From: Candidatus Cloacimonas acidaminovorans str. Evry
GTDB lineage: Bacteria; Cloacimonadota; Cloacimonadia; Cloacimonadales; Cloacimonadaceae
Assembly (NCBI RefSeq): GCF_000146065.2
Contig: NC_020449.1
Coordinates: 434,001-498,000, forward strand
DNA length: 64,000 nucleotides
Direction: 5' to 3'
Shown: in pieces, positions 1 to 64,000 of the stretch
How positions within the stretch are numbered: the first letter of the stretch is position 1
How the letters are laid out: the number at the start of each line of letters is the position of its first letter
Notes under the pieces: model-generated
What the model was told of the DNA's origin: nothing
The model's database searches: none
Seen by the model: only the letters and a program-made list of their open reading frames with translations
Program-made: the position numbers and the translations under genes

Positions 1-250
1 CGGGACAGTCCCAGCGAAAAAAATAACTTGCCAATTTTATAAAGATGAAAAAGAGTGAAATACTAATATAAGTTGGAAAAAGGAAGAAGTTATCAGGAAT
101 TAATATCCTGCTATGCTAAAATGGTGATAGCTAAGAGGATTGCAAAAGATGGCGCTAATTGCTTTTCGGCATACCTTTTAACGTGCTGAAATTTATGGGG
201 CAAAGCGGAATTTGCCACTTCCTTTTCAGATAAAGCAAAGAGATGCATAA
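1..250. other. Non-coding left edge, possible gene remnant
   Basis: No intact gene is present. A short open stretch on the + strand (about 67-189) reads like the recognition-helix end of a Fis-type HTH (YAKMVIAKRIAKDGANCFSA) before a stop, which may be the decayed tail of an NtrC-family regulator. This is inference only. The region also holds the upstream sequence of the gene starting at 251. Confidence 0.3.
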
Positions 251-1300
251 ATGACTAAGAGATTTTTAGTTACGCTTATTTTACTGACGGCAGTATTTTG
301 TTCTGCTCTGGAGGTTACTTATATTGATTGGCAGAATTACGGTTCAGCGGCTACAAGAATCGTAATAGGTCTTTATGGCACAGGGTCTTATAAAGTTGAT
401 AAAAGTAATGACTTTGTAGAAATAAAGTTAGATAATGCCGATGTCAGTAAAGTAGATATTTCCAATTCTGCTGAGGGTTTGATAAAAAGTATAGAACAAT
501 TTGGGGATAAAATAGTTATCTCTACTTTCTGTCCTTACTGTTTGGAACAGATGGAATTGGATGCACCCCGGCGTTTAGTTTTGGATCTTATTGTTGCTCA
601 ACCGGATAAACAACAAAAAATAGAGCTTGTGGATTTCTATACCTCTGTGGGGAAATTAAATAGCGCTGATAAAATTTACTCCGAACTTCACCGTAATTAT
701 CCAAGTGATTATGAGATATTGTATAAATGGGCTTGTTTATTAAAACAAAGAGGTAGCGGTCGGCTAAAGGAAATAGTGGGGAAAATTCCTGAAAATTCCG
801 AGTATTATTCTTTGGCGCAACAAATGCTAAAGGGGACTGAGAAAAAAGATTCAGCCCAATTATGTTCCCCGCAGAAAGCGCAAAATGCCTGCAAAATAAG
901 CTCCGTTGAAGAAAAAACAACGACCGAGTCCCTATACATTATGCCCAAAACTCAGCAGGATAAGAAGCAGACAACTAAACCCGCTAAAATTAAAAAATTA
1001 TATGGCAGAAAATGGATTAGCGGAATTATGCTGTTAATCATCCTGATTTTGCTGTTAATTTTAATATATCTTTTCATTGCAAGCATTAGCAGAAAGAAAA
1101 AGAAAACAACACTGAACATCAATATTGAACCCGACAATAAAGAAGATATTCACCCCGAGGAAAATAAAACCCTCTGTCTTATGGTTCGTCGTTTGCTTGA
1201 TTTTGGTTGGACAAATAGTGAAATTGCTAAAGAATTAAAAATATCCGAGGAGGAAGTGGAACGCCTGGTGCAATTGTGTCATCAGGATGAATCCCAATAA
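251..1300 (+). CDS. Membrane-tethered protein with periplasmic domain and cytoplasmic HTH
   Basis: The 349-residue protein has a signal peptide (about residues 1-19), a periplasmic beta-rich region (about 20-118) resembling an AMIN-like domain, then a helical TPR-like stretch (about 122-195). A low-complexity linker leads to one strong membrane helix (about 255-278), a basic stop-transfer patch RKKKK, and a C-terminal helix-turn-helix (about 316-345) with the pattern GWTNSEIAKELKISEEEVER. The topology places the HTH in the cytoplasm, so it could link an envelope state to DNA or protein binding. That role is inferred; I do not recognise a named family. The next gene starts 3 nt after its stop, so the two are probably co-transcribed. 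Confidence 0.75.
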   Translation: MTKRFLVTLILLTAVFCSALEVTYIDWQNYGSAATRIVIGLYGTGSYKVDKSNDFVEIKLDNADVSKVDISNSAEGLIKSIEQFGDKIVISTFCPYCLEQMELDAPRRLVLDLIVAQPDKQQKIELVDFYTSVGKLNSADKIYSELHRNYPSDYEILYKWACLLKQRGSGRLKEIVGKIPENSEYYSLAQQMLKGTEKKDSAQLCSPQKAQNACKISSVEEKTTTESLYIMPKTQQDKKQTTKPAKIKKLYGRKWISGIMLLIILILLLILIYLFIASISRKKKKTTLNINIEPDNKEDIHPEENKTLCLMVRRLLDFGWTNSEIAKELKISEEEVERLVQLCHQDESQ

Positions 1301-1303
1301 AAT

Positions 1304-2830
1304 ATGGCTAAGAAAATATGTTTGGCTATCCTGTTACTTTTTTGTTCATTATTACCTGCTTTGAGTTTGATACCGGATTCTGCCTTTGCTCCGGAAATTC
1401 AGAAAGGGTTAAAACCCAGTTTATTAAGTTATCTCCAAAGTGCAAAAGAAGATAGTATCTCTATTTATAATAATGGATTATACCTTCCTTTTGTCTCGCG
1501 TTCCAGCGTAGGTGACGCTGTCCTTGATATTTGCCGTTTGGGAAATGCCAACTATTCTTTATTGAGTTATCAAAGTCCTGATTATAAATTGAGAGGGGAA
1601 CTGAATTTTATTGGGGGTTTGGAACCTGTTAAAAAGGATGAAAGTTACAGCTTTCTCTACAGAGGGTGGCTGTTGAAATCGCAATATGGAAAACACATAG
1701 AAATGAATACTAAATGGTGGAACGGAATTTTTTTGGGTAATCAAAACGCAGCAAGAAATTCCTGGCTGGTGGATGGTTACTACAATACCACCGATGAAAA
1801 ACTGAACATTGATAATCTTAGCGGAGATATCAGCTACAATGCCAAGAACTTAACTCTGGCTTTAGGACGGGGAAAATTTCCCGTAGGCAATTCTATTAGC
1901 GGAAGTATCATTTTGAATGATGGGGTGAATGATTACGGTTATATTTTGGCTGAAGGCAGAGCAGGCATTTTTAGTATCTCTTTTTTGCACGCATCTTTAA
2001 TGGCAGATAGCACTTACAATATATATAATGACCATTTTTACAACAACAAGAATTATCCCGATAAGTATCTGGCATTGCATCAATTCGGCTTTCATCCTTG
2101 TTCTAATTTGCATCTTTTCCTTGGTGAAGAAATCATCTATGGCAATCGTTCACCGGAAATTAGCTACTTTTTACCCAATGCTTTCTGGCGAGCAATTGAG
2201 CATAACCTTTGGGATAGAGATAATGTAATGATTTTTGCTGGAGGTTCTTATCGTCCTGTTCAACCGTTATTTCTTTATGCACAAGTTCTTATAGATGAAT
2301 TTAGTTCCAGCAAACTTTTCAGTGATTGGTGGGGAAATAAATATGCTTTACAGGGTGGAATGCGTTGGAATGTTCCTTTTTCTTTACCGGAAAGTCCTTC
2401 TGCAGATATAACAACAGAAATTACAGCTGTCCGTCCTTTCACTTATACGCACTATTTGAATCATACGATGTTTTCTACTGATGGCAGACCTCTGGGCTAT
2501 CCTAAAGGTTCCAATTTGGCAGATGTTTCTTGTCTTTTGCGTTTGCCATATAAAGATATTTTTCTTTGGCAGGGAGGTGTATCTTATTGCAAACAAGGAA
2601 GTTTTGGCAGTGACTGGAGGCAAAATTATCATAATGTTTTTAATACAGCGGAAGAAATTGATGAAGGCACGGCGGATTGGTTTCAAGGAACAAAGACAGA
2701 AACTATTACCTTGAAAAGTAATGTCCTTATAGATATTTTTGCTCATCACCGTCTCCTTTTTGGTTTTGAAACTGCTCACCTTGATGACTGGCAAAATACC
2801 TTCTATTCTGCCTGGCAGTTTATTTATTAA
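1304..2830 (+). CDS. Outer-membrane beta-barrel, Wzi-like
   Basis: The 508-residue protein starts with a signal peptide (MAKKICLAILLLFCSLLPAL) and continues as alternating aromatic/hydrophobic strands typical of a large outer-membrane barrel. The middle section (around residues 265-345, including FFLPNAFW-like and GGSYRP stretches) resembles capsule-assembly Wzi family proteins, which bind surface polysaccharide. I see no catalytic motif. It follows the membrane-tethered HTH gene by 3 nt and precedes a small membrane protein by 10 nt, suggesting an envelope operon. The Wzi assignment is by overall resemblance only; it could be another porin-like barrel. Confidence 0.65.
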   Translation: MAKKICLAILLLFCSLLPALSLIPDSAFAPEIQKGLKPSLLSYLQSAKEDSISIYNNGLYLPFVSRSSVGDAVLDICRLGNANYSLLSYQSPDYKLRGELNFIGGLEPVKKDESYSFLYRGWLLKSQYGKHIEMNTKWWNGIFLGNQNAARNSWLVDGYYNTTDEKLNIDNLSGDISYNAKNLTLALGRGKFPVGNSISGSIILNDGVNDYGYILAEGRAGIFSISFLHASLMADSTYNIYNDHFYNNKNYPDKYLALHQFGFHPCSNLHLFLGEEIIYGNRSPEISYFLPNAFWRAIEHNLWDRDNVMIFAGGSYRPVQPLFLYAQVLIDEFSSSKLFSDWWGNKYALQGGMRWNVPFSLPESPSADITTEITAVRPFTYTHYLNHTMFSTDGRPLGYPKGSNLADVSCLLRLPYKDIFLWQGGVSYCKQGSFGSDWRQNYHNVFNTAEEIDEGTADWFQGTKTETITLKSNVLIDIFAHHRLLFGFETAHLDDWQNTFYSAWQFIY

Positions 2831-2840
2831 GGGTTCAAAA

Positions 2841-3254
2841 ATGAGAGTAGTTGATCGCCTTGAATTCCCGAAGCGGTATAAACCGAAACAGTTTATCCTG
2901 ATTATTGTTATTGTTCTTGTTATTCTGGGGATTTTCATTCAACGCTCCAGTGTAAGAAGAAATGCGTCCCGAATTCAAATCAGCGATGTCCGCATCTCCA
3001 ATTTCGGCACTCAATTTATAGAACTGGAATACACTCTTGCCAATACCGGTAAAAGAGACCAGGAAATTGCATTAATGGCAAGGGTTTGGGATGTGGAAGG
3101 CGAAGAAATTGCCAGCGCTTTATTTAGTGTGAAAGTGAAGGCAAATAGTATAAGCAAACGGACTAAAATGCTGGATAAACTAAATCGGGCTTTACAAGAA
3201 GGGGAAAGACCTTATAAAGCGGAAATAGCGCTCTATACAAGACATATACCTTAA
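2841..3254 (+). CDS. Small single-pass membrane protein
   Basis: The protein has 137 residues. The start is placed at ATG 2841, just after the preceding stop; an earlier in-frame start would overlap the barrel gene by about 90 nt. A short basic N-terminus (about 1-17) is followed by one hydrophobic helix (about 18-36, FILIIVIVLVILGIFI) and a beta-rich extracytoplasmic domain (about 45-135). That domain resembles FxLyD/LEA-like Ig folds in which a tail differs from a paired form (IELEYTLANTGKRDQEIALM). The function is unknown. It is likely the last gene of the envelope operon starting at 251. Confidence 0.65.
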   Translation: MRVVDRLEFPKRYKPKQFILIIVIVLVILGIFIQRSSVRRNASRIQISDVRISNFGTQFIELEYTLANTGKRDQEIALMARVWDVEGEEIASALFSVKVKANSISKRTKMLDKLNRALQEGERPYKAEIALYTRHIP

Positions 3255-3565
3255 CCTGGAAGAACGCCATTTTCGTCGTTCACTGCCGCAATATCTTTTA
3301 CGCTACTTGCAAATGAATTTGGCATTGCAAACGCGTGATGTTAGGAAGGAAGAATGAATATCAAATGGCAGTTAGGATAAATTTTTGTTTATAAGGGAAG
3401 AATAAAAAATTATAAATTTGTGTCATTTATGAAATCTGTGAGAGAATAATTTATCGTCGTCATTAATCATAAGCGCCAATGAAGATATTGTAAGAGATAA
3501 AATTGGGAAAGCGCTAATGACTTCTGACTTAAATAAAAAATCCTGAAGATGGAGATAAAATGTAA
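3255..3565. other. 311-nt gap with one ~75-bp repeat copy
   Basis: There is no supported gene. The first ~100 nt contain an open frame (3229-3357) coding for 42 residues rich in charged helices without a convincing start; it may be a remnant. The second half holds a copy of the GTCGTCA-type dispersed repeat at 3456-3530 (listed separately). Confidence 0.5.
3456..3530. repeat. Dispersed ~75-bp repeat, copy 1
   Basis: This begins with GTCGTCATTAATCATAAG and ends with AATGACTTCTGACTT. The same ends and length occur at 30957-31032 and 34535-34609. It is the most diverged of the three copies. The copies are all intergenic and carry partly complementary ends, so they look like a small non-autonomous (MITE-like) element. 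Confidence 0.55.
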
Positions 3566-5875
3566 ATGGAGGCAAACAGAAAAGCACCTGCTCCTTTTCT
3601 CTTGCCGGTTTTGTTTTGGACTATCGGTATCATCCTGGCAAAATGCTTCCTGCCGGGAATAAATTTTCAATTAATTATAGCCGGTGGATTAACAATTGTT
3701 GCTATCTTTATGCGTAGGATACGCCAAATTTTACTGCTGTTACTTTTTTTGTTTTTAGGTATGTTACGCTTTTCTTTATGCCAACAGGAAAGTTCTCAAC
3801 TGGAGATGTTATTGCAGGAAAAAGAACACCTTCAGCAGGAAATAACTTTTAATGTTACAAGGGTCTTTTCAGTGGAGGAAAAGCGTTATGCCATAGAGCT
3901 TGATTCCCTTGCCTCTTATCCTTTGCAAGAAAAAATTATCCTATCTACCAATGAAAGCTTAATCCCAGGCAGAACTTATCGTTTATTAGCGGAAATTTAT
4001 CCCTTAACCCGCGATCCTATTTTGGATATTTATCCTAATCGTTATTCTGCAGTTGCTTATCAATTGGGCAAAGCACAGGAATTTCCCAACCTAAAAGTTA
4101 GCGCTATAATTGGCAGATTGCGTTATGAACTGCTAAGTTCACTGGAAGCTAAATTGGGAGAAGATGCGGATTGGGCAAAAGCATTGCTTTTTGGTGAATC
4201 GGGATTAAAGCAGGAATACATTACTCAGCTTACCGGAGCAGGAATTATACATTTGATAGTTGTAAGCGGAATGCATATCTGGTTTATTTATTTGATTCTG
4301 GTTTCGCTGTTAAGGATGTTTTTTAAAAGGGAAATAGCGGAGTTTCTTTTTCTACCGTTAATTTTACTTTATGCGGCACTCAATAACTGGTCTCCTTCTG
4401 TAACTCGCTCTATTATTATGATTTCAGTAGGTATTTTAGCTCGCTGGCTGCAAAGTCCTGTTTCGGGAGCTCAAACATTAGCTTTATCTTTGTTTATTAT
4501 AACTCTCTTAAGTCCTTTGCAGTTGTTTAATATAGGACTTCAGCTTTCCTTTGTTTCGGTGCTGGTTATTTTTTACGGATTGCCCAATTTTCGGTTATTT
4601 TCCCGGGATAAAATATTGAACAATCCCTTTTATAAAGTGCTTAATGATTTACAAGATGGTATTTTACTTTCGGCGCTTATTTCCATAGCAATAACTCCTT
4701 TCACTCTCTATTATTTTGGGACTGCATCTCTAAATGGCATAATTGGCAATACATTAGGCATTCCACTTAGCGGAATATTGCTCCCGCTATCTTTTTTAGT
4801 GCTGATAACTCCTCAGAGCTGGTATTTAACAAAAATATTTGTAATAGTTTATAGAGCAGTTAATATTTTATGGATACGCTGGATGCAGTTTTGTTACAAC
4901 TTGCCTTTTTCCCTGTCTGCCAATTACTTATCTCTGTTTCAGGCAATAGCTTTAGCAGTTGTAATTCTGTGGGGTTTTTTCCTTATTCGCGGTAAATTCA
5001 AATTTGCTTTGCAAGCTGTAATTCCTATGTCTCTGTTGGTTACCGGTTTTATGCTGATTCCTACTTGGCAAAAACCAGAGGCAAGTGTATATATTTATAA
5101 TTGCGGTGTAGGTGATTGCACTCTAATTCGTTTTGCAAATGGTGAAACAATGCTGATTGATACAGGTGGCACAAAAAAGAAAGGGTTTGCGGAAAATATT
5201 TTAACTAAAAGCGATTATTCCGAAGAAAGTTGGTTAAGTAAGAATTTACTTCCCTGGCTGGGCAAAAAGGGCATCACCAAAATTGACTATCTTGTTCTTA
5301 CGCATTTACATAGCGATCATTGTGGAGGTTTGATAACCTTGCTGAATCAGAAAAAAATAAAGCATATTTTTGTCAGCGATGAAAGCACCAAACAAGAGCT
5401 CTGGAACTATGCATCTAAACAGAAATATTTTGGAACAGCTCAAATACATACAGTTACGGATACCTGTTCATTCTTTACAGGCAAGGCAAAATTGAAATTC
5501 CTGCATCCGGATAAATCCTATCATCCCTTAAACGAGAATAACTCTTCTCTGGTTTGCCGTTTGGATACAAAACAGGAACGCCTTCTTTTTACAGGCGATA
5601 TTGAAGCCGAAGCTGAAAATTATCTGGTAGATAACTATGCGCAAGAACTGCAAGCGGACTTTTTAAAAATCCCACATCATGGTTCACGCAATTCCAGTTC
5701 GTCCGAATTTTTACAGGCAGTTAACCCCCAAGAAGTTTGGATAACTGCCTCCAGCAGAAATAGTTATCACTTTCCTCATCCCGAAACAATAAAGCGCTTA
5801 CAAAAACAGCAAACCAAAATCTTCATCACCGGAAACGGAACTATCAGAAAAATGATTGACAGCAGAAGTAACTAA
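3566..5875 (+). CDS. comEC: ComEC/Rec2 competence DNA channel
   Basis: The 769-residue protein is of usual length for ComEC. It has an N-terminal membrane region with a DUF4131-like soluble part (about 60-200), a central Competence domain of many membrane helices (about 215-490, with the VVSGMHIWFIY motif), and a C-terminal metallo-beta-lactamase-like domain (about 505-765). The last keeps metal-binding motifs HLHSDHCGG, LLFTGDIE and IPHHGSRNS. In naturally competent bacteria ComEC carries single-stranded DNA across the inner membrane; its presence suggests DNA uptake ability. GGAG lies 11 nt before the ATG. The next gene begins 28 nt downstream. Confidence 0.93.
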   Translation: MEANRKAPAPFLLPVLFWTIGIILAKCFLPGINFQLIIAGGLTIVAIFMRRIRQILLLLLFLFLGMLRFSLCQQESSQLEMLLQEKEHLQQEITFNVTRVFSVEEKRYAIELDSLASYPLQEKIILSTNESLIPGRTYRLLAEIYPLTRDPILDIYPNRYSAVAYQLGKAQEFPNLKVSAIIGRLRYELLSSLEAKLGEDADWAKALLFGESGLKQEYITQLTGAGIIHLIVVSGMHIWFIYLILVSLLRMFFKREIAEFLFLPLILLYAALNNWSPSVTRSIIMISVGILARWLQSPVSGAQTLALSLFIITLLSPLQLFNIGLQLSFVSVLVIFYGLPNFRLFSRDKILNNPFYKVLNDLQDGILLSALISIAITPFTLYYFGTASLNGIIGNTLGIPLSGILLPLSFLVLITPQSWYLTKIFVIVYRAVNILWIRWMQFCYNLPFSLSANYLSLFQAIALAVVILWGFFLIRGKFKFALQAVIPMSLLVTGFMLIPTWQKPEASVYIYNCGVGDCTLIRFANGETMLIDTGGTKKKGFAENILTKSDYSEESWLSKNLLPWLGKKGITKIDYLVLTHLHSDHCGGLITLLNQKKIKHIFVSDESTKQELWNYASKQKYFGTAQIHTVTDTCSFFTGKAKLKFLHPDKSYHPLNENNSSLVCRLDTKQERLLFTGDIEAEAENYLVDNYAQELQADFLKIPHHGSRNSSSSEFLQAVNPQEVWITASSRNSYHFPHPETIKRLQKQQTKIFITGNGTIRKMIDSRSN

Positions 5876-5903
5876 TATAAAATGCCTTTGTAAGGATGAA
5901 ATA

Positions 5904-7514
5904 ATGCAAAAAAATGTGAAAGAAGCGCTGTTATTAGATAAACTTTTTGCCTTGCTGGAAACCAATGGCGAAGTTATGGAAAGCGTAAAACACCAAAAAC
6001 TGAATAAAAAGCACTACAGCTTTGAGGAATTGAAAACTCAAAACCGGAATACAGAAAATTTACTAAAGGCAATCAAAGAAAGTAGAGCATTGGAAGCAAG
6101 GTTAGAAAGTATTTTCAGTGAACTTTCCCTTTTGCCCATAAAGCATTTAAAGACCACCGAGCGTTTGGAACTAAATGAACTTTTTGAGATAAAATCATTC
6201 CTTTTCAGTTACTTGCATTTGCAGGAAATATTACAGGAACATAAACTTAATCACCAACATCCGTTACCGGATATGCAAAAAATGTTTTCCCTGCTTGATC
6301 CCGAAGGCAATAAACTTCCTACCTTTCGGATTTATCCTTCCTATTCTTCTGTCTTAAAAAAGCTTACCCAAAAGCAGTTTGCTATAGCCAAGCGCTTGAA
6401 AGAAGCTCGGAAACGGGATTTGGAAAAGGCAAAACAGGAATTGGGTATGCCTACTTTGAAAGAGGAATTTACTCTTTCCCGCAATCGTAAAGAACAACTG
6501 GAGGCAATTTTAGCATCCAAATATTTTATTGTGGTCTCGGAAGGGCTGGCAAATTATAATTTCCGCCTGGCTGATTCTAAAGAAGCTGCTGATTTGAAAG
6601 CCGAACTGCATCAACTCTCAATTGAGCTGACGGAAGAGGAAAATAAGATTTTATGCTCTCTTACAACTCAAATACAAAATGCCTTTAGTAATTTTGAGCT
6701 TGCCTATAACAGTGCCGGAGAATATGCATGGGATTTTTGCCTAGGTAAATTTGCTTTGCATTATAACTGTTGCCTGCCAACTATAACTCCTTCTTTTGAA
6801 GGTATTTATCTTAACGAAGCAGTTAATTTGCCTCTGAAACTTTTTCTGGAAACACTACAACGTCAATACCAACCCCTAAATATTGCAATGAGCAAAAAGG
6901 ATAATCTGATAACAGGTCCTAATATGGGTGGCAAAAGCACTGCTTTAATAACTATTGGTCAAATGTGCATTTTGGCTTCACTGGGAATACCTTTACCGGC
7001 TAAAAAAGCTAAATTACCTCTATATGATGAGGTTTATTACAATCACGATGCGGGAGAAAACAGTGAGACCTTAAGTTCTTTTGCCCGGGAAGTTGTCTCT
7101 TTATCTAATATGTTACTGCGTAAGGGAAATAAACTTGTTTTACTGGATGAATTTGCTAAAGGAACCAATCCCGAAGAAGGTGAGGCAATTTGTGTGGCAA
7201 CGCTTAAGTATTTGATAAATAGTAATAATACTATCATTTCTGCTACTCATTTCAGTGCTCCGGCAGAACTTGCAGGTTTGGCTCATTTTACTATCAAAGG
7301 AATTGATGAACAAGGTTTTAAGCGTTTGGAAAAAATGCAGGACAGCAATTTGGAAACACGCTTGGCACTTCTTTCGGAAGCAATGGATTATTCTCTTTTA
7401 CCTGTTTCTGCAAAGACAGAACCTCCTAAATGTGCAATTCGTATTGCCGGAATTTTAGGTTTACCAGCTGAAATTTTACAACAACTGCCCAAGGAGAAAA
7501 ATGCCCAAAGTTAG
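5904..7514 (+). CDS. MutS-family ATPase (MutS2-like or aminomutase reactivase-like)
   Basis: The 536-residue protein starts at ATG 5904, preceded by AAGGATGA; an upstream in-frame start would overlap comEC. It has a helical core/lever region (about 1-310) and a MutS ABC ATPase (about 330-520) with Walker A GPNMGGKST, Walker B LVLLDEFAKGTNPEEGEA and switch histidine ISATHFS. The mismatch-recognition domain I of MutS and the Smr nuclease domain of MutS2 are absent, so classical mismatch repair is unlikely. The DEF..GTNP.EG form of Walker B resembles, from memory, MutS-like reactivases of lysine 5,6-aminomutase (KamB/KamC). It overlaps the exporter gene downstream by 14 nt. Confidence 0.8.
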   Translation: MQKNVKEALLLDKLFALLETNGEVMESVKHQKLNKKHYSFEELKTQNRNTENLLKAIKESRALEARLESIFSELSLLPIKHLKTTERLELNELFEIKSFLFSYLHLQEILQEHKLNHQHPLPDMQKMFSLLDPEGNKLPTFRIYPSYSSVLKKLTQKQFAIAKRLKEARKRDLEKAKQELGMPTLKEEFTLSRNRKEQLEAILASKYFIVVSEGLANYNFRLADSKEAADLKAELHQLSIELTEEENKILCSLTTQIQNAFSNFELAYNSAGEYAWDFCLGKFALHYNCCLPTITPSFEGIYLNEAVNLPLKLFLETLQRQYQPLNIAMSKKDNLITGPNMGGKSTALITIGQMCILASLGIPLPAKKAKLPLYDEVYYNHDAGENSETLSSFAREVVSLSNMLLRKGNKLVLLDEFAKGTNPEEGEAICVATLKYLINSNNTIISATHFSAPAELAGLAHFTIKGIDEQGFKRLEKMQDSNLETRLALLSEAMDYSLLPVSAKTEPPKCAIRIAGILGLPAEILQQLPKEKNAQS

Positions 7515-8292
7515 TTCTCAACAAGTGCTTGAATTAGCTTTAGAAGTCGGACGCATAATTTTACAAAGCGGAGGAACTACAAACCGCGTGGAATTGATGA
7601 TGAAAAAGGTCTGCAATTGTTTTGGCTATCCTGAAACAGAGTCGTATGTAACTCCTACCGGCATTTTTATCAGCATCAAAGATGAAAACGGCAATATTTT
7701 TACCAGTATTAAAAGAATAGAAAATCGGCGTATAGACCTGGGGAAAATAACTCGCATCAGCACAATGGTGAATTGTATGGAAGTTAAACCACTTTCCGAA
7801 CAGGAATTGCAGGAACAACTGGTTAATTTTACAAACGAACTGAGAAAAATAGATAATGAAAACCCTTGGAGCCCCTGGATAAGAGACATCTGTGGAGGTG
7901 CCACAAGTGGATTTTTCTGCTTGCTTTTTGGAGGTTCCTGGGCTGAATTTGCTGTTGCCTTTTTCATTGGTGCAGTTGTTACTTTTGGCTTAAAATATCT
8001 GGAGAAATTGGCTTTTAATAACTTTCTGCTGAATGCCATAGCAGCAGCGTTGATTGTTATGTTGGCAAAAACATTGGATATCTTCATACCCTATATTCGT
8101 TTAGATAATATAATCATTGGTGGAATAATGTTACTTGTTCCAGGGCTATCTATTACAAATGCCATTCGTGATACAATGAGTGGAGACCTTGTTGCTGGAA
8201 CTGCCAGAGCTGTAGAAGCACTATTTATTACAGTAGGAATCGTAGCGGGAAGTGCTTCAATGCTTAAAATTTGGTCAATGTGGGGTTATTGA
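7501..8292 (+). CDS. Threonine/serine exporter, large (ThrE N-terminal/YjjP) subunit
   Basis: The 263-residue protein matches the DUF1212/YjjP family, the N-terminal half of ThrE. A cytoplasmic part (about 1-115) begins with the family pattern ALEVGRIILQSGGTTNRVE and is followed by about five membrane helices (about 125-260), including a GGIMLLVPGLSITNAIRDTM motif. With its small partner downstream it forms an inner-membrane exporter of threonine and serine (and in relatives dicarboxylates). The stop overlaps the partner start (TGATG). Export of amino acids or related acids fits an amino-acid fermenter, although the substrate here is not shown. Confidence 0.88.
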   Translation: MPKVSSQQVLELALEVGRIILQSGGTTNRVELMMKKVCNCFGYPETESYVTPTGIFISIKDENGNIFTSIKRIENRRIDLGKITRISTMVNCMEVKPLSEQELQEQLVNFTNELRKIDNENPWSPWIRDICGGATSGFFCLLFGGSWAEFAVAFFIGAVVTFGLKYLEKLAFNNFLLNAIAAALIVMLAKTLDIFIPYIRLDNIIIGGIMLLVPGLSITNAIRDTMSGDLVAGTARAVEALFITVGIVAGSASMLKIWSMWGY

Positions 8293-8744
8293 TGCGTCCG
8301 TTTGATACTTTAACTTTAATGCAATTTATTTGGGCTTTTTTAGCTATTTTAGGTTTTTCCATTCGTTCCAACTTAAAAGGGATACGAATTCTTTTTACTG
8401 CTTTAAGTGGAGGACTGTGTTGGGCTTTTTATTTAATTATTTTGTATTATAGCAAGTCCATGCTTTTTTCTGTATTCGTAGCTATTATCCTGGTGTGCAT
8501 TTATTCGGAAATAGTAGCACCGCGTTTAAAAACACCGGTTTCCGTTTTTGTAACCTGTGCTATTATTCCTTTAGTTCCGGGAAGAGGTCTTTTTAATTCT
8601 ATGCAATTATACATAGCCGGGGATAATTTGCACGCTTCCAAAGCTATTTTACAGACCCTGCTTATTGCTGGAACCATTTCCATTGCAATTGCTATTGTGT
8701 CTTCAGTAACCAATTTAATCAACAAACTGATGAACAGATTTTAG
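8292..8744 (+). CDS. Threonine/serine exporter, small (ThrE C-terminal/YjjB) subunit
   Basis: The 150-residue, highly hydrophobic protein has about four membrane helices and the DUF3815/YjjB signature CAIIPLVPGRGLFNSM. The start ATG at 8292 shares its A with the TGA of the partner gene, which indicates translational coupling and equal production. In actinobacteria both halves are one ThrE polypeptide; here they are split as in E. coli YjjP/YjjB. The next gene starts 12 nt after its stop. Confidence 0.87.
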   Translation: MRPFDTLTLMQFIWAFLAILGFSIRSNLKGIRILFTALSGGLCWAFYLIILYYSKSMLFSVFVAIILVCIYSEIVAPRLKTPVSVFVTCAIIPLVPGRGLFNSMQLYIAGDNLHASKAILQTLLIAGTISIAIAIVSSVTNLINKLMNRF

Positions 8745-8756
8745 GAGCTTAATAAA

Positions 8757-9563
8757 ATGTATAAATCAATAAAACAGCAACAATTGGAGCAAAGAATTCT
8801 GAAGCTGCTCTCTGGAAAAGCACTTAAAACAGCCGAGTGGCTTTTTACCAATCCGGAACTGCAAGCAGGTCAAGAATATGCCAATATTGTATCTATTAAG
8901 CGTTTGGGCTTTAATGATCACGGTCCTGTCCATATGCGAAAAGCAACTTTGAACGCCATTAAAATGTTCAATTTGCTTAATCAGTCGGGCATTAAAATGA
9001 ATCTGGAAAAAGAAGGAGCAGGAAATGCGGATGATTCCCTTACAGCTGTAATTTTAGCTTCTTTGCTGCATGATTTGGGAATGGCAATTACCCGCGAGTC
9101 CCATGAATTGCTTTCTATTCAACTTGCTATTCCTTATATAGATACAGTTTTAAACACTTTGCATTCGGAAAATGAAATTGTTTTAAAAACCGCTATTCGT
9201 TCTCTTGCCATTGAAGGTATTTTTGGTCATATGGCAACCCATAAAATTCATTCTCTGGAGGCGGGTTTGGTTTTAATTGGGGATGGAAGTGATATGGAGA
9301 AAGGCAGAGCCAGAATTCCTACGATGCTTTCTTCTCAAACCAGAGTTGGAGATATTCACCGGACTTCTGCTTCCGCTATTCAAAAAGTGAAAATTTTTAA
9401 GGGGCAGGAAAAGCCCATCAATATTACTGTGGAAATGAATGCTTCGGTAGGTTTTTTCCAGGTGGAAGAGGTATTTTTTCCCAAAATTAATATCAGTCCG
9501 GTGAAACCGTATATTGAGCTTTATGCAGGAGTGACGGATAGAGAAATGCTGAGGTATTTGTAA
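8757..9563 (+). CDS. HD-domain metal-dependent phosphohydrolase
   Basis: The 268-residue protein has an HD-type hydrolase core: HGPVHMRKA near residue 61 supplies the first histidine and SLLHDLGMAIT near residue 103 the HD pair, with further His residues (SHELL, GIFGHMATHKIH) consistent with metal ligands. HD proteins hydrolyse phosphomonoesters or nucleotides in the cytoplasm; the substrate cannot be told from the sequence. There is no GYP motif of cyclic-di-GMP phosphodiesterases. The RBS AGGAG is well placed 9 nt before ATG. It is probably the last gene of the run that includes the ThrE pair. Confidence 0.82.
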   Translation: MYKSIKQQQLEQRILKLLSGKALKTAEWLFTNPELQAGQEYANIVSIKRLGFNDHGPVHMRKATLNAIKMFNLLNQSGIKMNLEKEGAGNADDSLTAVILASLLHDLGMAITRESHELLSIQLAIPYIDTVLNTLHSENEIVLKTAIRSLAIEGIFGHMATHKIHSLEAGLVLIGDGSDMEKGRARIPTMLSSQTRVGDIHRTSASAIQKVKIFKGQEKPINITVEMNASVGFFQVEEVFFPKINISPVKPYIELYAGVTDREMLRYL

Positions 9564-9856
9564 GGTGAGAGGTAGAGAAGTAGAGAGAAAAAATTGAGAT
9601 AGAACATTAGAGATACAATGAAAGTTATAGTATCACTTTAATTGTTCTTCAAATAATAAAATCTGCGTAATCTGTGGGAAACAAAATACGCGAACATTTT
9701 CTTCCCAAGGTTGTTTACATAGCCAGGAAACGGCAGAAGGGCTAATTGGCTTGGAGGGAATATCATTCCGGGTGTAGAATTCAGTCATAAAGAACTCTGC
9801 CAGAACAGGGATATCTTCAATCCGTTTTCTGAGAGAGAGAATTTATTTTTTAATAA
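9564..9856. other. 293-nt gap with decayed gene
   Basis: This gap lies between convergent genes. The part nearest the HD gene is AT-rich without clear signals; 9661-9690 matches the CGCAGATT-type degenerate repeat seen in other gaps, and 9664-9842 on the minus strand encodes a fragment of a sigma-54 activator (listed separately). Confidence 0.6.
9664..9842 (-). pseudogene. Remnant of NtrC-family sigma-54 activator
   Basis: Read on the minus strand, this stretch translates without a stop to the lid region of an NtrC-type AAA+ domain. It begins with LRKRIEDIPVLAEFF and ends with SAVSWLCKQPWEENVRVF, matching the family order LRER.EDIP.LAE.F, then the P.S..A...L....WPGNVREL block. The conserved GN before VREL is changed to EN. 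Walker motifs, the GAFTGA loop and the Fis HTH are all absent, and there is no start codon context. The fragment is therefore a truncated relic. Its 3' end runs into a CGCAGATT-type repeat. Confidence 0.7.
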
Positions 9857-10216
9857 TTAATCTTCCTCAGGGTCTAAAATATTTTCTTCGTCCAGCAATC
9901 CCATTTTGTCCATTTCGGATAAGAAAAGCTCATTAAACTTATCGGCTATAATATCATACAATTCCTCATCTTCAATGGGGTAAAAAGTAACAATATCTCC
10001 TTCTCCGATCATTTGATAGATGTCATAAATATCTTCTCCTTCAGGTACTAAGGCAATATATTGTTTATCTTCATAGTCAATATGCCCGATAGGGATGTAA
10101 TTTTGAATAGAGCCATCTTCGCTTTGGACGGGAATAACAAATTGCTCATGCTGACATTCTTCGTCACAGATATGTGTATCTGCAGGTTGGGTTTCGTTTT
10201 TTTCTTTTGGGGTCAT
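9857..10216 (-). CDS. DUF1292 family protein
   Basis: The 119-residue acidic protein has a DUF1292 (YrzB-like) pattern: a beta-rich core around residues 30-100 beginning FVIPVQSEDGS and including YIALVPEGEDIYDIYQM. The N-terminus is poorly conserved with CDEECQH, and the C-terminus is very acidic. The role of DUF1292 proteins is unknown. AAGGA lies 7 nt before the start. It is transcribed divergently from the butyrate kinase gene and convergently with the HD gene, so it is monocistronic. It is the only minus-strand gene in the first 30 kb. Confidence 0.82.
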   Translation of the reverse strand: MTPKEKNETQPADTHICDEECQHEQFVIPVQSEDGSIQNYIPIGHIDYEDKQYIALVPEGEDIYDIYQMIGEGDIVTFYPIEDEELYDIIADKFNELFLSEMDKMGLLDEENILDPEED

Positions 10217-10263
10217 TGGAGTATCCTTGTTTATATTTTAGTCATAATTTGGAAGGCATATTT

Positions 10264-10277
10264 TTTGGCAAGCCAAA
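10264..10277. promoter_or_regulatory. Perfect 14-bp palindrome between divergent genes
   Basis: TTTGGCAAGCCAAA is a perfect palindrome in the 181-nt space between the divergent DUF1292 and butyrate kinase genes. It could be an operator for a dimeric regulator. No matching regulator is visible nearby, so this is only a candidate. Confidence 0.3.
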
Positions 10278-10397
10278 TCTTTGTTTTTTCGTAAAGCAGA
10301 TATAGAAAGCAGGGAAAAGGGAAAGAAAATTGATTGACGGTTTTAAGCCCTGTATTTTTTAAGATAAACAAAACAAAATTAATATTCTGGAGGAAAA

Positions 10398-11477
10398 ATG
10401 AATTATCGTGTGCTCGCGATAAATCCTGGTTCAACATCAACCAAAATTGCTGTTTATGATGACAGCACCCCCGTTTTTGAAAAGACCTTACGCCACGATC
10501 CTGAAGAATTAAATCAATTTGGAGATCTTTTTAATCAGACGGATTTTCGTAAGGCATTGGTTATGGAAGCGATGGAAGAAAATAATGTCCATCCCCAAAG
10601 TTTAAATGCCGTAGTTGGTAGAGGTGGTTTAGTTCGTCCTGTAAGTGGAGGAACCTGGAAAGTAAATGAAGCAATGTTACGCGATCTGAAAGATATTACA
10701 ATTTGGGGAAGAAGTCATGCTTCCAATTTAGGTGCCTTTTTGGCAAAAGCGGTTGCCGAACCACTTGGCATTCCCTATTTTATAGTTGATCCTGTAGCCA
10801 CGGATGAAATGGAGGATATTGCGCGTTTAGCAGGCATTCCTGAAATTGAACATAAAAGTTTGTTTCATGCCTTAAATATCCGCTATATTTGTCGTTTACT
10901 GGCAGAAAAACTGGGAAAGAACTTAACTGAAGTTAATTTCATTGGAGTGCACCTGGGAGGGGGAATTTCCGTTGCCGCCATAAAAAACGGACGAGTAGTA
11001 GATGTTAATAATGCTCTTTTAGGTACGGGACCCTTTTCTCCTCAAAGAGCTGGCTCTCTTCCCATCGGCGATTTGATAGAAATGTGCTATTCGGGTAAAT
11101 ACACTAAAAAAGAGCTTACCACTTATCTTTCCAAGGGTGCAGGTCTTATGGCTTATTTAGGAACCGACAGCGGAATTGAAGTGGGTAAAAGAGTTGCAGA
11201 AGGTGACCAAAAAGCTAAACTTGTTTTAGATGCTATGTGCTATAGAATTTCCAAGGAAATCGGTTCCTGTTCTGCAGTGCTTGCGGGAAAAGTGGAGGGA
11301 ATTTATCTTAGCGGTGGTTTGGCATATAACGATTATATAGTAAATTTTATTAAAGAGCATACAAAGTTTATAGCTCCGATATATTTATATCCTGGCGAAA
11401 AAGAAATGGAAGCTCTCTGCCAGGGTGGAATTAGAGTTCTGAATGGAACCGAAGAAGCAAAGGAATATCCTTATTGA
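10398..11477 (+). CDS. buk: Butyrate kinase
   Basis: The 359-residue protein is of normal length for Buk. It begins with the acetokinase-family nucleotide-binding motif LAINPGSTSTKIAVYDD (residues 5-21) and carries the conserved HLGGGISVAAIKNGRVVD block near residue 187 and SGGLAYN near residue 317. Butyrate kinase converts butyryl-phosphate and ADP to butyrate and ATP, the energy-yielding last step of butyrate fermentation, for example from lysine. Phosphate butyryltransferase is not in this window. Related branched-chain acid kinases cannot be excluded. A GGAGG RBS lies 5 nt before the ATG; its end overlaps the next gene. Confidence 0.92.
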   Translation: MNYRVLAINPGSTSTKIAVYDDSTPVFEKTLRHDPEELNQFGDLFNQTDFRKALVMEAMEENNVHPQSLNAVVGRGGLVRPVSGGTWKVNEAMLRDLKDITIWGRSHASNLGAFLAKAVAEPLGIPYFIVDPVATDEMEDIARLAGIPEIEHKSLFHALNIRYICRLLAEKLGKNLTEVNFIGVHLGGGISVAAIKNGRVVDVNNALLGTGPFSPQRAGSLPIGDLIEMCYSGKYTKKELTTYLSKGAGLMAYLGTDSGIEVGKRVAEGDQKAKLVLDAMCYRISKEIGSCSAVLAGKVEGIYLSGGLAYNDYIVNFIKEHTKFIAPIYLYPGEKEMEALCQGGIRVLNGTEEAKEYPY

Positions 11478-13150
11478 AATATTTCCTGATTATCTTTCTG
11501 CTTACTATTGGCATTTTCCTTAGTGCAGAAAGTTGGACTGTCCTTCTTTATATGGCTGCCGATAATAATTTGGCAGAAATGGGCAGATTAGATATAAATT
11601 CTCTGGAAAGTGTTGCCCAACCTGCGGATTTGAACTTAATTGTGCAAGCCGACTTTCCGGAAGGAGCAAAACGCTATAAAATTCAACAGGATAATTCGGA
11701 ACAAATAACTTCACCGGTTTTAGCAAACCTGGGAACAATCAATAGCGGAGATCCTAACACCTTAAATAGTTTTATAAAATGGGGCTTCAACCGCTATCCC
11801 GCTCAGCGCAAAATGCTTATTATTTGGTCACATGGGGATAGCTGGTATAAAGACAACAGCGGAAAATGGATTTGTCCCGATGATAATGCTCAAGACCTGA
11901 TTAGTGTTTCCGGGGGAGAACTGGTTTTGGCACTATCAGGAATTCCCTATTTAGATATTTTACTGTTTGATGCCTGCAGTATGCAATGTATTGAAGTAAT
12001 CAATGAAATTCACAGCTTTGCGGATTATATAATCGGTTCGGAAGACCTTGTTCCCCAATACGGTTTTCCTTATGAAGATATTATTCCCCTTTTTAATGGT
12101 GACTTTGATGAGCTGTTAGCGCAAATTCCCGAACTCTATGTTTCTTCCTATTTGCCGGGACAGGGTATAAATCCCGGAGGAGCTCTTTGGTCTGTTACCT
12201 GTTCAGTGGTGAAAACAGAATTAGTGCCTCAGTTTGTGCAACAGATAAAGAATTTTGCTATCAGCCAAAGATTTCTTGCCCCTAAATATTTTACTGTTCG
12301 CAATTCCTGCTATTCTATGAACACAGGACTCGCAGATGTAGATATCAGAGATTTTTTGGAAAAAGCACAAACGATTTGGACAAGCGGAACACAAAATTTG
12401 CTCTCTCTTTGGAATTCTATTGTTATCAGCAGTTGTTTTACCAATCCTGAAGAAACAGGAAATATTGGAACTGCGGCAATTTGGTTTCCTGATAGCAGAT
12501 TCAATTTTGAAAACGGCTGGAGACAATATCATAAGCTGAATTTTTCTCGCTCCCGTTGGCTCAGTTTTGTAAATTCGGCTATCGGAAATGATACTTTTCC
12601 TCCTGAAACACCTATTCTCATCTCCCAAAATCTGATTTATAACACTTTGCAAATTTCTCTGCAGGCAAATCCCGATCCCGATTCCCTTTACTATGAAATA
12701 ACCATAGACGAGGGACAGCATTTCCAATATTTTTATACTAATCCCGATAATGCTGTGTTTACGATTATGCTACAAATCTCCCAAAACGGAACTTATCAAA
12801 TCCGAGCTATTGACCAAAGTGGCAACAAAAGCCAACCCTTAATTGGAAATTATACCTATTCTAACCCCCAGGCATCAATCATAATTAACCCGAATCCTGT
12901 TTCTGGAACTTCCTTAGCCGTTTTAAGGTGGTGGGCAAGTGAAGAGCTTGCAGGTAAAATTCAACTGGAAATTTATAACCTGAAAGGCCAAAAAGTAATA
13001 AATAGATATTTGGGAGAAGTAATTGCGGGTGAAGGCAATTTCCTGCTTTCTGCAGAACCGAAATTTAGAGCTCTGCCTTCCGGAGTTTACATTTTAAGAT
13101 TGCACCTGGGAAACAGGAAATTTACAAAAAAGCTGACTATCTTATACTAA
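11474..13150 (+). CDS. Secreted clostripain-like (C11) protease with sorting domain
   Basis: The 558-residue protein starts at TTG 11474, overlapping the buk stop by 4 nt. A signal peptide (about 1-18) is followed by a peptidase C11 domain (about 20-380): WTVLLYMAADNNLAEMG, the catalytic His in MLIIWSHGDSW and the catalytic Cys in LLFDACSMQCIEV. A fibronectin/Ig-like segment follows (about 382-460), then a C-terminal type-IX-secretion-like sorting domain (about 470-558) with NPNPVSG, IYNLKGQKV and the closing GVYILRLHL and KLTILY. It should be a cysteine protease exported to the cell surface or medium, feeding peptides to an amino-acid fermenter. Confidence 0.85.
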   Translation: MKYFLIIFLLTIGIFLSAESWTVLLYMAADNNLAEMGRLDINSLESVAQPADLNLIVQADFPEGAKRYKIQQDNSEQITSPVLANLGTINSGDPNTLNSFIKWGFNRYPAQRKMLIIWSHGDSWYKDNSGKWICPDDNAQDLISVSGGELVLALSGIPYLDILLFDACSMQCIEVINEIHSFADYIIGSEDLVPQYGFPYEDIIPLFNGDFDELLAQIPELYVSSYLPGQGINPGGALWSVTCSVVKTELVPQFVQQIKNFAISQRFLAPKYFTVRNSCYSMNTGLADVDIRDFLEKAQTIWTSGTQNLLSLWNSIVISSCFTNPEETGNIGTAAIWFPDSRFNFENGWRQYHKLNFSRSRWLSFVNSAIGNDTFPPETPILISQNLIYNTLQISLQANPDPDSLYYEITIDEGQHFQYFYTNPDNAVFTIMLQISQNGTYQIRAIDQSGNKSQPLIGNYTYSNPQASIIINPNPVSGTSLAVLRWWASEELAGKIQLEIYNLKGQKVINRYLGEVIAGEGNFLLSAEPKFRALPSGVYILRLHLGNRKFTKKLTILY

Positions 13151-13159
13151 AATTATGCG

Positions 13160-13290
13160 TTTGGGAATAATGTGGATAACCTGTGGATAAGTTTTGTGGA
13201 AAGTCATCTACAAAATATAACAGCTATTATTTTCAGTCAGTTAATAAATTATAGTTATCCACAGAGCTTGTGGATAAGTCCCTATCTGAT
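13160..13290. other. Cluster of DnaA boxes (candidate origin or DnaA-titration site)
   Basis: Four perfect copies of the 9-mer DnaA box TTATCCACA lie in 107 nt: 13171-13179, 13182-13190 and 13269-13277 on the minus strand (as TGTGGATAA) and 13255-13263 on the plus strand. A near-match TGTGGAAAG is at 13195-13203. AT-rich sequence between 13204 and 13254 could unwind. This is the only such cluster in the window. dnaA, dnaN and gidA are not nearby and gene orientation does not flip here, so it may instead be a DnaA reservoir or a DnaA-controlled promoter for the methyltransferase gene. Confidence 0.6.
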
Positions 13291-13324
13291 TAAAAATAAG
13301 AGAACTTGGAATTAAGGATAGTTG

Positions 13325-14062
13325 ATGAGAGAAAATGTTGCCGTTCCTAAAATGAGTAATGAACATCTGCGCTATCTTTCTAAACTGAAACAGAAGAAAT
13401 TCCGTTTGCAGGAAGGTCTGGTAATTGTTGAAGGGAAAAGAACTTTGGAACAGCTCTTTGCTTGGGACATTAAAGCTAAAGAACTGTATATCGTTGAGAG
13501 TGAACCCATCGTTTCGGCAGCAATAAGTTATACCGTTTCCGAACAAGGAATGAAACGACTTTGCGATTCGGAACAGCCGCAAAAAATAGCAGGTTTGTTT
13601 TCTTTGCCCAAACCCCGTAAAATAGCTTTTAAGAAAGCATTTTATCTGGACGATATAAGCGATCCGGGAAATTTGGGAACGATTTTTAGAATTGCCGCTG
13701 CCTTTAATATTGACTGTTTAATTCTTTCTCCCAAGACCTGTGAAATTAGCTCTCCTAAAGTGATTCGTGCCTCTTTAGGAGCGGTGTATAAGGTGCCTTT
13801 TTTCTTTTGTGAGATGGAAAAGTTGCAAGAATTAAAGGCACATATATTTGCTTTGGATATGCAGGGAAAAATTCCTCTCACTAATTTTGCACCACCTTCA
13901 GAACCTTATATAGTTGCTTTAGGCAACGAAGCTAAAGGCATATCTTCCTCTATTTTAAAAATTGCCGAAGAAACACTCTGTATTCCAATGCCCGGAGAAA
14001 TGGAATCTCTGAATGTATCTGTCTCTTCCGCTATTTTAGCTTACACTCTTAGCTTGAACTAA
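13325..14062 (+). CDS. SpoU/TrmH-family RNA 2'-O-methyltransferase
   Basis: The 245-residue protein has an N-terminal substrate-binding domain (about 10-85, LSKLKQKKFRLQEGLVIVEG) and a SPOUT methyltransferase domain (about 100-245) with the three SpoU motifs: DDISDPGNLGTIFRIAAAF, VALGNEAKGIS and IPMPGEMESLNVSVSSAI. It should add a 2'-O-methyl group to rRNA or tRNA ribose using SAM through the knotted fold. It is closest to the RlmB/TsnR-like group; the exact site is unknown. AAGGA lies 6 nt before ATG 13325, which is preferred to the TTG three bases earlier. The upstream region contains the DnaA boxes. Confidence 0.88.
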   Translation: MRENVAVPKMSNEHLRYLSKLKQKKFRLQEGLVIVEGKRTLEQLFAWDIKAKELYIVESEPIVSAAISYTVSEQGMKRLCDSEQPQKIAGLFSLPKPRKIAFKKAFYLDDISDPGNLGTIFRIAAAFNIDCLILSPKTCEISSPKVIRASLGAVYKVPFFFCEMEKLQELKAHIFALDMQGKIPLTNFAPPSEPYIVALGNEAKGISSSILKIAEETLCIPMPGEMESLNVSVSSAILAYTLSLN

Positions 14063-14100
14063 TCTTATTTTATTCCAAAGTAGAAGAAAAAAATTTGCAC

Positions 14101-14129
14101 TTGACAAATTTATAATTATATTTACAAGA
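14101..14129 (+). promoter_or_regulatory. Candidate sigma-70-type promoter
   Basis: A perfect -35 box TTGACA at 14101-14106 is followed after 16 nt by TACAAG, which matches four of six positions of the -10 consensus. It lies upstream of the small ORF at 14157 and the TRL lipoprotein. The -10 match is weak, so the call is tentative. Confidence 0.4.
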
Positions 14130-14156
14130 GAACTATATCATAAAAGGAGTGTGAGT

Positions 14157-14357
14157 ATGGAAAATTGCGTGGCTGAAAGGATACTTTGTTTACCCGAATT
14201 ACATTATTCAGGGTTGTGCTTCAAAATTAAAATACTATTGAAGAGAACTGTCATCTATTACTATGAAACCTGGCTTTTTGTTTCAAAAAAAGCGGAAGGT
14301 TTAAATTCCTATCAAGCACATTATAAATATAAGATCCGTACAGGTGTCTTAATATAA
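14157..14357 (+). CDS. Small hypothetical protein
   Basis: This is a 66-codon reading frame with a strong RBS (AAGGAG, 7 nt before the ATG) and a tyrosine-rich, basic product. It ends 13 nt before the TRL lipoprotein gene and could be its operon partner or a translated leader. I recognise no family, signal peptide or membrane helix, and the composition is not typical of the neighbours. It could be a chance frame behind a good RBS. Confidence 0.35.
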   Translation: MENCVAERILCLPELHYSGLCFKIKILLKRTVIYYYETWLFVSKKAEGLNSYQAHYKYKIRTGVLI

Positions 14358-14370
14358 AGGAGAAACAAAA

Positions 14371-14652
14371 ATGAAACAACTACCAAAACTTCTCGCAGTG
14401 GTGCTGTTACTAGTAATTATCAGTTCCTGCACAATCAACAAACCGATTTGCGCTACTTCTAATCCGTTGGGCGAAAAACAAGGTGTTTATACTCAAATCG
14501 GTATTTTGTTCTTTCAACCTGTTGCGAACTCAGATGCCGCTATTGCCAAGGCAGCTGAAAATGGTGGGATAACTAATATTTCTACTGTTGATTATAACAC
14601 TACCTGGCTTCTCTTTCTGATGAAATACCAAACCATAGTAACAGGAAATTGA
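14371..14652 (+). CDS. TRL-family lipoprotein
   Basis: The 93-residue protein has a lipoprotein signal peptide with lipobox LLVIISSC; lipidation would be on Cys20. The mature part matches the TRL (tRNA-associated locus) family: ATSNPLGEKQG, then an aromatic/hydrophobic strand, then AIAKAAENGGITNISTVDYN, and the final TIVTGN. TRL proteins are small envelope lipoproteins of unknown function. RBS AAAGGAG lies 9 nt before the ATG. No tRNA gene adjoins it here. A short hairpin with T-rich sequence follows the stop. Confidence 0.75.
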   Translation: MKQLPKLLAVVLLLVIISSCTINKPICATSNPLGEKQGVYTQIGILFFQPVANSDAAIAKAAENGGITNISTVDYNTTWLLFLMKYQTIVTGN

Positions 14653-15212
14653 TACTGTAGTGTGGTTTTTAGAGAATAGTTCTCTTTTATTTTGTTTCTG
14701 TTTTCAGTTAGGATGATATTTTCAGGAAAGGAAACAGAACTTTGAACTGTAGGAAATGAAGTGGGAACGGTAACTTTATGTTTGCCTGAAGGATATTTAA
14801 AAGTAATTAAAGCTTAGTGATAAACAAATAAGACAACGGGACTTTGATTTGTAAGCTACACCGGCAAAAAGTTTTTTTTGTGGAAAGTGGTGTTTACGCG
14901 TATTTTCTTATAGTTTTCAGATATAGGGAAACTATATGGGAGGAGGAAGTCCGTTTTTTGTTACCTGGATAATATCATTCCTTTATTAAGTAAAGCGCTT
15001 TATAATTACTGATCAGGTAAGTATTCCGGTAAGTTTAGGAAAATATAATTACATTTTTTAGCGGGCTCTATAAATAAAATATCCTTGTTCTATAATAGTT
15101 TTCCTCTGCTATAATGGAAGTTACGAAAGGGATGAGGTAAATGAAGAATTGACAAAAAAGGGGAGATACAGGACTTGGTAATTAAAATATATTTTCTAAG
15201 GGAGGAACAGGA
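14653..15212. other. 560-nt gap without a recognised gene
   Basis: Apart from the hairpin at 14671-14685, I see no gene or named repeat. A partial inverted repeat ATAGTTTTC...GGAAACTAT lies around 14911-14936 and a TTGACA at 15149-15154 has no good -10 partner. The final bases carry the strong RBS of the thymidine kinase gene. The size and AT-richness would allow an undetected small RNA or decayed gene. Confidence 0.4.
14671..14690 (+). terminator. Weak rho-independent terminator
   Basis: AGAGAA-TAG-TTCTCT forms a six-pair hairpin (14671-14685) followed by T-rich sequence TTTATTTTGTTT. It begins 18 nt after the TRL lipoprotein stop. The stem is AT-rich, so it is probably weak. Confidence 0.45.
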
Positions 15213-15776
15213 ATGTTGAATATTGTAAATCAGAAAACGGGATGGATAGAAGTTATTTGCGGAAGTATGTTCAGTGGTAAAACGGAGGAACTAATTCGGA
15301 GAATCAGACGGGCTGAATATGCTAAACAAAAAGTGCTGGTTTTTAAGCCGGTTATTGATAATCGTTACGATGCCAATAATATTGTTTCTCATTCACAAAT
15401 GCAGGCACCTTCAATTCCGATAAATGCTCCCGGAGAAATTTATAGTTATCTGGATGACGATGTAAAAATAATAGCTATTGATGAAGCACAATTTTTTGAT
15501 CCTTCCCTTGTTGGTATCTGTAATGATTTGGCAGATAGAGGTTATAGGGTTATTGTAGCCGGTTTGGATCAGGATTATAAAGGTGAGCCCTTTGGAAGTA
15601 TGCCTCAATTAATGGCGATTGCAGAATATATTACCAAGAATTTGGCTATTTGTGTGGTCTGCGGTAATCCTGCTAATAGAACTCAACGCACAATTCATAA
15701 GGATGAGCAGATTCTGGTTGGTTCCACAGATGCTTATGAAGCAAGATGCAGAAATTGTCATGAGGTTTTGGATTGA
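15213..15776 (+). CDS. tdk: Thymidine kinase
   Basis: The 187-residue protein is a type II thymidine kinase. It shows Walker [21 protein letters not shown] (near residue 22), Walker [12 protein letters not shown] (near 86), the lasso region [17 protein letters not shown], and a structural zinc site of CVVC and CRNC pairs (near 147 and 182). It phosphorylates thymidine to dTMP in the salvage pathway. GGGAGGAAC lies before the ATG. It overlaps yggT by 4 nt and heads a run of conserved housekeeping genes reaching to about 21 kb. Confidence 0.95.
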
Positions 15777-16045
15777 TATATTCAACCAGTTTAACGGGTT
15801 CCATATTACTTTTTGCAGTTCGGATTATTCAGATTTATAATATTTTAATTATCGCGCGCGTTTTTGCTTCCTGGATAATTCGGAATCCGTATAATCGTTT
15901 ATATCACTTTTTAATAAGTATCACAGAACCGGTTTTAGGACCAATCCGTCATATTTTACCTCCGATGATGGGATTGGATTTATCTCCGATAATTGCATTT
16001 TTTATTCTTGATCTATTATCTCGTCTTTTAATTTCGTTAATTTAA
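15773..16045 (+). CDS. YggT family membrane protein
   Basis: The 90-residue protein starts at TTG 15773, overlapping the tdk stop. It has two membrane helices (about 10-30 and 66-88) joined by the family loop [20 protein letters not shown] and [13 protein letters not shown]. YggT proteins are linked to cell division and osmotic tolerance and commonly sit beside divIVA, as here. The exact role is not established. Confidence 0.87.
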
Positions 16046-16058
16046 GGTGGAGGAATTT

Positions 16059-16643
16059 ATGCCCCTATTTCCTTTGGATATAAGACATCAGGAGTTTTCC
16101 ACTGCAATGTTTGGTTACAGCAAAAAAGAAGTGCGTGCTTTTTTAGACCAGATAGCTTCTGAAGTTGAGGCATTTCAAAAACAGCTGGAAAAAGAAATTG
16201 CCCGTCAGGAACAAAAACAAAATGAAGTGAAACAAGAAGCATTACAAGCTGGTAGTGCTGTAGAAGAATTGAAAAGAAGAGAAGAATTAATTAGCCGAAC
16301 TCTTGTTTTTGCAGAAAAAACCAAAGCGGATATTATAGCCAACGCTCGCAAGGAAGCAGAAAATATTATTAAGGAAGCAGACCTGAAAGCTAAAAGAGCT
16401 ATCCAGGAAGCAAAACAGTATTTAAGCGTGCTGGAACATCAATATCTCCAATTAAAAGAACAGAAAAGACAATTCCTAATACAGTTTAAGGTAGAACTCC
16501 AAAGTTTTCAGGATAGAATAAATAAAGACCCTCTTTTAAGCAAAGATAGTGAATTGAGGTTAGATAGCGAATTTCATCAAATAAAAGAAGAAATTGTGCC
16601 CAAACCAGAAAATACGGAAACACAAAACGAGAAGAACAAATAA
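16059..16643 (+). CDS. divIVA: DivIVA-domain protein
   Basis: The 194-residue protein starts at ATG 16059 behind AAGGTGGAGGA; an in-frame GTG at 16047 lies inside that RBS and is less likely. The N-terminal DivIVA domain (about 1-45) contains PLDIRHQEFSTAMFGYSKKE and VRAFLDQIASEVE, followed by a long coiled coil (about 45-165) rich in Glu, Lys and Ala and an acidic tail. DivIVA proteins bind curved membrane at septum and poles and organise division or polar proteins. yggT upstream and punA 0 nt downstream suggest one operon. Confidence 0.9.
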   Translation: MPLFPLDIRHQEFSTAMFGYSKKEVRAFLDQIASEVEAFQKQLEKEIARQEQKQNEVKQEALQAGSAVEELKRREELISRTLVFAEKTKADIIANARKEAENIIKEADLKAKRAIQEAKQYLSVLEHQYLQLKEQKRQFLIQFKVELQSFQDRINKDPLLSKDSELRLDSEFHQIKEEIVPKPENTETQNEKNK

Positions 16644-17477
16644 ATGAGCAGTTATAAAGATACCTCTGCCTGGCTGAAAACCAAATTACCTAAACAACCA
16701 CAAATTGCAGTTATTTTAGGAACGGGATTAAGTAATATGGCAGAAGTATTTCCGCTACTTTATTCTATACCTTATAATCAAATACCCGGTTTTGTTCAAA
16801 GCACGGCTCCTACGCATAAAGGAAATTTGCTGTTATGTGAAGTTGAGGGAATTCCTGTTATTTTTTTACAGGGACGCTTTCATTATTATGAGGGCTATTC
16901 AATGCAGGAAGTTGTTTTCCCAGTAAGGGTTTTATCGGCATTAGGAATAAAGGTTTTAATTGTTACTAACGCTTCCGGAAGTTTAAGAAAAGAACTGGAA
17001 CCAGGAACTATTGTCCAACTGCAGGATCATATTAACTTTATGGGCACTAATCCCTTAATAGGAATGAATGATGATGATTTGGGTGAAAGATTTCCCTCTA
17101 TGAATAAGGTATATGATCCGGAACTTTGTTTGTTGGCAGATAAAGTAGCTTTTGATTTGGGCATTAAAACAGCTAAAGGTGTTTATATAGCAGTTACAGG
17201 ACCTTCGTTGGAAACAAAAGCTGAATGTTCTGCTTTTGCTTCTTGGGGTGCAGACCTTGTTGGAATGTCTACAGTTCCGGAAGTTATAACAGCACGCCAT
17301 TCAGGGCTTAAAGTTCTTGCCTATTCAATTGTGACTAACTATAGTAATCTGTTTCATAATTTGGCACATAGTCAAGAAGAAATTCAAAGAATTGCCAATA
17401 TATCAGGAAAGCAGCTACAAAAGCTAATAGCAGAATTGATTTTAAGGTTAACAAGGACTTTTTCATTGACATCATAA
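16644..17477 (+). CDS. punA: Purine nucleoside phosphorylase (PNP-I, trimeric type)
   Basis: The 277-residue protein has the PNP family blocks VILGTGLSNMAEVFP (phosphate site), STAPTHKGNLLLCE, FLQGRFHYYEGYSMQEV, VTNASGSLRKELEPG and VTGPSLETKAECSAFASWG with the Glu that binds the purine. It cleaves (deoxy)inosine or guanosine with phosphate to the base and (deoxy)ribose-1-phosphate. Together with tdk nearby and a guanine-deaminase-like gene at 54 kb it suggests active nucleoside salvage. Its ATG follows the divIVA stop directly. The C-terminal coding end may contain a promoter for the next gene. Confidence 0.92.
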   Translation: MSSYKDTSAWLKTKLPKQPQIAVILGTGLSNMAEVFPLLYSIPYNQIPGFVQSTAPTHKGNLLLCEVEGIPVIFLQGRFHYYEGYSMQEVVFPVRVLSALGIKVLIVTNASGSLRKELEPGTIVQLQDHINFMGTNPLIGMNDDDLGERFPSMNKVYDPELCLLADKVAFDLGIKTAKGVYIAVTGPSLETKAECSAFASWGADLVGMSTVPEVITARHSGLKVLAYSIVTNYSNLFHNLAHSQEEIQRIANISGKQLQKLIAELILRLTRTFSLTS

Positions 17478-17490
17478 TTGGTATTATAAT
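17466..17490 (+). promoter_or_regulatory. Candidate promoter overlapping the punA 3' end
   Basis: TTGACA at 17466-17471 and a perfect TATAAT at 17485-17490 are separated by 13 nt, which is shorter than the usual 16-18. The -10 alone is strong and lies 48 nt before the DksA-like start. It may drive the DksA-like/lspA genes separately. Confidence 0.35.
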
Positions 17491-17537
17491 GTTTGGATAA
17501 TTTGATTTTTAAAAGAGCAAAACCGAAGGAGAATAAA

Positions 17538-17939
17538 ATGGCAACAAAGAAGTTACCGCCTGAAAAACTGAAACACTACGAAGAAGTTATTCGGGCTGAA
17601 TTAGAGGAAAGTATTGCTTATATTGAAAGCATCAATAAAGAACAAAGTTTAGGTGCTCGTGAAAGTAGCGGTGATCTTTCCAGCTATGCTTTTCATCAAG
17701 CAGATCAAGGTTCGGATACTAATCTTATGGAACAGTCGGTTATGATGCTGGAAAGCGAGAGAGAAAAAATTCGTCAGCTGAATGAAGCACTGCAAAGAAT
17801 AAGTGATGGAACCTACGGTATTTGTGAATTTTGCGGTGAATTTATTCAGGAAAACCGTTTGGAAATTATTCCTTATGCCACCTGCTGTGTTGCCTGTAAA
17901 GAGAAAAACGAAGACAAAAAAAGGCGGCAAAAGCGTTGA
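17538..17939 (+). CDS. DksA/TraR-family zinc-finger protein
   Basis: The 133-residue protein starts at ATG 17538 behind GAAGGAG; an upstream in-frame start lacks an RBS. It has a coiled-coil N-terminal part (about 12-85), then a DksA-type segment ALQRISDGTYGICEFCGEF and a second pair CCVAC, giving a C4 zinc finger (near residues 97-120). DksA-like proteins enter the RNA polymerase secondary channel or act as related general stress regulators. The DXXDXA tip motif of E. coli DksA is not clear, so it fits the TraR/YteA-like group better. It overlaps lspA by 4 nt, a common pairing. Confidence 0.85.
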   Translation: MATKKLPPEKLKHYEEVIRAELEESIAYIESINKEQSLGARESSGDLSSYAFHQADQGSDTNLMEQSVMMLESEREKIRQLNEALQRISDGTYGICEFCGEFIQENRLEIIPYATCCVACKEKNEDKKRRQKR

Positions 17940-18502
17940 AACAACCTCGTACACAGTTAAAAACGGCTCCAGCTTATTTTATTATGCTGCTGATTTTAGT
18001 TTTGGATCAATTAACCAAAACCTTGGTGCGAGTAAATATGGAAATGTATGAACGCATTCCTTTGTTGCAAAATTTATTTGGTGATACCTTTATTTTAATT
18101 AGAGTGCAAAATAGCGGTGCTGCCTTTTCTTTTGGTTTTGGTAGTGACTTAGTTAACCGTATTATTTTTATCTGTGTAACGGTTCTGGTAGTAGGCATTA
18201 TTATTTATTTATTACATTATGCTCAACACAAGATTCAAGTTATCGCTTTTGGTTTGATTTTGGGTGGAGCTTTGGGAAATTTGATAGACCGGGTTTTATT
18301 TGGACCGGTAACGGACTTTTTTTCTATGGATTTTCCCGATTTTATTATGGAACGTTTTCCCGTGTTTAACATAGCTGATAGTTCAATCTTTATCGGGGTG
18401 GTTTTGATGATCATTGATATGCTGTTTATCAAAGATAAGCCAAGCCCTCTTCCCGAAACAGGGGAACATATAGAAATCAGTGAAATTAATAAGGAGCTAT
18501 AA
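17936..18502 (+). CDS. lspA: Lipoprotein signal peptidase (signal peptidase II)
   Basis: The 188-residue protein starts at TTG 17936, overlapping the upstream stop. Four membrane helices carry the family motifs LILVLDQLTKTLV, VQNSGAAFSFGF, GGALGNLIDRV and VFNIADSSIFIGV; the two catalytic aspartates are in NLIDR and NIADS. The enzyme cleaves signal peptides of lipid-modified prolipoproteins at the inner membrane. Several lipoproteins in this window (14371, 48824) are likely substrates. The C-terminal tail of about 25 residues beyond the last helix is charged. The next gene starts at the base after its stop. Confidence 0.94.
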   Translation: MKQPRTQLKTAPAYFIMLLILVLDQLTKTLVRVNMEMYERIPLLQNLFGDTFILIRVQNSGAAFSFGFGSDLVNRIIFICVTVLVVGIIIYLLHYAQHKIQVIAFGLILGGALGNLIDRVLFGPVTDFFSMDFPDFIMERFPVFNIADSSIFIGVVLMIIDMLFIKDKPSPLPETGEHIEISEINKEL

Positions 18503-19936
18503 ATGAAGAATTATATTCTTACCTTTCTGGCAATTTTCCTGGTGGCAGGAATATCTGCTCAAACAGTTCTTTCTTGTCACGACATTCAATATACTACCGA
18601 TCCTACAGGTAATTCGCCTTATTATACCCAAACAGTTACTGTTCAAGGAATCGTAACTCATATTATACCTAATTCTGCATTTTATATTGCAGATGCGGAA
18701 GGGGGTGAATGGAGCGGACTTTATGTTTATCATAGAAACACCAGTAATGTTGTAAGCATAGGTGATCTGGTAAAGCTTACCGGAACGGTTGATGAATATT
18801 TTAATTTAACCGAATTTACCAATGTAAGTGCTTATGAAATAATATCTCAAGGTAATCCTTTGCCTCCTTTCTTAGAATTGTCTACAGCAGATATGCCTTC
18901 CGGAACTAATCATCCTGAAAATGAGAAGTATGAAGGAGTGCTGGTCAGATTTCAGGATGTAACAATTAAGTCCACTCCCGATAGCTATGGCCAATTTTTG
19001 ATAACAGATACGAGTAATGTTTGGGCTATGGTAGATAATGGATTATATGCTATTCCAGCAAGTTCAATTATTGTAGGTGAGAGTTGGTATATTATTCAGG
19101 GGATTGTAGATTTTCACAGCAGTGCAGGTTTTAAACTAAATCCGCGTAATGCCAGTGATATGATTAAGCAGGATACTATAGAGAATTCCATTATAAAAAT
19201 AGTAAGAACCGATCCTACAACTGAGCCTACCCTTAATTCTGATGTTTCTATGAATTTAATTAGCACCAAGATTAAGTCCGATTGGGGAGTGATGAGCTAT
19301 TCGGTTACTTTCAAAGTTAATCCTACTAAGCTTATTTTTTCGGGGTTGGATATTGACAGCACTTTAACCCATGAAATGCCTGAGTTTCATATTAGTGCTG
19401 CTGGAGATACAATCAGCTGGACTTATTTTTCTCAGGACGGGATTATTTATCCTGATAATGATGCTCTTTTAATTAAAATTCTGGTTAGACCTCTTGTTTA
19501 TGGAGAAAACATAATTGACCTTGTCTCCTTTAAATATAATGAGACAGAAGTTAATAACCTGATTGATGGCTCTGTAATTGTTAAAGTACCGAAGAAAATT
19601 GCCTATCTGAATATTGGTAAACAAGGGGACAAGAAAAATATCTTCAATCCGGAAATGGGGGAAGAAATTATTATCAGCTACGGAACCTGTACCGGTTATC
19701 TTTCCAAAGCAGTTATAAGAATTTATGATGCTCAAGGTCGTTTGGTTTATACACCTGTGCATACAAATATAACTTCTGCCACAGGTATTCAGGAATTTAA
19801 ATGGAATGGACGCGATGCCAATTTGAAATTAGTGCCTCCGGGTTTGTATTATTGTCATTTGGAAGTTACCGATCGGAGTAGCGGGGGAAAAGATAATACA
19901 GTTCAGCCCATTGTAATTAAAAGTGCTTTGAAGTGA
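18503..19936 (+). CDS. Secreted protein with OB-fold, cohesin-like and FlgD Ig domains
   Basis: The 477-residue protein has a signal peptide (about 1-19), an OB-fold region (about 30-215, TVQGIVTHIIPNSAFYIAD) resembling DUF5689 or nuclease-associated OB domains, a cohesin-like domain (about 232-360, YSVTFKVNPTKLIFSGLDID), and a FlgD-type Ig domain (about 385-477, IRIYDAQGRLVYTP and VPPGLYYCHLEV). No nuclease domain is present. It is exported; the FlgD-like C-terminus may help surface attachment. The following gene encodes a PorV-like barrel only 8 nt away. The function is unknown. Confidence 0.75.
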   Translation: MKNYILTFLAIFLVAGISAQTVLSCHDIQYTTDPTGNSPYYTQTVTVQGIVTHIIPNSAFYIADAEGGEWSGLYVYHRNTSNVVSIGDLVKLTGTVDEYFNLTEFTNVSAYEIISQGNPLPPFLELSTADMPSGTNHPENEKYEGVLVRFQDVTIKSTPDSYGQFLITDTSNVWAMVDNGLYAIPASSIIVGESWYIIQGIVDFHSSAGFKLNPRNASDMIKQDTIENSIIKIVRTDPTTEPTLNSDVSMNLISTKIKSDWGVMSYSVTFKVNPTKLIFSGLDIDSTLTHEMPEFHISAAGDTISWTYFSQDGIIYPDNDALLIKILVRPLVYGENIIDLVSFKYNETEVNNLIDGSVIVKVPKKIAYLNIGKQGDKKNIFNPEMGEEIIISYGTCTGYLSKAVIRIYDAQGRLVYTPVHTNITSATGIQEFKWNGRDANLKLVPPGLYYCHLEVTDRSSGGKDNTVQPIVIKSALK

Positions 19937-19944
19937 GGTTTATA

Positions 19945-20790
19945 ATGAAAAAATTATTGTTTGTCTGCCTGCTTATAATCCCATCCGTATTACTTTTAGC
20001 TGTGTTTGATGACTATCAACCATCTGCTATAGCAAGAGGAATGGGTGGTGCCTATACAGCTGTTTCTAAAGATGCCAATGCCATATTTTTCAATCCTGCC
20101 GGGCTGATTAATACTACTTTTAGCGCTAAACTTAGCTTTTCCCAGCTTTACAATCAGGATTTCAGTGAGTTGAAGACAGTTGCTTTGGGCTATAAACTTC
20201 CTAAAAATCTGGGAACGGTTGCTATTGGTGCAAGAGCAATGGATGTGGATTTTGAAGATGTTAACCTGATGAGTGAGCAGGTGTATAGTTTGGCACATAG
20301 TTTCATTTTACTGGAGGATATCCATTCCCGAATTTCTTTCGGTTATACAGGAAATTTGTACCTCTTAAGTATGGATGGTGAAGATGACGATACTGCCTTG
20401 GGAATAGACCTGGGAGCTTTAGCTGTTTTGCATTCCAGAACCCATATTGCCTTTGCCGTTACCAATATTAATAAAGCCACAATGGGTGATGAAAATCAAA
20501 TAGACCTGCCCAGTAAACTGGCTTTAGGAATTGCTTATATTCCTTATGAGAAAGTTACTACCTCTATAGAAGTGAAAAAGGACTTTGCCAAAGAAACGGA
20601 ATTTATGGGTGGAGTGGAAGCTCATTTATTAGAACCCTTGGCAATTCGTTTCGGTGTCCATCAAAATCCCGCTACCTATAATGCCGGCTTAAGCATCTAT
20701 ATCCAGAATTTGGAAGTGGATTATTCCTTTACCTATCATAGTGTTTTGCCCGGAACACATTATTTTTCTTTGGGCTATAAATTCAAATGA
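19945..20790 (+). CDS. PorV/UPF0164-like outer-membrane barrel
   Basis: The 281-residue protein starts at ATG 19945 after GAGG; an in-frame GTG at 19933 overlaps the previous stop. A signal peptide (about 1-19) is followed by the PorV/PorQ entry motif AIARGMGGAYTAVSKDANAI and FFNPAGLI, then beta-strand repeats ending with aromatic YSFTYHSVLPGTHYFSLGYKF. Proteins of this family are FadL-like barrels; PorV shuttles or anchors type IX cargo, while UPF0164 members are of unknown role. The strand pattern ends in a C-terminal Phe-Lys. Its operon partner upstream is a secreted protein. Confidence 0.78.
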   Translation: MKKLLFVCLLIIPSVLLLAVFDDYQPSAIARGMGGAYTAVSKDANAIFFNPAGLINTTFSAKLSFSQLYNQDFSELKTVALGYKLPKNLGTVAIGARAMDVDFEDVNLMSEQVYSLAHSFILLEDIHSRISFGYTGNLYLLSMDGEDDDTALGIDLGALAVLHSRTHIAFAVTNINKATMGDENQIDLPSKLALGIAYIPYEKVTTSIEVKKDFAKETEFMGGVEAHLLEPLAIRFGVHQNPATYNAGLSIYIQNLEVDYSFTYHSVLPGTHYFSLGYKFK

Positions 20791-20798
20791 GGGTGAGT

Positions 20799-21071
20799 AT
20801 GAAATTCAAGAAATTAATTCCTACCTTTATCCCCTTTGCTTATGAATTGATCCATATTTATAAGCGAAATGCCAAACACGATCAAAATATCAGAAAAAAA
20901 GATCGGACAGCTGAAAAAATTGGTTCCCTGGAACATTTAATGGTTCGTCTGGAAAAAAAGGTTCAGCAAAACCGGGAAGTATACATCAAAAGCTTTAACA
21001 AAATAAGAATTTGGCTGGCAATCAATTCCATACTCCTGATAGCTATCCTCGTAAAACTGTTTATAGGATAG
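20799..21071 (+). CDS. Small membrane-anchored hypothetical protein
   Basis: The 90-residue basic protein has a helical, probably coiled-coil middle (about 22-65, GSLEHLMVRLEKKVQQNREV) and one C-terminal membrane helix (about 70-88). An upstream ATG at 20787 overlaps the barrel stop, but ATG 20799 has the better RBS (GAGGGTGAG). This is a tail-anchored arrangement. I recognise no family. It closes the run of genes that begins with tdk. Confidence 0.6.
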   Translation: MKFKKLIPTFIPFAYELIHIYKRNAKHDQNIRKKDRTAEKIGSLEHLMVRLEKKVQQNREVYIKSFNKIRIWLAINSILLIAILVKLFIG

Positions 21072-21231
21072 AACAAAAAATGAAGAATGATGAATGAAAA
21101 GCAGCGGAAAGCTATAAATAACTCTCTATGATTTAGACAATTACAGGGTTTTTAGGAGATAAAAAATTTCCCGATTTCACGGGGCATTATTGGAATTGCC
21201 TAATTGCTTGCTACATAGTCAATTCTCTAAC

Positions 21232-21300
21232 GACCAAGTAACACTTCCCTAACACTGCAGTAGTTTCGTTACGGAGTTGTTACTTAAATGTTACCTGGTC
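21232..21300. repeat. 69-bp imperfect palindrome (GTAAC-rich)
   Basis: The ends GACCAAGTAACA and TGTTACCTGGTC are inverted with one mismatch, and the centre contains CTGCAG. A related sequence with the same AAGTAAC, CTGCAG and GTTACGGAGTYGTTACTTAA words lies at 53528-53610. Its length equals that of the GCAATGGG palindromes at 34731 and 63621. Confidence 0.6.
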
Positions 21301-21555
21301 ATAACAGGTTAAAGCAAGAAATAAGCATTGGAAGAGAAATATTTGGTAAATTGCCGATTATGCTTATAATTTCTTCAGGAGAAAAGAAAAGAACTTGGTC
21401 TTTTTGCGGAAATAGATGTAATAACCAATACCGAGAGAGAGAAAAAAGAAATGCTAATCCCGGCTTCGTGTTTTGTTCTATTTTAGGCAAAATATGAGGT
21501 ATAAAGTACTACTTAAATACTATAAAACGGAGTGAGGTTCTTTTGCAAGAATAAG

Positions 21556-21583
21556 TTGACAGATTAATAAGAGAAAATTTTAT
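21556..21583 (+). promoter_or_regulatory. Candidate tRNA promoter
   Basis: TTGACA (21556-21561), a 16-nt spacer and TTTTAT (four of six matches to the -10 consensus) precede the tRNA gene by about 12 nt, a suitable distance for a tRNA transcript. Confidence 0.5.
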
Positions 21584-21594
21584 GACATTAATGT

Positions 21595-21671
21595 GCGCCC
21601 TTAGCTCAATTGGATAGAGCATCTGACTACGGATCAGAAGGTTGGGGGTTCGACTCCCTTAGGGCGTGCCA
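21595..21671 (+). tRNA. tRNA-Arg (anticodon ACG)
   Basis: The 77-nt gene folds as a cloverleaf: acceptor GCGCCCT pairs with AGGGCGT (one G-U at the end), the anticodon stem is TCTGA/TCAGA with loop CTACGGA giving anticodon ACG, and the T arm contains GGTTCGACTCC with stem GGGGG/CTCCC partly paired. The D loop has TTGGATAGA. The 3' CCA is encoded. It reads CGN arginine codons after A34-to-inosine editing. A strong terminator follows. Confidence 0.97.
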
Positions 21672-21681
21672 CTTTTTTCTT

Positions 21682-21705
21682 GCCAGCAGTTGCTGGCTTT
21701 TTTTT
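21682..21705 (+). terminator. Rho-independent terminator of tRNA-Arg
   Basis: GCCAGC-AGTT-GCTGGC (21682-21697) is a perfect GC-rich hairpin followed by eight T residues. It lies 10 nt after the tRNA CCA and only 12 nt before the ABC transporter start, so the transporter needs readthrough or a promoter overlapping the tRNA. Confidence 0.9.
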
Positions 21706-21716
21706 GTGGATTAATT

Positions 21717-23633
21717 ATGGCAATGAAACGAAAAATCAAGAACAGATGGAATAATATTATCCTGATTTTCAGGATGATGTTGCGGTATTGGCATTATATG
21801 CTTGCTGGTTTCATAAGTATGTTGCTTTTTGCTCTTTTTAATGGAGTGAGCGTAACTTTAGTTATTCCCCTGTTTGATTATGTGTTCAAGCCAAATAAAA
21901 TCAATTTGTTATACACCGATTTCAGCAGTTTTCTTGTAGCTTTAGGAGAGATGCTAAAACAGCATATTAGTTCTTCCGGCGGTTTTTTCCCGGCAATTCA
22001 AAATTATAGTGCCTTATGGGAAGATGCTAAAGTCCTAATGCTGCAAACGGATTCCCTTTCTTTATTGTATTTATTATGTATAGCGGTTTTTTTAGTTATC
22101 CTTTTCAAGAATGTCTTTTATCTCTTACACAAGATATTTTTCAATTCCGTAAGAGGAAGAACGATTCGCGATATACGCAATTATATGTTTTCCCGTTACT
22201 TAAATCAGTCCTTAACTTTTTTCAGTCGTCACCGTATTGGGGATGCTATTGTCCGAATGGTAGGTGATGTAGAAATTGTCAGTGAACAGCTAATCAATTC
22301 CTTTGTGAATGTAATTCGGGAAGTGATAACGGTACTTGTTTTTGCCCGAATTGCGTATTTATTGAATCCTGTTTTACTTCTATACAGCATTGTTATTTTA
22401 CCGGTATTTTCTTTAACGATAGGTTTTTTAGGCAAAAAGATAAAAAAATATTCCAAACGCATTCAGGAACAGCTTTCCAATCTCTTCTCTAATGTAGAAG
22501 AAGTGCTGAATAGTATGAAAATTGTGCAGGCATTCAGACACGAACAATATGAGAAAAAGAATTTTGAAGCAATCAACAATAAACATTATCATATGTGGTT
22601 TAAGGCACAATATTACGGAACTTTGAGCACTCCCATTTCGGAATTAAATACTGCAATTACCGGCATAATAGTAATCATTATTGGTGGGAAAATGATTCTT
22701 ACCCCGGGCAGCAGTTTTTCTTTGGGTGATTTTACAGCTTTCCTTTTTGCTTTGTTTTCTATGCTGCATCCGCTAAAAGTGATTACTCAGGTCTATACTG
22801 ATATTAGGAAAGCTCTTGTTTCGCTGGATAGAATTGGCTTGGTACTAAATCAGGAATCCCGCATTCAAGATAAACCTGATGCCATTACCAAAGAGACCTT
22901 TGATCGCGAAATAACTTTTGAAAATGTAACTTTTGGCTATAAAGAAACCAAACCGGTGCTCAAGAATTTTAGCTTAACGATTCCTAAAGGAAGTAAAGTT
23001 GCTTTTGTCGGTGCCAGTGGTGGTGGAAAAACAACCATTGCCAACCTAATGAATCGCCTTTATGATGTTACTTACGGAGCCATTAAAATAGATGGAATAG
23101 ATATAAGAGATATTAAATTGGATAACTTACGCAAGTTCTTCGGTGTTGTAACTCAGGATTCCATTCTCTTTTCCAAATCCATCAAGGAAAATATTGCTTA
23201 CGGAAGCCAGGACGAGGTTAGCGACGAACAAATCATTAAAGCCGCCCAAATTGCTAATGCGGAAGAATTTATCAATGAAATGCCGAATAAATATGATGAA
23301 GTTCTCGGCAGCAAAGGTTCTGACCTTTCCGGAGGACAAAAACAACGACTTTGCATCGCGCGTGCCATTGTTGGAGACCCTCCTATTTTAATTTTTGATG
23401 AGGCAACTTCTGCACTTGATACGGATTCCGAACAGAAAGTGCAAATGGCAATTGATAAGGCAACTCAAAACAGAACCGTTATCCTAATTGCTCATCGCCT
23501 TTCTACAATTCTTAAGGCGGATAAAATTGTTGTTTTGGAAAAGGGGAAAATTGTAGGTATGGGCACACATCAGGAATTAATGCAAAATTGTCCTCGCTAT
23601 CAGCATCTCTATAATTTACAACAGGGTAAGTAA
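21717..23633 (+). CDS. MsbA-like ABC exporter (lipid A/glycolipid flippase type)
   Basis: The 638-residue half-transporter has an N-terminal membrane domain of six helices (about 25-365) and a nucleotide-binding domain (about 390-630) with Walker A VGASGGGKTTIAN, Q-loop VTQDSILFSKSI, signature SDLSGGQKQRLCIARA, Walker B ILIFDEATSALDTDSE and switch IAHRLSTI. Such dimers flip lipid A-core or oligosaccharide lipids across the inner membrane. ATG 21717 is chosen; ATG 21723 is equally possible, and an earlier frame start lies inside the tRNA. A long loop between helices 1 and 2 (about 60-105) is unusual. It leads a run of glycosyltransferase genes. Confidence 0.9.
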   Translation: MAMKRKIKNRWNNIILIFRMMLRYWHYMLAGFISMLLFALFNGVSVTLVIPLFDYVFKPNKINLLYTDFSSFLVALGEMLKQHISSSGGFFPAIQNYSALWEDAKVLMLQTDSLSLLYLLCIAVFLVILFKNVFYLLHKIFFNSVRGRTIRDIRNYMFSRYLNQSLTFFSRHRIGDAIVRMVGDVEIVSEQLINSFVNVIREVITVLVFARIAYLLNPVLLLYSIVILPVFSLTIGFLGKKIKKYSKRIQEQLSNLFSNVEEVLNSMKIVQAFRHEQYEKKNFEAINNKHYHMWFKAQYYGTLSTPISELNTAITGIIVIIIGGKMILTPGSSFSLGDFTAFLFALFSMLHPLKVITQVYTDIRKALVSLDRIGLVLNQESRIQDKPDAITKETFDREITFENVTFGYKETKPVLKNFSLTIPKGSKVAFVGASGGGKTTIANLMNRLYDVTYGAIKIDGIDIRDIKLDNLRKFFGVVTQDSILFSKSIKENIAYGSQDEVSDEQIIKAAQIANAEEFINEMPNKYDEVLGSKGSDLSGGQKQRLCIARAIVGDPPILIFDEATSALDTDSEQKVQMAIDKATQNRTVILIAHRLSTILKADKIVVLEKGKIVGMGTHQELMQNCPRYQHLYNLQQGK

Positions 23634-23666
23634 GTTACAAAAAAGGCAGAAAGGGGAAAATCAATT

Positions 23667-24611
23667 ATGAAGATAAGTGGATTTTCATTTGTACGCAACG
23701 GAATAAAACTATACTATCCGGTAGTGGAGTCCATATTGAGCATTTTGCCTATTTGCGATGAATTCGTAATTGCAATAGGTAAGAGTGACCCGGATGATGA
23801 TACTAAAGAACGCATTTTGGCATTAAGGGAAACGAAAATAAAAATTATTGATACAGAATGGGACCCAAAATTGTGTAAAAGGGGAGTAATTAATGCCTGG
23901 CAAACTGACATTGCCAAAAATCAATGTCAAGGTGACTGGCTTTTCTATCTACAAGCGGATGAAGTCGTTCACGAAAAATATTTGCCCGTAATTAAGAAAC
24001 GCTGTGAAGAACTGTTAAACAGTAAAGAAGTGGAAGGTTTACTCTTTTACTATAAACATTTTTGGGGTGATTATTACCATTATCAAAATGGGCATGGCTG
24101 GTATCCTTTTGAAATAAGAATTATCCGTAACGACCCACATATTCATTCTTATCAGAGTGCTCAATCCTTTCGCTATTTTGAATATTATGATAATCCCAGG
24201 CAGGAAAAAGGTACCCGTAAGCTGAAAGTTGCTAAAGTTGATGCAGAAATTTATCACTACGGTTGGGTACGCCCTCCTCAATTAATGCAAAATAAACGCC
24301 GGGCTTTGGATTCTGTGCACTGGGGGAAAGAAAAAGCAGATACTTATTATAATAATGCACCTCAATATTTTGATTATGGACCTTTGTCGCTATTGGCAGT
24401 ATTTAACGGAACTCATCCTAAAGTTATGCAGGAAAGGATTTCCTGTTTTGACTGGCAGGATAAATTGCAACTTACAGGCAAACCCAATCCTTATCGTGAA
24501 CCACATAAGCACGAAACCTTTAAATACCGCTTTTTAACCTTTATAGAAAAACATTTTAATAGCGGTAAACAGATTGGCACTTTCAAAAACTATATTTTAT
24601 TGAAACGATGA
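23667..24611 (+). CDS. Glycosyltransferase, GT2-like
   Basis: The 314-residue protein has a GT-A Rossmann core with ISGFSFVRNGIKLYYPVVES at the N-terminus and the metal/nucleotide motif WLFYLQADEVVHEKY (a DxD-like QAD) near residue 96. The C-terminal half is rich in Tyr and His (HYHYGWVRPPQLM). It probably transfers a sugar to a lipid or surface glycan on the cytoplasmic face. The donor is unknown. It follows the ABC exporter by 33 nt and overlaps the next glycosyltransferase by 4 nt. Confidence 0.83.
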   Translation: MKISGFSFVRNGIKLYYPVVESILSILPICDEFVIAIGKSDPDDDTKERILALRETKIKIIDTEWDPKLCKRGVINAWQTDIAKNQCQGDWLFYLQADEVVHEKYLPVIKKRCEELLNSKEVEGLLFYYKHFWGDYYHYQNGHGWYPFEIRIIRNDPHIHSYQSAQSFRYFEYYDNPRQEKGTRKLKVAKVDAEIYHYGWVRPPQLMQNKRRALDSVHWGKEKADTYYNNAPQYFDYGPLSLLAVFNGTHPKVMQERISCFDWQDKLQLTGKPNPYREPHKHETFKYRFLTFIEKHFNSGKQIGTFKNYILLKR

Positions 24612-25444
24612 GTATAAGCTTAGTTATTCCTGTATTTAATTATTTGAACTTACTGGAAAAATGCCTGTTTTCTGTGTATAGACAAAGTGTGCAACCGGAT
24701 GAAATTATCCTTTCCGATGATGGTTCGGATGAAGATATTGTTGCTTTTTATAACGCTCAAAAAAGGAAAACCGCAATTCCGCTTATTTTAGTGAGACAGA
24801 AGCATCTTCAATTTCGCGCTGCCAGAGTAAGAAACAACGGTGTTTCCGTTAGTAAAGGCGATGTTTTGGTTTTTCTGGATCAGGATATTGTGATTCCGCA
24901 AGATTATTTAAAATGTATAATGGCAAATCTTAACCAGAGAAAGTTTTTAAGCGGCTATCCTGTGCGTTTAAGTAAAGAACAAAGCGATAAATTAACTTTT
25001 GAAATTATAGAACAGAATAACTGGGATGCAATTTTAACTGCAGAACAAAAGAGAAAAATACAAAAACAGTATAAAAAGGACTTTCTATCCTATTTGCTTT
25101 TTCGTTATCTACATCTTGGTGGACACGGGGCAAAATTGCGAGGAGGTGTATCTGCTATCTTTAAAAGTGATTTTGAATTAGTTAACGGATATGATGAAAA
25201 CTATATTGGTTGGGGGAATGAGGATGATGATTTGGGTAGACGCTTACAGGAATTAGGAAGAAGCGGTTTTAATTTTGTGTCTAACCAAATCCCTCTTCAC
25301 CTGTATCATACACATTATCACGATCAGGGTGAAAGAAAAAATGCCAATTATAGCGAACGCTGTAAAAAAAAGATTTCACATAGAAATTATAGGTGCCAAA
25401 AAGGATTAAGTTCTGTTCGTAATGATTTGGAGATATTAGAATGA
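24608..25444 (+). CDS. Glycosyltransferase family 2
   Basis: The 278-residue GT-A enzyme begins with SISLVIPVFNYLNLLEKCLF, carries DDGSDEDI for nucleotide binding and FLDQDIVIPQDY as the DxD-type metal site (near residue 97), and ends with a galactosyltransferase-like region GGVSAIFKSDFELVNGYDE and GWGNEDDDLGRRL (the ED acid pair). It resembles the polymerase modules of chondroitin-type synthases. It most likely adds a hexose or hexosamine in the glycan assembled by this cluster. It overlaps both neighbours by 4 nt. Confidence 0.88.
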   Translation: MSISLVIPVFNYLNLLEKCLFSVYRQSVQPDEIILSDDGSDEDIVAFYNAQKRKTAIPLILVRQKHLQFRAARVRNNGVSVSKGDVLVFLDQDIVIPQDYLKCIMANLNQRKFLSGYPVRLSKEQSDKLTFEIIEQNNWDAILTAEQKRKIQKQYKKDFLSYLLFRYLHLGGHGAKLRGGVSAIFKSDFELVNGYDENYIGWGNEDDDLGRRLQELGRSGFNFVSNQIPLHLYHTHYHDQGERKNANYSERCKKKISHRNYRCQKGLSSVRNDLEILE

Positions 25445-26592
25445 ATAGCTTAGAGCGAGTATTAGGTTATCCTTTTTATTATACGGGGGTTTTAGCCGAT
25501 AAGATTTTACATTGGAATAATCCCAGTTCCCTCTTTTTTTTCTTTCCTCATTTTCATACTGGAGGAGCAGAACAGGTTCATCTTGACATTTTGCGTATTT
25601 TTGCAGACCAAAAACCTTTTATTATAATTACTAAGAATTCGCGTAACAAAACCCATTATCAGGCAATGCAAAAAAGCGGAAGATTGATTGAAATATACAA
25701 ATACCTTAATAACACAAATCGTTTTTTAGTTAAGAATTTCTTCTATGGATTTCTGGCTTCAATGATCAATAGACATCCCAAGTCAATTGTGATTTCTGCC
25801 AACAGCACTATTTTCTATGAACTATGTTATTATTTGAAAGAGAGTTATATTATTGATATTCTGCATGGTCTGTTTGGAATAAATAACAAACACTGGGTTC
25901 GAGCAACTCCCAAAATCAATAAAAGAATAGTTGTCTCTCAAGCAGTATATAATTCAGTAAAAAAAATCTATATAACTAATGGCTTTGCTGATAAATATGA
26001 TGATCGTTTAAAAATAATTCACAATGCTGTCCCTTTGTGTAATTTTAATATTACTAAGGATTTGAATGCTCCTCTTAAAATTGTCTTTATTGCGCGCAAT
26101 TCAAAAGAGAAGCGATTCCACTTATATCAACACATTGCTCAAAAAGTTATTAAGGAGCTTCCGGGGACAATATTTTATTGTATAGGAAACTACGATAAAA
26201 CCGAACCGGCAGTGAATTTGGGTGAAATATGTAACCGCCAGAAGTTGTATGAGACAATAAAGGATTTTCATATTCTAATTCTATGTTCTATTTCCGAAGG
26301 TTTTGGTTTGGTAATAGCTGAAGCGATGACATGTGGTTTGGTTCCATTAGCTACTGATGTAGGAGGGGTAAAAGAGACCTTTCAGGATAAAATTAATGGT
26401 ATATTAGTTAGAGCTAAGGACGAACAGGAGATAATTGGAGAATTTATCTCTTATCTTAAGGAACTTGATGCAAATAGGGAATTATTACAGCAGATGAGTA
26501 ATTCAGCTCGGGAATATGTGCAAGAGCATTTTAATTATGACCGTTTTAAAGTTGAATACACCAAAGTAGTTGAAGAAGGCAGAAACCGGTAA
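25441..26592 (+). CDS. Glycosyltransferase family 4
   Basis: The 383-residue GT-B protein has the acceptor-side loop FPHFHTGGAEQVHLD (residues 34-48) and the C-terminal donor domain with IVFIARNSKEKRFHLY and the GT4 EX7E-type motif CSISEGFGLVIAEAMTCGLV (near residue 280). It uses a nucleotide sugar with retention of configuration. It is embedded in the glycan cluster with 4-nt and 0-nt junctions. Substrate unknown. Confidence 0.88.
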   Translation: MNSLERVLGYPFYYTGVLADKILHWNNPSSLFFFFPHFHTGGAEQVHLDILRIFADQKPFIIITKNSRNKTHYQAMQKSGRLIEIYKYLNNTNRFLVKNFFYGFLASMINRHPKSIVISANSTIFYELCYYLKESYIIDILHGLFGINNKHWVRATPKINKRIVVSQAVYNSVKKIYITNGFADKYDDRLKIIHNAVPLCNFNITKDLNAPLKIVFIARNSKEKRFHLYQHIAQKVIKELPGTIFYCIGNYDKTEPAVNLGEICNRQKLYETIKDFHILILCSISEGFGLVIAEAMTCGLVPLATDVGGVKETFQDKINGILVRAKDEQEIIGEFISYLKELDANRELLQQMSNSAREYVQEHFNYDRFKVEYTKVVEEGRNR

Positions 26593-27339
26593 ATGGAGCA
26601 ACTTTCTGCAGTTTTGATTGTAAAAAACGAGGAACAAAATATTTCCCGCTGCTTAAAATCTATTTCTTGGGCGGATGAAATAGTGGTTTTAGATACCGGT
26701 TCCAGCGATGAAACAGTCAATCTTTGTAAGGCATTGGGAGCTAAAGTTTATTATTTGGATAAATGGGAAGGTTTTGGCAAAGCCAAACAGCAAGCAGTAG
26801 ACCTTGCTTCTTTTGACTGGATTCTTTCTATTGATGCCGATGAGGAATTTAGCCAGGAACTGCAAAAAGAACTACAGGCACTTAAAAAAAGGAATTTTGA
26901 TAATTCTGCCTGGCGGCTAAAAAGAAGGTCTTATTATTTGGGTAAGCCAATTCATTTTTGCGGTTGGCAAAATGATGCTCCGGTGCGTTTGTTTAACAGA
27001 AAAAAAGGCGGATTTAACGAAAAGCTGGTTCACGAAGGCATTCAGACCTCGCAAAAAGTTAAGTCCTGTAAACATTATCTTTATCATTTTACTAATCCTA
27101 CAGCAGAAGTTCATTATGCCAAAATGCGTATGTATGGAGAATTAAGTGCCAAACAGCTTTATGCACAAGGCAAAAGAGCTAATGAATTTATTGCCTGGGT
27201 TAGAGGCATCTTCAAGTTCCTTAAAATGTTCATTTTCCAGCTGGGTTTTCTGGATGGTGCCAAGGGTTTTTTACTGTGTAAAAATTCCGCTTGGGGCGTT
27301 TGGTATCGTTATCATCTTTTAGGGAAAATGAAAAAATGA
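26593..27339 (+). CDS. Glycosyltransferase family 2 (WaaE/KdtX-like)
   Basis: The 248-residue GT2 enzyme shows LSAVLIVKNEEQNISRCLKS at the start, VVLDTGSSDETV and the metal motif WILSIDADEEFSQEL (near residue 76), plus the KdtX/WaaE feature VRLFNRKKGGFN with LVHEGI (near residue 140). The related enzymes add glucose or similar sugars to the inner core of lipopolysaccharide. This supports the view that the cluster builds a lipooligosaccharide core. It begins at the base after the previous stop and overlaps the next gene by 4 nt. Confidence 0.88.
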   Translation: MEQLSAVLIVKNEEQNISRCLKSISWADEIVVLDTGSSDETVNLCKALGAKVYYLDKWEGFGKAKQQAVDLASFDWILSIDADEEFSQELQKELQALKKRNFDNSAWRLKRRSYYLGKPIHFCGWQNDAPVRLFNRKKGGFNEKLVHEGIQTSQKVKSCKHYLYHFTNPTAEVHYAKMRMYGELSAKQLYAQGKRANEFIAWVRGIFKFLKMFIFQLGFLDGAKGFLLCKNSAWGVWYRYHLLGKMKK

Positions 27340-28418
27340 AAGTTCTTCATATTGATGCGGAAAAACATTGGAGAGGGGGTCAACAACAGGCAGTATATCT
27401 TTATGAAGGTATGCTTAAAAGTGATTATAAATGTGGTTTTGTTTGTTGTCCTGGTTCTCAATTACAGCAGTATTTTGAAAAAAAACGGCTACCTTATCAT
27501 TGTCTTATGTTCAGAGGTGAATCAGATATAATTTCAGCTTTTAATTTAGCTCGTCTTTGTCGTCGTTATTCCTATAATATTTTACAATTGCATAGCAGTC
27601 ATTCTCTCAGTTGGGGACTTTGGGCAAAGTTCTTTTATCCGAGCTTAAAACTTGTAGCTACAAGAAGAGTTGACTTTCCTATAGGTAAAAATCCTTTATC
27701 CGCTTTTAAGTATAAAAACAGAGCAGTTAATAAAATTGTTGCTGTTTCGGATAATATTCGCAAAGTTCTAATTTCCTGTGGTGTTCCCTCTGAAAAGGTT
27801 GTTGTTATTTATAGTGGAATAGACCTGCATAAATTTGATACTGTTCAGGTTCCGAAAGATTTTCGCCAAACCTGGAATATACCTGAAAAAAGCATTATTG
27901 TAGGAACCGTAGCTGCTTTTGCAGGACATAAGGATTATCCTAATTTTCTAAAATCTGCTTCAATGGCTGTAAAAGAAAATCCAAACCTGTTTTTTATAAC
28001 TGTTGGTGGAGGAGATTTACTTTCCGAAATGAAAAATATTGCTCAAGAATTAGGTTTGCAGGGACATATTGCGTTCACCGGTTTTCAAAAAGAAGTGGGA
28101 CATTTCTTAAAAGCATTTGATATCTTTGTTTTGGCTTCCTATCTGGAAGGACTTGGCACTTCTGTTTTAGAAGCAATGAGTATTGGACTTCCTGTTGTTG
28201 GAACAAAAGCAGGAGGTATTACGGAAATGATTATTTCTGGAGAAAATGGTCTTCTTGTTCCTCCTCAGAATCCATCAGAATTATCTAAAGCAATATTATA
28301 TTTGGCGCAAAACCCGTTATTGAGAGAAGAATACGGCAAAAAAGCGTTAGAAAGCGTCCAAAATTTTGATAAAGAGCGAATGATAGCTAAATATCTGGAG
28401 CTATACAAATCACTATGA
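27336..28418 (+). CDS. Glycosyltransferase family 4
   Basis: The 360-residue protein starts at ATG 27336, overlapping the previous stop; an earlier in-frame start lies inside that gene. It has KVLHIDAEKHWRGGQQQAVY at the N-terminus, VAVSDNIRKVLISCGVPSEK, the donor-domain start VGTVAAFAGHKDYPNFL and the EX7E motif LASYLEGLGTSVLEAMSIGL (near residue 265). It is a GT-B retaining transferase, probably acting on the same glycan as its neighbours. Substrate unknown. Confidence 0.88.
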   Translation: MKVLHIDAEKHWRGGQQQAVYLYEGMLKSDYKCGFVCCPGSQLQQYFEKKRLPYHCLMFRGESDIISAFNLARLCRRYSYNILQLHSSHSLSWGLWAKFFYPSLKLVATRRVDFPIGKNPLSAFKYKNRAVNKIVAVSDNIRKVLISCGVPSEKVVVIYSGIDLHKFDTVQVPKDFRQTWNIPEKSIIVGTVAAFAGHKDYPNFLKSASMAVKENPNLFFITVGGGDLLSEMKNIAQELGLQGHIAFTGFQKEVGHFLKAFDIFVLASYLEGLGTSVLEAMSIGLPVVGTKAGGITEMIISGENGLLVPPQNPSELSKAILYLAQNPLLREEYGKKALESVQNFDKERMIAKYLELYKSL

Positions 28419-29434
28419 AAGAGCCGCAAAATATTCTAATAGTGCAAACAGCTTTTATTGGCGATGTGATATTAATTACACCTTTGATAAGAGCTACAGC
28501 AGAATTGTATCCCCAGGCAAAAATAGATGTGATGGTTGTTCCTGATGCGGTTAAGTTACTGGAAAATAATCCTTATGTGAATGAAGTAATTATAGATGAA
28601 AAACGCAAAAATGTGGTTATATCTACCTTGCAACTAATCAAGCAGATTAGAGAGAAGCATTATGACCTGGTTATCACTCCTCATAGTTCATTTCGGACCC
28701 ATTTAATCCTGTATTTTAGTCATATTCCTGAACGCATAGGTTTTAACAGAGGTTCTGCTGCTTGGATGTTGACAAAAAAAGTAGAGCACTCTGTCGGTCC
28801 ACATAAGATAGTTAAAAACTTAGGACTTTTGAAACCTTTAAGCGAGAGGGAATTTGATCTGCAAACAGAACTTTTTCCTTCCGAAAAAGATAGGCAGAAA
28901 GCGGAAAAATTACTTCAACCCTTATCCGGAAAAACAATAATAGCTGTAGCACCTGGTTCTATCTGGCAAACCAAATGCTGGGAACCGAATTCTTATATCT
29001 CACTCTGCCGAAAACTGATAAATAGTGGTTATGCTATTGTGTTAATTGGAGGGGAAAGCGATAAACTCATAAGTAATGAAATAGAAAATGCCTTGGGGAA
29101 AAATAATGCTAATCTAATAAATCTGGCAGGAGTTACTAATTTACTGGAAAGTGCTGCTGTAATTGCAAAATGTTCTTTAATGATTTGTAATGATAGTGGC
29201 GCAATGCATATTGCCAATGCTATGCAGACAAGGGTTTTTGCCTTTTTTGGACCTACGGTTCAGCGTTTTGGCTATTATCCTTATCGGGAAGGAGACAGAG
29301 TTTTTGAAGTGGAACTGGAATGTAGACCCTGTGGTAGTCATGGCAGTAAAAAATGTCCGCAAAAACATCATAACTGTATGAAACAGATAGAAGTAGAGCC
29401 GGTTTTTAAGGCAGTAGAAACTACCTTGAGATAG
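28415..29434 (+). CDS. Heptosyltransferase-family glycosyltransferase (GT9)
   Basis: The 339-residue protein has the GT9 start ILIVQTAFIGDVILITPLIR, the donor-domain motif IIAVAPGSIWQTKCWEP with LIGGESDK, and the conserved CNDSGAMHIANAMQTRVFAF followed by FGPT. The C-terminal CRPCGSHGSKKCPQKHHNCM carries the cysteine/histidine cluster common in ADP-heptose:LPS heptosyltransferases of the WaaF type. It probably adds heptose to inner-core LPS. It is the last glycan gene and ends 9 nt before tatD. Confidence 0.9.
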   Translation: MKEPQNILIVQTAFIGDVILITPLIRATAELYPQAKIDVMVVPDAVKLLENNPYVNEVIIDEKRKNVVISTLQLIKQIREKHYDLVITPHSSFRTHLILYFSHIPERIGFNRGSAAWMLTKKVEHSVGPHKIVKNLGLLKPLSEREFDLQTELFPSEKDRQKAEKLLQPLSGKTIIAVAPGSIWQTKCWEPNSYISLCRKLINSGYAIVLIGGESDKLISNEIENALGKNNANLINLAGVTNLLESAAVIAKCSLMICNDSGAMHIANAMQTRVFAFFGPTVQRFGYYPYREGDRVFEVELECRPCGSHGSKKCPQKHHNCMKQIEVEPVFKAVETTLR

Positions 29435-29443
29435 GAGAGAACG

Positions 29444-30169
29444 ATGGCTTTTATAATAGATGGGCATTGTCATTTAGCCAATTTGGATGTGCTAATGCCA
29501 GTTAAACCCTTAATGGATGAAACAAAGAAATTTGGCTTGGACTTTTGGCTTTCTTCTGCACTTACAAAAGCGGAAATTGCCTGGCATCAAAAAAACCCCG
29601 ATAAACGCATTGCTTATAGTGCTGGAATTCATCCTAACTACAAAGAGTGCGATTTGGAACTGAAGGATATTGAAGAACTCTGTATAGAGAAAAGGATTTG
29701 GGCAATAGGAGAAATCGGATTGGACAGAAACAATCCTGATTTTGCAGGTCAACTGAAGATATTTATAGAGCAGCTGGAACTTGCCAAACAATACAATTTG
29801 CCTGTGGTTTTACACCTGGTGGGGCATATTAGCGAAGCATATAAACTGCTGAAACAATATAAATTGCCTTATCTTGTGCATGGTTATGCAAGTTCCTTAC
29901 AGGGTTTTAAGGAACTTTTACGCCTAAAGTCCTTTTTTACTATTTCCGAGCGTTTATTGAAGTGGGATAAAAAAGAGCTTTTAAAAGCTATGATAGAAAG
30001 TAAACGCTATCTTTTTGAGACAGATATCACCCGAGATTATGTGCAGGAAGAAGAAACTAATCCTCTTTTGCGCTTAAATACTCTTATTTCTTCTGTAGCT
30101 GAATTTGCAGAAATTCCAAGAGGTAAATTAATAGAACAACAACAAAAAAACTTTAACAGCTATGAATAA
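29444..30169 (+). CDS. TatD-family metal-dependent hydrolase
   Basis: The 241-residue TIM-barrel protein has IDGHCHLANLD (HxH metal pair), AIGEIGLDRN with the Glu ligand, LPVVLHLVGHISE and a C-terminal FETDI Asp. TatD proteins are metal-dependent 3'-5' exonucleases or hydrolases. It is slightly shorter than most (about 255) and several loops differ, and the usual Q.AIGE.GLD block is well kept, so function is likely retained. AGGAGA precedes the ATG. It overlaps the next gene by 8 nt. Confidence 0.85.
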   Translation: MAFIIDGHCHLANLDVLMPVKPLMDETKKFGLDFWLSSALTKAEIAWHQKNPDKRIAYSAGIHPNYKECDLELKDIEELCIEKRIWAIGEIGLDRNNPDFAGQLKIFIEQLELAKQYNLPVVLHLVGHISEAYKLLKQYKLPYLVHGYASSLQGFKELLRLKSFFTISERLLKWDKKELLKAMIESKRYLFETDITRDYVQEEETNPLLRLNTLISSVAEFAEIPRGKLIEQQQKNFNSYE

Positions 30170-30896
30170 AGCGGATTTTTATAGAACAGAGCTATTAGTT
30201 GGACAACAAGGAATGCAGAAATTAGCCCAAACCTGCGTTGCAATTATTGGTTTGGGTGGAGTTGGTTCTTATTCTGCAGAGGCCTTAGCTCGTTCTGGGA
30301 TAGGGAAATTTATTCTGATTGACTTTGATGTAATTGAGGCAACTAATATCAACAGGCAGATTTTAGCTTTGCATTCCACAATTGGCAAGCCCAAGGTGGA
30401 AATAATGCAGCAGAGGATTCTGGATATCAATCCACAGGCAGATGTGATTATGTATAAGGAAGTTCTGGATAAGGAAAATCAGGAAAGATTACTTACGGGA
30501 GCGGATTATTGTGTAGATGCCATTGATAGTTTGGGTTCCAAAATATGTCTATTGGAGTATTTGATTAAAAATGAAGACAAATTTATCAGTGTAATGGGAG
30601 CGGGAAATCGTTTAGACCCCTTTCAAGTTCATCTTTCTACGATTGATAAAAGCCACAATTGCCCTTTAGCAAGAAGAGTTAGAAAACTATTAAGCAAGAG
30701 AGGTATTCAGAGAAATTTTCCCTGTGTTTATTCTTCCGAGTTGCCCCTTGTTCCTGAAAAAAATAATGATATTTCGGAAGAGGGAGTTATTGATAGAGCA
30801 AAGCAAAAACAAGTTATTGGTTCTATCAGTTATTTACCTGCTGTAATGGGATTGATGGCTGCGTCTTATGTTATAAGATCTATTCTGGAAGGTTGA
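30162..30896 (+). CDS. tcdA: tRNA threonylcarbamoyladenosine dehydratase (TcdA/CsdL)
   Basis: The 244-residue E1-like enzyme has the ATP-binding motif VAIIGLGGVGSYSAEALARS, the FDVIEATNINRQ segment and VDAIDSLGSKICLLEYL. It lacks the C-terminal ubiquitin-fold and rhodanese parts of MoeB/ThiF. TcdA cyclises the t6A modification at position 37 of ANN-decoding tRNAs using ATP. MoeB/ThiF-like alternatives are less likely because no sulfur-carrier gene is near. Its start lies inside the tatD end. No terminator is obvious after its stop. Confidence 0.87.
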   Translation: MNKADFYRTELLVGQQGMQKLAQTCVAIIGLGGVGSYSAEALARSGIGKFILIDFDVIEATNINRQILALHSTIGKPKVEIMQQRILDINPQADVIMYKEVLDKENQERLLTGADYCVDAIDSLGSKICLLEYLIKNEDKFISVMGAGNRLDPFQVHLSTIDKSHNCPLARRVRKLLSKRGIQRNFPCVYSSELPLVPEKNNDISEEGVIDRAKQKQVIGSISYLPAVMGLMAASYVIRSILEG

Positions 30897-30956
30897 AGTC
30901 CTTGTCAACCCAAATAAACTTCATGCGGATTTCGCAGATTTTTTATATTATTTTTA

Positions 30957-31032
30957 GTCGTCATAAGTCCTCACTGCCAAACGAATTTGTGGGATGTGTA
31001 TAATTTTTGAAAGCATTGACGACTCCTGACTT
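30957..31032. repeat. Dispersed ~75-bp repeat, copy 2
   Basis: Begins GTCGTCATAAGTCCTCACTG and ends TGACGACTCCTGACTT, in the gap between convergent genes. It is nearly identical in layout to copy 3 at 34535-34609 and more distantly to copy 1 at 3456-3530. It is preceded, as is copy 3, by TTGAAGTCC, ...AAACTTCA and CGCAGATT sequences, so the repeated unit may extend back to about 30893. Confidence 0.7.
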
Positions 31033-31034
31033 AC

Positions 31035-31058
31035 AAGAACGAGGAGGATATCGTTCTT
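31035..31058. terminator. Hairpin between convergent genes
   Basis: AAGAACGA and TCGTTCTT form a perfect eight-pair stem with an eight-nt loop, placed between tcdA (+) and the nucleotidyltransferase (-). It lacks a clear T-tract on either strand, so a terminator role is only suggested by location. Confidence 0.3.
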
Positions 31059-31064
31059 CCGCAA

Positions 31065-31760
31065 TCAGAATTTTTGAGCAAATTGATATGCTTCAGGAGT
31101 GTCTATATCTATCCACTGATTTGCTTTATTTAAAGTAATTGACTTTATACGCCTTAACGGTATCAATTCTGTAATGGCATTGCTGATAGAGTCCTTTCCT
31201 TTGGCAACTGCCTTTTCTACCGCAGAAAAGAAATCCGGTTCCAAACGGAAAATTCCGCAATCAAGAGCATTGTAATCAGTCAGTTCTTTTCCGATGGCAA
31301 TTATGTAATCATTTTCAGTTTTTACTTTGGTAGCGTCATCAAGATCAAAGTTTTCCGTTATAAAGGGGTCAACTAAAAGCAGGTTTATGCGTTCAGGGGA
31401 ATCCACAATTTGTTTCAGTGCTTCCACTTTTACCAGGTGATCAGCCATAGAAAGGAGAAAAGGTTCAGCCATTATATAATTCTTTACTTTGTAAACCGAA
31501 AGAGCATTGCCTTTTTCCCATTCAAGGTTTTCCGCAAAAGTAACTGGTAAAGACGGGGGATTTTTCTGCAGATAATCTACGATATAATTCTTCTTAAAAC
31601 CAACTACTATAATCAGTTCCGTTATTCCTGCCTGTTTTAGCTGTTCAATAATAGTGGAAAGAATAGTTCCGTTTTTATAGGGAAGCAGGGTTTTAGGAAC
31701 TTGCTTTGTAGTTTTCCAAAGGCGACTGCCAATTCCGGCAGAAATTATTACACCTTTCAA
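31065..31760 (-). CDS. Sugar/inositol-phosphate nucleotidyltransferase
   Basis: The 231-residue NTP-transferase starts at TTG 31760, 3 nt after the TagF-like stop. It has the nucleotide-binding signature MKGVIISAGIGSRLWKTT with the downstream PKTLLPY lysine, the GITELIIVVGFKKNYI segment and LLSMADHLV with the metal Asp. The fold is that of CTP- or UTP-dependent sugar-phosphate nucleotidyltransferases, including the CTP:inositol-1-phosphate cytidylyltransferase group. In this operon with inositol-phosphate synthase and a CDP-alcohol-dependent transferase, making CDP-inositol is the most attractive inference. Phosphocholine-type or hexose-1-P specificity is not excluded. Confidence 0.8.
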   Translation of the reverse strand: MKGVIISAGIGSRLWKTTKQVPKTLLPYKNGTILSTIIEQLKQAGITELIIVVGFKKNYIVDYLQKNPPSLPVTFAENLEWEKGNALSVYKVKNYIMAEPFLLSMADHLVKVEALKQIVDSPERINLLLVDPFITENFDLDDATKVKTENDYIIAIGKELTDYNALDCGIFRLEPDFFSAVEKAVAKGKDSISNAITELIPLRRIKSITLNKANQWIDIDTPEAYQFAQKF

Positions 31761-31763
31761 AAT

Positions 31764-32870
31764 TTACACTCCATTTTCGTGACCGCCTTCATAGTATAAT
31801 TCTTCCATTTTTTCTACAAAACGGATAGCGGCTTTTCCATCCAAGCCATAGAAATAGCGTTGACGGTATTCATCCGCTTTGGCAATCATATCTAAAGTAG
31901 GATTGAGAGCTGTAGCAATTGCTTCAGGAAGCTGTTTTCCGTTTTGGATATGGGGATAAGCGCCTTTTAAAAACTCCCGGTTATCAATTTCCAACAGAGG
32001 TTGACCGTCCGAATGATTAAGTTTATCGCAAGCAAGATCATAAACAATACCAAATTTATTTAGGGCAATAAAATCAAAAACCGTGCTGGATGCCTCACTG
32101 AGAACCGTATCGGCAGCAGCATAATAAGGGACAATATTAAATTCTATAAAAGGTAAAAGTACGGAATGGGGATACTTTTTCACCCTTTTTTCAAAAATGC
32201 GATGTTGTTTATGCGGGGCATATTTTCCCATCCAGCTGTATGGGTGAAGTTTAATTATTAAGTTATAGTCCCTGGTTTGCTCAAAGATGTCATCTTTTAT
32301 TTCATACATACAGGTTGGCTTATAAGTGGGAGCGAAGAGGATTGTTTTTTTAGCGGGATTAAGACCCCAGCGTTGCAAGACCTCTTCTCTGTTAAATTTA
32401 CCCTGAAAGTAATAGTCCAATTTGGGTAAGCCGATTAAATGGACTTCGCTTTTTCCCAAATAAGGGCATTTTAACAAGGAATCAACTCTATGTTGGCCTT
32501 CCACAAAAATCTGGTATTTAACCCCAGGAGAGCGAGCTAAATTGCGATAAAGTATGTTTTTAATTCCTGTTCCGTGATTCAGAAAAATCAATAGTGTTTT
32601 TCCATAGTCCTTTGCATTATGTAGTGTGTCACCGGAAATTACAATATCAAAGCCCTTTGTTTCGTTGGTAAAACGGTAGCCAAGTTTTTTCCAGTCCTCA
32701 ATTATCTGGTTCCGATAGGGAAATTCAAAGATGAAATACTTTATTTTTTCCATATCCAATGAGAACCAGACATCGTATTTATCGTTATTCAGCAAGAGGT
32801 CTATAATCGGATCAAAGGCGGACTTATGATAGGCATAACCTATTCTGAACAGGAGTTTTATCTTCTTCAT
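31764..32870 (-). CDS. TagF-like CDP-alcohol phosphotransferase
   Basis: The 368-residue protein resembles the CDP-glycerol:polyglycerophosphate glycerophosphotransferase family (TagF/TagB), which are GT-B folded: ILFAPTYKPTCM, LIIKLHPYSWMG and AAADTVLSEASSTVFDFIAL are the usual donor-site blocks. The HGTGIKN segment near residue 100 matches the acceptor-site histidine of the family. It should transfer a phospho-alcohol from a CDP carrier to a surface glycan. With its neighbours, phospho-inositol is a possible cargo, but glycerol-phosphate remains possible. No membrane helix is seen. Confidence 0.82.
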   Translation of the reverse strand: MKKIKLLFRIGYAYHKSAFDPIIDLLLNNDKYDVWFSLDMEKIKYFIFEFPYRNQIIEDWKKLGYRFTNETKGFDIVISGDTLHNAKDYGKTLLIFLNHGTGIKNILYRNLARSPGVKYQIFVEGQHRVDSLLKCPYLGKSEVHLIGLPKLDYYFQGKFNREEVLQRWGLNPAKKTILFAPTYKPTCMYEIKDDIFEQTRDYNLIIKLHPYSWMGKYAPHKQHRIFEKRVKKYPHSVLLPFIEFNIVPYYAAADTVLSEASSTVFDFIALNKFGIVYDLACDKLNHSDGQPLLEIDNREFLKGAYPHIQNGKQLPEAIATALNPTLDMIAKADEYRQRYFYGLDGKAAIRFVEKMEELYYEGGHENGV

Positions 32871-32931
32871 CGTCTGTTTAATCTGCTAAAAGTATCAAAA
32901 TAGGTATGGAGACAAGCCCCATACAAGAAAA

Positions 32932-34251
32932 TTACATTTCGTTATAATACTCCAAACCCAGATGAGTAATAAGGTCTTCTTTCATCATATAACGCAGGGT
33001 ATTTTTCATTTTCATCTGCTGAATGAAAAGATCGTTTTCAGGATAGAGCCCGGGAGCTGTCATCGGTGATTTCCAGAAGAAAGAAAGCCATTCCTGAACT
33101 CCGGACATATTACAGCGCTGTGCCAAATCTATAAAGAGAATTAAATCCAACAAAACAGGAGCAGCAAGAATGCTATCTCTGCACAGGAAATTTATTTTAA
33201 TTTGCATCGGATAACCGAGCCAGCCAAAAATATCTATATTATCCCAGCTTTCTTTATTATCGCCACGCGGGGGATAATAATTGATGCGGACTTTATGATA
33301 AAGGTTTTTATAGAGTTGAGGATATTTTTCCGGTTCCAGAATCGTTTCCAGTACGGAAAGTTTACTAACTTCTTTGGTTTTAAAGCTTTCGGGGTCATCA
33401 AGAACTTCCCCGTCTCTATTACCTAAAATATTTGTAGAGAACCAACCGTGAATCCCTAACATTCTGGCTTTTAAACCTGGAGCGATTATAGTTTTCATCA
33501 GGGTTTGACCTGTCTTGAAATCTTTACCTGCAACGGGAACTTTTTTCTCTTCCGCCAGTTTTCTCAGAGCGGGAATTTCCAGATTTAAGTTCGGAGCTCC
33601 GTTCAGAAAAGGGACTCCCATTTGCAAAGCGGCATAAGCATAAATCATAGAAGGGGCAATTGCCGGATGATTATCGCGCAAACCCTGTTCAAAACTTTCC
33701 AGAGTATTATGAACAGGATCCGATTCTAAATAGACCTCTGTAGAGGCAGCCCAAGCCATAACCAGGCGGCTACAATTATTTATTTCCTGGAAGCGTTTGA
33801 TATCATCCATCAGTTGCTGAGCTAAATCCATTTTATTGATTCCGGTTTTCACATAAGTGCCGTGTAATTTTTTTACATAGTTATTGTTGAAAACCGCCTT
33901 TTGTGGTTTCAGAGAACGCAGTTCCGGTTCTATTTTATCCAGCAGTTCTTTTTCCAGAACTCCCGCTTTTAAAGCAGATTCATAAGCATCGTATTCAAAA
34001 ATATCCCAAGCCATAAATTCCAAATCTTCCAAATTAGCCAAGGGAACAAAGTCCTTTATTAAAGGAGTTCTATTTTCTGTTCTTTTACCTAAACGGATTG
34101 TGGACATCTGAGTGACCGAACCAAAGGGCTCGGAAATGCCTTTTTTAATTGCTTGAACGCCAGCCACAAAAGTTGTACTTACAGCTCCTAAACCGACTAA
34201 CATAACGCCAAGTTTGCCTTCTGCAGGTTTTATTTCATTACCTCTAAGCAT
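32932..34251 (-). CDS. ino1: myo-Inositol-1-phosphate synthase
   Basis: The 439-residue protein starts at the ATG ending at 34251, behind GGAGAAAAA; a longer upstream frame lacks an RBS. It has the NAD-binding motif VMLVGLGAVSTTFVAGV, the MAWAASTEVYLES segment, SMIYAYAALQMGVPFLNGAP, GKDFKTGQTLMKT and LGIHGWFSTNILGNRDG, all typical of Ino1. It converts glucose-6-phosphate to inositol-1-phosphate. Here it begins an operon with a TagF-like transferase and a nucleotidyltransferase, suggesting activated inositol as the product. The gap to the next gene is 61 nt. Confidence 0.9.
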   Translation of the reverse strand: MLRGNEIKPAEGKLGVMLVGLGAVSTTFVAGVQAIKKGISEPFGSVTQMSTIRLGKRTENRTPLIKDFVPLANLEDLEFMAWDIFEYDAYESALKAGVLEKELLDKIEPELRSLKPQKAVFNNNYVKKLHGTYVKTGINKMDLAQQLMDDIKRFQEINNCSRLVMAWAASTEVYLESDPVHNTLESFEQGLRDNHPAIAPSMIYAYAALQMGVPFLNGAPNLNLEIPALRKLAEEKKVPVAGKDFKTGQTLMKTIIAPGLKARMLGIHGWFSTNILGNRDGEVLDDPESFKTKEVSKLSVLETILEPEKYPQLYKNLYHKVRINYYPPRGDNKESWDNIDIFGWLGYPMQIKINFLCRDSILAAPVLLDLILFIDLAQRCNMSGVQEWLSFFWKSPMTAPGLYPENDLFIQQMKMKNTLRYMMKEDLITHLGLEYYNEM

Positions 34252-34534
34252 TTTTTCTCCTTTTTTGTTGCTTATTTTTATCCAGTAAATATATAAATGC
34301 GTAGGTGTCAAGCATAAATGTTTATTTTACACCGAGAACACTGAAGTCACCGAAAATAACGAAAGTGTTATCGGAGAACACTGTTTTTCTGGAAGATTGA
34401 AGTCCTATTCAAACAAGTAAACTTCACGCAGATTGTGCTGATTACGCAGATTTTTTTATTTTTTTATTACAGATATTAAATCGTGCTGATCCGGTTGATT
34501 CAGTTATCTGCGTTCTATTTTTATATTTTTTGGG

Positions 34535-34609
34535 GTCGTCATAAGTCCTCAATGCCAAATCAATGTGTGGGAGGTGTAAAATTTTTGAAGGCAGTGACGA
34601 CTCCTGACT
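34535..34609. repeat. Dispersed ~75-bp repeat, copy 3
   Basis: Begins GTCGTCATAAGTCCTCAATG and ends TGACGACTCCTGACT. It shares most positions with copy 2 at 30957-31032, and like it follows TTGAAGTCC...AACTTCACGCAGAT sequence (from about 34396). An insertion of more CGCAGATT-like sequence separates the two parts here. Confidence 0.7.
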
Positions 34610-34730
34610 GGCAATTATTTCGGCAGTGATTAGTTTTGACTTTCCGAAAATAATTTCAGGGGAAAACACAGGGAAGTGAGTAAAAGCATAACATACTGAA
34701 ATTATGTAAAATAGAAGTTCTTCATTAGGA

Positions 34731-34799
34731 GCATTACTTACCCATTGCTTACCCATTACTGATGGCATTAGCAATGGGTAAGCAATGAGTAAGCAATGC
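34731..34799. repeat. 69-bp imperfect palindrome (GCAATGGG family), copy 1
   Basis: The left arm reads GCATTACTTACCCATTGC and continues TTACCCATTA; the right arm GCAATGGGTAAGCAATGA continues GTAAGCAATGC. The arms are inverted with few mismatches around a short centre. A second copy of the same length is at 63621-63689. It would form a long hairpin 80 nt before the hutI start. Confidence 0.7.
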
Positions 34800-34877
34800 T
34801 TCCTGCTGAAAAAGCTTGACGGAATATTTTAGGAATTACATAATGTATTTTGAAGATTGTTAAAGTGTGAGGAAAGA

Positions 34878-36131
34878 ATGAACGCCGATGTGATTATCAT
34901 TAATATCAGCCAGTTAGTTACTCTTGCCAATAATAGTAAACCACGCTACGGCAAAGAAATGGAAGAAAGTGCTATTATTACCGATGCGGGTATAGCCATA
35001 AAAGGTGGCAATATTATTGAAATAAACGACAGTAAAGCGATAGGAAACAAATATCTAACTTCCGAACTTATAGATGCCGAAGGGAAAATTGCTACTCCCG
35101 GTTTTGTGGATTGTCATACTCATCCCGTTTTTGTCCATACTCGCGAAGATGAATTTGCTATGCGTTTACAGGGAAAAAGTTATGTGGAAATAGCCAAAGC
35201 AGGAGGTGGCATTTTAAGCACAATTCAGACAACCAGAAATGCAGATGAGGATTTGCTTTTTGAATTGGCTAAAAAACGCATCCTGAAAATGATGCAGTTA
35301 GGGACTACAACCCTTGAGGCAAAAAGCGGTTACGGATTGAACACCCCAAGCGAATTGAAACAATTGCGGGTGATCAAACGCTTGCAGGAAGAACTCCCGA
35401 TTGATATTGTCCCTACTTTTTTGGGTGCCCATGAATTTCCCGAAGAATATAGAAATAATCATTCCGGTTATGTAGAACTCCTTTGTAAAGAAATGATTCC
35501 TGCTGTTGCGGAACAAGGAATAGCTGAATTTTGCGATATTTTTACAGAAGCACATACTTTTAATATTGAGGAATCGCGCCAAATACTTACCTGTGCAGGT
35601 GAACACGGACTCAAATTAAAAATGCATTGTGATGAGATTGAGCCCATTGGTGGTGCAGAACTTGCAGCGGAACTAAAATGTATATCAGCAGACCATTTGG
35701 GTTCTGCCAGCGAAACAGGAATTAAAGCACTCAAAAAAGCGGGAGTGATACCAGTTTTATTACCGGCAACTTTATTTTCCTTACAGAGCAAGACCTACGC
35801 TAATGCCCGTCTGATGATGGATTTGGGACTTCCTGTTGCCATAGCTACGGACTTTAATCCCGGAAGTTGTAACTGTGACAGTATGCAGTTTACTATGTCT
35901 CTTGCCTGTTTGCAAATGGGGTTAACTCCTTCCTCTGCTTTATGTGCAGCCACTTTAAATTCTGCTTATGCGCTGGATAGAGGCAATCAAATTGGCTCTT
36001 TGGAGGCAGGAAAAAAGGCAGATATTGTTCTTTGGGATATTCCGGGGATTAATTTTATTCCCTATCATTTGGGTTCTTCTTATGTTGAACGCGTGCTAAA
36101 ATGCGGAAAGACAATTTATAAGGCAACTTAA
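34878..36131 (+). CDS. hutI: Imidazolonepropionase
   Basis: The 417-residue amidohydrolase starts at ATG 34878 behind GAGGAAAG; an upstream TTG has no RBS. It has the metal pair in PGFVDCHTHPVFVH, LEAKSGYGLN, FLGAHEFPEEY, LKMHCDEIEPIGGAELA and the late metal Asp in VAIATDFNPGSCNCDSMQF. It hydrolyses imidazolonepropionate to N-formimino-glutamate in histidine breakdown. The other hut genes are not in this window. Histidine use fits an amino-acid fermenter. The stop is immediately followed by the start of the pseudokinase gene (0 nt). Confidence 0.94.
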   Translation: MNADVIIINISQLVTLANNSKPRYGKEMEESAIITDAGIAIKGGNIIEINDSKAIGNKYLTSELIDAEGKIATPGFVDCHTHPVFVHTREDEFAMRLQGKSYVEIAKAGGGILSTIQTTRNADEDLLFELAKKRILKMMQLGTTTLEAKSGYGLNTPSELKQLRVIKRLQEELPIDIVPTFLGAHEFPEEYRNNHSGYVELLCKEMIPAVAEQGIAEFCDIFTEAHTFNIEESRQILTCAGEHGLKLKMHCDEIEPIGGAELAAELKCISADHLGSASETGIKALKKAGVIPVLLPATLFSLQSKTYANARLMMDLGLPVAIATDFNPGSCNCDSMQFTMSLACLQMGLTPSSALCAATLNSAYALDRGNQIGSLEAGKKADIVLWDIPGINFIPYHLGSSYVERVLKCGKTIYKAT

Positions 36132-38048
36132 ATGCAGGAGACAACTCTAAACAGCTATCAGATAATTAAAACCGTTCACAGCTCCTTGAGGTTTTCTCTC
36201 TATCAAGCAAAACAAATGGAAACCGGACAAATAGTTTTGCTTAAAACCCCTGATACGCAACGACTTGACGATGAGCAACTGAAACAGGATTTGATGAATG
36301 AAGCCCATACCCACCTTAAACTTAGCCATCCCCAAATTAGAAAGGTCTACGAAATCAGAGAAGAAAAGGTAACTGCTTATTTGATTGGAGAATACATTGA
36401 AGGAATGTCTCTTTCTGCCTATCTGAAAATAAATTCCGATTCCCCACCCATTGAACTTACCCTTTCCTGGCTAAAGGAGCTTTTAGAGGCACTTTCCTAT
36501 GCCCATAAACAGGACTGTATCCATTTGAATTTAAATCCTTATAATCTCATTGTTGATAATACTAATTCTGTGCACATAATCGGTTTCGGGAAAAACCATG
36601 ATGCCTATAAAACTGCTAATGAAAAAAATGGTACCTATCATCCTCTTTTATACCTTGCTCCGGAACTTTTTCAAGCAGGAATTGCTCTTCCTCAATCCGA
36701 TCTATATTCTTTTGCTGTAATTGCTTATCAAATTCTTTGTGGAGTTGTTCCCTGGAGAATTGACCTGCAACTGAGCCCGGAAAAACAAAAACAGCAGTCA
36801 CTTTGCCGGGCTGTTATTATGCCGGAAATTTTGCATAAACAGGTTCCGGACTGGCTTTTTACCGCTTTACTGCAATGTTTGAAACTTGATCCTCATCAAC
36901 GCTTTGCCAATGCGGAAGAACTTATAACGGTATTTAACGAACAGGAAAATTGGCTGCCGAAAGAAGATGAAAAGGTGGAAAGCGTTCAGAAAGTTGAGAA
37001 AATTGAGAGTATTGAAGAGGTTGAGAAAATTGAAAAAGTTGAGAAGGTTGAGGAAACAGAAAAAAAGGAATTGCCAAATTCCCAAGCGGCAAGCTCTAAA
37101 ACAGAATTTGCCACTCCCAAATATCCTGCTCCCGAATCTTTCATTACCGAAATAAAAGAAACAAAAAAGCTGAAAAAGACCTTCAAAATCCTTATCTGGC
37201 TGTCTCTTATCATAATTCTGTTTATTATTATTAAGTACATTGCTTTTGGCAACAGACCCAAATTTACTTCCGTGGCAGATAGCACTCAAGTGGAAATTTC
37301 GGAAGAACCACTAAACGAAAATCTGCCTATAGCGATGGTTTTGGTTCCTGCAGATACTTTAGTGATGGGAAATATTTCTCCCGAAGCGGAAGATGATGAA
37401 TTTCCTCTTTTAACAATAGGCATTCCTGCCTTTTACATTAGTAAAAAGGAAATCAGCCAGGCAGAATGGATGATGGTTTTTTCTAATAATCCGGCTCACA
37501 GTAAAGATCCCGAACTGCCTGTGGAAAATGTTAATTTCTACGACATTATTGATTTCTGCAATCAGAAAAGTATTCTGGACGGTTTTGAGCCCTGCTACGA
37601 TTATTATGATGATGAAGTTGTGTGCAATTTTTCTGCTAATGGCTATCGTTTACCTACTGAAGCTGAATGGGAATTTGCTGCCAAAGGCGGAAAAAGAAAT
37701 GATTTCTTTGTCTATAGTGGCTCTGATAAGGCAGATGAAGTCGGTTGGTATAACGAAAATAGCGATGCACAAAGCCATCCTTCGGGACAAAAAAAACCTA
37801 ATCAGCTGGGAATTTACGATCTGAGCGGAAACATTTTTGAATGGGTGTGGAACTGGTATGTGCCTTACAGTTCACGCAATTATGACCCTTATAAGGGACC
37901 CGATAAAGGAATTGATAAAGTTATTAGAGGCGGTTCCTGGTATCATAATGCTTCTGAAATGAGAGTTACTAACCGCAATTTTGCCAAGCCCTACACTAAA
38001 AATGCCTATCTGGGCTTCCGCGTTGTAAGAACTTATAGCCCTCGTTAA
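36132..38048 (+). CDS. Pseudokinase fused to membrane helix and formylglycine-enzyme-like domain
   Basis: The 638-residue protein has a protein-kinase fold (about 5-270), a Glu/Lys/Val-rich linker (about 280-320), one membrane helix (about 350-370) and an FGE-sulfatase/SUMF1-like domain (about 390-638; VENVNFYDIIDFCNQKS, GYRLPTEAEWEFAAKGG, LSGNIFEWVWNWY, VIRGGSWYHNASEMRVTNR). The kinase keeps the VAIK-type lysine (K38) and the alpha-C Glu (E57) but the HRD motif is HLN (residues 131-133) and DFG is GFG (151-153), so catalytic and metal aspartates are missing. The FGE domain lacks the C-terminal redox cysteines. Both parts therefore look like binding modules. The gene directly follows hutI. 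Confidence 0.85.
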   Translation: MQETTLNSYQIIKTVHSSLRFSLYQAKQMETGQIVLLKTPDTQRLDDEQLKQDLMNEAHTHLKLSHPQIRKVYEIREEKVTAYLIGEYIEGMSLSAYLKINSDSPPIELTLSWLKELLEALSYAHKQDCIHLNLNPYNLIVDNTNSVHIIGFGKNHDAYKTANEKNGTYHPLLYLAPELFQAGIALPQSDLYSFAVIAYQILCGVVPWRIDLQLSPEKQKQQSLCRAVIMPEILHKQVPDWLFTALLQCLKLDPHQRFANAEELITVFNEQENWLPKEDEKVESVQKVEKIESIEEVEKIEKVEKVEETEKKELPNSQAASSKTEFATPKYPAPESFITEIKETKKLKKTFKILIWLSLIIILFIIIKYIAFGNRPKFTSVADSTQVEISEEPLNENLPIAMVLVPADTLVMGNISPEAEDDEFPLLTIGIPAFYISKKEISQAEWMMVFSNNPAHSKDPELPVENVNFYDIIDFCNQKSILDGFEPCYDYYDDEVVCNFSANGYRLPTEAEWEFAAKGGKRNDFFVYSGSDKADEVGWYNENSDAQSHPSGQKKPNQLGIYDLSGNIFEWVWNWYVPYSSRNYDPYKGPDKGIDKVIRGGSWYHNASEMRVTNRNFAKPYTKNAYLGFRVVRTYSPR

Positions 38049-38065
38049 TACATAATCACTATATT

Positions 38066-38103
38066 CTACCTGGTTAATTTGGTAGGGATTTTTACTTTTT
38101 TAT
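38066..38103 (+). terminator. Possible terminator after pseudokinase gene
   Basis: CTACC and GGTAG (38066-38085) pair around a 10-nt AT loop and are followed by GGATTTTTACTTTTTT. The stem is only five pairs, so this is tentative; the position 17 nt after the stop is right. Confidence 0.4.
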
Positions 38104-38194
38104 ATGATAAACACAAATAATACAGTTGGCGAAAAATGGGTTGGCAAATTCTTATTTACCCAAGAAACTGAAGATTTCTAAAGGGATTTTTACC

Positions 38195-38421
38195 ACCGGG
38201 TTGAAACCCGTTGTTAGTATCTGTCGTTCCTACGGAACTCATTCTTAACAAAAGAGATAAGGTTGTTTCCTTGGCACTTTTCACCGGGTTAAAACCCGTT
38301 GTTAATATCTGTCGTTCTTACGGAACTTTTTCTTAACAAAAGAGATAAGGTTGTTTCCTTGGCACTTTTCACCGGGTTAAAACCCGTTGTTAATATCTGT
38401 CGTTCTTACGGAACTTTTTCT
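38195..38421. repeat. 88-bp tandem repeat, about 2.6 copies
   Basis: Each unit starts ACCGGGTTRAAACCCGTTGT at 38195, 38283 and 38371, exactly 88 nt apart, and continues with TATCTGTCGTTCYTACGGAA and AAGGTTGTTTCCTTGGCAC. The second and third units are almost identical, the first differs slightly. Every unit begins with the inverted repeat CGGGTT/AACCCG, so it would form a row of short hairpins. Confidence 0.85.
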
Positions 38422-38706
38422 CAAAGCATTATTTGGTTTTATTTTAAATAATTATCAGATTGAAAATGCATAAATATATTTTTATCTTATTTGGTTTTGT
38501 GCTTTCACAGAAATGACAAATGGCTGAACATTCAAAAATTGATATTATTTGGGAAAAAGCAGTATATGCCTGTCTTTCCTTTTTACATTGACAACAATGG
38601 TACTATTCAGGAATTGGCTTTCTAATGGTAATATAGCTAATATATTTCTTTTGGTTTTGCATAATAAGCATCCGAACTATTCAGACACTAATTTTGGAGA
38701 AAGGTG

Positions 38707-40230
38707 ATGAGTAAAAATAACAAAACGGCAATAACCCCTACCCGGGAAGAAAATTATGCCGAATGGTATCAACAGGTTATAAAAGCAGCTGATATGGCTG
38801 AAAATAGTGAAGTTCGCGGTTGTATGGTAATAAAACCCTGGGGCTATGCAATTTGGGAAAATATTCAGCGTGCACTGGATAAAATGTTTCGGGAAACGGG
38901 ACATCGTAATGCCTATTTTCCTATATTCATTCCTAAAAGTTTTTTTGAAAAAGAAGCTGAACATATAGAGGGCTTTGCCAAAGAATGCGCTATTGTAACA
39001 CACAGTAAATTAGAAGCAGATGGAAAAGGCGGTTTACAATTAGCCGGTGAACTTACCGAACCTTATATTGTGCGTCCTACCAGTGAGACAATTATCGGCG
39101 CATCTTTTGCTAAATGGGTAAATTCCTATCGGGATTTGCCTCTTCTGATCAATCAATGGGCTAATATTGTCCGTTGGGAAATGCGCACGCGTCTTTTTTT
39201 ACGCACTACGGAATTTCTTTGGCAAGAAGGGCATACAGTGCATGAAACAGAAAAAGAGGCAAAAGAAGAGACCTTAAAAATGCTCAATGTGTATGCTATT
39301 TTTGCGCGTGACTATCTTGCCCTGCCTGTTATTCAAGGCGAAAAAACTGAAAGTGAAAAATTTCCCGGAGCTGTAACTACATATTGTATTGAAGCAATGA
39401 TGCAGGATAGAAAAGCACTGCAATCTGGAACTTCTCATTTTTTGGGACAGAATTTTGCCAAGGCATCCGAAATCAAATTTCAAAACCGCAAAGGAGAAAT
39501 AGAATATGCCTGGACTACTTCCTGGGGTGTTTCTACGCGTTTAATAGGAGCTATAATTATGGCACACAGCGATGATAACGGACTTGTTTTGCCTCCGAAA
39601 ATTGCTCCTTCCCACATTGCTATTATCCCTATTTATAGAGATGCACAAGAACAAAAACAGGTGATGGCTTTTGCGGAAAATGTTCAAAACCAGCTAAAGG
39701 ATTTATATTTAGATGATGTTCCCCTTTATACTGAATTGGATACAAGAGATATGACCAGCAGTGAAAGAAATTGGTATTGGATAAAAAAAGGCATTCCTTT
39801 GCGCCTGGAAATAGGTCCTCGGGATATTATTCACGATGCTGTTATGCTTGCCAGACGCGATAAAGAACCACAAGATAAACAGTCAGTAAAGATTTCCGAC
39901 CTCACAAATTATGTTCTTCAAACTCTGGTAGAAATGCAACAGGGCTATTATCAACGAGCTTTGGCTTTTAAAGATAAATGGACGATGGAAATTGACGATA
40001 AAGAGGAATTCTATAGGTTCTTTACTCCTAAAAACATTGAACAACCGGAAATTCATGGTGGTTTTGCCAGTTCTCACTGGTGTGGAAAATCATCCTGCGA
40101 AGAAAAAATTAAAGAAGACCTGAAAGTGACTATTCGCTGTATCCCTTTTAACACTAAAGAAGAAACGGGAAATTGTATCTGCTGTGGTAAACCTTCTACA
40201 CGCAGAGTAATTTTTGCCAAGGCATACTAA
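38707..40230 (+). CDS. proS: Prolyl-tRNA synthetase (short, archaeal/eukaryotic-like type)
   Basis: The 507-residue class II synthetase starts at ATG 38707 behind GGAGAAAGG. It lacks the editing insertion of long bacterial ProRS and has the eukaryotic/archaeal-type C-terminal zinc-binding extension with CGKSSCEEK and CICCGKPS. Class II motifs: motif 1 around GHRNAYFPIFIPKS, motif 2 RWEMRTRLFLRTTEFLWQEG, and motif 3 in the glycine-rich WGVSTRLIGAIIMAHSDDNG. It charges tRNA-Pro. Free of the bacterial INS editing domain, it may rely on separate trans-editing. Upstream is the repeat-filled gap; cinA follows with 1 nt spacing. Confidence 0.94.
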   Translation: MSKNNKTAITPTREENYAEWYQQVIKAADMAENSEVRGCMVIKPWGYAIWENIQRALDKMFRETGHRNAYFPIFIPKSFFEKEAEHIEGFAKECAIVTHSKLEADGKGGLQLAGELTEPYIVRPTSETIIGASFAKWVNSYRDLPLLINQWANIVRWEMRTRLFLRTTEFLWQEGHTVHETEKEAKEETLKMLNVYAIFARDYLALPVIQGEKTESEKFPGAVTTYCIEAMMQDRKALQSGTSHFLGQNFAKASEIKFQNRKGEIEYAWTTSWGVSTRLIGAIIMAHSDDNGLVLPPKIAPSHIAIIPIYRDAQEQKQVMAFAENVQNQLKDLYLDDVPLYTELDTRDMTSSERNWYWIKKGIPLRLEIGPRDIIHDAVMLARRDKEPQDKQSVKISDLTNYVLQTLVEMQQGYYQRALAFKDKWTMEIDDKEEFYRFFTPKNIEQPEIHGGFASSHWCGKSSCEEKIKEDLKVTIRCIPFNTKEETGNCICCGKPSTRRVIFAKAY

Positions 40231-40231
40231 A

Positions 40232-41461
40232 ATGAATGCAGCTATTATTACTATCGGTAACGAAATTCTGATGGGTAAAACCATCAATACCAATCTGGCA
40301 TATTTAGGTTCGGAACTTGCCAAACAAGGAATTTTTGTAGAATATGCCCTTACCGTAAAAGATGAACCAAACGCTATAAAACAAGCACTGCAAGATACCT
40401 GGGGAAAATATAAGATAGTAATAACTACCGGTGGTTTGGGTCCTACAGAAGATGATTTAACCAAATCCGCAATTTCTGAATTCTTTGGTAAAAAGCAACA
40501 CTTTGACGATAATATTTGGGAACATATCCAAAAAATGTTTGCTTTCAGAAAAATACCATTACCTGAAACCAATCGCTCTCAGGCAATGGTTCCCGATGAT
40601 TTTATTCCTTTAAGAAACGACCTGGGAACTGCTCCAGGATTGTTTTATCGGGAAGGGGACTTTTTGTTCTTTGCTTTACAGGGTGTTCCTTCGGAGATGA
40701 AACATATTTTTGAGACACATATCAAAGATATTATTACCCAAAATTGTCCTGATGCCAAGCCACTATCTATAAAAACATTAAGAACTTACGGCATAGCTGA
40801 ATCCCGACTGGCTGAGTTATTTACTCTTTCTAACTTGCCGGAAGGTGTTTCTTTAGCTTGGCTTCCCCAAATTGGAAGAGTTGACTTACGCTTTTATGGA
40901 ACCGATGCTAATAAAGTTGAAGAAGCGGTTAAAAAAGCACTGCCGGTTATTAAACCTTTTGTTTGGGGCTATGATGAAGAAAGTCCCGCAGAAATTTTAT
41001 TAGCACGTTTGTGGAAAAATATCTACACTTTAAGCGTTGCGGAATCCTGTACCGGTGGCTTAGTGCAAAAGCTGATAACAGATATTCCTGGCTCATCTAA
41101 CTCCTTTCTGGGTGGTGTGATAGCATATTCCAATGCCTTGAAAAAAAATCTGCTGAATGTATCCGATACAGTTTTAGAGACAGAAGGAGCGGTTAGTGAA
41201 ACCTGTGCTTTGCAAATGGCTGAAGGAATAAAATCATTGACAAAATCTACCTGCTCAATTTCAATAACAGGGATTGCAGGTCCTGATGGTGGAACTGCAG
41301 AAAAACCTGTAGGAACGGTGTGTTTTGGCTTTATAGCCGCTGAGAAATATTGGTCTAAAAAACAATTCTTTACCGGGGATAGGGAAATTATCCGTATTAA
41401 AGCAGCTGATTTTGCTATCCTTTCTTTAATTCAGCACTTACAAGGCAGGAATGATAATTGA
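40232..41461 (+). CDS. cinA: CinA-like protein (MoaB-like/nicotinamide-nucleotide amidohydrolase)
   Basis: The 409-residue protein starts at ATG 40232, placed by family alignment (MNAAIITIGNEILMG). The N-terminal MoCF_biosynth domain (about 1-170) has TTGGLGPTEDDLT and the C-terminal CinA domain (about 255-409) has SVAESCTGGLVQKL, GAVSETCALQMAEG and SITGIAGPDGGTAEKPVGTV. Such proteins hydrolyse NMN amide and ADP-ribose, a pyridine nucleotide repair/recycling role, and in competent bacteria CinA is competence-linked; comEC is also in this window. It overlaps purD by 4 nt. Confidence 0.93.
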   Translation: MNAAIITIGNEILMGKTINTNLAYLGSELAKQGIFVEYALTVKDEPNAIKQALQDTWGKYKIVITTGGLGPTEDDLTKSAISEFFGKKQHFDDNIWEHIQKMFAFRKIPLPETNRSQAMVPDDFIPLRNDLGTAPGLFYREGDFLFFALQGVPSEMKHIFETHIKDIITQNCPDAKPLSIKTLRTYGIAESRLAELFTLSNLPEGVSLAWLPQIGRVDLRFYGTDANKVEEAVKKALPVIKPFVWGYDEESPAEILLARLWKNIYTLSVAESCTGGLVQKLITDIPGSSNSFLGGVIAYSNALKKNLLNVSDTVLETEGAVSETCALQMAEGIKSLTKSTCSISITGIAGPDGGTAEKPVGTVCFGFIAAEKYWSKKQFFTGDREIIRIKAADFAILSLIQHLQGRNDN

Positions 41462-42705
41462 ATATCTTAGTAATCGGCAGCGGAGGCAGAGAACATTCTA
41501 TTGCAGAGTGTTTTGCTAAAAGCAAACAGATAAAAAGGGTTATTGTGGCTCCCGGAAATGCAGGAATTGCGCTTCAATATGAATGTGCAAATCTGCAAAC
41601 ACAAGAAGAGATATACAATTTTTGTGTTCAGAATCTAATTGATCTTGTCTTTGTCGGACCCGAAAAACCCATAGCAGATGGTTTAGCTGATTATTTAAAT
41701 GAGAAGGGAGTTGCTGTTATAGCTCCTGTTAAATTTGCCGCCCAATTGGAAAGCAGCAAGATTTTTGCCAAAAATTTGATGCAGGAAAAAGGTGTTCCAA
41801 CTGCTGCATTCAAAATAGCTAAAACCATTCCTCAAGCATTAGAACAAATTGACTACTTTGGCTTTCCAGCGGTTATTAAAAATGATGGCTTAGCTGGAGG
41901 AAAAGGAGTTTTCGTGGTTAAAAATCCGGCTGAGGCCCAAGAGGCACTAAAAAAAATTCATTTTAGCGAAAAAGGAGTTGTTGTAGAAGAATTTTTACAG
42001 GGTTGGGAGGTCTCTTTATTTGCCATTACAGATGGCTGGGAGTTTAAAACTACAATTTTTGCTCAGGACCATAAACAACTTTATGCCGGCGACAAAGGTC
42101 CCAACACAGGTGGAATGGGTGCTTATGCTCCAGTTTATGAAGCGGAAAAATACCGGAAACAGATTGAAGAGGAAATAATTAATCCCGTTCTTATGGCAAT
42201 GCGCGAATTGGGTCATCTTTATAAGGGAATTCTCTACTGTGGACTGATGATTACTAAGGAAGGACCGAAAGTTATGGAATTCAATTGCCGGTTAGGAGAC
42301 CCTGAAGCACAGGTTGTTTTACCTTTACTGGAGACGGATTTTGTAGAAATCTGCCAAGCCATTTTACAGGGTGAGATAAATTTGGTGGAACTAAAATTCA
42401 AAAATAAAACCGCATTAGGTGTTGTTTTGGCTTCCGAGGGTTATCCTTTTGCTTACAATAAAGGTTTTCCACTTTCTTTACCTGCAGACCTTTCCGGAAT
42501 TTATTTCTCCGGAGTGGAAAAAGGTGAAAATGGACTTGTGACCTCTGGTGGACGTGTTTTATGTGCTGTTGGAATGGGAAAAGATTTAAATGAAGCCAGG
42601 GAAGAGGCATACAGCAAAGTTCAACAGATAACCTTTAAGAACAGAATTTTCCGCCAAGATATTGGATTACATAAAAATACCTTTTATGACAATGGAGATA
42701 GCTAA
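41458..42705 (+). CDS. purD: Phosphoribosylamine-glycine ligase
   Basis: The 415-residue protein starts at TTG 41458, overlapping cinA. It has the N-terminal VIGSGGREHSIAECFAKSKQ, ATP-grasp lid PAVIKNDGLAGGKGVFVV, DHKQLYAGDKGPNTGGMGAY and FNCRLGDPEAQVVLPLL, then the PurD C-terminal domain. It forms glycinamide ribonucleotide from phosphoribosylamine, glycine and ATP, the second step of purine synthesis. No other pur gene is adjacent. The TAA stop overlaps the upstream region of the PorU-like gene by no coding bases if the start at 42710 is used. Confidence 0.95.
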   Translation: MNILVIGSGGREHSIAECFAKSKQIKRVIVAPGNAGIALQYECANLQTQEEIYNFCVQNLIDLVFVGPEKPIADGLADYLNEKGVAVIAPVKFAAQLESSKIFAKNLMQEKGVPTAAFKIAKTIPQALEQIDYFGFPAVIKNDGLAGGKGVFVVKNPAEAQEALKKIHFSEKGVVVEEFLQGWEVSLFAITDGWEFKTTIFAQDHKQLYAGDKGPNTGGMGAYAPVYEAEKYRKQIEEEIINPVLMAMRELGHLYKGILYCGLMITKEGPKVMEFNCRLGDPEAQVVLPLLETDFVEICQAILQGEINLVELKFKNKTALGVVLASEGYPFAYNKGFPLSLPADLSGIYFSGVEKGENGLVTSGGRVLCAVGMGKDLNEAREEAYSKVQQITFKNRIFRQDIGLHKNTFYDNGDS

Positions 42706-42709
42706 TATT

Positions 42710-45700
42710 ATGCCAATGTATTATATTAACCGGGTGAGTAACCTGTTTCGTTCCCTTTCCTGCAGAAAAATTTTATTCTTCTGCCTTAGTTTTTGCCTGC
42801 CTGCCTTAATTATGGCAGAGCCGATAACTCTTGTTTCTGAAAGTCAGGACATACTTGCTATTAATTTTGAGCTTCCTGAATATGAATTAACCAAAGTTAC
42901 AATAAACGGACAGAACTGGGAAAGAATTGTTTGTAGCGATGGTTCTTATTTCAGTAATGAGGGTTTTCCTCAATTGATAATGTTTTCTACGGCTATAGCA
43001 GTTCCTGTAGATGGCGATTACAGTTTCAGTATTAAAAGCAGCGAACCCAAAACGCTGACGAATATAAATATCATCCCTTCGTCAACTCTGTTAATTGAAG
43101 GTGAGGGAGTAAACTATAATAATAAACCGGACTACAAAGCTTATGCCAATCGTGAACTCTATCCTGTTTCTCTGGCGCAGAAAGGTGAACCTGCTTTTAT
43201 AGGTAACCGCAAGTTCATACCTTTGCTGATTTATCCTTTTCAATATAGAGCACAAAGCAAAGAGCTGATTGTGCACTCCAAAATATCTATAACTGTCTAT
43301 ATAAGCGGAACAAAGAACGCAACTAAAAACTGGCAACTGAATCCAAATCCTCTTGATAATGCAGACCCGCCTTTTTTCTTGAATGAAAATAGTTCTAAAA
43401 CCTGGCGTCTGGAAAAAACCCGGGACATATATTATTCTGCACCTAAAAATAGTATTTCAAGCATTAACGAAATCCAGCTTATTGTAGATAAAGAGGGAAT
43501 CTATAAGGTCAGCTATCATTACTTGATGGATTATATAAATTTGATGGCTGATTCTTTGCAGATAGTGATGAATTGGACACCTGCAAATGTAGACCCGCGT
43601 TATCTGGAATTAACTGATGAATATGGACAGGTGCCGATTCACTTCGTAGGCGAAAATGACGGTGTCTTCAATGAAAATGACTATTTTGAGTTCTATGGTG
43701 ATAAACATAAGGGTGACACTTGCTATATGGATGATTATACAAGCGAAAATGTATATACCCTGAAACTGATTGATCACTATGGAGCAAGAATGGCTGTGGA
43801 AAATGGGGGTTTGATTGAATCCAATCTTCTGAACTATATTGTTCCTGATGCTTATGAAGATACAGTTCACTTTGAAGAACAACTGGTAAGCGATAAACTT
43901 GGCAGGGGCTGGAGTTCCAGTACCCCAAATTTCTATCGCGAAGATGTTTGGTTCTGGAAAAAAATCAATGCTCCCAATCTGGAAATTGTTCCTGTGGAAC
44001 TGCAATATCCCAAAGATACTACTACCCGCTTTGCTTCTGCCAGAATTTGTTTAATGGGGTTAACTTATTCCGAAACACTAACCAGCGGACAATATGATCA
44101 TGAAGCATCTATTCGTTTGAATCAGGCAATGGTTAATTCGCATACATGGATTGGTCAAACGGAAAAGATATTTGAAAATCAAAATCATATTTCCAACACC
44201 TTTTTAAGGCATGGAACCAATAACTTCTATATTGCCCTTTCCGGTAATACTGTAATGACGGATAAAGAACAGGTAATGCTGGATTGGGCTGAAATTAAAT
44301 ACTGGCGCGAATATAAAACTGACCAGGATTATATCAAGTTTACAAAGCCCTCCAATCGTCCCGGTGGTTTATATCAATTTGAGGTTAGCGGTTTCAGCAA
44401 TCCTCATATTTCTGTTTATAAAATTGGCTCCAGTATCTTCAATTCTGCTCAGATAGAGCCGTTTAATATTAATGGTGATGCTCCTTGGACGGTTACTATT
44501 CAAGATAGTGTTTTTTCCGAAGCGGTCAGATATTTTGCCGTAACTGAAAATATGAAAAAAACTCCCAAAGCAATACGCCTCAATTTTCCCAGCGACCTGA
44601 AAAATCCTGATAATAGTGCTGATGTAATTGTTATTGCACCCTGGCAATTTACTTCAGTAGAAGGAACTTTGCAGTTGAAGTCCCTCTGGGAATCCGAAGG
44701 GCATACAGTAAAAATTGTAGATGTTCAGGATATCTATGATGAATTTAATGCTGGCATTACAGGTGCTGAACCAATTAGGGACTTTCTTCGTTATGCTTAT
44801 AACAATTGGAGTTCACCTCAATTAAGCAGTGTTATTCTTTTGGGTGAAGGAGTTGATGATACAAGAGATAACAGTCCTTCACGAATATATAATCTCATTC
44901 CGGTTAAAAAGACCTGGACTTATAAACATGGTGCTACGGCAAGTGACCCCTGGTATGGATGTATTGTAGGAACAGATATTGTCCCCGATATATCTATTGC
45001 AAGAATTAGTATCTGGAAGGAACAACAAATTTTGGATTATGCCGCTAAGGCAACTGCTTATCGTAACAATCCACAAACCTCTCGTCTTTGGAACAGTCAT
45101 TTAACTTTCACTTCCGGAGGGAAAATAACTGATAATAACGATATCTTTGCTCAACAATCAGAACGTATAATCCGTAAAACTATTCCTGATGAATATAGAG
45201 TCACCAGGGTTTATACTTCTACTCAAACTGTTAGCTCTGATTACTTTGGCGGAACTTTCAATCTGAAAGATGCTATTAATTCCGGAACTCAATATGTTCA
45301 ATTTATGGGTCATGGCGGGGGTAGAATTTGGGCGGATTATAACCTCTTCAATTTTAATGATGTAGCAACGCTCAACAATCAGACCTATCCTGTGGTTTTA
45401 TCTCTTGCCTGTTATGCTTCCGCTTTTGATACAAACGGAATGGCTTCTATCAGTGAAGCATTAGTCCTTCAGCCCAATAAAGGAGCTATAGGCACTGCAG
45501 GTTTTACTGGTCTGGGTTATTTAGACCATGATGAAACCTGGGGTATGGCATACTGTGATGCTCTTTATAAACATAATTTTGCCAATATCGGTCTGGCGAA
45601 TATTTTTGCTTTAGCCCGCTCTTATACTACTATCTATTCACCTGCAGCTATTTATGCCCTTATCAACGGTTTTGCCTATTTAGGTGATCCTTTAATCAAA

Positions 45701-47791
45701 TTGAAGAAGCCCATAAAAGATATACCTGTTTTTGCAGATAACTATGTGCTGAACCCGGGTGATACATTACGCGTTAATGCTACTTTCCCCACCGGTGTTA
45801 ATGCAGGCCGTCTGTTTATTATGAAAGAGAGTGGAAAGATTGTAAATGTCCCTTATGATTTACCTGTCTTTCCGAACGGGAATTGGACAGCTACTTATGT
45901 TAATACAAATCCTGCAGCCAATAACTACACCCGTAAAATTATGGTTGCTGGTTATTCCAATACTGATGAATATATAGGGCTTTCCCAATTTAGTGTTGGT
46001 AGACCTAATATTATGCATCATCATCTTAATCCTCCAGAACCTGCTTGGTCGGATTCTGTCTTGTTTACTGCCAAGGTCTTTAGTCCTTTACCGGTTAACA
46101 ATATTATCTGCAAAGTCAGGACAGATAGTGTTTCTACTCAAATTAACTGGCTTCAACTTCCAATGCAGAGGTCTGAACAAGATAGCACTTTGTATGTAAC
46201 TACCCACTATCTTGGTAAATATCCTACCGGAAAAGAAATATTTTTCAAGTATGTTATGGAAACTGAAACAGGTATTGCAGAGAGTTTCCTAAAAAATTAC
46301 ATTGTTCGTGGTCCTGATCTGTTTCTGAAAGATATTAAACTGGAACAAGAGGGAAATTCTCTGGTCTTGAAAGTTTTAGGAACCAATATTGGCAATGCTA
46401 CTTCTATAACTACGGATTTAAAGTTATATACCGGAACAACTGAAAGTAATCTTACTTTGTTTTCCACTCAGAATTATTCTCCTTTGGAAGTAGGAGAACT
46501 CCGTTGGGATACTATTTCTCTTGCCGGCTTACCTAATGCCAATCTTATTCTGCAAGCAAGAGTTAATACTACTAATGCTTTTTCTGAATGGCATTTCTTT
46601 ATCAATACCAATAACTATATTAGCTTACAAGTTCCGATGAATTATTTCCTGGTAGATAGTTCCAGTTCAACTCATAGCAGTATAGATAACAACCTTCAAT
46701 GTTCAATTCCTCCAGGTCTTGTTCCTGCAGGTAGCCAGGTTCTTTTTGCCATAAACACCTTGAAAGCCCTACCTCCTCTTAATCAACCTGATGTCCAAAA
46801 TATTTTGCTTAATGCTCCTGATGGACTTACCGGAAATCAACATTCCATTCCCTACGAAATAAGTTTCTTGGGAACAGGAATTACTGATTCTTTAGGTGTT
46901 TTGAACGGAGGAAAAAAACTTTCTCTTTCCTTCAATTATAGCGCTACTGATTCCCTAACTCAAGCACAGGAAAGCGCTAATAACTTCAAAATATATCGCT
47001 ATAACGCAAAATTCCAGAAATGGATTTTAATAGGCAGTTTTATGGATCAAAGTCAAAATAAAGTCAGCTTTGAAGTGAATCGCACAGGTATTTACAGTAT
47101 TTTCCGCAATATGGATTATACTCCTCCAGCCGTAGATGTTAATGTTGAAGACCAGGAATTTACTGTTGGTGGATATGTTGCCGGTAATGGAGTTATTTCT
47201 CTCTTGCTTTCCGATACCAATGGTATTGATGTAATAGATAATTCTATCTCTCTGTTTTTAGATGGTGTTCCCATCCCGGAAAAGGACTATGTAATCTCCA
47301 TCAATCTGGAAAATATCAATAGAATACCTATTAAATATCAATTATCCTTAGGAAAGGGAATACACGAATTAAAAGTTCAATGTCGTGATTTGAACGGTCA
47401 TCCTGCAAACCGGGATATCCAATTTACCGTTAATGACAAATTTGATGTTATAAACTTGGCAAATTACCCGAATCCCGTTTTAGGAGCCGGAGGTGAAGGT
47501 GCTGCTTTAGACCCGAAAAATGAAGGCAGAACTCGTTTCACCTATGTTCTTACCGATGGAGCAGATGAAGTTACTATCAAGATTTACACACTCAGCGGCC
47601 GCCTGGTTAAGACCTTTAAAAACCTTCCGGTTGGAGTTGGTTACCATGAATATCCCCGTTCAGTTTATGGTTGGGATTGCAAAGATGATAAGGGTTACAC
47701 TTTGGCTAACGGGGTTTACTTTTACCGGATTATTGCCAAAAAAGGCAATAAAACCATTGAAAAAACCCAAAAAATGGCAATTCTGAATTAG
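42710..47791 (+). CDS. PorU-like gingipain-fold (C25) surface protein
   Basis: The 1693-residue exported protein starts most likely at ATG 42710 with GGAG 12 nt before; other in-frame ATGs lie at 42686, 42692 and 42716. After a signal peptide (to about LPALIMAEP) and an N-terminal propeptide-like region, a C25 domain spans about residues 640-1010, with a candidate catalytic His868 in QFMGHGGGRIW and Cys901 in LSLACYASAF. Ig-like domains follow, and a FlgD-type C-terminus (about 1585-1693; IKIYTLSGRLVKTF, NGVYFYRII). This matches PorU, the sortase-like protease of type IX secretion. The next gene encodes a PorV-like barrel, its usual partner. Confidence 0.85.
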   Translation: MPMYYINRVSNLFRSLSCRKILFFCLSFCLPALIMAEPITLVSESQDILAINFELPEYELTKVTINGQNWERIVCSDGSYFSNEGFPQLIMFSTAIAVPVDGDYSFSIKSSEPKTLTNINIIPSSTLLIEGEGVNYNNKPDYKAYANRELYPVSLAQKGEPAFIGNRKFIPLLIYPFQYRAQSKELIVHSKISITVYISGTKNATKNWQLNPNPLDNADPPFFLNENSSKTWRLEKTRDIYYSAPKNSISSINEIQLIVDKEGIYKVSYHYLMDYINLMADSLQIVMNWTPANVDPRYLELTDEYGQVPIHFVGENDGVFNENDYFEFYGDKHKGDTCYMDDYTSENVYTLKLIDHYGARMAVENGGLIESNLLNYIVPDAYEDTVHFEEQLVSDKLGRGWSSSTPNFYREDVWFWKKINAPNLEIVPVELQYPKDTTTRFASARICLMGLTYSETLTSGQYDHEASIRLNQAMVNSHTWIGQTEKIFENQNHISNTFLRHGTNNFYIALSGNTVMTDKEQVMLDWAEIKYWREYKTDQDYIKFTKPSNRPGGLYQFEVSGFSNPHISVYKIGSSIFNSAQIEPFNINGDAPWTVTIQDSVFSEAVRYFAVTENMKKTPKAIRLNFPSDLKNPDNSADVIVIAPWQFTSVEGTLQLKSLWESEGHTVKIVDVQDIYDEFNAGITGAEPIRDFLRYAYNNWSSPQLSSVILLGEGVDDTRDNSPSRIYNLIPVKKTWTYKHGATASDPWYGCIVGTDIVPDISIARISIWKEQQILDYAAKATAYRNNPQTSRLWNSHLTFTSGGKITDNNDIFAQQSERIIRKTIPDEYRVTRVYTSTQTVSSDYFGGTFNLKDAINSGTQYVQFMGHGGGRIWADYNLFNFNDVATLNNQTYPVVLSLACYASAFDTNGMASISEALVLQPNKGAIGTAGFTGLGYLDHDETWGMAYCDALYKHNFANIGLANIFALARSYTTIYSPAAIYALINGFAYLGDPLIKLKKPIKDIPVFADNYVLNPGDTLRVNATFPTGVNAGRLFIMKESGKIVNVPYDLPVFPNGNWTATYVNTNPAANNYTRKIMVAGYSNTDEYIGLSQFSVGRPNIMHHHLNPPEPAWSDSVLFTAKVFSPLPVNNIICKVRTDSVSTQINWLQLPMQRSEQDSTLYVTTHYLGKYPTGKEIFFKYVMETETGIAESFLKNYIVRGPDLFLKDIKLEQEGNSLVLKVLGTNIGNATSITTDLKLYTGTTESNLTLFSTQNYSPLEVGELRWDTISLAGLPNANLILQARVNTTNAFSEWHFFINTNNYISLQVPMNYFLVDSSSSTHSSIDNNLQCSIPPGLVPAGSQVLFAINTLKALPPLNQPDVQNILLNAPDGLTGNQHSIPYEISFLGTGITDSLGVLNGGKKLSLSFNYSATDSLTQAQESANNFKIYRYNAKFQKWILIGSFMDQSQNKVSFEVNRTGIYSIFRNMDYTPPAVDVNVEDQEFTVGGYVAGNGVISLLLSDTNGIDVIDNSISLFLDGVPIPEKDYVISINLENINRIPIKYQLSLGKGIHELKVQCRDLNGHPANRDIQFTVNDKFDVINLANYPNPVLGAGGEGAALDPKNEGRTRFTYVLTDGADEVTIKIYTLSGRLVKTFKNLPVGVGYHEYPRSVYGWDCKDDKGYTLANGVYFYRIIAKKGNKTIEKTQKMAILN

Positions 47792-47801
47792 GGAGACCAA
47801 A

Positions 47802-48812
47802 ATGAAAAAGATATATATCCTATTCGCACTTATCCTGATTTGCTTAACTCCACTTTTTGCAGGACGTTATGCTGGCGACTTTATGATGATCGGTTCCGGA
47901 GTACGTGCTTTAGGTATGGGTGGTGCTTTTGCCTCTCTTGCAGATGATGGTTCTGGAATTTATTGGAATCCTGCCGGTCTCAGTTTTCTTACTGATTCCG
48001 AGGTTTCCGCTATGCATTGTTTCCTCTACAATAATCTTGCTTCTTACGATCATATAACTTATGCTCAACCCTTACCCAATGATGTAACTATTTGTTTGAA
48101 TGTTACTCGTTTAACGGTTAGTGACATTCCCCATTTTGATGAAAAGTATCTCATCGGCACTAATGTAGACCAGCGGATAAATAACAGCTTATATCACTTA
48201 CCTGGTGTTCCCGATAGCAAATTTTCCAGCTATGACGATCTCTATCAATTCGCTTTTTCCAAGAAAATTCATTATGATGCCAATATGGGTTGGTTGTTTT
48301 TTGCCGTTCCTTTTGATTTCGGTTTTGGAGGAACGGTGAAACTTATTAAAAGGTCTATATGGGATAGAACCGGAACAGGAACCGGACTTGACATTGGTTT
48401 TAAAGCAAAGACCGACCTTGCTGTTATTTTCGATTGGGAAGAACTGGGAGATTTACATTTCGGTGTCAATTTTCAAGATATTGGTGGAACAGATATCACT
48501 TGGGATACTCCCAGTAAAATTAGTGACGAAGTTCTCTTTAATACTAAAACCGGCTTAGCAGTAGTTCAACCCTTACCTAAACTGAAATCCGTTGTTACCT
48601 TGGCTTATGATTATGACTATGTGTATGGAGGAACTAACCATTTTGGTGTGGACTGGGAATATGATAAAAAGGGTAATTTGCGTCTTGGTTATTATGATAA
48701 TAGTTTCAGTGCAGGTGCTACAATAAAACTTTACGGCGTTATGCTTGATTATGCTCTAATCACGAATCCTGTCGGCATAAGTAACCGTTTGGGATTACGG
48801 GTTAGATTTTAA
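47802..48812 (+). CDS. PorV-like outer-membrane barrel
   Basis: The 336-residue protein has a signal peptide (about 1-21) and the PorV entry motif GVRALGMGGAFASLADDGSG followed by IYWNPAGLSFL, then FadL/PorV-like beta strands rich in aromatic residues, ending with RLGLRVRF, a typical terminal aromatic. PorV binds type IX cargo and hands it to PorU at the outer membrane. It lies 10 nt after the PorU-like gene, consistent with a PorU-PorV attachment complex. GGGAGACC gives the RBS. A second, smaller family member is at 19945. Confidence 0.85.
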   Translation: MKKIYILFALILICLTPLFAGRYAGDFMMIGSGVRALGMGGAFASLADDGSGIYWNPAGLSFLTDSEVSAMHCFLYNNLASYDHITYAQPLPNDVTICLNVTRLTVSDIPHFDEKYLIGTNVDQRINNSLYHLPGVPDSKFSSYDDLYQFAFSKKIHYDANMGWLFFAVPFDFGFGGTVKLIKRSIWDRTGTGTGLDIGFKAKTDLAVIFDWEELGDLHFGVNFQDIGGTDITWDTPSKISDEVLFNTKTGLAVVQPLPKLKSVVTLAYDYDYVYGGTNHFGVDWEYDKKGNLRLGYYDNSFSAGATIKLYGVMLDYALITNPVGISNRLGLRVRF

Positions 48813-48823
48813 GGAGAATAAAA

Positions 48824-49603
48824 ATGCGCAAGATAATTAGCTTAACTACACTCTTATTGCTTGCTTTGCTCTTTTCTTGTTCAGGAGATGATTCTCCCGA
48901 AAAAGATAAAATTCCTCCTACTACACCTAAACTAATTTCACACCTTGGAGATACGGGTGATGATCCCATTATTGTAAATGGAGTAACAATTTCCCTAAAC
49001 GATGATAATAATGGCATTGATACTGTTCCCGATGGCAACTGGATAAAAGTTCCCTGGGAAAAATTCGTAGATAATGATTTAAGCCATGTAAAGGTCTACC
49101 GCTATTCCGAATCCGACCCTGAACCAAAATTAATTAATACTGTTCCAGCTTCGGAAGATTACTATCTGGACCAAAGTTCCTTGGTTGAAAGAGAGTGGTA
49201 TTACTATTATATTGAACTCTACGATGCCAGCGGCAATTTTAGCGTTTCGGACACCGTTTCCTATGCCATTTTAGCTAAAAGTATTCTCAGTTCTCCAGTT
49301 GAGGGGGAAACTATTAATCAGGACACGGCAAAATTATGTTGGGAAAGAGGAGATAGCCAAACCAACAAATTTCGTATCCTGCTTTGGGATAATCAAACCG
49401 GTGATCTGGTTTTTTCTTACCCTTATTATTATACTCCTAATGAAGAATTTCCTTCACCACCAGAATTTCCTTTTCCTCGTTTAAATCCACGACCTCCAAG
49501 TGGCCAGGTTTTTCGTTGGCGGATAGATGCTTTTGATGACGATCCGGAACATAATTTGGAAATGGGTTCCGAGTCGAAAGAGCGAACCTTGATAATTCAA
49601 TAG
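48824..49603 (+). CDS. Lipoprotein with Ig/fibronectin-like domains
   Basis: The 259-residue protein has a lipobox LLLLALLFSC with Cys near residue 19, followed by an acidic linker, then two beta-rich domains (about 65-150 with KVYRYSESDPEP and WYYYYIELYDASGNFS; about 155-259 with LSSPVEGETINQDTAKLCWE). These resemble fibronectin type III or Ig-like modules of surface lipoproteins. Tail position: outer-membrane anchored, probably surface or periplasmic. It follows the PorV-like gene by 11 nt and may belong to the same transcription unit. Function unknown. Confidence 0.72.
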   Translation: MRKIISLTTLLLLALLFSCSGDDSPEKDKIPPTTPKLISHLGDTGDDPIIVNGVTISLNDDNNGIDTVPDGNWIKVPWEKFVDNDLSHVKVYRYSESDPEPKLINTVPASEDYYLDQSSLVEREWYYYYIELYDASGNFSVSDTVSYAILAKSILSSPVEGETINQDTAKLCWERGDSQTNKFRILLWDNQTGDLVFSYPYYYTPNEEFPSPPEFPFPRLNPRPPSGQVFRWRIDAFDDDPEHNLEMGSESKERTLIIQ

Positions 49604-49725
49604 GGATGGCAGTCCAACCTTGAAAAAGCATATAATAACCGGTCTGGACATAATGAAGTTACAGAAAAATCTTGACTTGAACAGCGATGTTCAGAATGTT
49701 ACACAAATTAAAAAGAGAGGATAAT

Positions 49726-50211
49726 GTGAAGAGATTACTGTTAGTGTTTCTACTCATCAGCTTTTCCCTGGTTTTATTCAGCCAGCAGACGATTAATTTT
49801 ACCCCGTCTTCAAATATTTCTGCTTATACTTATGAAGGTATCCGCAGTGGTGTGGAAAAGCTGAAAATGAATAATTATATCTTGGGTCAGGTCTATAAAC
49901 CCGGCTTATATACTGTTCCTGACGATACCGATTTTTTAACCCTGCTTTCCTTGGCTGGAGGTCCTAAAGAAGATGCCAAACTTACTAAAATAAGAATTGT
50001 GCGTCCTTCTTCCGAAGGTGAAAAGGTTATCTGGGTAAATTTTAAGAAATATCTGGAGACGGGTGATCCAACCCTTATTCCGGAATTAAAACCAGGTGAC
50101 ACAATCGTTGTATCAGGAACCATCTTCTATGCCGTATCTAAAGTGGCAAAATTCCTCTCTGATATCACTATAGCTCTGGGCGTTTATAATATCATAACCG
50201 GATTTAAATAA
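49726..50211 (+). CDS. SLBB-domain exported protein
   Basis: The 161-residue protein starts at GTG 49726 behind AGAGAGG; longer starts upstream (49687) are less likely because the signal peptide begins here (KRLLLVFLLISFSLVLF). An SLBB domain occupies about 50-130 (ILGQVYKPGLYTV, LLSLAGGPKEDAKLTK, ELKPGDTIVVS). The usual Poly_export (Wza) domain and outer-membrane helix are missing, so this is a minimal version. A C-terminal hydrophobic stretch (about 138-160) may be a membrane helix. It is 12 nt before the Wzc-like gene, suggesting joint work in polysaccharide export. Confidence 0.78.
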   Translation: MKRLLLVFLLISFSLVLFSQQTINFTPSSNISAYTYEGIRSGVEKLKMNNYILGQVYKPGLYTVPDDTDFLTLLSLAGGPKEDAKLTKIRIVRPSSEGEKVIWVNFKKYLETGDPTLIPELKPGDTIVVSGTIFYAVSKVAKFLSDITIALGVYNIITGFK

Positions 50212-50223
50212 GGAGGGTATTCA

Positions 50224-52512
50224 ATGCTGGAAAATGAAAATAATCAACTCCCTGTCCAAGAGGAAATAAAACTTTCCGATTATTTTAGAATAATCCTGCA
50301 ATATCGTTATCTGGTAATTCTGGTATTCCTTGTAGCATTAGTGGCTACGGTTTATTACACAGCCCGTTTACCTAAAATTTATTCTGCTTCTACCCGCATT
50401 TTGTTGGAAGACGCAAATAAGCAATCCGACCTGATGTTTCTTTCTACAGGCGGTTTAGGAAAAAACACTTTAAATAACCAGATTGAACTTATTCACAGCA
50501 AACCCATAATGAACCTTGCCTGGGAAATTATGAAAAAATATCCCGATTGGGATACTTTTCCTGCAAGTCAGGCAGCTGATCCGGCTTCCACTTTAGGTAG
50601 AATGAAAGTAGAATCAAAACGGGAAACTGATGTTCTCACCATAAGTTTTGAATCTACTAATCCTACTGAAGCAATGGCTGCCGTAAATTCCATCGCGGAA
50701 GCAATTCAACAACAAAATACTCAATATGCTCGTTTGGAATTTACCACTATTCGTGAATTTCTGGAAACTCAATTAGATGCTATTTCCCGTCGTCTGCAAA
50801 GTTCTGAAAATGATTTACGGGAATTTAAGAACCTAAATAAGCTTACTCAATTATCCGAGGAAACAAATAAACTTATTGAACAAGCATCAGACTTAGAAGC
50901 TGAATATGAAGCAGCGTTAACTGATCAGGCAGTAAAAGCCAAATCCCTGGATTTGCTAAACCGTCAATTACAGGAACAGGATTCTCTGCTGGTGAATGTG
51001 GATAATATTATAAAAACCCCCTATATCAATGAACTGCGTAAGCAGATTGTAGATACTCAATCCCTCATCACCAAATTAGTTACAAAAAATGAATATCCCT
51101 TAGATCATCCTCAAATTCAACTTCTTTACAGGGAAATTGAAAACGCTAAGGAAAAATTAGACCAGGAAATCAGAAAACTGGTAAATTTAGCTGTAACTGA
51201 CGATCCTCTCGCTACCAGAAGTGACCTTTTAACCAGAATCGTCCAGGCAAATATAGAGCTGGAAATGGCTCGTGCCAAAGTTGACGGCTTGGAACAAACC
51301 AAAGAAATGTATAATCAACGCCTGATTGCTATTCCCAATACCGAACTGGAACTGGCAAGATTAACCCGAAACCTGATGCTGGATGAGAAAATTCACAGTA
51401 TGATGATGGAAAAGTATGAAGATGCCAAAATTGCTGAACAGGCAAAAATCGGAAATATCCGCATCATTGACTATGCAGAACGTCCTACAGTTCCAATTAA
51501 ACCCAGGGTTTCTATGAATATTTTAGTAGGTGTAATTATCGGACTGGGTTTAGGAATCGGAACCGCCTTTTTGGTTCATTCTCTGGATACTAAATTACGC
51601 ACTTTGGAAGATATGGAAAATTATGTTCGTTTACCTATTGCCGGAACTATTCCTGTAATTCACGAAGCGGAATCCAAACTTCAGGAATTTAACGATATGA
51701 TTAATTCTGCTACAGGAGAAAATCGTGAACAACTAACCCGTTCTATGCATTTTGTAATGATGCAACTGGTTTCACATTATGCCCCTAAATCACCAATTGC
51801 TGAAGCTTATAGAACTTTAAGAACCAATATCTTGGCACATAAAGGTGAAAGTAGTATTGCTATTCTGATTACTTCTTCCGGACCTAAAGAAGGTAAATCT
51901 ACTTCCATAGCCAATCTTGCTATAACTTTTGCTCAAATGAATAGCAAGGTTATTTTAGTTGATATGGACTTGCGTAGGCCTACTGTTCACAGTAAGTTAG
52001 GTCTGGAAAAAGAAAACGGCACCAGTGATTTTCTTATCGATCCGGAAGTAAGTGTTGAGCAAGTTATCAAACCCTCTGGAATAGCCAATCTGGATGTAAT
52101 TACCAGTGGGTTTATTCCTCCCAATCCTTCTGAACTAATTGCTTCTCCAAGAACCGATAACCTACTGGAAGAACTTAAATCCCGTTATGATTATGTCCTT
52201 GTGGATTCACCACCTTTAATTGCCGTTACGGATGCTCTTATTCTCACTAAGAAAGTTGATATGACTTATCTTGTCGTTCGTTGTGGTTTTACCGATAAAG
52301 GCATCATTAAACGTACTAAAGAATTGATGAATAATATTGAAGGCAGATTAGACGGCATAATTGTGAATGGTATCTATGTTCAAAAGTATTACAGTAAACA
52401 GAATTATTACTACTATTACTACTATTACTACTATTATTATGGCGAAGAGGTGCCCCAAAAGCAAAAGAGGAATGTTAACCGCTTCCTACGCAAAAATAAA
52501 TCTATTTCTTGA
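50224..52512 (+). CDS. Wzc-like polysaccharide co-polymerase with bacterial tyrosine kinase
   Basis: The 762-residue protein has a Wzz domain with two membrane helices (about 30-50 and 432-452), a large periplasmic coiled coil, and a cytoplasmic BY-kinase domain (about 520-715): Walker A SSGPKEGKSTSIANLA, Walker A' ILVDMDLRRPTVH, Walker B DYVLVDSPPLIAVTDA. The C-terminus has YVQKYYSKQN followed by twelve consecutive Tyr (728-739) and a basic tail, a probable autophosphorylation cluster. It controls chain length and export of a surface polysaccharide. The tract is encoded by alternating TAT/TAC codons (52405-52440). The ispE start lies inside its 3' end. Confidence 0.92.
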   Translation: MLENENNQLPVQEEIKLSDYFRIILQYRYLVILVFLVALVATVYYTARLPKIYSASTRILLEDANKQSDLMFLSTGGLGKNTLNNQIELIHSKPIMNLAWEIMKKYPDWDTFPASQAADPASTLGRMKVESKRETDVLTISFESTNPTEAMAAVNSIAEAIQQQNTQYARLEFTTIREFLETQLDAISRRLQSSENDLREFKNLNKLTQLSEETNKLIEQASDLEAEYEAALTDQAVKAKSLDLLNRQLQEQDSLLVNVDNIIKTPYINELRKQIVDTQSLITKLVTKNEYPLDHPQIQLLYREIENAKEKLDQEIRKLVNLAVTDDPLATRSDLLTRIVQANIELEMARAKVDGLEQTKEMYNQRLIAIPNTELELARLTRNLMLDEKIHSMMMEKYEDAKIAEQAKIGNIRIIDYAERPTVPIKPRVSMNILVGVIIGLGLGIGTAFLVHSLDTKLRTLEDMENYVRLPIAGTIPVIHEAESKLQEFNDMINSATGENREQLTRSMHFVMMQLVSHYAPKSPIAEAYRTLRTNILAHKGESSIAILITSSGPKEGKSTSIANLAITFAQMNSKVILVDMDLRRPTVHSKLGLEKENGTSDFLIDPEVSVEQVIKPSGIANLDVITSGFIPPNPSELIASPRTDNLLEELKSRYDYVLVDSPPLIAVTDALILTKKVDMTYLVVRCGFTDKGIIKRTKELMNNIEGRLDGIIVNGIYVQKYYSKQNYYYYYYYYYYYYGEEVPQKQKRNVNRFLRKNKSIS

Positions 52513-53293
52513 GCTGATTGGAAAGCTCCCCAATAACTATCATCAGGTCAATACTATACTGTGTAGTATTGACCTGTTTGATTTATTGAACTATGAACTT
52601 ATTGAGTCCCCTGAAATAATCCTTACCTGCAATATTCCTTCTCTGATATCAACTTCAAATCTTATTTATCGGGTTGCTTCTTATGTAAAAGAACGCTTTA
52701 ATGTTTCTTCAGGCATCAAGATTCATTTAGAAAAGCATATTCCTATTTCAGCCGGTCTGGGGGGAGGAAGCAGTAATGCCGCCAATTGTATTCTGGCTTT
52801 AAATGAAATGTGGCAGCTTAATTTATCCAAACCGCAAATGCATAAAATTGCTTCTCAGTTTGGCAGTGATGTCAATTTCTTTCTGGAAGGAGGAACAGCT
52901 AAAGGAGAAAACAGGGGAGAAGTGATCACAAAACTTCCTTCTATTTTCTTGAATAATATCCTGTTAGTTAATCCCGGAATAGAAATTTCCAGTGCTGAAG
53001 CTTATAAACTTGCCTATCTTCCTAAAAAGCAGGAGCAGCGTAAATTTGATCCTTCCAACCTAATCGGCTCCTGCTTCAATCGTCTGGAAAGCGGTATCAG
53101 AAGTGCTTATCCTGTAATTGACGAAATTATCAATACAATCGGCAGTTTTGGAGCTAAAGTAGCTATAATGAGTGGAAGTGGTTCTACCTGCTTAGGCATA
53201 TTTGATAGTAAAAATGATTTGAAGGCGTGCCGGCAATATTTTAACCAAAAGGGTTTCTGGACTTATACCACCAAAACACGGGAAACATCATAA
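52472..53293 (+). CDS. ispE: 4-(cytidine 5'-diphospho)-2-C-methyl-D-erythritol kinase
   Basis: The 273-residue GHMP kinase is assigned to start at ATG 52472 because this gives the normal IspE N-terminus (SYAKINLFLELIGK); an upstream in-frame ATG at 52439 would start inside the tyrosine tract. It has the ATP loop IPISAGLGGGSSNAANC (near residue 93), FGSDVNFFLEGGTA and the late glycine motif AIMSGSGSTCLGIF. It performs a middle step of the MEP isoprenoid pathway, needed for lipid carriers such as undecaprenyl phosphate. Its first 41 nt overlap the Wzc-like gene in another frame. Confidence 0.92.
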   Translation: MLTASYAKINLFLELIGKLPNNYHQVNTILCSIDLFDLLNYELIESPEIILTCNIPSLISTSNLIYRVASYVKERFNVSSGIKIHLEKHIPISAGLGGGSSNAANCILALNEMWQLNLSKPQMHKIASQFGSDVNFFLEGGTAKGENRGEVITKLPSIFLNNILLVNPGIEISSAEAYKLAYLPKKQEQRKFDPSNLIGSCFNRLESGIRSAYPVIDEIINTIGSFGAKVAIMSGSGSTCLGIFDSKNDLKACRQYFNQKGFWTYTTKTRETS

Positions 53294-53997
53294 TAAAAAA
53301 ACTTCTCACGGATTACCCGGATTTCACAGATAAAGTTTAGCTACCTATAATCCCAAAAACCCGGAAAGTCAAGGGCTTTCACTGCCAAAATAAATATTGT
53401 CCAAAATCTATATTCATAAATCATAAGTGCGATATATAATTCCATTTTATCACAACTGCATTATTAGAGTTAAATACTTTTTCTCTCTTTTAAGAAAAAT
53501 AAGTTTTCGCTCTCTTGACTATCTAATGACAAAGTAACATTCAAGTAACAACCAAGTAACGAGACAACTGCAGTGTTACTTCAGTGTTACGGAGTCGTTA
53601 CTTAATCGTCTATATAACAAGCTATTAGCTGTTTCTAATGATAATGGACAGAAAATAGGAATAATTATATGTGACTTATATAGTTTGGCTAAAAATTAGA
53701 AAGATTTTGAGATAGCGAAGTAGCAAGGTAGCAATATATTTTTCATATTATATTACAGTTATATAATACCATTATTTGAATAAATATTCTTTTGTCCTTA
53801 CGGCGGAAGCAGGAATCCCTACAAGTTCTGAGAAGATAACTGCCTTTTTAATATAGAAACTATTTTATATAATTTGCAAATTTGTGTGGCAGGAAGAACT
53901 TATGGCATCAGGTATTGAGATCGTTATAAGTTATATGCTCCATAAAAATTTTCTCCCCAGTAAATGTTATCAGGGCGCAAATGAGTCCTTACTTAAA
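53294..53997. other. 704-nt gap with palindromic repeat
   Basis: It separates ispE (+) from a convergent minus-strand gene. It contains a degenerate CGGATT/CACAGAT repeat at about 53303-53330, the GTAAC-rich palindrome copy at 53528-53610, and a CGGAAGCAGGAATCC-type sequence near 53800 (a similar string is near 60275). No gene is supported; a 61-codon frame at 53884-54069 overlaps the end of the amidohydrolase gene and is not accepted. Confidence 0.55.
53528..53610. repeat. GTAAC-rich imperfect palindrome, second copy
   Basis: The ends GAC...GTC enclose three AAGTAAC words, a central CTGCAGTGTTAC and GTTACGGAGTCGTTACTTAA. It shares the last string, with one base changed, and the CTGCAG centre with 21232-21300. 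Confidence 0.55.
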
Positions 53998-55212
53998 TCA
54001 TTCTTTATTTCTTCCAGCTACAAGTGTTTCCGTAAGAGAAAATTCCTGTCCGCAAAAAACAAGTTGTGAAATACCGTTATTTTTTAGAGGGTAATTTAAA
54101 GGTGGTTTAAGAAAGACAATATCCGCTTCTTTTCCTATTTCCAAAGAACCGATTATCTCATCTACACCAAGAAGTTTGGCACTACCTAATGTTATATGAT
54201 AAAGTGCCTTGGCAGGTAAAACAGGATAATCGCTTTGACGATAATTCATCATCTTTGTATGATAGAGCATATTCAAAGAGGTTCCGGCACCTACATCACT
54301 ACCAAGACCGTATTCAATACCTGCTTCCTCAATCTTTTGCAAAGGGAATTCTCCACTTTTCAGGAAAAAATTGGAATCCGGGCAATGCGCTATTTTACAT
54401 TTATTTTCTGCCAACATTTTTATTTCTTCATCATTAAGATGAATACAATGGGCAAAAATACTGTGTTGAGTTAGCAAACCTGCTTTTTGATAAACTTCCG
54501 TATAACTCTTATACCCAAAGATTTCCTTCACCATCTCTATTTCTTCTTTGTTTTCAGAAAGATGGGTCTGAATCCAAGCATTATGTTCTATTGCATATTT
54601 AACAACCTCTTTCATCAGTTCCAGTGAACAAGTTGGAGCAAAACGCGGGGTAAAGATATAATCCAGTTTGGCATTTTTCCCGTGCCATTTTTCATAGAGC
54701 AGAATACTTTCTTCCAGTGTCTTATGACTGTTTTGTGGAAGATTTTCCGGGCAGTTCATATCCATCATCGTCATTCCGATTAAAGCTCTAATTCCTGTTT
54801 CTTGTGCAATTTCAAAAGCCATATCACAGGCAGAAAAAAAAGGTGCGGTATAAATGACGCAGGTTGTTGTGCCTGCCTTTAGCATTGCAGAAAAAAAATC
54901 TCGGCTCAGCTTTTCGGCATATTCAATATTTTTAGAGCGTTCTTCTTCCGGAAAAACATATTTATTCAGCCAGGGTAGTAAAGCTGGTTCGTAAAGTCCC
55001 CGAATATAATATTGGCTTAAATGCGTGTGTAAGTCAATAAACCCGGGCAAAGCATATTCGTTAGACCTGTCTTCATCTATTCTCCCTTGAAATTCCGATA
55101 GCGGTGTAATAGCAGATATTTTACTTTCTTCAATGCTGATAACCTGTTTCGGTAAAAATTGTATCTCTTCAGGGGAAATAGGATTAACGATGTTACAAAG
55201 GATGTTTTTCAT
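53998..55212 (-). CDS. Guanine-deaminase-like amidohydrolase
   Basis: The 404-residue amidohydrolase has the metal pair in LPGFIDLHTHLSQYYIRGLY, then PALLPWLNKYVFPEEE, TFTPRFAPTCS-like IFTPRFAPTCS, IQTHLSENKEE, FAHCIHLNDEE, AHCPDSNFFL and the late Asp in GLGSDVGAGTSLNM. The WLNKYVFPEE segment and the PRFAPTC motif are typical of guanine deaminases, which turn guanine into xanthine and ammonia. Other TRZ/ATZ-type deaminases remain possible. With punA in the window it suits purine degradation. The ATG overlaps the upstream FG-GAP gene stop by 4 nt. Confidence 0.85.
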   Translation of the reverse strand: MKNILCNIVNPISPEEIQFLPKQVISIEESKISAITPLSEFQGRIDEDRSNEYALPGFIDLHTHLSQYYIRGLYEPALLPWLNKYVFPEEERSKNIEYAEKLSRDFFSAMLKAGTTTCVIYTAPFFSACDMAFEIAQETGIRALIGMTMMDMNCPENLPQNSHKTLEESILLYEKWHGKNAKLDYIFTPRFAPTCSLELMKEVVKYAIEHNAWIQTHLSENKEEIEMVKEIFGYKSYTEVYQKAGLLTQHSIFAHCIHLNDEEIKMLAENKCKIAHCPDSNFFLKSGEFPLQKIEEAGIEYGLGSDVGAGTSLNMLYHTKMMNYRQSDYPVLPAKALYHITLGSAKLLGVDEIIGSLEIGKEADIVFLKPPLNYPLKNNGISQLVFCGQEFSLTETLVAGRNKE

Positions 55213-57878
55213 TGTTCAACTTTCCTGATCTTGATTACTTTAGCTTTGCCAATGCCAAAATGCAGTTCCGGAGCATTCTGAGAACCGGTTCCTTTGGCAC
55301 TGCAAAGTTCCCGTATAAATTTTTGTTTTTTATGAAAAGGCCGTTTTACAGTTATTTCCACCCTGGTGCCAAAAGCAGGACTATTAGGAACTTTGGCAAA
55401 ATTCTCCGCTTTATTTTCCAGTAAGACAATATTGTTTTTCCAATAGGGCTTAATAAAAAGACCTTTATTCTTTGTTATTGTCCCATTATGCAATATCTTA
55501 GCTCCATTGCCACTGCCTACAACAAGGTCCTGTAAACCATCTCTATCTAAATCTGCACAGGCATTTCCCCAACCGTTATAAACCCTGGCTCCAGCAAGCC
55601 AGGTTACATCTTCAAAAGTGCCATCGCCTTTATTATGATAGAGATAGCTTCGTTCATTCTCATAAACGGAAGTGATAAACAAATCCAGGAAGCCGTCATT
55701 ATCAGCATCAAAGAAAAGAGGATCGCTATGCAATTCGTCGTATTTTATTCCTGCCTGCGCGGTTACATCGGTAAATTGCCAATAGTAAATAGTGTCTTTT
55801 TCCACAATCCTATAAGTTAAGCCATCATTCCTCAGGAGCATACTGATATCGGAAATATCTATATAACGGGGATGAGCAAGGTTAGCAACAAACAAATCCA
55901 AATCGCCATCATTATCATAATCACCCCAGTCAGCTCCAATGCTGTGACCATAATATCCATTTTTATATGTTCCTGCTATGCCGTAAAGAGCGGCTACATC
56001 AACAAAAAGAGTATCTATCTGTTGCCAGCAGAAATTATGGCTCAAACGGTAGTTGGTTACATATATTTCCTGTTTTCCATCGTTATCAAAATCAGCAGGG
56101 GCAACTCCTCTTCCGGGTAAACCGGGATTATCAGTATAAGAGGGTTTGCGAAAGCCATAAGCATCACTTTTATCCGTAAAATAGCCACCCTCGTTTTTCC
56201 AGAAATAATCCGGAAAACCGCTCCGCTTCAGCCAGATTTCATAATTGGCAGAATAGAGTGAAGGGTAACCTTTTTGGTCAATATCAATCCAGGCAACAGC
56301 TTCTGTAGGATAAGTATCATCAATATCTCCGGCTCTTTCATTCACATTCACAAACCTTATATTATCCATATTTTTCAGCAACTGGTCACCTCTTCCTTCA
56401 GCAGAATGGCTATAGGAAACCAAATCTAAAAGTTCGTCTTTATTAAAATCGGCAAAAATGCCTCCACTGCTACTCAAATTAGCCAAACCAGCACTGTCCG
56501 TTAGCTCTGTAAACTTCATCTTTTCTTCATTTCTATAAAGGTATTTGCCGTTGAAAAGAATATCCGTAAAACCGTCTGAATTATAGTCCGCCAAAGCAAC
56601 TCGTGTATATCCTTTGCCGTTAAGACCCGCATTTTCGCTTTTATCTTTAAAGCAGATTCCCTTATAGTTCATCATTTTGCGCATCCATTTTAGCGGTTCT
56701 TCTTTTATTTTAAGGTCGGTATGCAGTTTTGTTATCAGTGCCATTGCTTCTACATCATATCTATTACGGGGTGAACCTGAAATCAAACATTGGGTAAGAT
56801 GTTCTGCCGCTTTTTGTTTATCTGTTTTCTTTCCTGTCAGTAGCAATGCTTTAGCTGTCCAGAAATGTTTTTCTGCCAGTTCGCCACGATTATTGTTACT
56901 GAATTGCACTTGAGCAAGTATTGCAAGCAGTTCCTGTTGTTGTTTCAGCTTATTTTTCTCCAGCATCGGGATATCCAATTCGTCACCAAAAAGTCCGTAG
57001 GGCTCAATTATCCTATAAAACAGCAATTTTGCCTGTTGTTGTAAAACTCTTGCTTTCCAATCATCAGCGCTATAAATATCATAAAGCAAGGTTTGTTCGC
57101 TATCCGACACAGCCAATGTTAAATATTGTTCTGCCAGTTCCAGCAGGTTTTCTTTACCTTCAAAATCCTTTCTGAAAGTGGGGGAGAGCAAAAACAGAGA
57201 AGCAATATATGCGGAAACAGGATCTAAATTAGCGCGTTGGGGCAGTGCCTTTATCATTTCTTGCCAATTTTTACGGTTGGCAAAATGATAAAGTTTATAG
57301 TATAAAGCAATAGAACGATAGCGGGAATGGGGATATTTCATTTCAAATTCATTCAACAGATTAAAGGCGAGAGAGTCGTTGCGCTCAATACTGATTTCAT
57401 CAATCAAATCCTTTGCCATTGCTTCAATGATTGTGTTATACTTTTTGGTTGTGGCAATTTTGGCATATAGTTCTTCTTCACTGCATCTTTTTGTGTAGTA
57501 AAGCCAAACAGCACTATCCAAAGAATCGGTTATTGCTTCTGTGATAGCACTAAAATCATTATAGAAGGTTAAGGAATCAACTTCTTCCGTTTCACAGAGA
57601 ATCAGCCACTGTAAAGCATCTTCCAAAGAGTTATAATTTAGCGCTAAACGCTTATGGCATTGTTTTGCCAATTCTGGTAAGTTTGCTCTATGGGAATAAT
57701 TCAAAACCGTTTGCAGGTCTTCTTCATCTCCATATAAAACTTTTGCCTGAATTGTTTCGTCGTATTTCGCAAGAATCTGAAATTGTTCCTTAGCGCATAA
57801 AAAATTGATTTCTTCATTGGTAATGGCATAACAGCCGAAGGCAAGTAGAATAAAGATAAACAAATTGATATATTTCAT
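55209..57878 (-). CDS. FG-GAP/VCBS repeat protein with ASPIC/UnbV C-terminus
   Basis: The 889-residue exported protein has an N-terminal signal with a possible lipobox ILLAFGC (lipidation of Cys16 possible), a long helical TPR-like region (about 20-400), then FG-GAP/VCBS repeats (about 425-790; ALADYNSDGFTDILF, GIFADFNKDELLDLV, ADFDNDGKQEIYVTNY, GDYDNDGDLDLFVANL, DADNDGFLDLFIT, ADLDRDGLQDLVVGS). The Asp-rich loops bind calcium in such propellers. The C-terminus is a UnbV domain (ELCSAKGTGSQNAPELHFGI). It is a surface or periplasmic protein of unknown ligand. It is co-transcribed between hslO and the amidohydrolase gene with 4-nt overlaps. Confidence 0.85.
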   Translation of the reverse strand: MKYINLFIFILLAFGCYAITNEEINFLCAKEQFQILAKYDETIQAKVLYGDEEDLQTVLNYSHRANLPELAKQCHKRLALNYNSLEDALQWLILCETEEVDSLTFYNDFSAITEAITDSLDSAVWLYYTKRCSEEELYAKIATTKKYNTIIEAMAKDLIDEISIERNDSLAFNLLNEFEMKYPHSRYRSIALYYKLYHFANRKNWQEMIKALPQRANLDPVSAYIASLFLLSPTFRKDFEGKENLLELAEQYLTLAVSDSEQTLLYDIYSADDWKARVLQQQAKLLFYRIIEPYGLFGDELDIPMLEKNKLKQQQELLAILAQVQFSNNNRGELAEKHFWTAKALLLTGKKTDKQKAAEHLTQCLISGSPRNRYDVEAMALITKLHTDLKIKEEPLKWMRKMMNYKGICFKDKSENAGLNGKGYTRVALADYNSDGFTDILFNGKYLYRNEEKMKFTELTDSAGLANLSSSGGIFADFNKDELLDLVSYSHSAEGRGDQLLKNMDNIRFVNVNERAGDIDDTYPTEAVAWIDIDQKGYPSLYSANYEIWLKRSGFPDYFWKNEGGYFTDKSDAYGFRKPSYTDNPGLPGRGVAPADFDNDGKQEIYVTNYRLSHNFCWQQIDTLFVDVAALYGIAGTYKNGYYGHSIGADWGDYDNDGDLDLFVANLAHPRYIDISDISMLLRNDGLTYRIVEKDTIYYWQFTDVTAQAGIKYDELHSDPLFFDADNDGFLDLFITSVYENERSYLYHNKGDGTFEDVTWLAGARVYNGWGNACADLDRDGLQDLVVGSGNGAKILHNGTITKNKGLFIKPYWKNNIVLLENKAENFAKVPNSPAFGTRVEITVKRPFHKKQKFIRELCSAKGTGSQNAPELHFGIGKAKVIKIRKVEQ

Positions 57879-58756
57879 TTTTGTTCCTGCAGTTGTTCAA
57901 TTAAGCTCTGGATATCTTCAGAGCTAAAATTATATTCCTTATTGCAATAGAGGCAAACGGGTTTGATGCCTTCCTTTAGTGATTGCAGTTCCTCTTTTCC
58001 TAAAAGCAATAATGCCTTACTGAATAGTTCATAGCTGCAATTACAACGATAGGCGATTTCTTTTTCTGCGTTAATTTGCCACTGAAGTCCCTTGAACACA
58101 AAACGGGAAAGGATTTCGGGAATTGATAATCCCATATCCATCAAGTCGCTGAGATTGGGAGTTTGTGCTATATTTTCCTTAATCACATCAGCTATTTTTT
58201 TATCCGCATAAGGTAGCTGTTGAATAATAAAACCTCCTGCAGAGCGCACTTTTGCTTCTTTATCAATTAAGATTCCCAAATTTACCGCTGTAGGTATTTG
58301 TTCTGATTGTTGATAGTAGTAAGCCAGGTCTTCGGCAATTTCTCCGCTGATAAGTTCTATAGTGCTAAAATAAGATCTTGTTCCTTTTTTATCTTTGCTG
58401 ATAGTTAAAGTTCCTTTTCCGACTGCTTTGCCTACCTTAAAGTTATCTTCTCTGGTTGCATAAAAGAGGCGGGGATTTTTTGTATAGCCACGCAGAAAGC
58501 CATTTTGCGTGCAGATTACAATTGCACCTTGAATATCACCTTCGCAATCTATTCTCATTGTAATTTCACTTTCCTCATCTTTCAAGTCCCAGGAAAGCAT
58601 TGCTGCTGCTGAAATCATTCTTCCTAAAAGCAAAGTGGCAATTGGAGAAAGGTCATGTAAATCGCGAGCGGTTTGCACACAATTAGTACTATTAACGGCA
58701 AAAACCCGAAAATTATTGTTATGAACTGTACCGCGTAAAATGTAATCCTTAGTCAT
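57875..58756 (-). CDS. hslO: Redox-regulated chaperone Hsp33
   Basis: The 293-residue protein starts at the ATG ending at 58756, inside the end of the SpoIID-like gene; a TTG three bases earlier is possible. It has the N-terminal substrate domain (ISAAAMLSWDLKDEESEITM, GDIQGAIVICTQNGFLRGY) and the redox switch with CNC (near 238) and CLYC (near 271), a zinc-binding four-cysteine arrangement. Oxidation releases zinc, unfolds the linker and activates holdase activity. Its stop overlaps the next gene by 4 nt. Hsp33 fits an organism exposed to occasional oxidative stress. Confidence 0.93.
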   Translation of the reverse strand: MTKDYILRGTVHNNNFRVFAVNSTNCVQTARDLHDLSPIATLLLGRMISAAAMLSWDLKDEESEITMRIDCEGDIQGAIVICTQNGFLRGYTKNPRLFYATREDNFKVGKAVGKGTLTISKDKKGTRSYFSTIELISGEIAEDLAYYYQQSEQIPTAVNLGILIDKEAKVRSAGGFIIQQLPYADKKIADVIKENIAQTPNLSDLMDMGLSIPEILSRFVFKGLQWQINAEKEIAYRCNCSYELFSKALLLLGKEELQSLKEGIKPVCLYCNKEYNFSSEDIQSLIEQLQEQK

Positions 58757-60242
58757 CAATCCAATCCTTGTTTATTGTTGTTCCCGGATAATAGTGCTGT
58801 AAAATTTCCTCATATTTTGTTCCTTTTCTTGCCATTCGCAAAGCTCCAACCTGACACATTCCAACTCCATGACCTGCACCTCTGCCTTTAATTTTTATAT
58901 TTGGCTTGGGGATAATTATTACAGTACCATTAGCAATTTGGTAAGGACCTTCAATATAAAAGAACGACGAAAGCAGGTTTCCGAAAACCTGACGGATTTG
59001 ATATTCGCTATTTAAGCTAATTGTCTCATTTCCGATCAGTTTTACTTTAGTGATGCGTCCGGAAGAGCCGCGCTGAAGAATTTCAATTCTGCTGATGGAA
59101 CTTAAACCTGCATTTTTTGCCAATTGATTAAGTGAAATGGATTTATGCCAGGAAAGCGCACCGCGTTCCCAGGAACTCATTTCTTCTTCTGCCAAAGGTT
59201 TATCTATCCACTCGCGAGCATCTTTTTCTTTGCTTAAATCAAAGGAATTAACTGCATTGAGACAGGTGACACCTTTTAAATAATCAATCGGTTTACCTTT
59301 CCAGATAATATCAGCTGCTTCCGTTTTTCCTCCACAGCAACTATGATAGGTTGTTTCAGCAAGATTTCCGTTATAAAACAAAACCTCTGAAGCACATTCA
59401 TAAACAGCTTGCAGGATTTGTTCATTCAGCAAATATTTTCCTTTATAAACCTGGCAGTGAGTAGAATTGCATAAATCGTAACCATCGGTTTTATGTTTGT
59501 TATTCAATAGCAAAGTTAGGGCATGAGTTCTTGCTGCAACTATTTGTGCTTTAAGTGCTTCTGGGGGAGCATTGTCACCAATTTCATTTTGCACTACTCC
59601 GGCAAGATAGGTCTCTAAAGGCAATAATTGATTCAAGATAATCTGTTTTTTTACGGTCTTGAGAATAAAATCGCCGCTATAATCATAGCTATCTCGGTTA
59701 AAATAGATTTCTTCCTCGGAATGAATTTTCAGGGGTGTTTCCATATAGCAAAGATTTCCCGTAGCATCTTGAATCTGAACAGTGGAATTAAGCAATTGCA
59801 CTTCTTTGATTTTATCTATAGGAATACCCTGTTTAGAGGCATATTGTTTTGCCTCTTCTTCCGTAGTAAAACTTTCCGGCAGAAAGTGTTGAAGCTCCTT
59901 TTTAATTTTCAGGCGGGAATTTTCCCAGGCAAAAAAATCCCTAACTACCGCTTGTTCATCATCCTGGGCTGCATAAACAATCTCTGTAAAGTCCAGAATA
60001 GCATAATGGACAAGGGTTTCCGGATTCATAATGTTAATTGTGATAGCGGAATCAAAATTGCGCGATATTAGTCCATCCGTTTCTGCTATAGTTATATTGG
60101 CATTTTTCCCTTTGGGAGTAATAGTTAGTTGAGGAGAAGCAGTTAAATTGATTTCCAGGTTGAGTTCACCTTTTATAAATTGGGCTCCAGCAAGCAAGTT
60201 AAGACAAAGTAGCAGCAAAATTATCAGGTAGTTACGCTTCAT
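58749..60242 (-). CDS. SpoIID/LytB-domain exported protein
   Basis: The 497-residue protein has a signal peptide (about 1-20), an N-terminal beta-rich region and a SpoIID domain (about 200-497) with LETYLAGVVQNEIGDNAPPE, ALKAQIVAARTHAL, HCQVYKG, a CCGGKTE motif and the final GRGAGHGVGMCQVGALRMA. SpoIID is a lytic transglycosylase in spore formers; in Gram-negatives the family is thought to act on the peptidoglycan or bind division sites. Sporulation is not implied. AAGAGAA lies before the ATG. The stop overlaps hslO by 8 nt. Confidence 0.88.
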   Translation of the reverse strand: MKRNYLIILLLLCLNLLAGAQFIKGELNLEINLTASPQLTITPKGKNANITIAETDGLISRNFDSAITINIMNPETLVHYAILDFTEIVYAAQDDEQAVVRDFFAWENSRLKIKKELQHFLPESFTTEEEAKQYASKQGIPIDKIKEVQLLNSTVQIQDATGNLCYMETPLKIHSEEEIYFNRDSYDYSGDFILKTVKKQIILNQLLPLETYLAGVVQNEIGDNAPPEALKAQIVAARTHALTLLLNNKHKTDGYDLCNSTHCQVYKGKYLLNEQILQAVYECASEVLFYNGNLAETTYHSCCGGKTEAADIIWKGKPIDYLKGVTCLNAVNSFDLSKEKDAREWIDKPLAEEEMSSWERGALSWHKSISLNQLAKNAGLSSISRIEILQRGSSGRITKVKLIGNETISLNSEYQIRQVFGNLLSSFFYIEGPYQIANGTVIIIPKPNIKIKGRGAGHGVGMCQVGALRMARKGTKYEEILQHYYPGTTINKDWIDD

Positions 60243-60344
60243 TTCTCTTTATGCTATCAAAAAGAGGTTGTCATTCCTGCGGAAGCAAGCATCCAGATAA
60301 AATTGAGTAAAATAAACACATTTTCAAGATGAATACGATATAAA
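60243..60344. other. Short gap between metG and spoIID-like genes
   Basis: It carries a CCTGCGGAAGCAAGCATCC sequence like one near 53800 and the spoIID-like gene's likely promoter. Nothing else is recognised. Confidence 0.4.
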
Positions 60345-62381
60345 TTATTGCACAACTGCACCAGGAATTCCTTCTCCGTCAGGAATTAAAAGCAGTAATT
60401 TTCCGTTGGAATCGGCAGCCAGAATCATTCCCTGCGAAGTTATTCCTCTAATTTTTCGCGGTTCAAGATTTACCAGCATTAAAACGGTTTTACCAATTAA
60501 ATTATTTGGTTCGTAATCAACTGCAATTCCGGCAATCAATTCGCGTTGTTCAATGCCGATATCTACCTTTAATTTTAACAGTTTATCCGTTTGAGGAACT
60601 CTTTCTGCGGTTAATACTTTGGCTAAGCGCAAATCCAATTTGGCAAAGTCATCATAACTGATTAACTCTTTCAGCGGAGCTATTTCCGGAGTGTTAAAAT
60701 CCGATTTGTCACCTTCATTTATTATTGCTTGTGAATGCAGTTTGGCAATCTGTGCTTCAATTTCTTTATCCTCTATTTTCCGGAAAAGGGGTTTAATTTC
60801 GTTTAAAACGATATCTCCCAATAAATTATATGCTTCGCTGAACTTGCAATTATCATCCAAATTCATCATCTGCCTTAAATACCGCATAGACCTTGGCATA
60901 ATTGGACTAAAGGCAACGGATATTTTTGCCAGTAAATTAGAGCAAACATAAAGTGTTTCGTTAGTTGCATCTCTATTTTCTTTCAGCTGTGCCCAGGGCT
61001 TGTTTTCGTCAAAATAGCGGTTTCCCAACCGAGCTATATCCATTATCAGACGCGTATTTTTCTTCACTTGATAGTTCAGATAATTTTCCTCAATTTCTTT
61101 TAAGAGCTTATCTGCTTCAGCTATTGCCTTATTAGCCGTTTCACTTAAGGCGCAGGCAGTTATTTTACCCTCAAAATTCTTGTTAGCAAAGGCAAAAACC
61201 CGGTTGGCAAGGTTGCCCAAGGTATTATTCAGCTCAATATTTATCTTATTTTGAAAATCCTTAAAACTGAAATCGGAATCTTGTCTTTCGGGAGCGTTAA
61301 CTGCCAAATAATAACGCAGATACTCACTGTCAAAATCCTGAATGAATTCGTCTACCCAAATTGCCCAATTCTTACTGGTAGATATTTTTTTTCCTTCCAA
61401 ATTCATAAATTCATTTGCCGGAATATCATAAGGCAGGCAATAGATAGTATCCTGTCCCATCAGCATTGAGGGCCAAATAAGCGAATGAAAGATAATATTA
61501 TCCTTTCCGATAAAATGAATTAAACGGGTTTCAGGATTTAACCAATATTCCTTCCATTTTTCCGGTTGACCTATTTTTTCTGCCCATTCCACAGTAGCTG
61601 AAATATATCCTATGGGAGCGTCAAACCAAACATAAAGAACTTTGCCTTTTGCTTCGGGAAGGGGAACAGGAACTCCCCAGGATAAATCCCTGGTAACGGA
61701 GCGTTCAACTAAACCCTGGTCAAGCAAACCCAGAATAAAATTCCGCACATTTTCTTTCCAATAGTCCTTTGTGGCAAGCCAGCGTTTAAGTTTTTCGCGA
61801 AATCCTTCCAGTTGCAAAAACCAGTGTTTGGTCTCTTTAATTACGGGAGTTGAACCGCATATTTTACATTTCGGCTCAATCAAGGTTGTCGTTTCGTAAA
61901 TTTGACCGCATTTATCACACTGATCACCTCTTGCATCTTCAAAACCGCAAAGGGGACAAATTCCTTCCACATATCTATCAGGGAGATAGCGTTTATCTTT
62001 TTCGCAGTAAAACTGGAGCGTGTTTTTGGGTTTGATATAACCCTTATTATATAATTGCAGAAAGAAGTCAGCAGCAAGTTTATAATGAGGGGGACGGGAA
62101 GTTCCGCTGAAATTATCAAATTCAATACCGATACCCTCAAATGCTTTTTTAATACTATTATGATAATAATTTACTACTTCCTGAGGTGTAATTCCTTCTT
62201 TATCAGCTGTTATGGATATTGGAGTGCCATGTTCATCCGTTCCACAAATGTAAATAACATCTTCACCCTTCAAACGCAAATAGCGAACAAAAATATCTGC
62301 CGGTAAATAAGCCCCGGCTAAATGTCCGATATGCAATTTTCCATTAGCGTAAGGAAGGGCGCTGGTAACTAAATATTTCAT
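60345..62381 (-). CDS. metG: Methionyl-tRNA synthetase with C-terminal tRNA-binding domain
   Basis: The 678-residue class I synthetase has HIGH-type motif LPYANGKLHIGHLAGAYL, zinc knuckles CPLCGFEDARGDQCDKC and CKIC, the KMSKS-equivalent GKKISTSKNWAI, an anticodon-binding helical domain (about 380-530) and a C-terminal EMAPII/Arc1p-like tRNA-binding domain (about 565-678; LDLRLAKVLTAERVPQTDKL, GITSQGMILAA). It charges tRNA-Met. The start behind GAGGAACAGGT overlaps the aspartokinase stop by 4 nt. Confidence 0.96.
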   Translation of the reverse strand: MKYLVTSALPYANGKLHIGHLAGAYLPADIFVRYLRLKGEDVIYICGTDEHGTPISITADKEGITPQEVVNYYHNSIKKAFEGIGIEFDNFSGTSRPPHYKLAADFFLQLYNKGYIKPKNTLQFYCEKDKRYLPDRYVEGICPLCGFEDARGDQCDKCGQIYETTTLIEPKCKICGSTPVIKETKHWFLQLEGFREKLKRWLATKDYWKENVRNFILGLLDQGLVERSVTRDLSWGVPVPLPEAKGKVLYVWFDAPIGYISATVEWAEKIGQPEKWKEYWLNPETRLIHFIGKDNIIFHSLIWPSMLMGQDTIYCLPYDIPANEFMNLEGKKISTSKNWAIWVDEFIQDFDSEYLRYYLAVNAPERQDSDFSFKDFQNKINIELNNTLGNLANRVFAFANKNFEGKITACALSETANKAIAEADKLLKEIEENYLNYQVKKNTRLIMDIARLGNRYFDENKPWAQLKENRDATNETLYVCSNLLAKISVAFSPIMPRSMRYLRQMMNLDDNCKFSEAYNLLGDIVLNEIKPLFRKIEDKEIEAQIAKLHSQAIINEGDKSDFNTPEIAPLKELISYDDFAKLDLRLAKVLTAERVPQTDKLLKLKVDIGIEQRELIAGIAVDYEPNNLIGKTVLMLVNLEPRKIRGITSQGMILAADSNGKLLLLIPDGEGIPGAVVQ

Positions 62382-63559
62382 ACCTGTTCCTCAATATAAA
62401 TTTTATGCAGGGTTTTTACCGCTGCGGCACAATTTTGGTCTGGCAGTAGAAGTTCTATGCTTTGTTCGTTATTAAAGCTCCGCAGGATGTTAAAATTTTG
62501 GCAGTTTTCCATTACAGTTGCCAAAAAAGCAGGGTCGTGACCTAAACCCAATCCGATAAGATTTACAAAAGCCAAATCGCCTTTTTTGCTGATTGGCTTT
62601 GTATTTCTTTCCTGCAGAAAATAGTCCACTTCCGTTTCATATTTGCTTTCTACAAAAAGTTCCAGAAGACCTTCATTGACAAAGCTTTTATAAATTTCAT
62701 AATACCAGTCGCTAAGAGTTTTCAGCACTTTTACATTAAGCGGGAAAGTATATCTCAGTAATGCATTTTTATGAGCAATAGCAGTCACCTTGCGTTCTTC
62801 CATATTATTTTCCTCATTGTTTTCTGTCATTTTATTGGTTATCAGCGAACCGGGTGCAAAAGTGAAAGATGATTTTACTTCCACTTCCACACCGTATTTA
62901 AGAGCGTATTCCACAGCTCGGGGATGTAAGACCTTAGAGCCATTATAACAAAGAGTTAACATCAGCTCCGGGCTGATTTGTCTCAATAATTTCGGCTTTT
63001 CCACAAGCTTGGGATCAGCAGTAAAAACTCCGTCCACATCTGTATAAATTTCGCATTTATTTGCCTTTAAATAACAAGCTAAAGCAACTGCAGAAGTATC
63101 AGAACCGCCACGTCCCAAAGTAGTTATTTCTTTACTGGTGCTAACACCTTGAAAACCCGCTACAATAACTACTTTTCCCTTTTCCAGTTCTTCTTGTATG
63201 CGAAAGGCATTTACTTTCAAAATCCGGGCATTACCATGCTTTTCATCGGTTATTATTCCGCTTTGAGAACCGGTAAATGAAATAGAGGGAATTCCTTCTT
63301 CCATTAAAGCTAACGACAATAAACTCATACTGATCCGTTCACCAGCCGTCAATAACATATCCAATTCCCGACGCGATGGATGCTTGGAAATCCCGTAAGC
63401 TAAAGAAAATAGTTCATCCGTTGTTTTAGCCATCGCCGAAACAACTAAAACAAGACCTTCTCCTTTGTGGTATTCACTGGTTAATCTATGAGCTATGTTA
63501 CGGATTAAATCAATGTTACCAACTGAAGTTCCGCCGAATTTTTTCACTATTATTGCCAT
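62378..63559 (-). CDS. lysC: Aspartate kinase
   Basis: The 393-residue monofunctional aspartokinase starts at the ATG ending at 63559 (AIIVKKFGGTSVG is the conserved N-terminus); longer frames upstream carry no family sequence. It has KFGGTSV, FTGSQSGIITDE, VAGFQGVSTSKEITTLGRGG, CEIYTDVDGVFTADPKL and a C-terminal ACT-like regulatory part (about 265-393). It phosphorylates aspartate in the lysine/threonine/methionine pathway and is usually feedback-regulated through ACT. The C-terminal domain is shorter than two full ACT repeats of many homologues. It leads the minus-strand run with metG. Confidence 0.92.
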   Translation of the reverse strand: MAIIVKKFGGTSVGNIDLIRNIAHRLTSEYHKGEGLVLVVSAMAKTTDELFSLAYGISKHPSRRELDMLLTAGERISMSLLSLALMEEGIPSISFTGSQSGIITDEKHGNARILKVNAFRIQEELEKGKVVIVAGFQGVSTSKEITTLGRGGSDTSAVALACYLKANKCEIYTDVDGVFTADPKLVEKPKLLRQISPELMLTLCYNGSKVLHPRAVEYALKYGVEVEVKSSFTFAPGSLITNKMTENNEENNMEERKVTAIAHKNALLRYTFPLNVKVLKTLSDWYYEIYKSFVNEGLLELFVESKYETEVDYFLQERNTKPISKKGDLAFVNLIGLGLGHDPAFLATVMENCQNFNILRSFNNEQSIELLLPDQNCAAAVKTLHKIYIEEQV

Positions 63560-63620
63560 ATCTTTCTTTATTTCAAGATTTGTAGTTGCTGTCAAGGAAA
63601 AAAATCTTGCTTTCTTAATA

Positions 63621-63689
63621 GCATTGCTTTAGCATTACGGACTCATTGCTAATGCCATTAGTAATGGGTAAGCAATGGGTAAGCAATGC
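63621..63689. repeat. 69-bp imperfect palindrome (GCAATGGG family), copy 2
   Basis: The right arm GTAATGGGTAAGCAATGG with GTAAGCAATGC matches 34731-34799; the left arm is GCATTGCTTTAGCATTACGG. Flanking TTAATA and TATTAA extend the inverted ends, so TTAATAGCATTGC pairs perfectly with GCAATGCTATTAA. Confidence 0.7.
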
Positions 63690-63836
63690 TATTAAGGAAG
63701 AAAATGGAATTATATTTATTTAGTAGGAGTTAGGAGAATTCCTGCTTTCTGTTTTAACTCACAATTTTTTATTTGGGAAACCATCTATAGCGCGGTTGGA
63801 AGTGAAAAAGCAAGAGGACTGTTTATAATTGGGAAA

Positions 63837-63928
63837 GCAGGTGAAAATTGTAAGTCAAAACTTTCTCGCAGGTGAAAATTGTGAGTCAAAACTTTCCCGC
63901 AGGTGAAAATTGTGAGTCAAAACTTTCT
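63837..63928. repeat. 31-bp tandem repeat, three copies
   Basis: Three units starting GCAGGTGAAAATTGTRAGTC at 63837, 63868 and 63899 follow each other exactly 31 nt apart and differ in only a few bases. A degenerate inverted unit lies at 63740-63769. Such clustered terminal repeats occur at ends of IS21-family elements, so an insertion sequence may start just right of the window; this is inference. Confidence 0.75.
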
Positions 63929-64000
63929 AAATCATAAATTTTCCAAGTTTTCCCTGGTATCCCTATTAAATTCACTCTTCATTTCAAGAGGAGCATTTTT

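Follow-up and report, generated by a model that had tools for sequence, protein, structure and literature searches.

The open reading frame studied here lies within a window of 64,000 nucleotides, the whole stretch of DNA that was analysed, in the complete genome (2,246,820 bases) of Candidatus Cloacimonas acidaminovorans str. Evry. It encodes a pseudokinase-TM-FGE protein, hereafter PsK-A, whose parts follow in the order Hanks-type kinase fold, E/P/K-rich linker, one membrane helix and FGE/C-type-lectin (CLec)-fold domain, and it begins where the gene for imidazolonepropionase ends:

34857..36131, forward strand: hutI, imidazolonepropionase (TIGR01224), its stop codon abutting the PsK-A ATG
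36132..38048, forward strand: whole PsK-A frame, 638 aa, ATG at 36132-36134
36153..36947, forward strand: pseudokinase domain, PknB-like fold, predicted cytoplasmic (residues 8-272; Pfam, AlphaFold2, Foldseek)
36177..36194, forward strand: replaced glycine loop HSSLRF (residues 16-21)
36243..36245, forward strand: K38, the beta3 (VAIK) lysine, kept in 39/39 orthologues
36522..36545, forward strand: catalytic loop HLNLNPYN (residues 131-138), with Asn for the HRD Asp and Asn for the catalytic Lys
36582..36593, forward strand: GFGK replacing DFG-I/V (residues 151-154; G151 in 38/39, K154 in 37/39)
36954..37157, forward strand: disordered E/P/K-rich linker (residues 275-342; pLDDT <50; dN/dS 0.15-0.64)
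37167..37244, forward strand: single TM helix (residues about 346-371; from hydrophobicity, N-terminal side more basic)
37332..38030, forward strand: FGE/CLec-fold domain, predicted extracytoplasmic (residues 401-633; Pfam PF03781 E 1.2e-41; TvpA 2y3c E 2.2e-37)
37926..37976, forward strand: RGGSWYHNASEMRVTNR, where FGE enzymes have their active-site Cys pair, here without Cys (alignment with human FGE chains in the PDB)

The kinase part is recognized by the Pfam Pkinase profile over residues 23-262 (E 7.8e-33), and when modelled alone with AlphaFold2 (pLDDT 92, pTM 0.90) it found M. tuberculosis PknB (6i2p, E 2.3e-19) as its best solved match in Foldseek. Profile and modelled bilobal fold together thus place it in the Hanks-type protein-kinase superfamily. 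The full-length model, built with 35 orthologues, shows confident kinase and FGE domains, a disordered segment at 275-342 and a helix at 340-371, and leaves the mutual arrangement of the two domains unpredicted (pTM 0.49); against the PDB it matched kinases only, among the matches listed. Structure and topology prediction agree with the layout originally proposed from the sequence, a kinase and an FGE-like domain joined across one membrane helix (the only hydrophobic helix, at about 346-371), and so the models support a single-helix receptor architecture. Hydrophobicity and a modest bias in net charge around the helix (mean +1.5 on the N side versus +0.5 on the C side) predict that the FGE domain lies outside the cytoplasm. 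The linker between kinase and helix is disordered and length-variable, with a kinase-to-helix spacing of 77-258 aa among orthologues, as expected of a tether.

The catalytic motifs read as the original prediction had them: the beta3 Lys (K38, in VLLK) and alpha-C Glu (E57) are present, HRD has become H131-L132-N133 and DFG has become G151-F152-G153. The damage extends to the glycine loop, where all three glycines are gone (H16, S18, F21), and to the catalytic-loop Lys, replaced by N135. In an alignment of 39 orthologues, PsK-A itself included, neither the HRD Asp nor the catalytic Lys nor the DFG Asp occurs even once (0/39 each), and the beta3 Lys, HRD His, APE Glu, E178 and R257 are each found in 39/39, with G151 (38/39), K154 (37/39), alpha-C Glu (35/39) and R/K19 (27/39) following. 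As to whether HLN and GFG are fixed, G151 nearly is and HLN is not, since its Asp position holds Asn in 30, Gln in 3 and other residues in 6 orthologues, and its Arg position is variable. The glycine loop of the family reads H-x-S-R-R-[FYH], versus GxGGMG in active relatives, with a bulky aromatic or His (F/Y/H) at the third glycine in all 39. By sequence, then, PsK-A is a bacterial pseudokinase whose loss of catalytic motifs is fixed in its family, and canonical Mg-ATP binding seems unlikely because both the glycine loop and the DFG Asp are lost.

Lost catalytic motifs might also mark a decaying kinase gene, a reading that we reject as extremely improbable: the same losses and intact frames recur across ten genera and throughout the 39 orthologues, with dN/dS about 0.1. 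As the original prediction held, this is a conserved pseudokinase and not a degenerate copy, no orthologue in the position behind hutI having an intact HRD or DFG (0/39 each). A simple counting method was applied to nine PsK-A pairs, and the seven with usable estimates gave dN/dS of 0.10-0.13 for the kinase domain, 0.06-0.11 for the FGE domain and 0.15-0.64 for the linker, values that point to purifying selection on the dead kinase domain. A profile of this domain scored high in 47/50 Cloacimonadaceae genomes (two of these as fragments) and did not do so outside the family, other kinases of the phylum scoring clearly lower. The three Cloacimonadaceae genomes without PsK-A are incomplete (59%, 80% and 69%) and gave no match to hutI, and a single-protein scan of named genomes with PsK-A returned one relative, a Cloacimonetes MAG. 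We also set aside a defence-system kinase, the PADLOC matches (PD-T4-6, MAD6) covering the generic kinase part only.

The upstream gene is a secure hutI (TIGR01224, 465.5 bits versus a cut-off of 298), and its coupling to PsK-A is, as first described, exactly 0 nt (stop codon 36129-36131, ATG 36132-36134). This coupling is family-wide: in 39/41 PsK-A loci hutI is the immediate upstream gene, either overlapping the frame or separated from it by no more than tens of bases, contig ends cut the remaining two, and the order is kept over orthologues down to about 35% identity. Beyond the family it disappears; across 20 genomes belonging to the phylum's other families, neither a kinase nor an FGE gene was found in the sequence following hutI (three of the 20 offered little or no downstream sequence), and hutI is present through most of the phylum without PsK-A as its neighbour. 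Since hutI has other neighbours outside the family, the PsK-A gene probably entered behind it once, at the base of Cloacimonadaceae. For the same reason, and because hutH and hutU sit elsewhere in the genome, far from the hutI-PsK-A pair, the coupling does not show a function in histidine degradation, and we rejected the reading of PsK-A as a simple histidine-operon gene. A HutI-specific role, with the pseudokinase anchoring or regulating imidazolonepropionase at the membrane, would fit two findings: hutI immediately precedes PsK-A wherever the contig extends far enough, and both genes are jointly absent from the same incomplete genomes. We nevertheless consider it very unlikely, given that the kept adjacency may reflect only shared transcription or translational coupling, that hutH and hutU are distant, that most of the phylum has hutI without this neighbour, and that the paralogue PsK-B, described below, sits behind an ileS-like gene instead.

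At the other end of the protein, PF03781 (FGE-sulfatase; 143.5 bits versus a curated cut-off of 23.3) assigns the C-terminal domain to the FGE/CLec-fold family. The segment RGGSWYHNASEMRVTNR, which lines up with the C..C region of human FGE, contains no Cys, a Cys occurs in the last 43 alignment columns of only 1/39 orthologues, and a formylglycine-generating enzyme is therefore rejected, its active-site Cys pair being absent. The description of this domain as cysteine-less thus holds for the active site and fails elsewhere, as Cys occurs at 476 (39/39), 488 (29/39) and 498 (38/39). Its significance had also been overstated: the closest solved relative is the Treponema variable protein TvpA (2y3c, E 2.2e-37), with the best FGE enzyme at 1.9e-15, and because the nearest relative is TvpA and not an FGE enzyme, the missing pair is nothing unusual for the fold. 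TvpA shares the FCN and PCY cysteines with PsK-A. It is a retroelement-diversified variable protein, whereas the PsK-A gene has no similarity to the template repeat of its genome's DGR (best local score 22, within the shuffled range, maximum 26), so we rejected PsK-A as a DGR target or variable protein. Within the CLec fold, which serves DGR variable proteins as their conserved scaffold, FGE domains are described as one subtype (PMC10907252; PMC6328139), and this kinship makes ligand binding, by analogy, the default inference for the PsK-A domain and not a demonstrated role.

Two further loci of this genome carry domains of the same kind. The DGR in L079 (G000:C1:1386000-1396000) has an FGE/CLec target at about 7132-6050 on the reverse strand, VR at 6175-6064, RT at about 4950-3980 and TR at 3929-3818; of the 13 compared sites at which TR and VR disagree, 12 are adenines in TR, and in this genome adenine changes (AAA to TGA) give a stop codon in the target frame. 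L001 (G000:C1 around 360955-361686) encodes 714 aa with an apparently caspase-like N-terminal region, assigned by eye, and an FGE-like domain as in PsK-A, and it resembles the orthocaspase-CLec fusions described in cyanobacteria (PMC7517822).

The FGE domain also bears on the main rival to the sensing or docking function that we propose below, namely a scaffold that senses nothing, its FGE domain anchored to an envelope complex and its pseudokinase permanently tethering a cytoplasmic partner. Such a protein would be analogous to the FGE-like PorK/GldK of the type IX secretion ring and to the EssB/YukC or MviN tethers, the known bacterial membrane pseudokinases being scaffolds; the PsK-A domain does resemble GldK/PorK (NCBIfam TIGR03525 E 1.5e-25, below cut-off; PDB PorK chains about 1e-12), and it is the most conserved part of the protein, as a protein interface would be. 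The GldK match is, however, far under its curated cut-off (90 versus 350 bits), and TvpA remains the nearest solved relative, so that we regard the scaffold as somewhat unlikely though deserving serious consideration.

The nearest sisters of PsK-A retain what it has lost. All 24 other aligned Cloacimonadaceae kinases keep the HRD Asp, Lys and DFG Asp, and 14 of them also carry an FGE domain, most with a TM helix. (One intact kinase, L114, printed HAQLKHTN in the motif search; the alignment counts its Asp as present, the search having probably hit an earlier stretch.) In the kinase tree, the PsK-A family forms one clade (support 100/99) sister to the intact group, from which we infer, given a midpoint root, that the dead form probably derived from intact kinase-FGE receptors. 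In L117 (G036:C113), L130 (G087:C118) and L131 (G023:C6), two to four kinase genes stand in tandem, most of them FGE-fused and retaining HRD-, HKD- or HED-type and DFG motifs in intact form. Besides PsK-A and its paralogue PsK-B, the only kinase found in this genome, that of PsK-A, has HKD and DYG motifs in a 1,834-codon frame.

A second dead receptor, the paralogue PsK-B, is encoded in the same genome:

G000:C1:651189-653195, reverse strand: PsK-B (L080), zinc ribbon-pseudokinase-TM-FGE

Like PsK-A, PsK-B is a dead kinase-TM-FGE protein present across most of Cloacimonadaceae, with the beta3 Lys kept in 15/16 and the HRD and DFG motifs lost in 16/16 examined. It differs in its N-terminal zinc ribbon, in the replacements of its catalytic loop and DFG (SSG, SSA or similar) and in its place behind an ileS-like gene. 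In the tree it is a clade separate from PsK-A, on a long branch of uncertain placement, and since it is missing from two near-complete genomes that have PsK-A (G007, G008), the two are not obligate partners. PsK-B, judged together with its orthologues (L183-L202), seemingly starts at a non-standard codon: in 4/15 loci (L183, L185, L186, L195) no ATG, GTG or TTG separates the zinc ribbon from the in-frame stop preceding it, and a GGAGG-like site precedes an ATT, ATA or ATC codon by about 10 nt, the others having ATG there or nearby. Initiation of this type is known for infC, and AUU/AUA initiation of PsK-B is possible.

That a kinase-dead protein has been kept across the whole of Cloacimonadaceae suggests not a broken gene but, probably, a protein that senses or docks without enzymatic activity. 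We propose, as the best-supported reading and with confidence that is evenly balanced, that PsK-A serves as a bitopic pseudoreceptor kinase in the inner membrane, sensing or docking without phosphotransfer. The FGE domain, outside the cytoplasm, would bind a ligand or envelope protein; this binding, or clustering through the PknB-like N-lobe, would alter how the cytoplasmic pseudokinase is shaped or oligomerized, and the pseudokinase would then dock or release a cytoplasmic partner with no transfer of phosphate. The fixed Lys/Arg residues round the old nucleotide pocket (K38, K154, R/K19, R20), together with the family-specific W159, P171 and R70, may form a rebuilt pocket and docking surface. 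Against a sensor, the product of its constant neighbour hutI is a metabolic enzyme that has no obvious part in signalling.

The same pocket could instead serve unusual catalysis or metal-independent nucleotide binding, as in HER3- and CASK-like pseudokinases, or a SidJ-like non-kinase transfer. K38 (39/39) and the alpha-C Glu (35/39) would suit such an activity, as would the extra basic K154 (37/39) and R/K19 (27/39) around the pocket; PMC12599244 describes metal-free ATP binding via extra basic residues in ULK4 and records it as a proposal for DLHK kinases. We judge it unlikely, because the HRD Asp, catalytic Lys, DFG Asp and glycine loop are all gone and F/Y/H stands in place of the third glycine in all 39. 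A bolder version of the sensor or docking proposal, which we offer as speculative and rather doubtful, is that PsK-A and PsK-B are two separately derived, conserved TM pseudokinase-CLec receptors with pockets rebuilt as basic metal-independent ligand or nucleotide sensors, and thus a transmembrane signalling class wholly without phosphotransfer.

Bacterial pseudokinases are largely unstudied, and none of the seven families named in PMC12599244 is described with the combination found in PsK-A. A dead receptor fixed in a family and its catalytically intact counterparts, built alike and found in related genomes, make a clean pair, with which to ask what a kinase domain does once phosphorylation is lost; the question is directly testable, as the CLec/FGE domain and dead kinase are small, confidently modelled and probably separately expressible.

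Compared with those families by their descriptions, PsK-A fits none, as far as its motifs and domains can tell. GLW pseudokinases have GLW for HRD and Leu/Trp for the beta3 Lys, versus H-x-N in most PsK-A orthologues and K38 in 39/39; DYD pseudokinases have Arg for the beta3 Lys, no alpha-C Glu and a DYD motif, versus K38 in 39/39, Glu in 35/39 and GFG. CP1 has a COG3899 domain and no TM, and DLHK retains the HRD Asp, also with no TM; PsK-A has a TM helix, no such domain in the Pfam scan and no HRD Asp. ActPs3 (MviN) shows complete degradation of the catalytic motifs with an activation-loop deletion, and ActPs1 shows substitutions in all three catalytic residues, ActPs1 and ActPs2 being mainly actinobacterial (all PMC12599244). 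PsK-A has lost HRD and DFG and kept the beta3 Lys (39/39), in a host from Cloacimonadota, and because this Lys is kept, membership of ActPs1-3 seems unlikely. MviN and EssB/YukC are, like PsK-A, membrane-linked dead kinase domains, with non-catalytic roles as scaffolds (PMC12599244); they have other partner domains, whereas in PsK-A the beta3 Lys persists and the partner is an FGE/CLec domain.

In architecture the nearest parallels are kinase fusions. CLec domains are fused to Ser/Thr kinases in cyanobacteria, where a ligand-binding role has been proposed (PMC7517822), and the cyanobacterial DGR-associated kinases and Chlamydia Pkn1 share with PsK-A an N-terminal Hanks-type kinase and a C-terminal FGE/CLec domain (PMC7517822; PMC3581485), as do intact-motif proteins with a TM helix in Cloacimonadaceae itself. 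The fusion is therefore already known, and PsK-A differs from these proteins in having lost all catalytic motifs, in being vertically inherited and not DGR-diversified, and in standing always behind hutI; what sets it apart is that catalysis has been lost, and the loss fixed, in a receptor passed on vertically.
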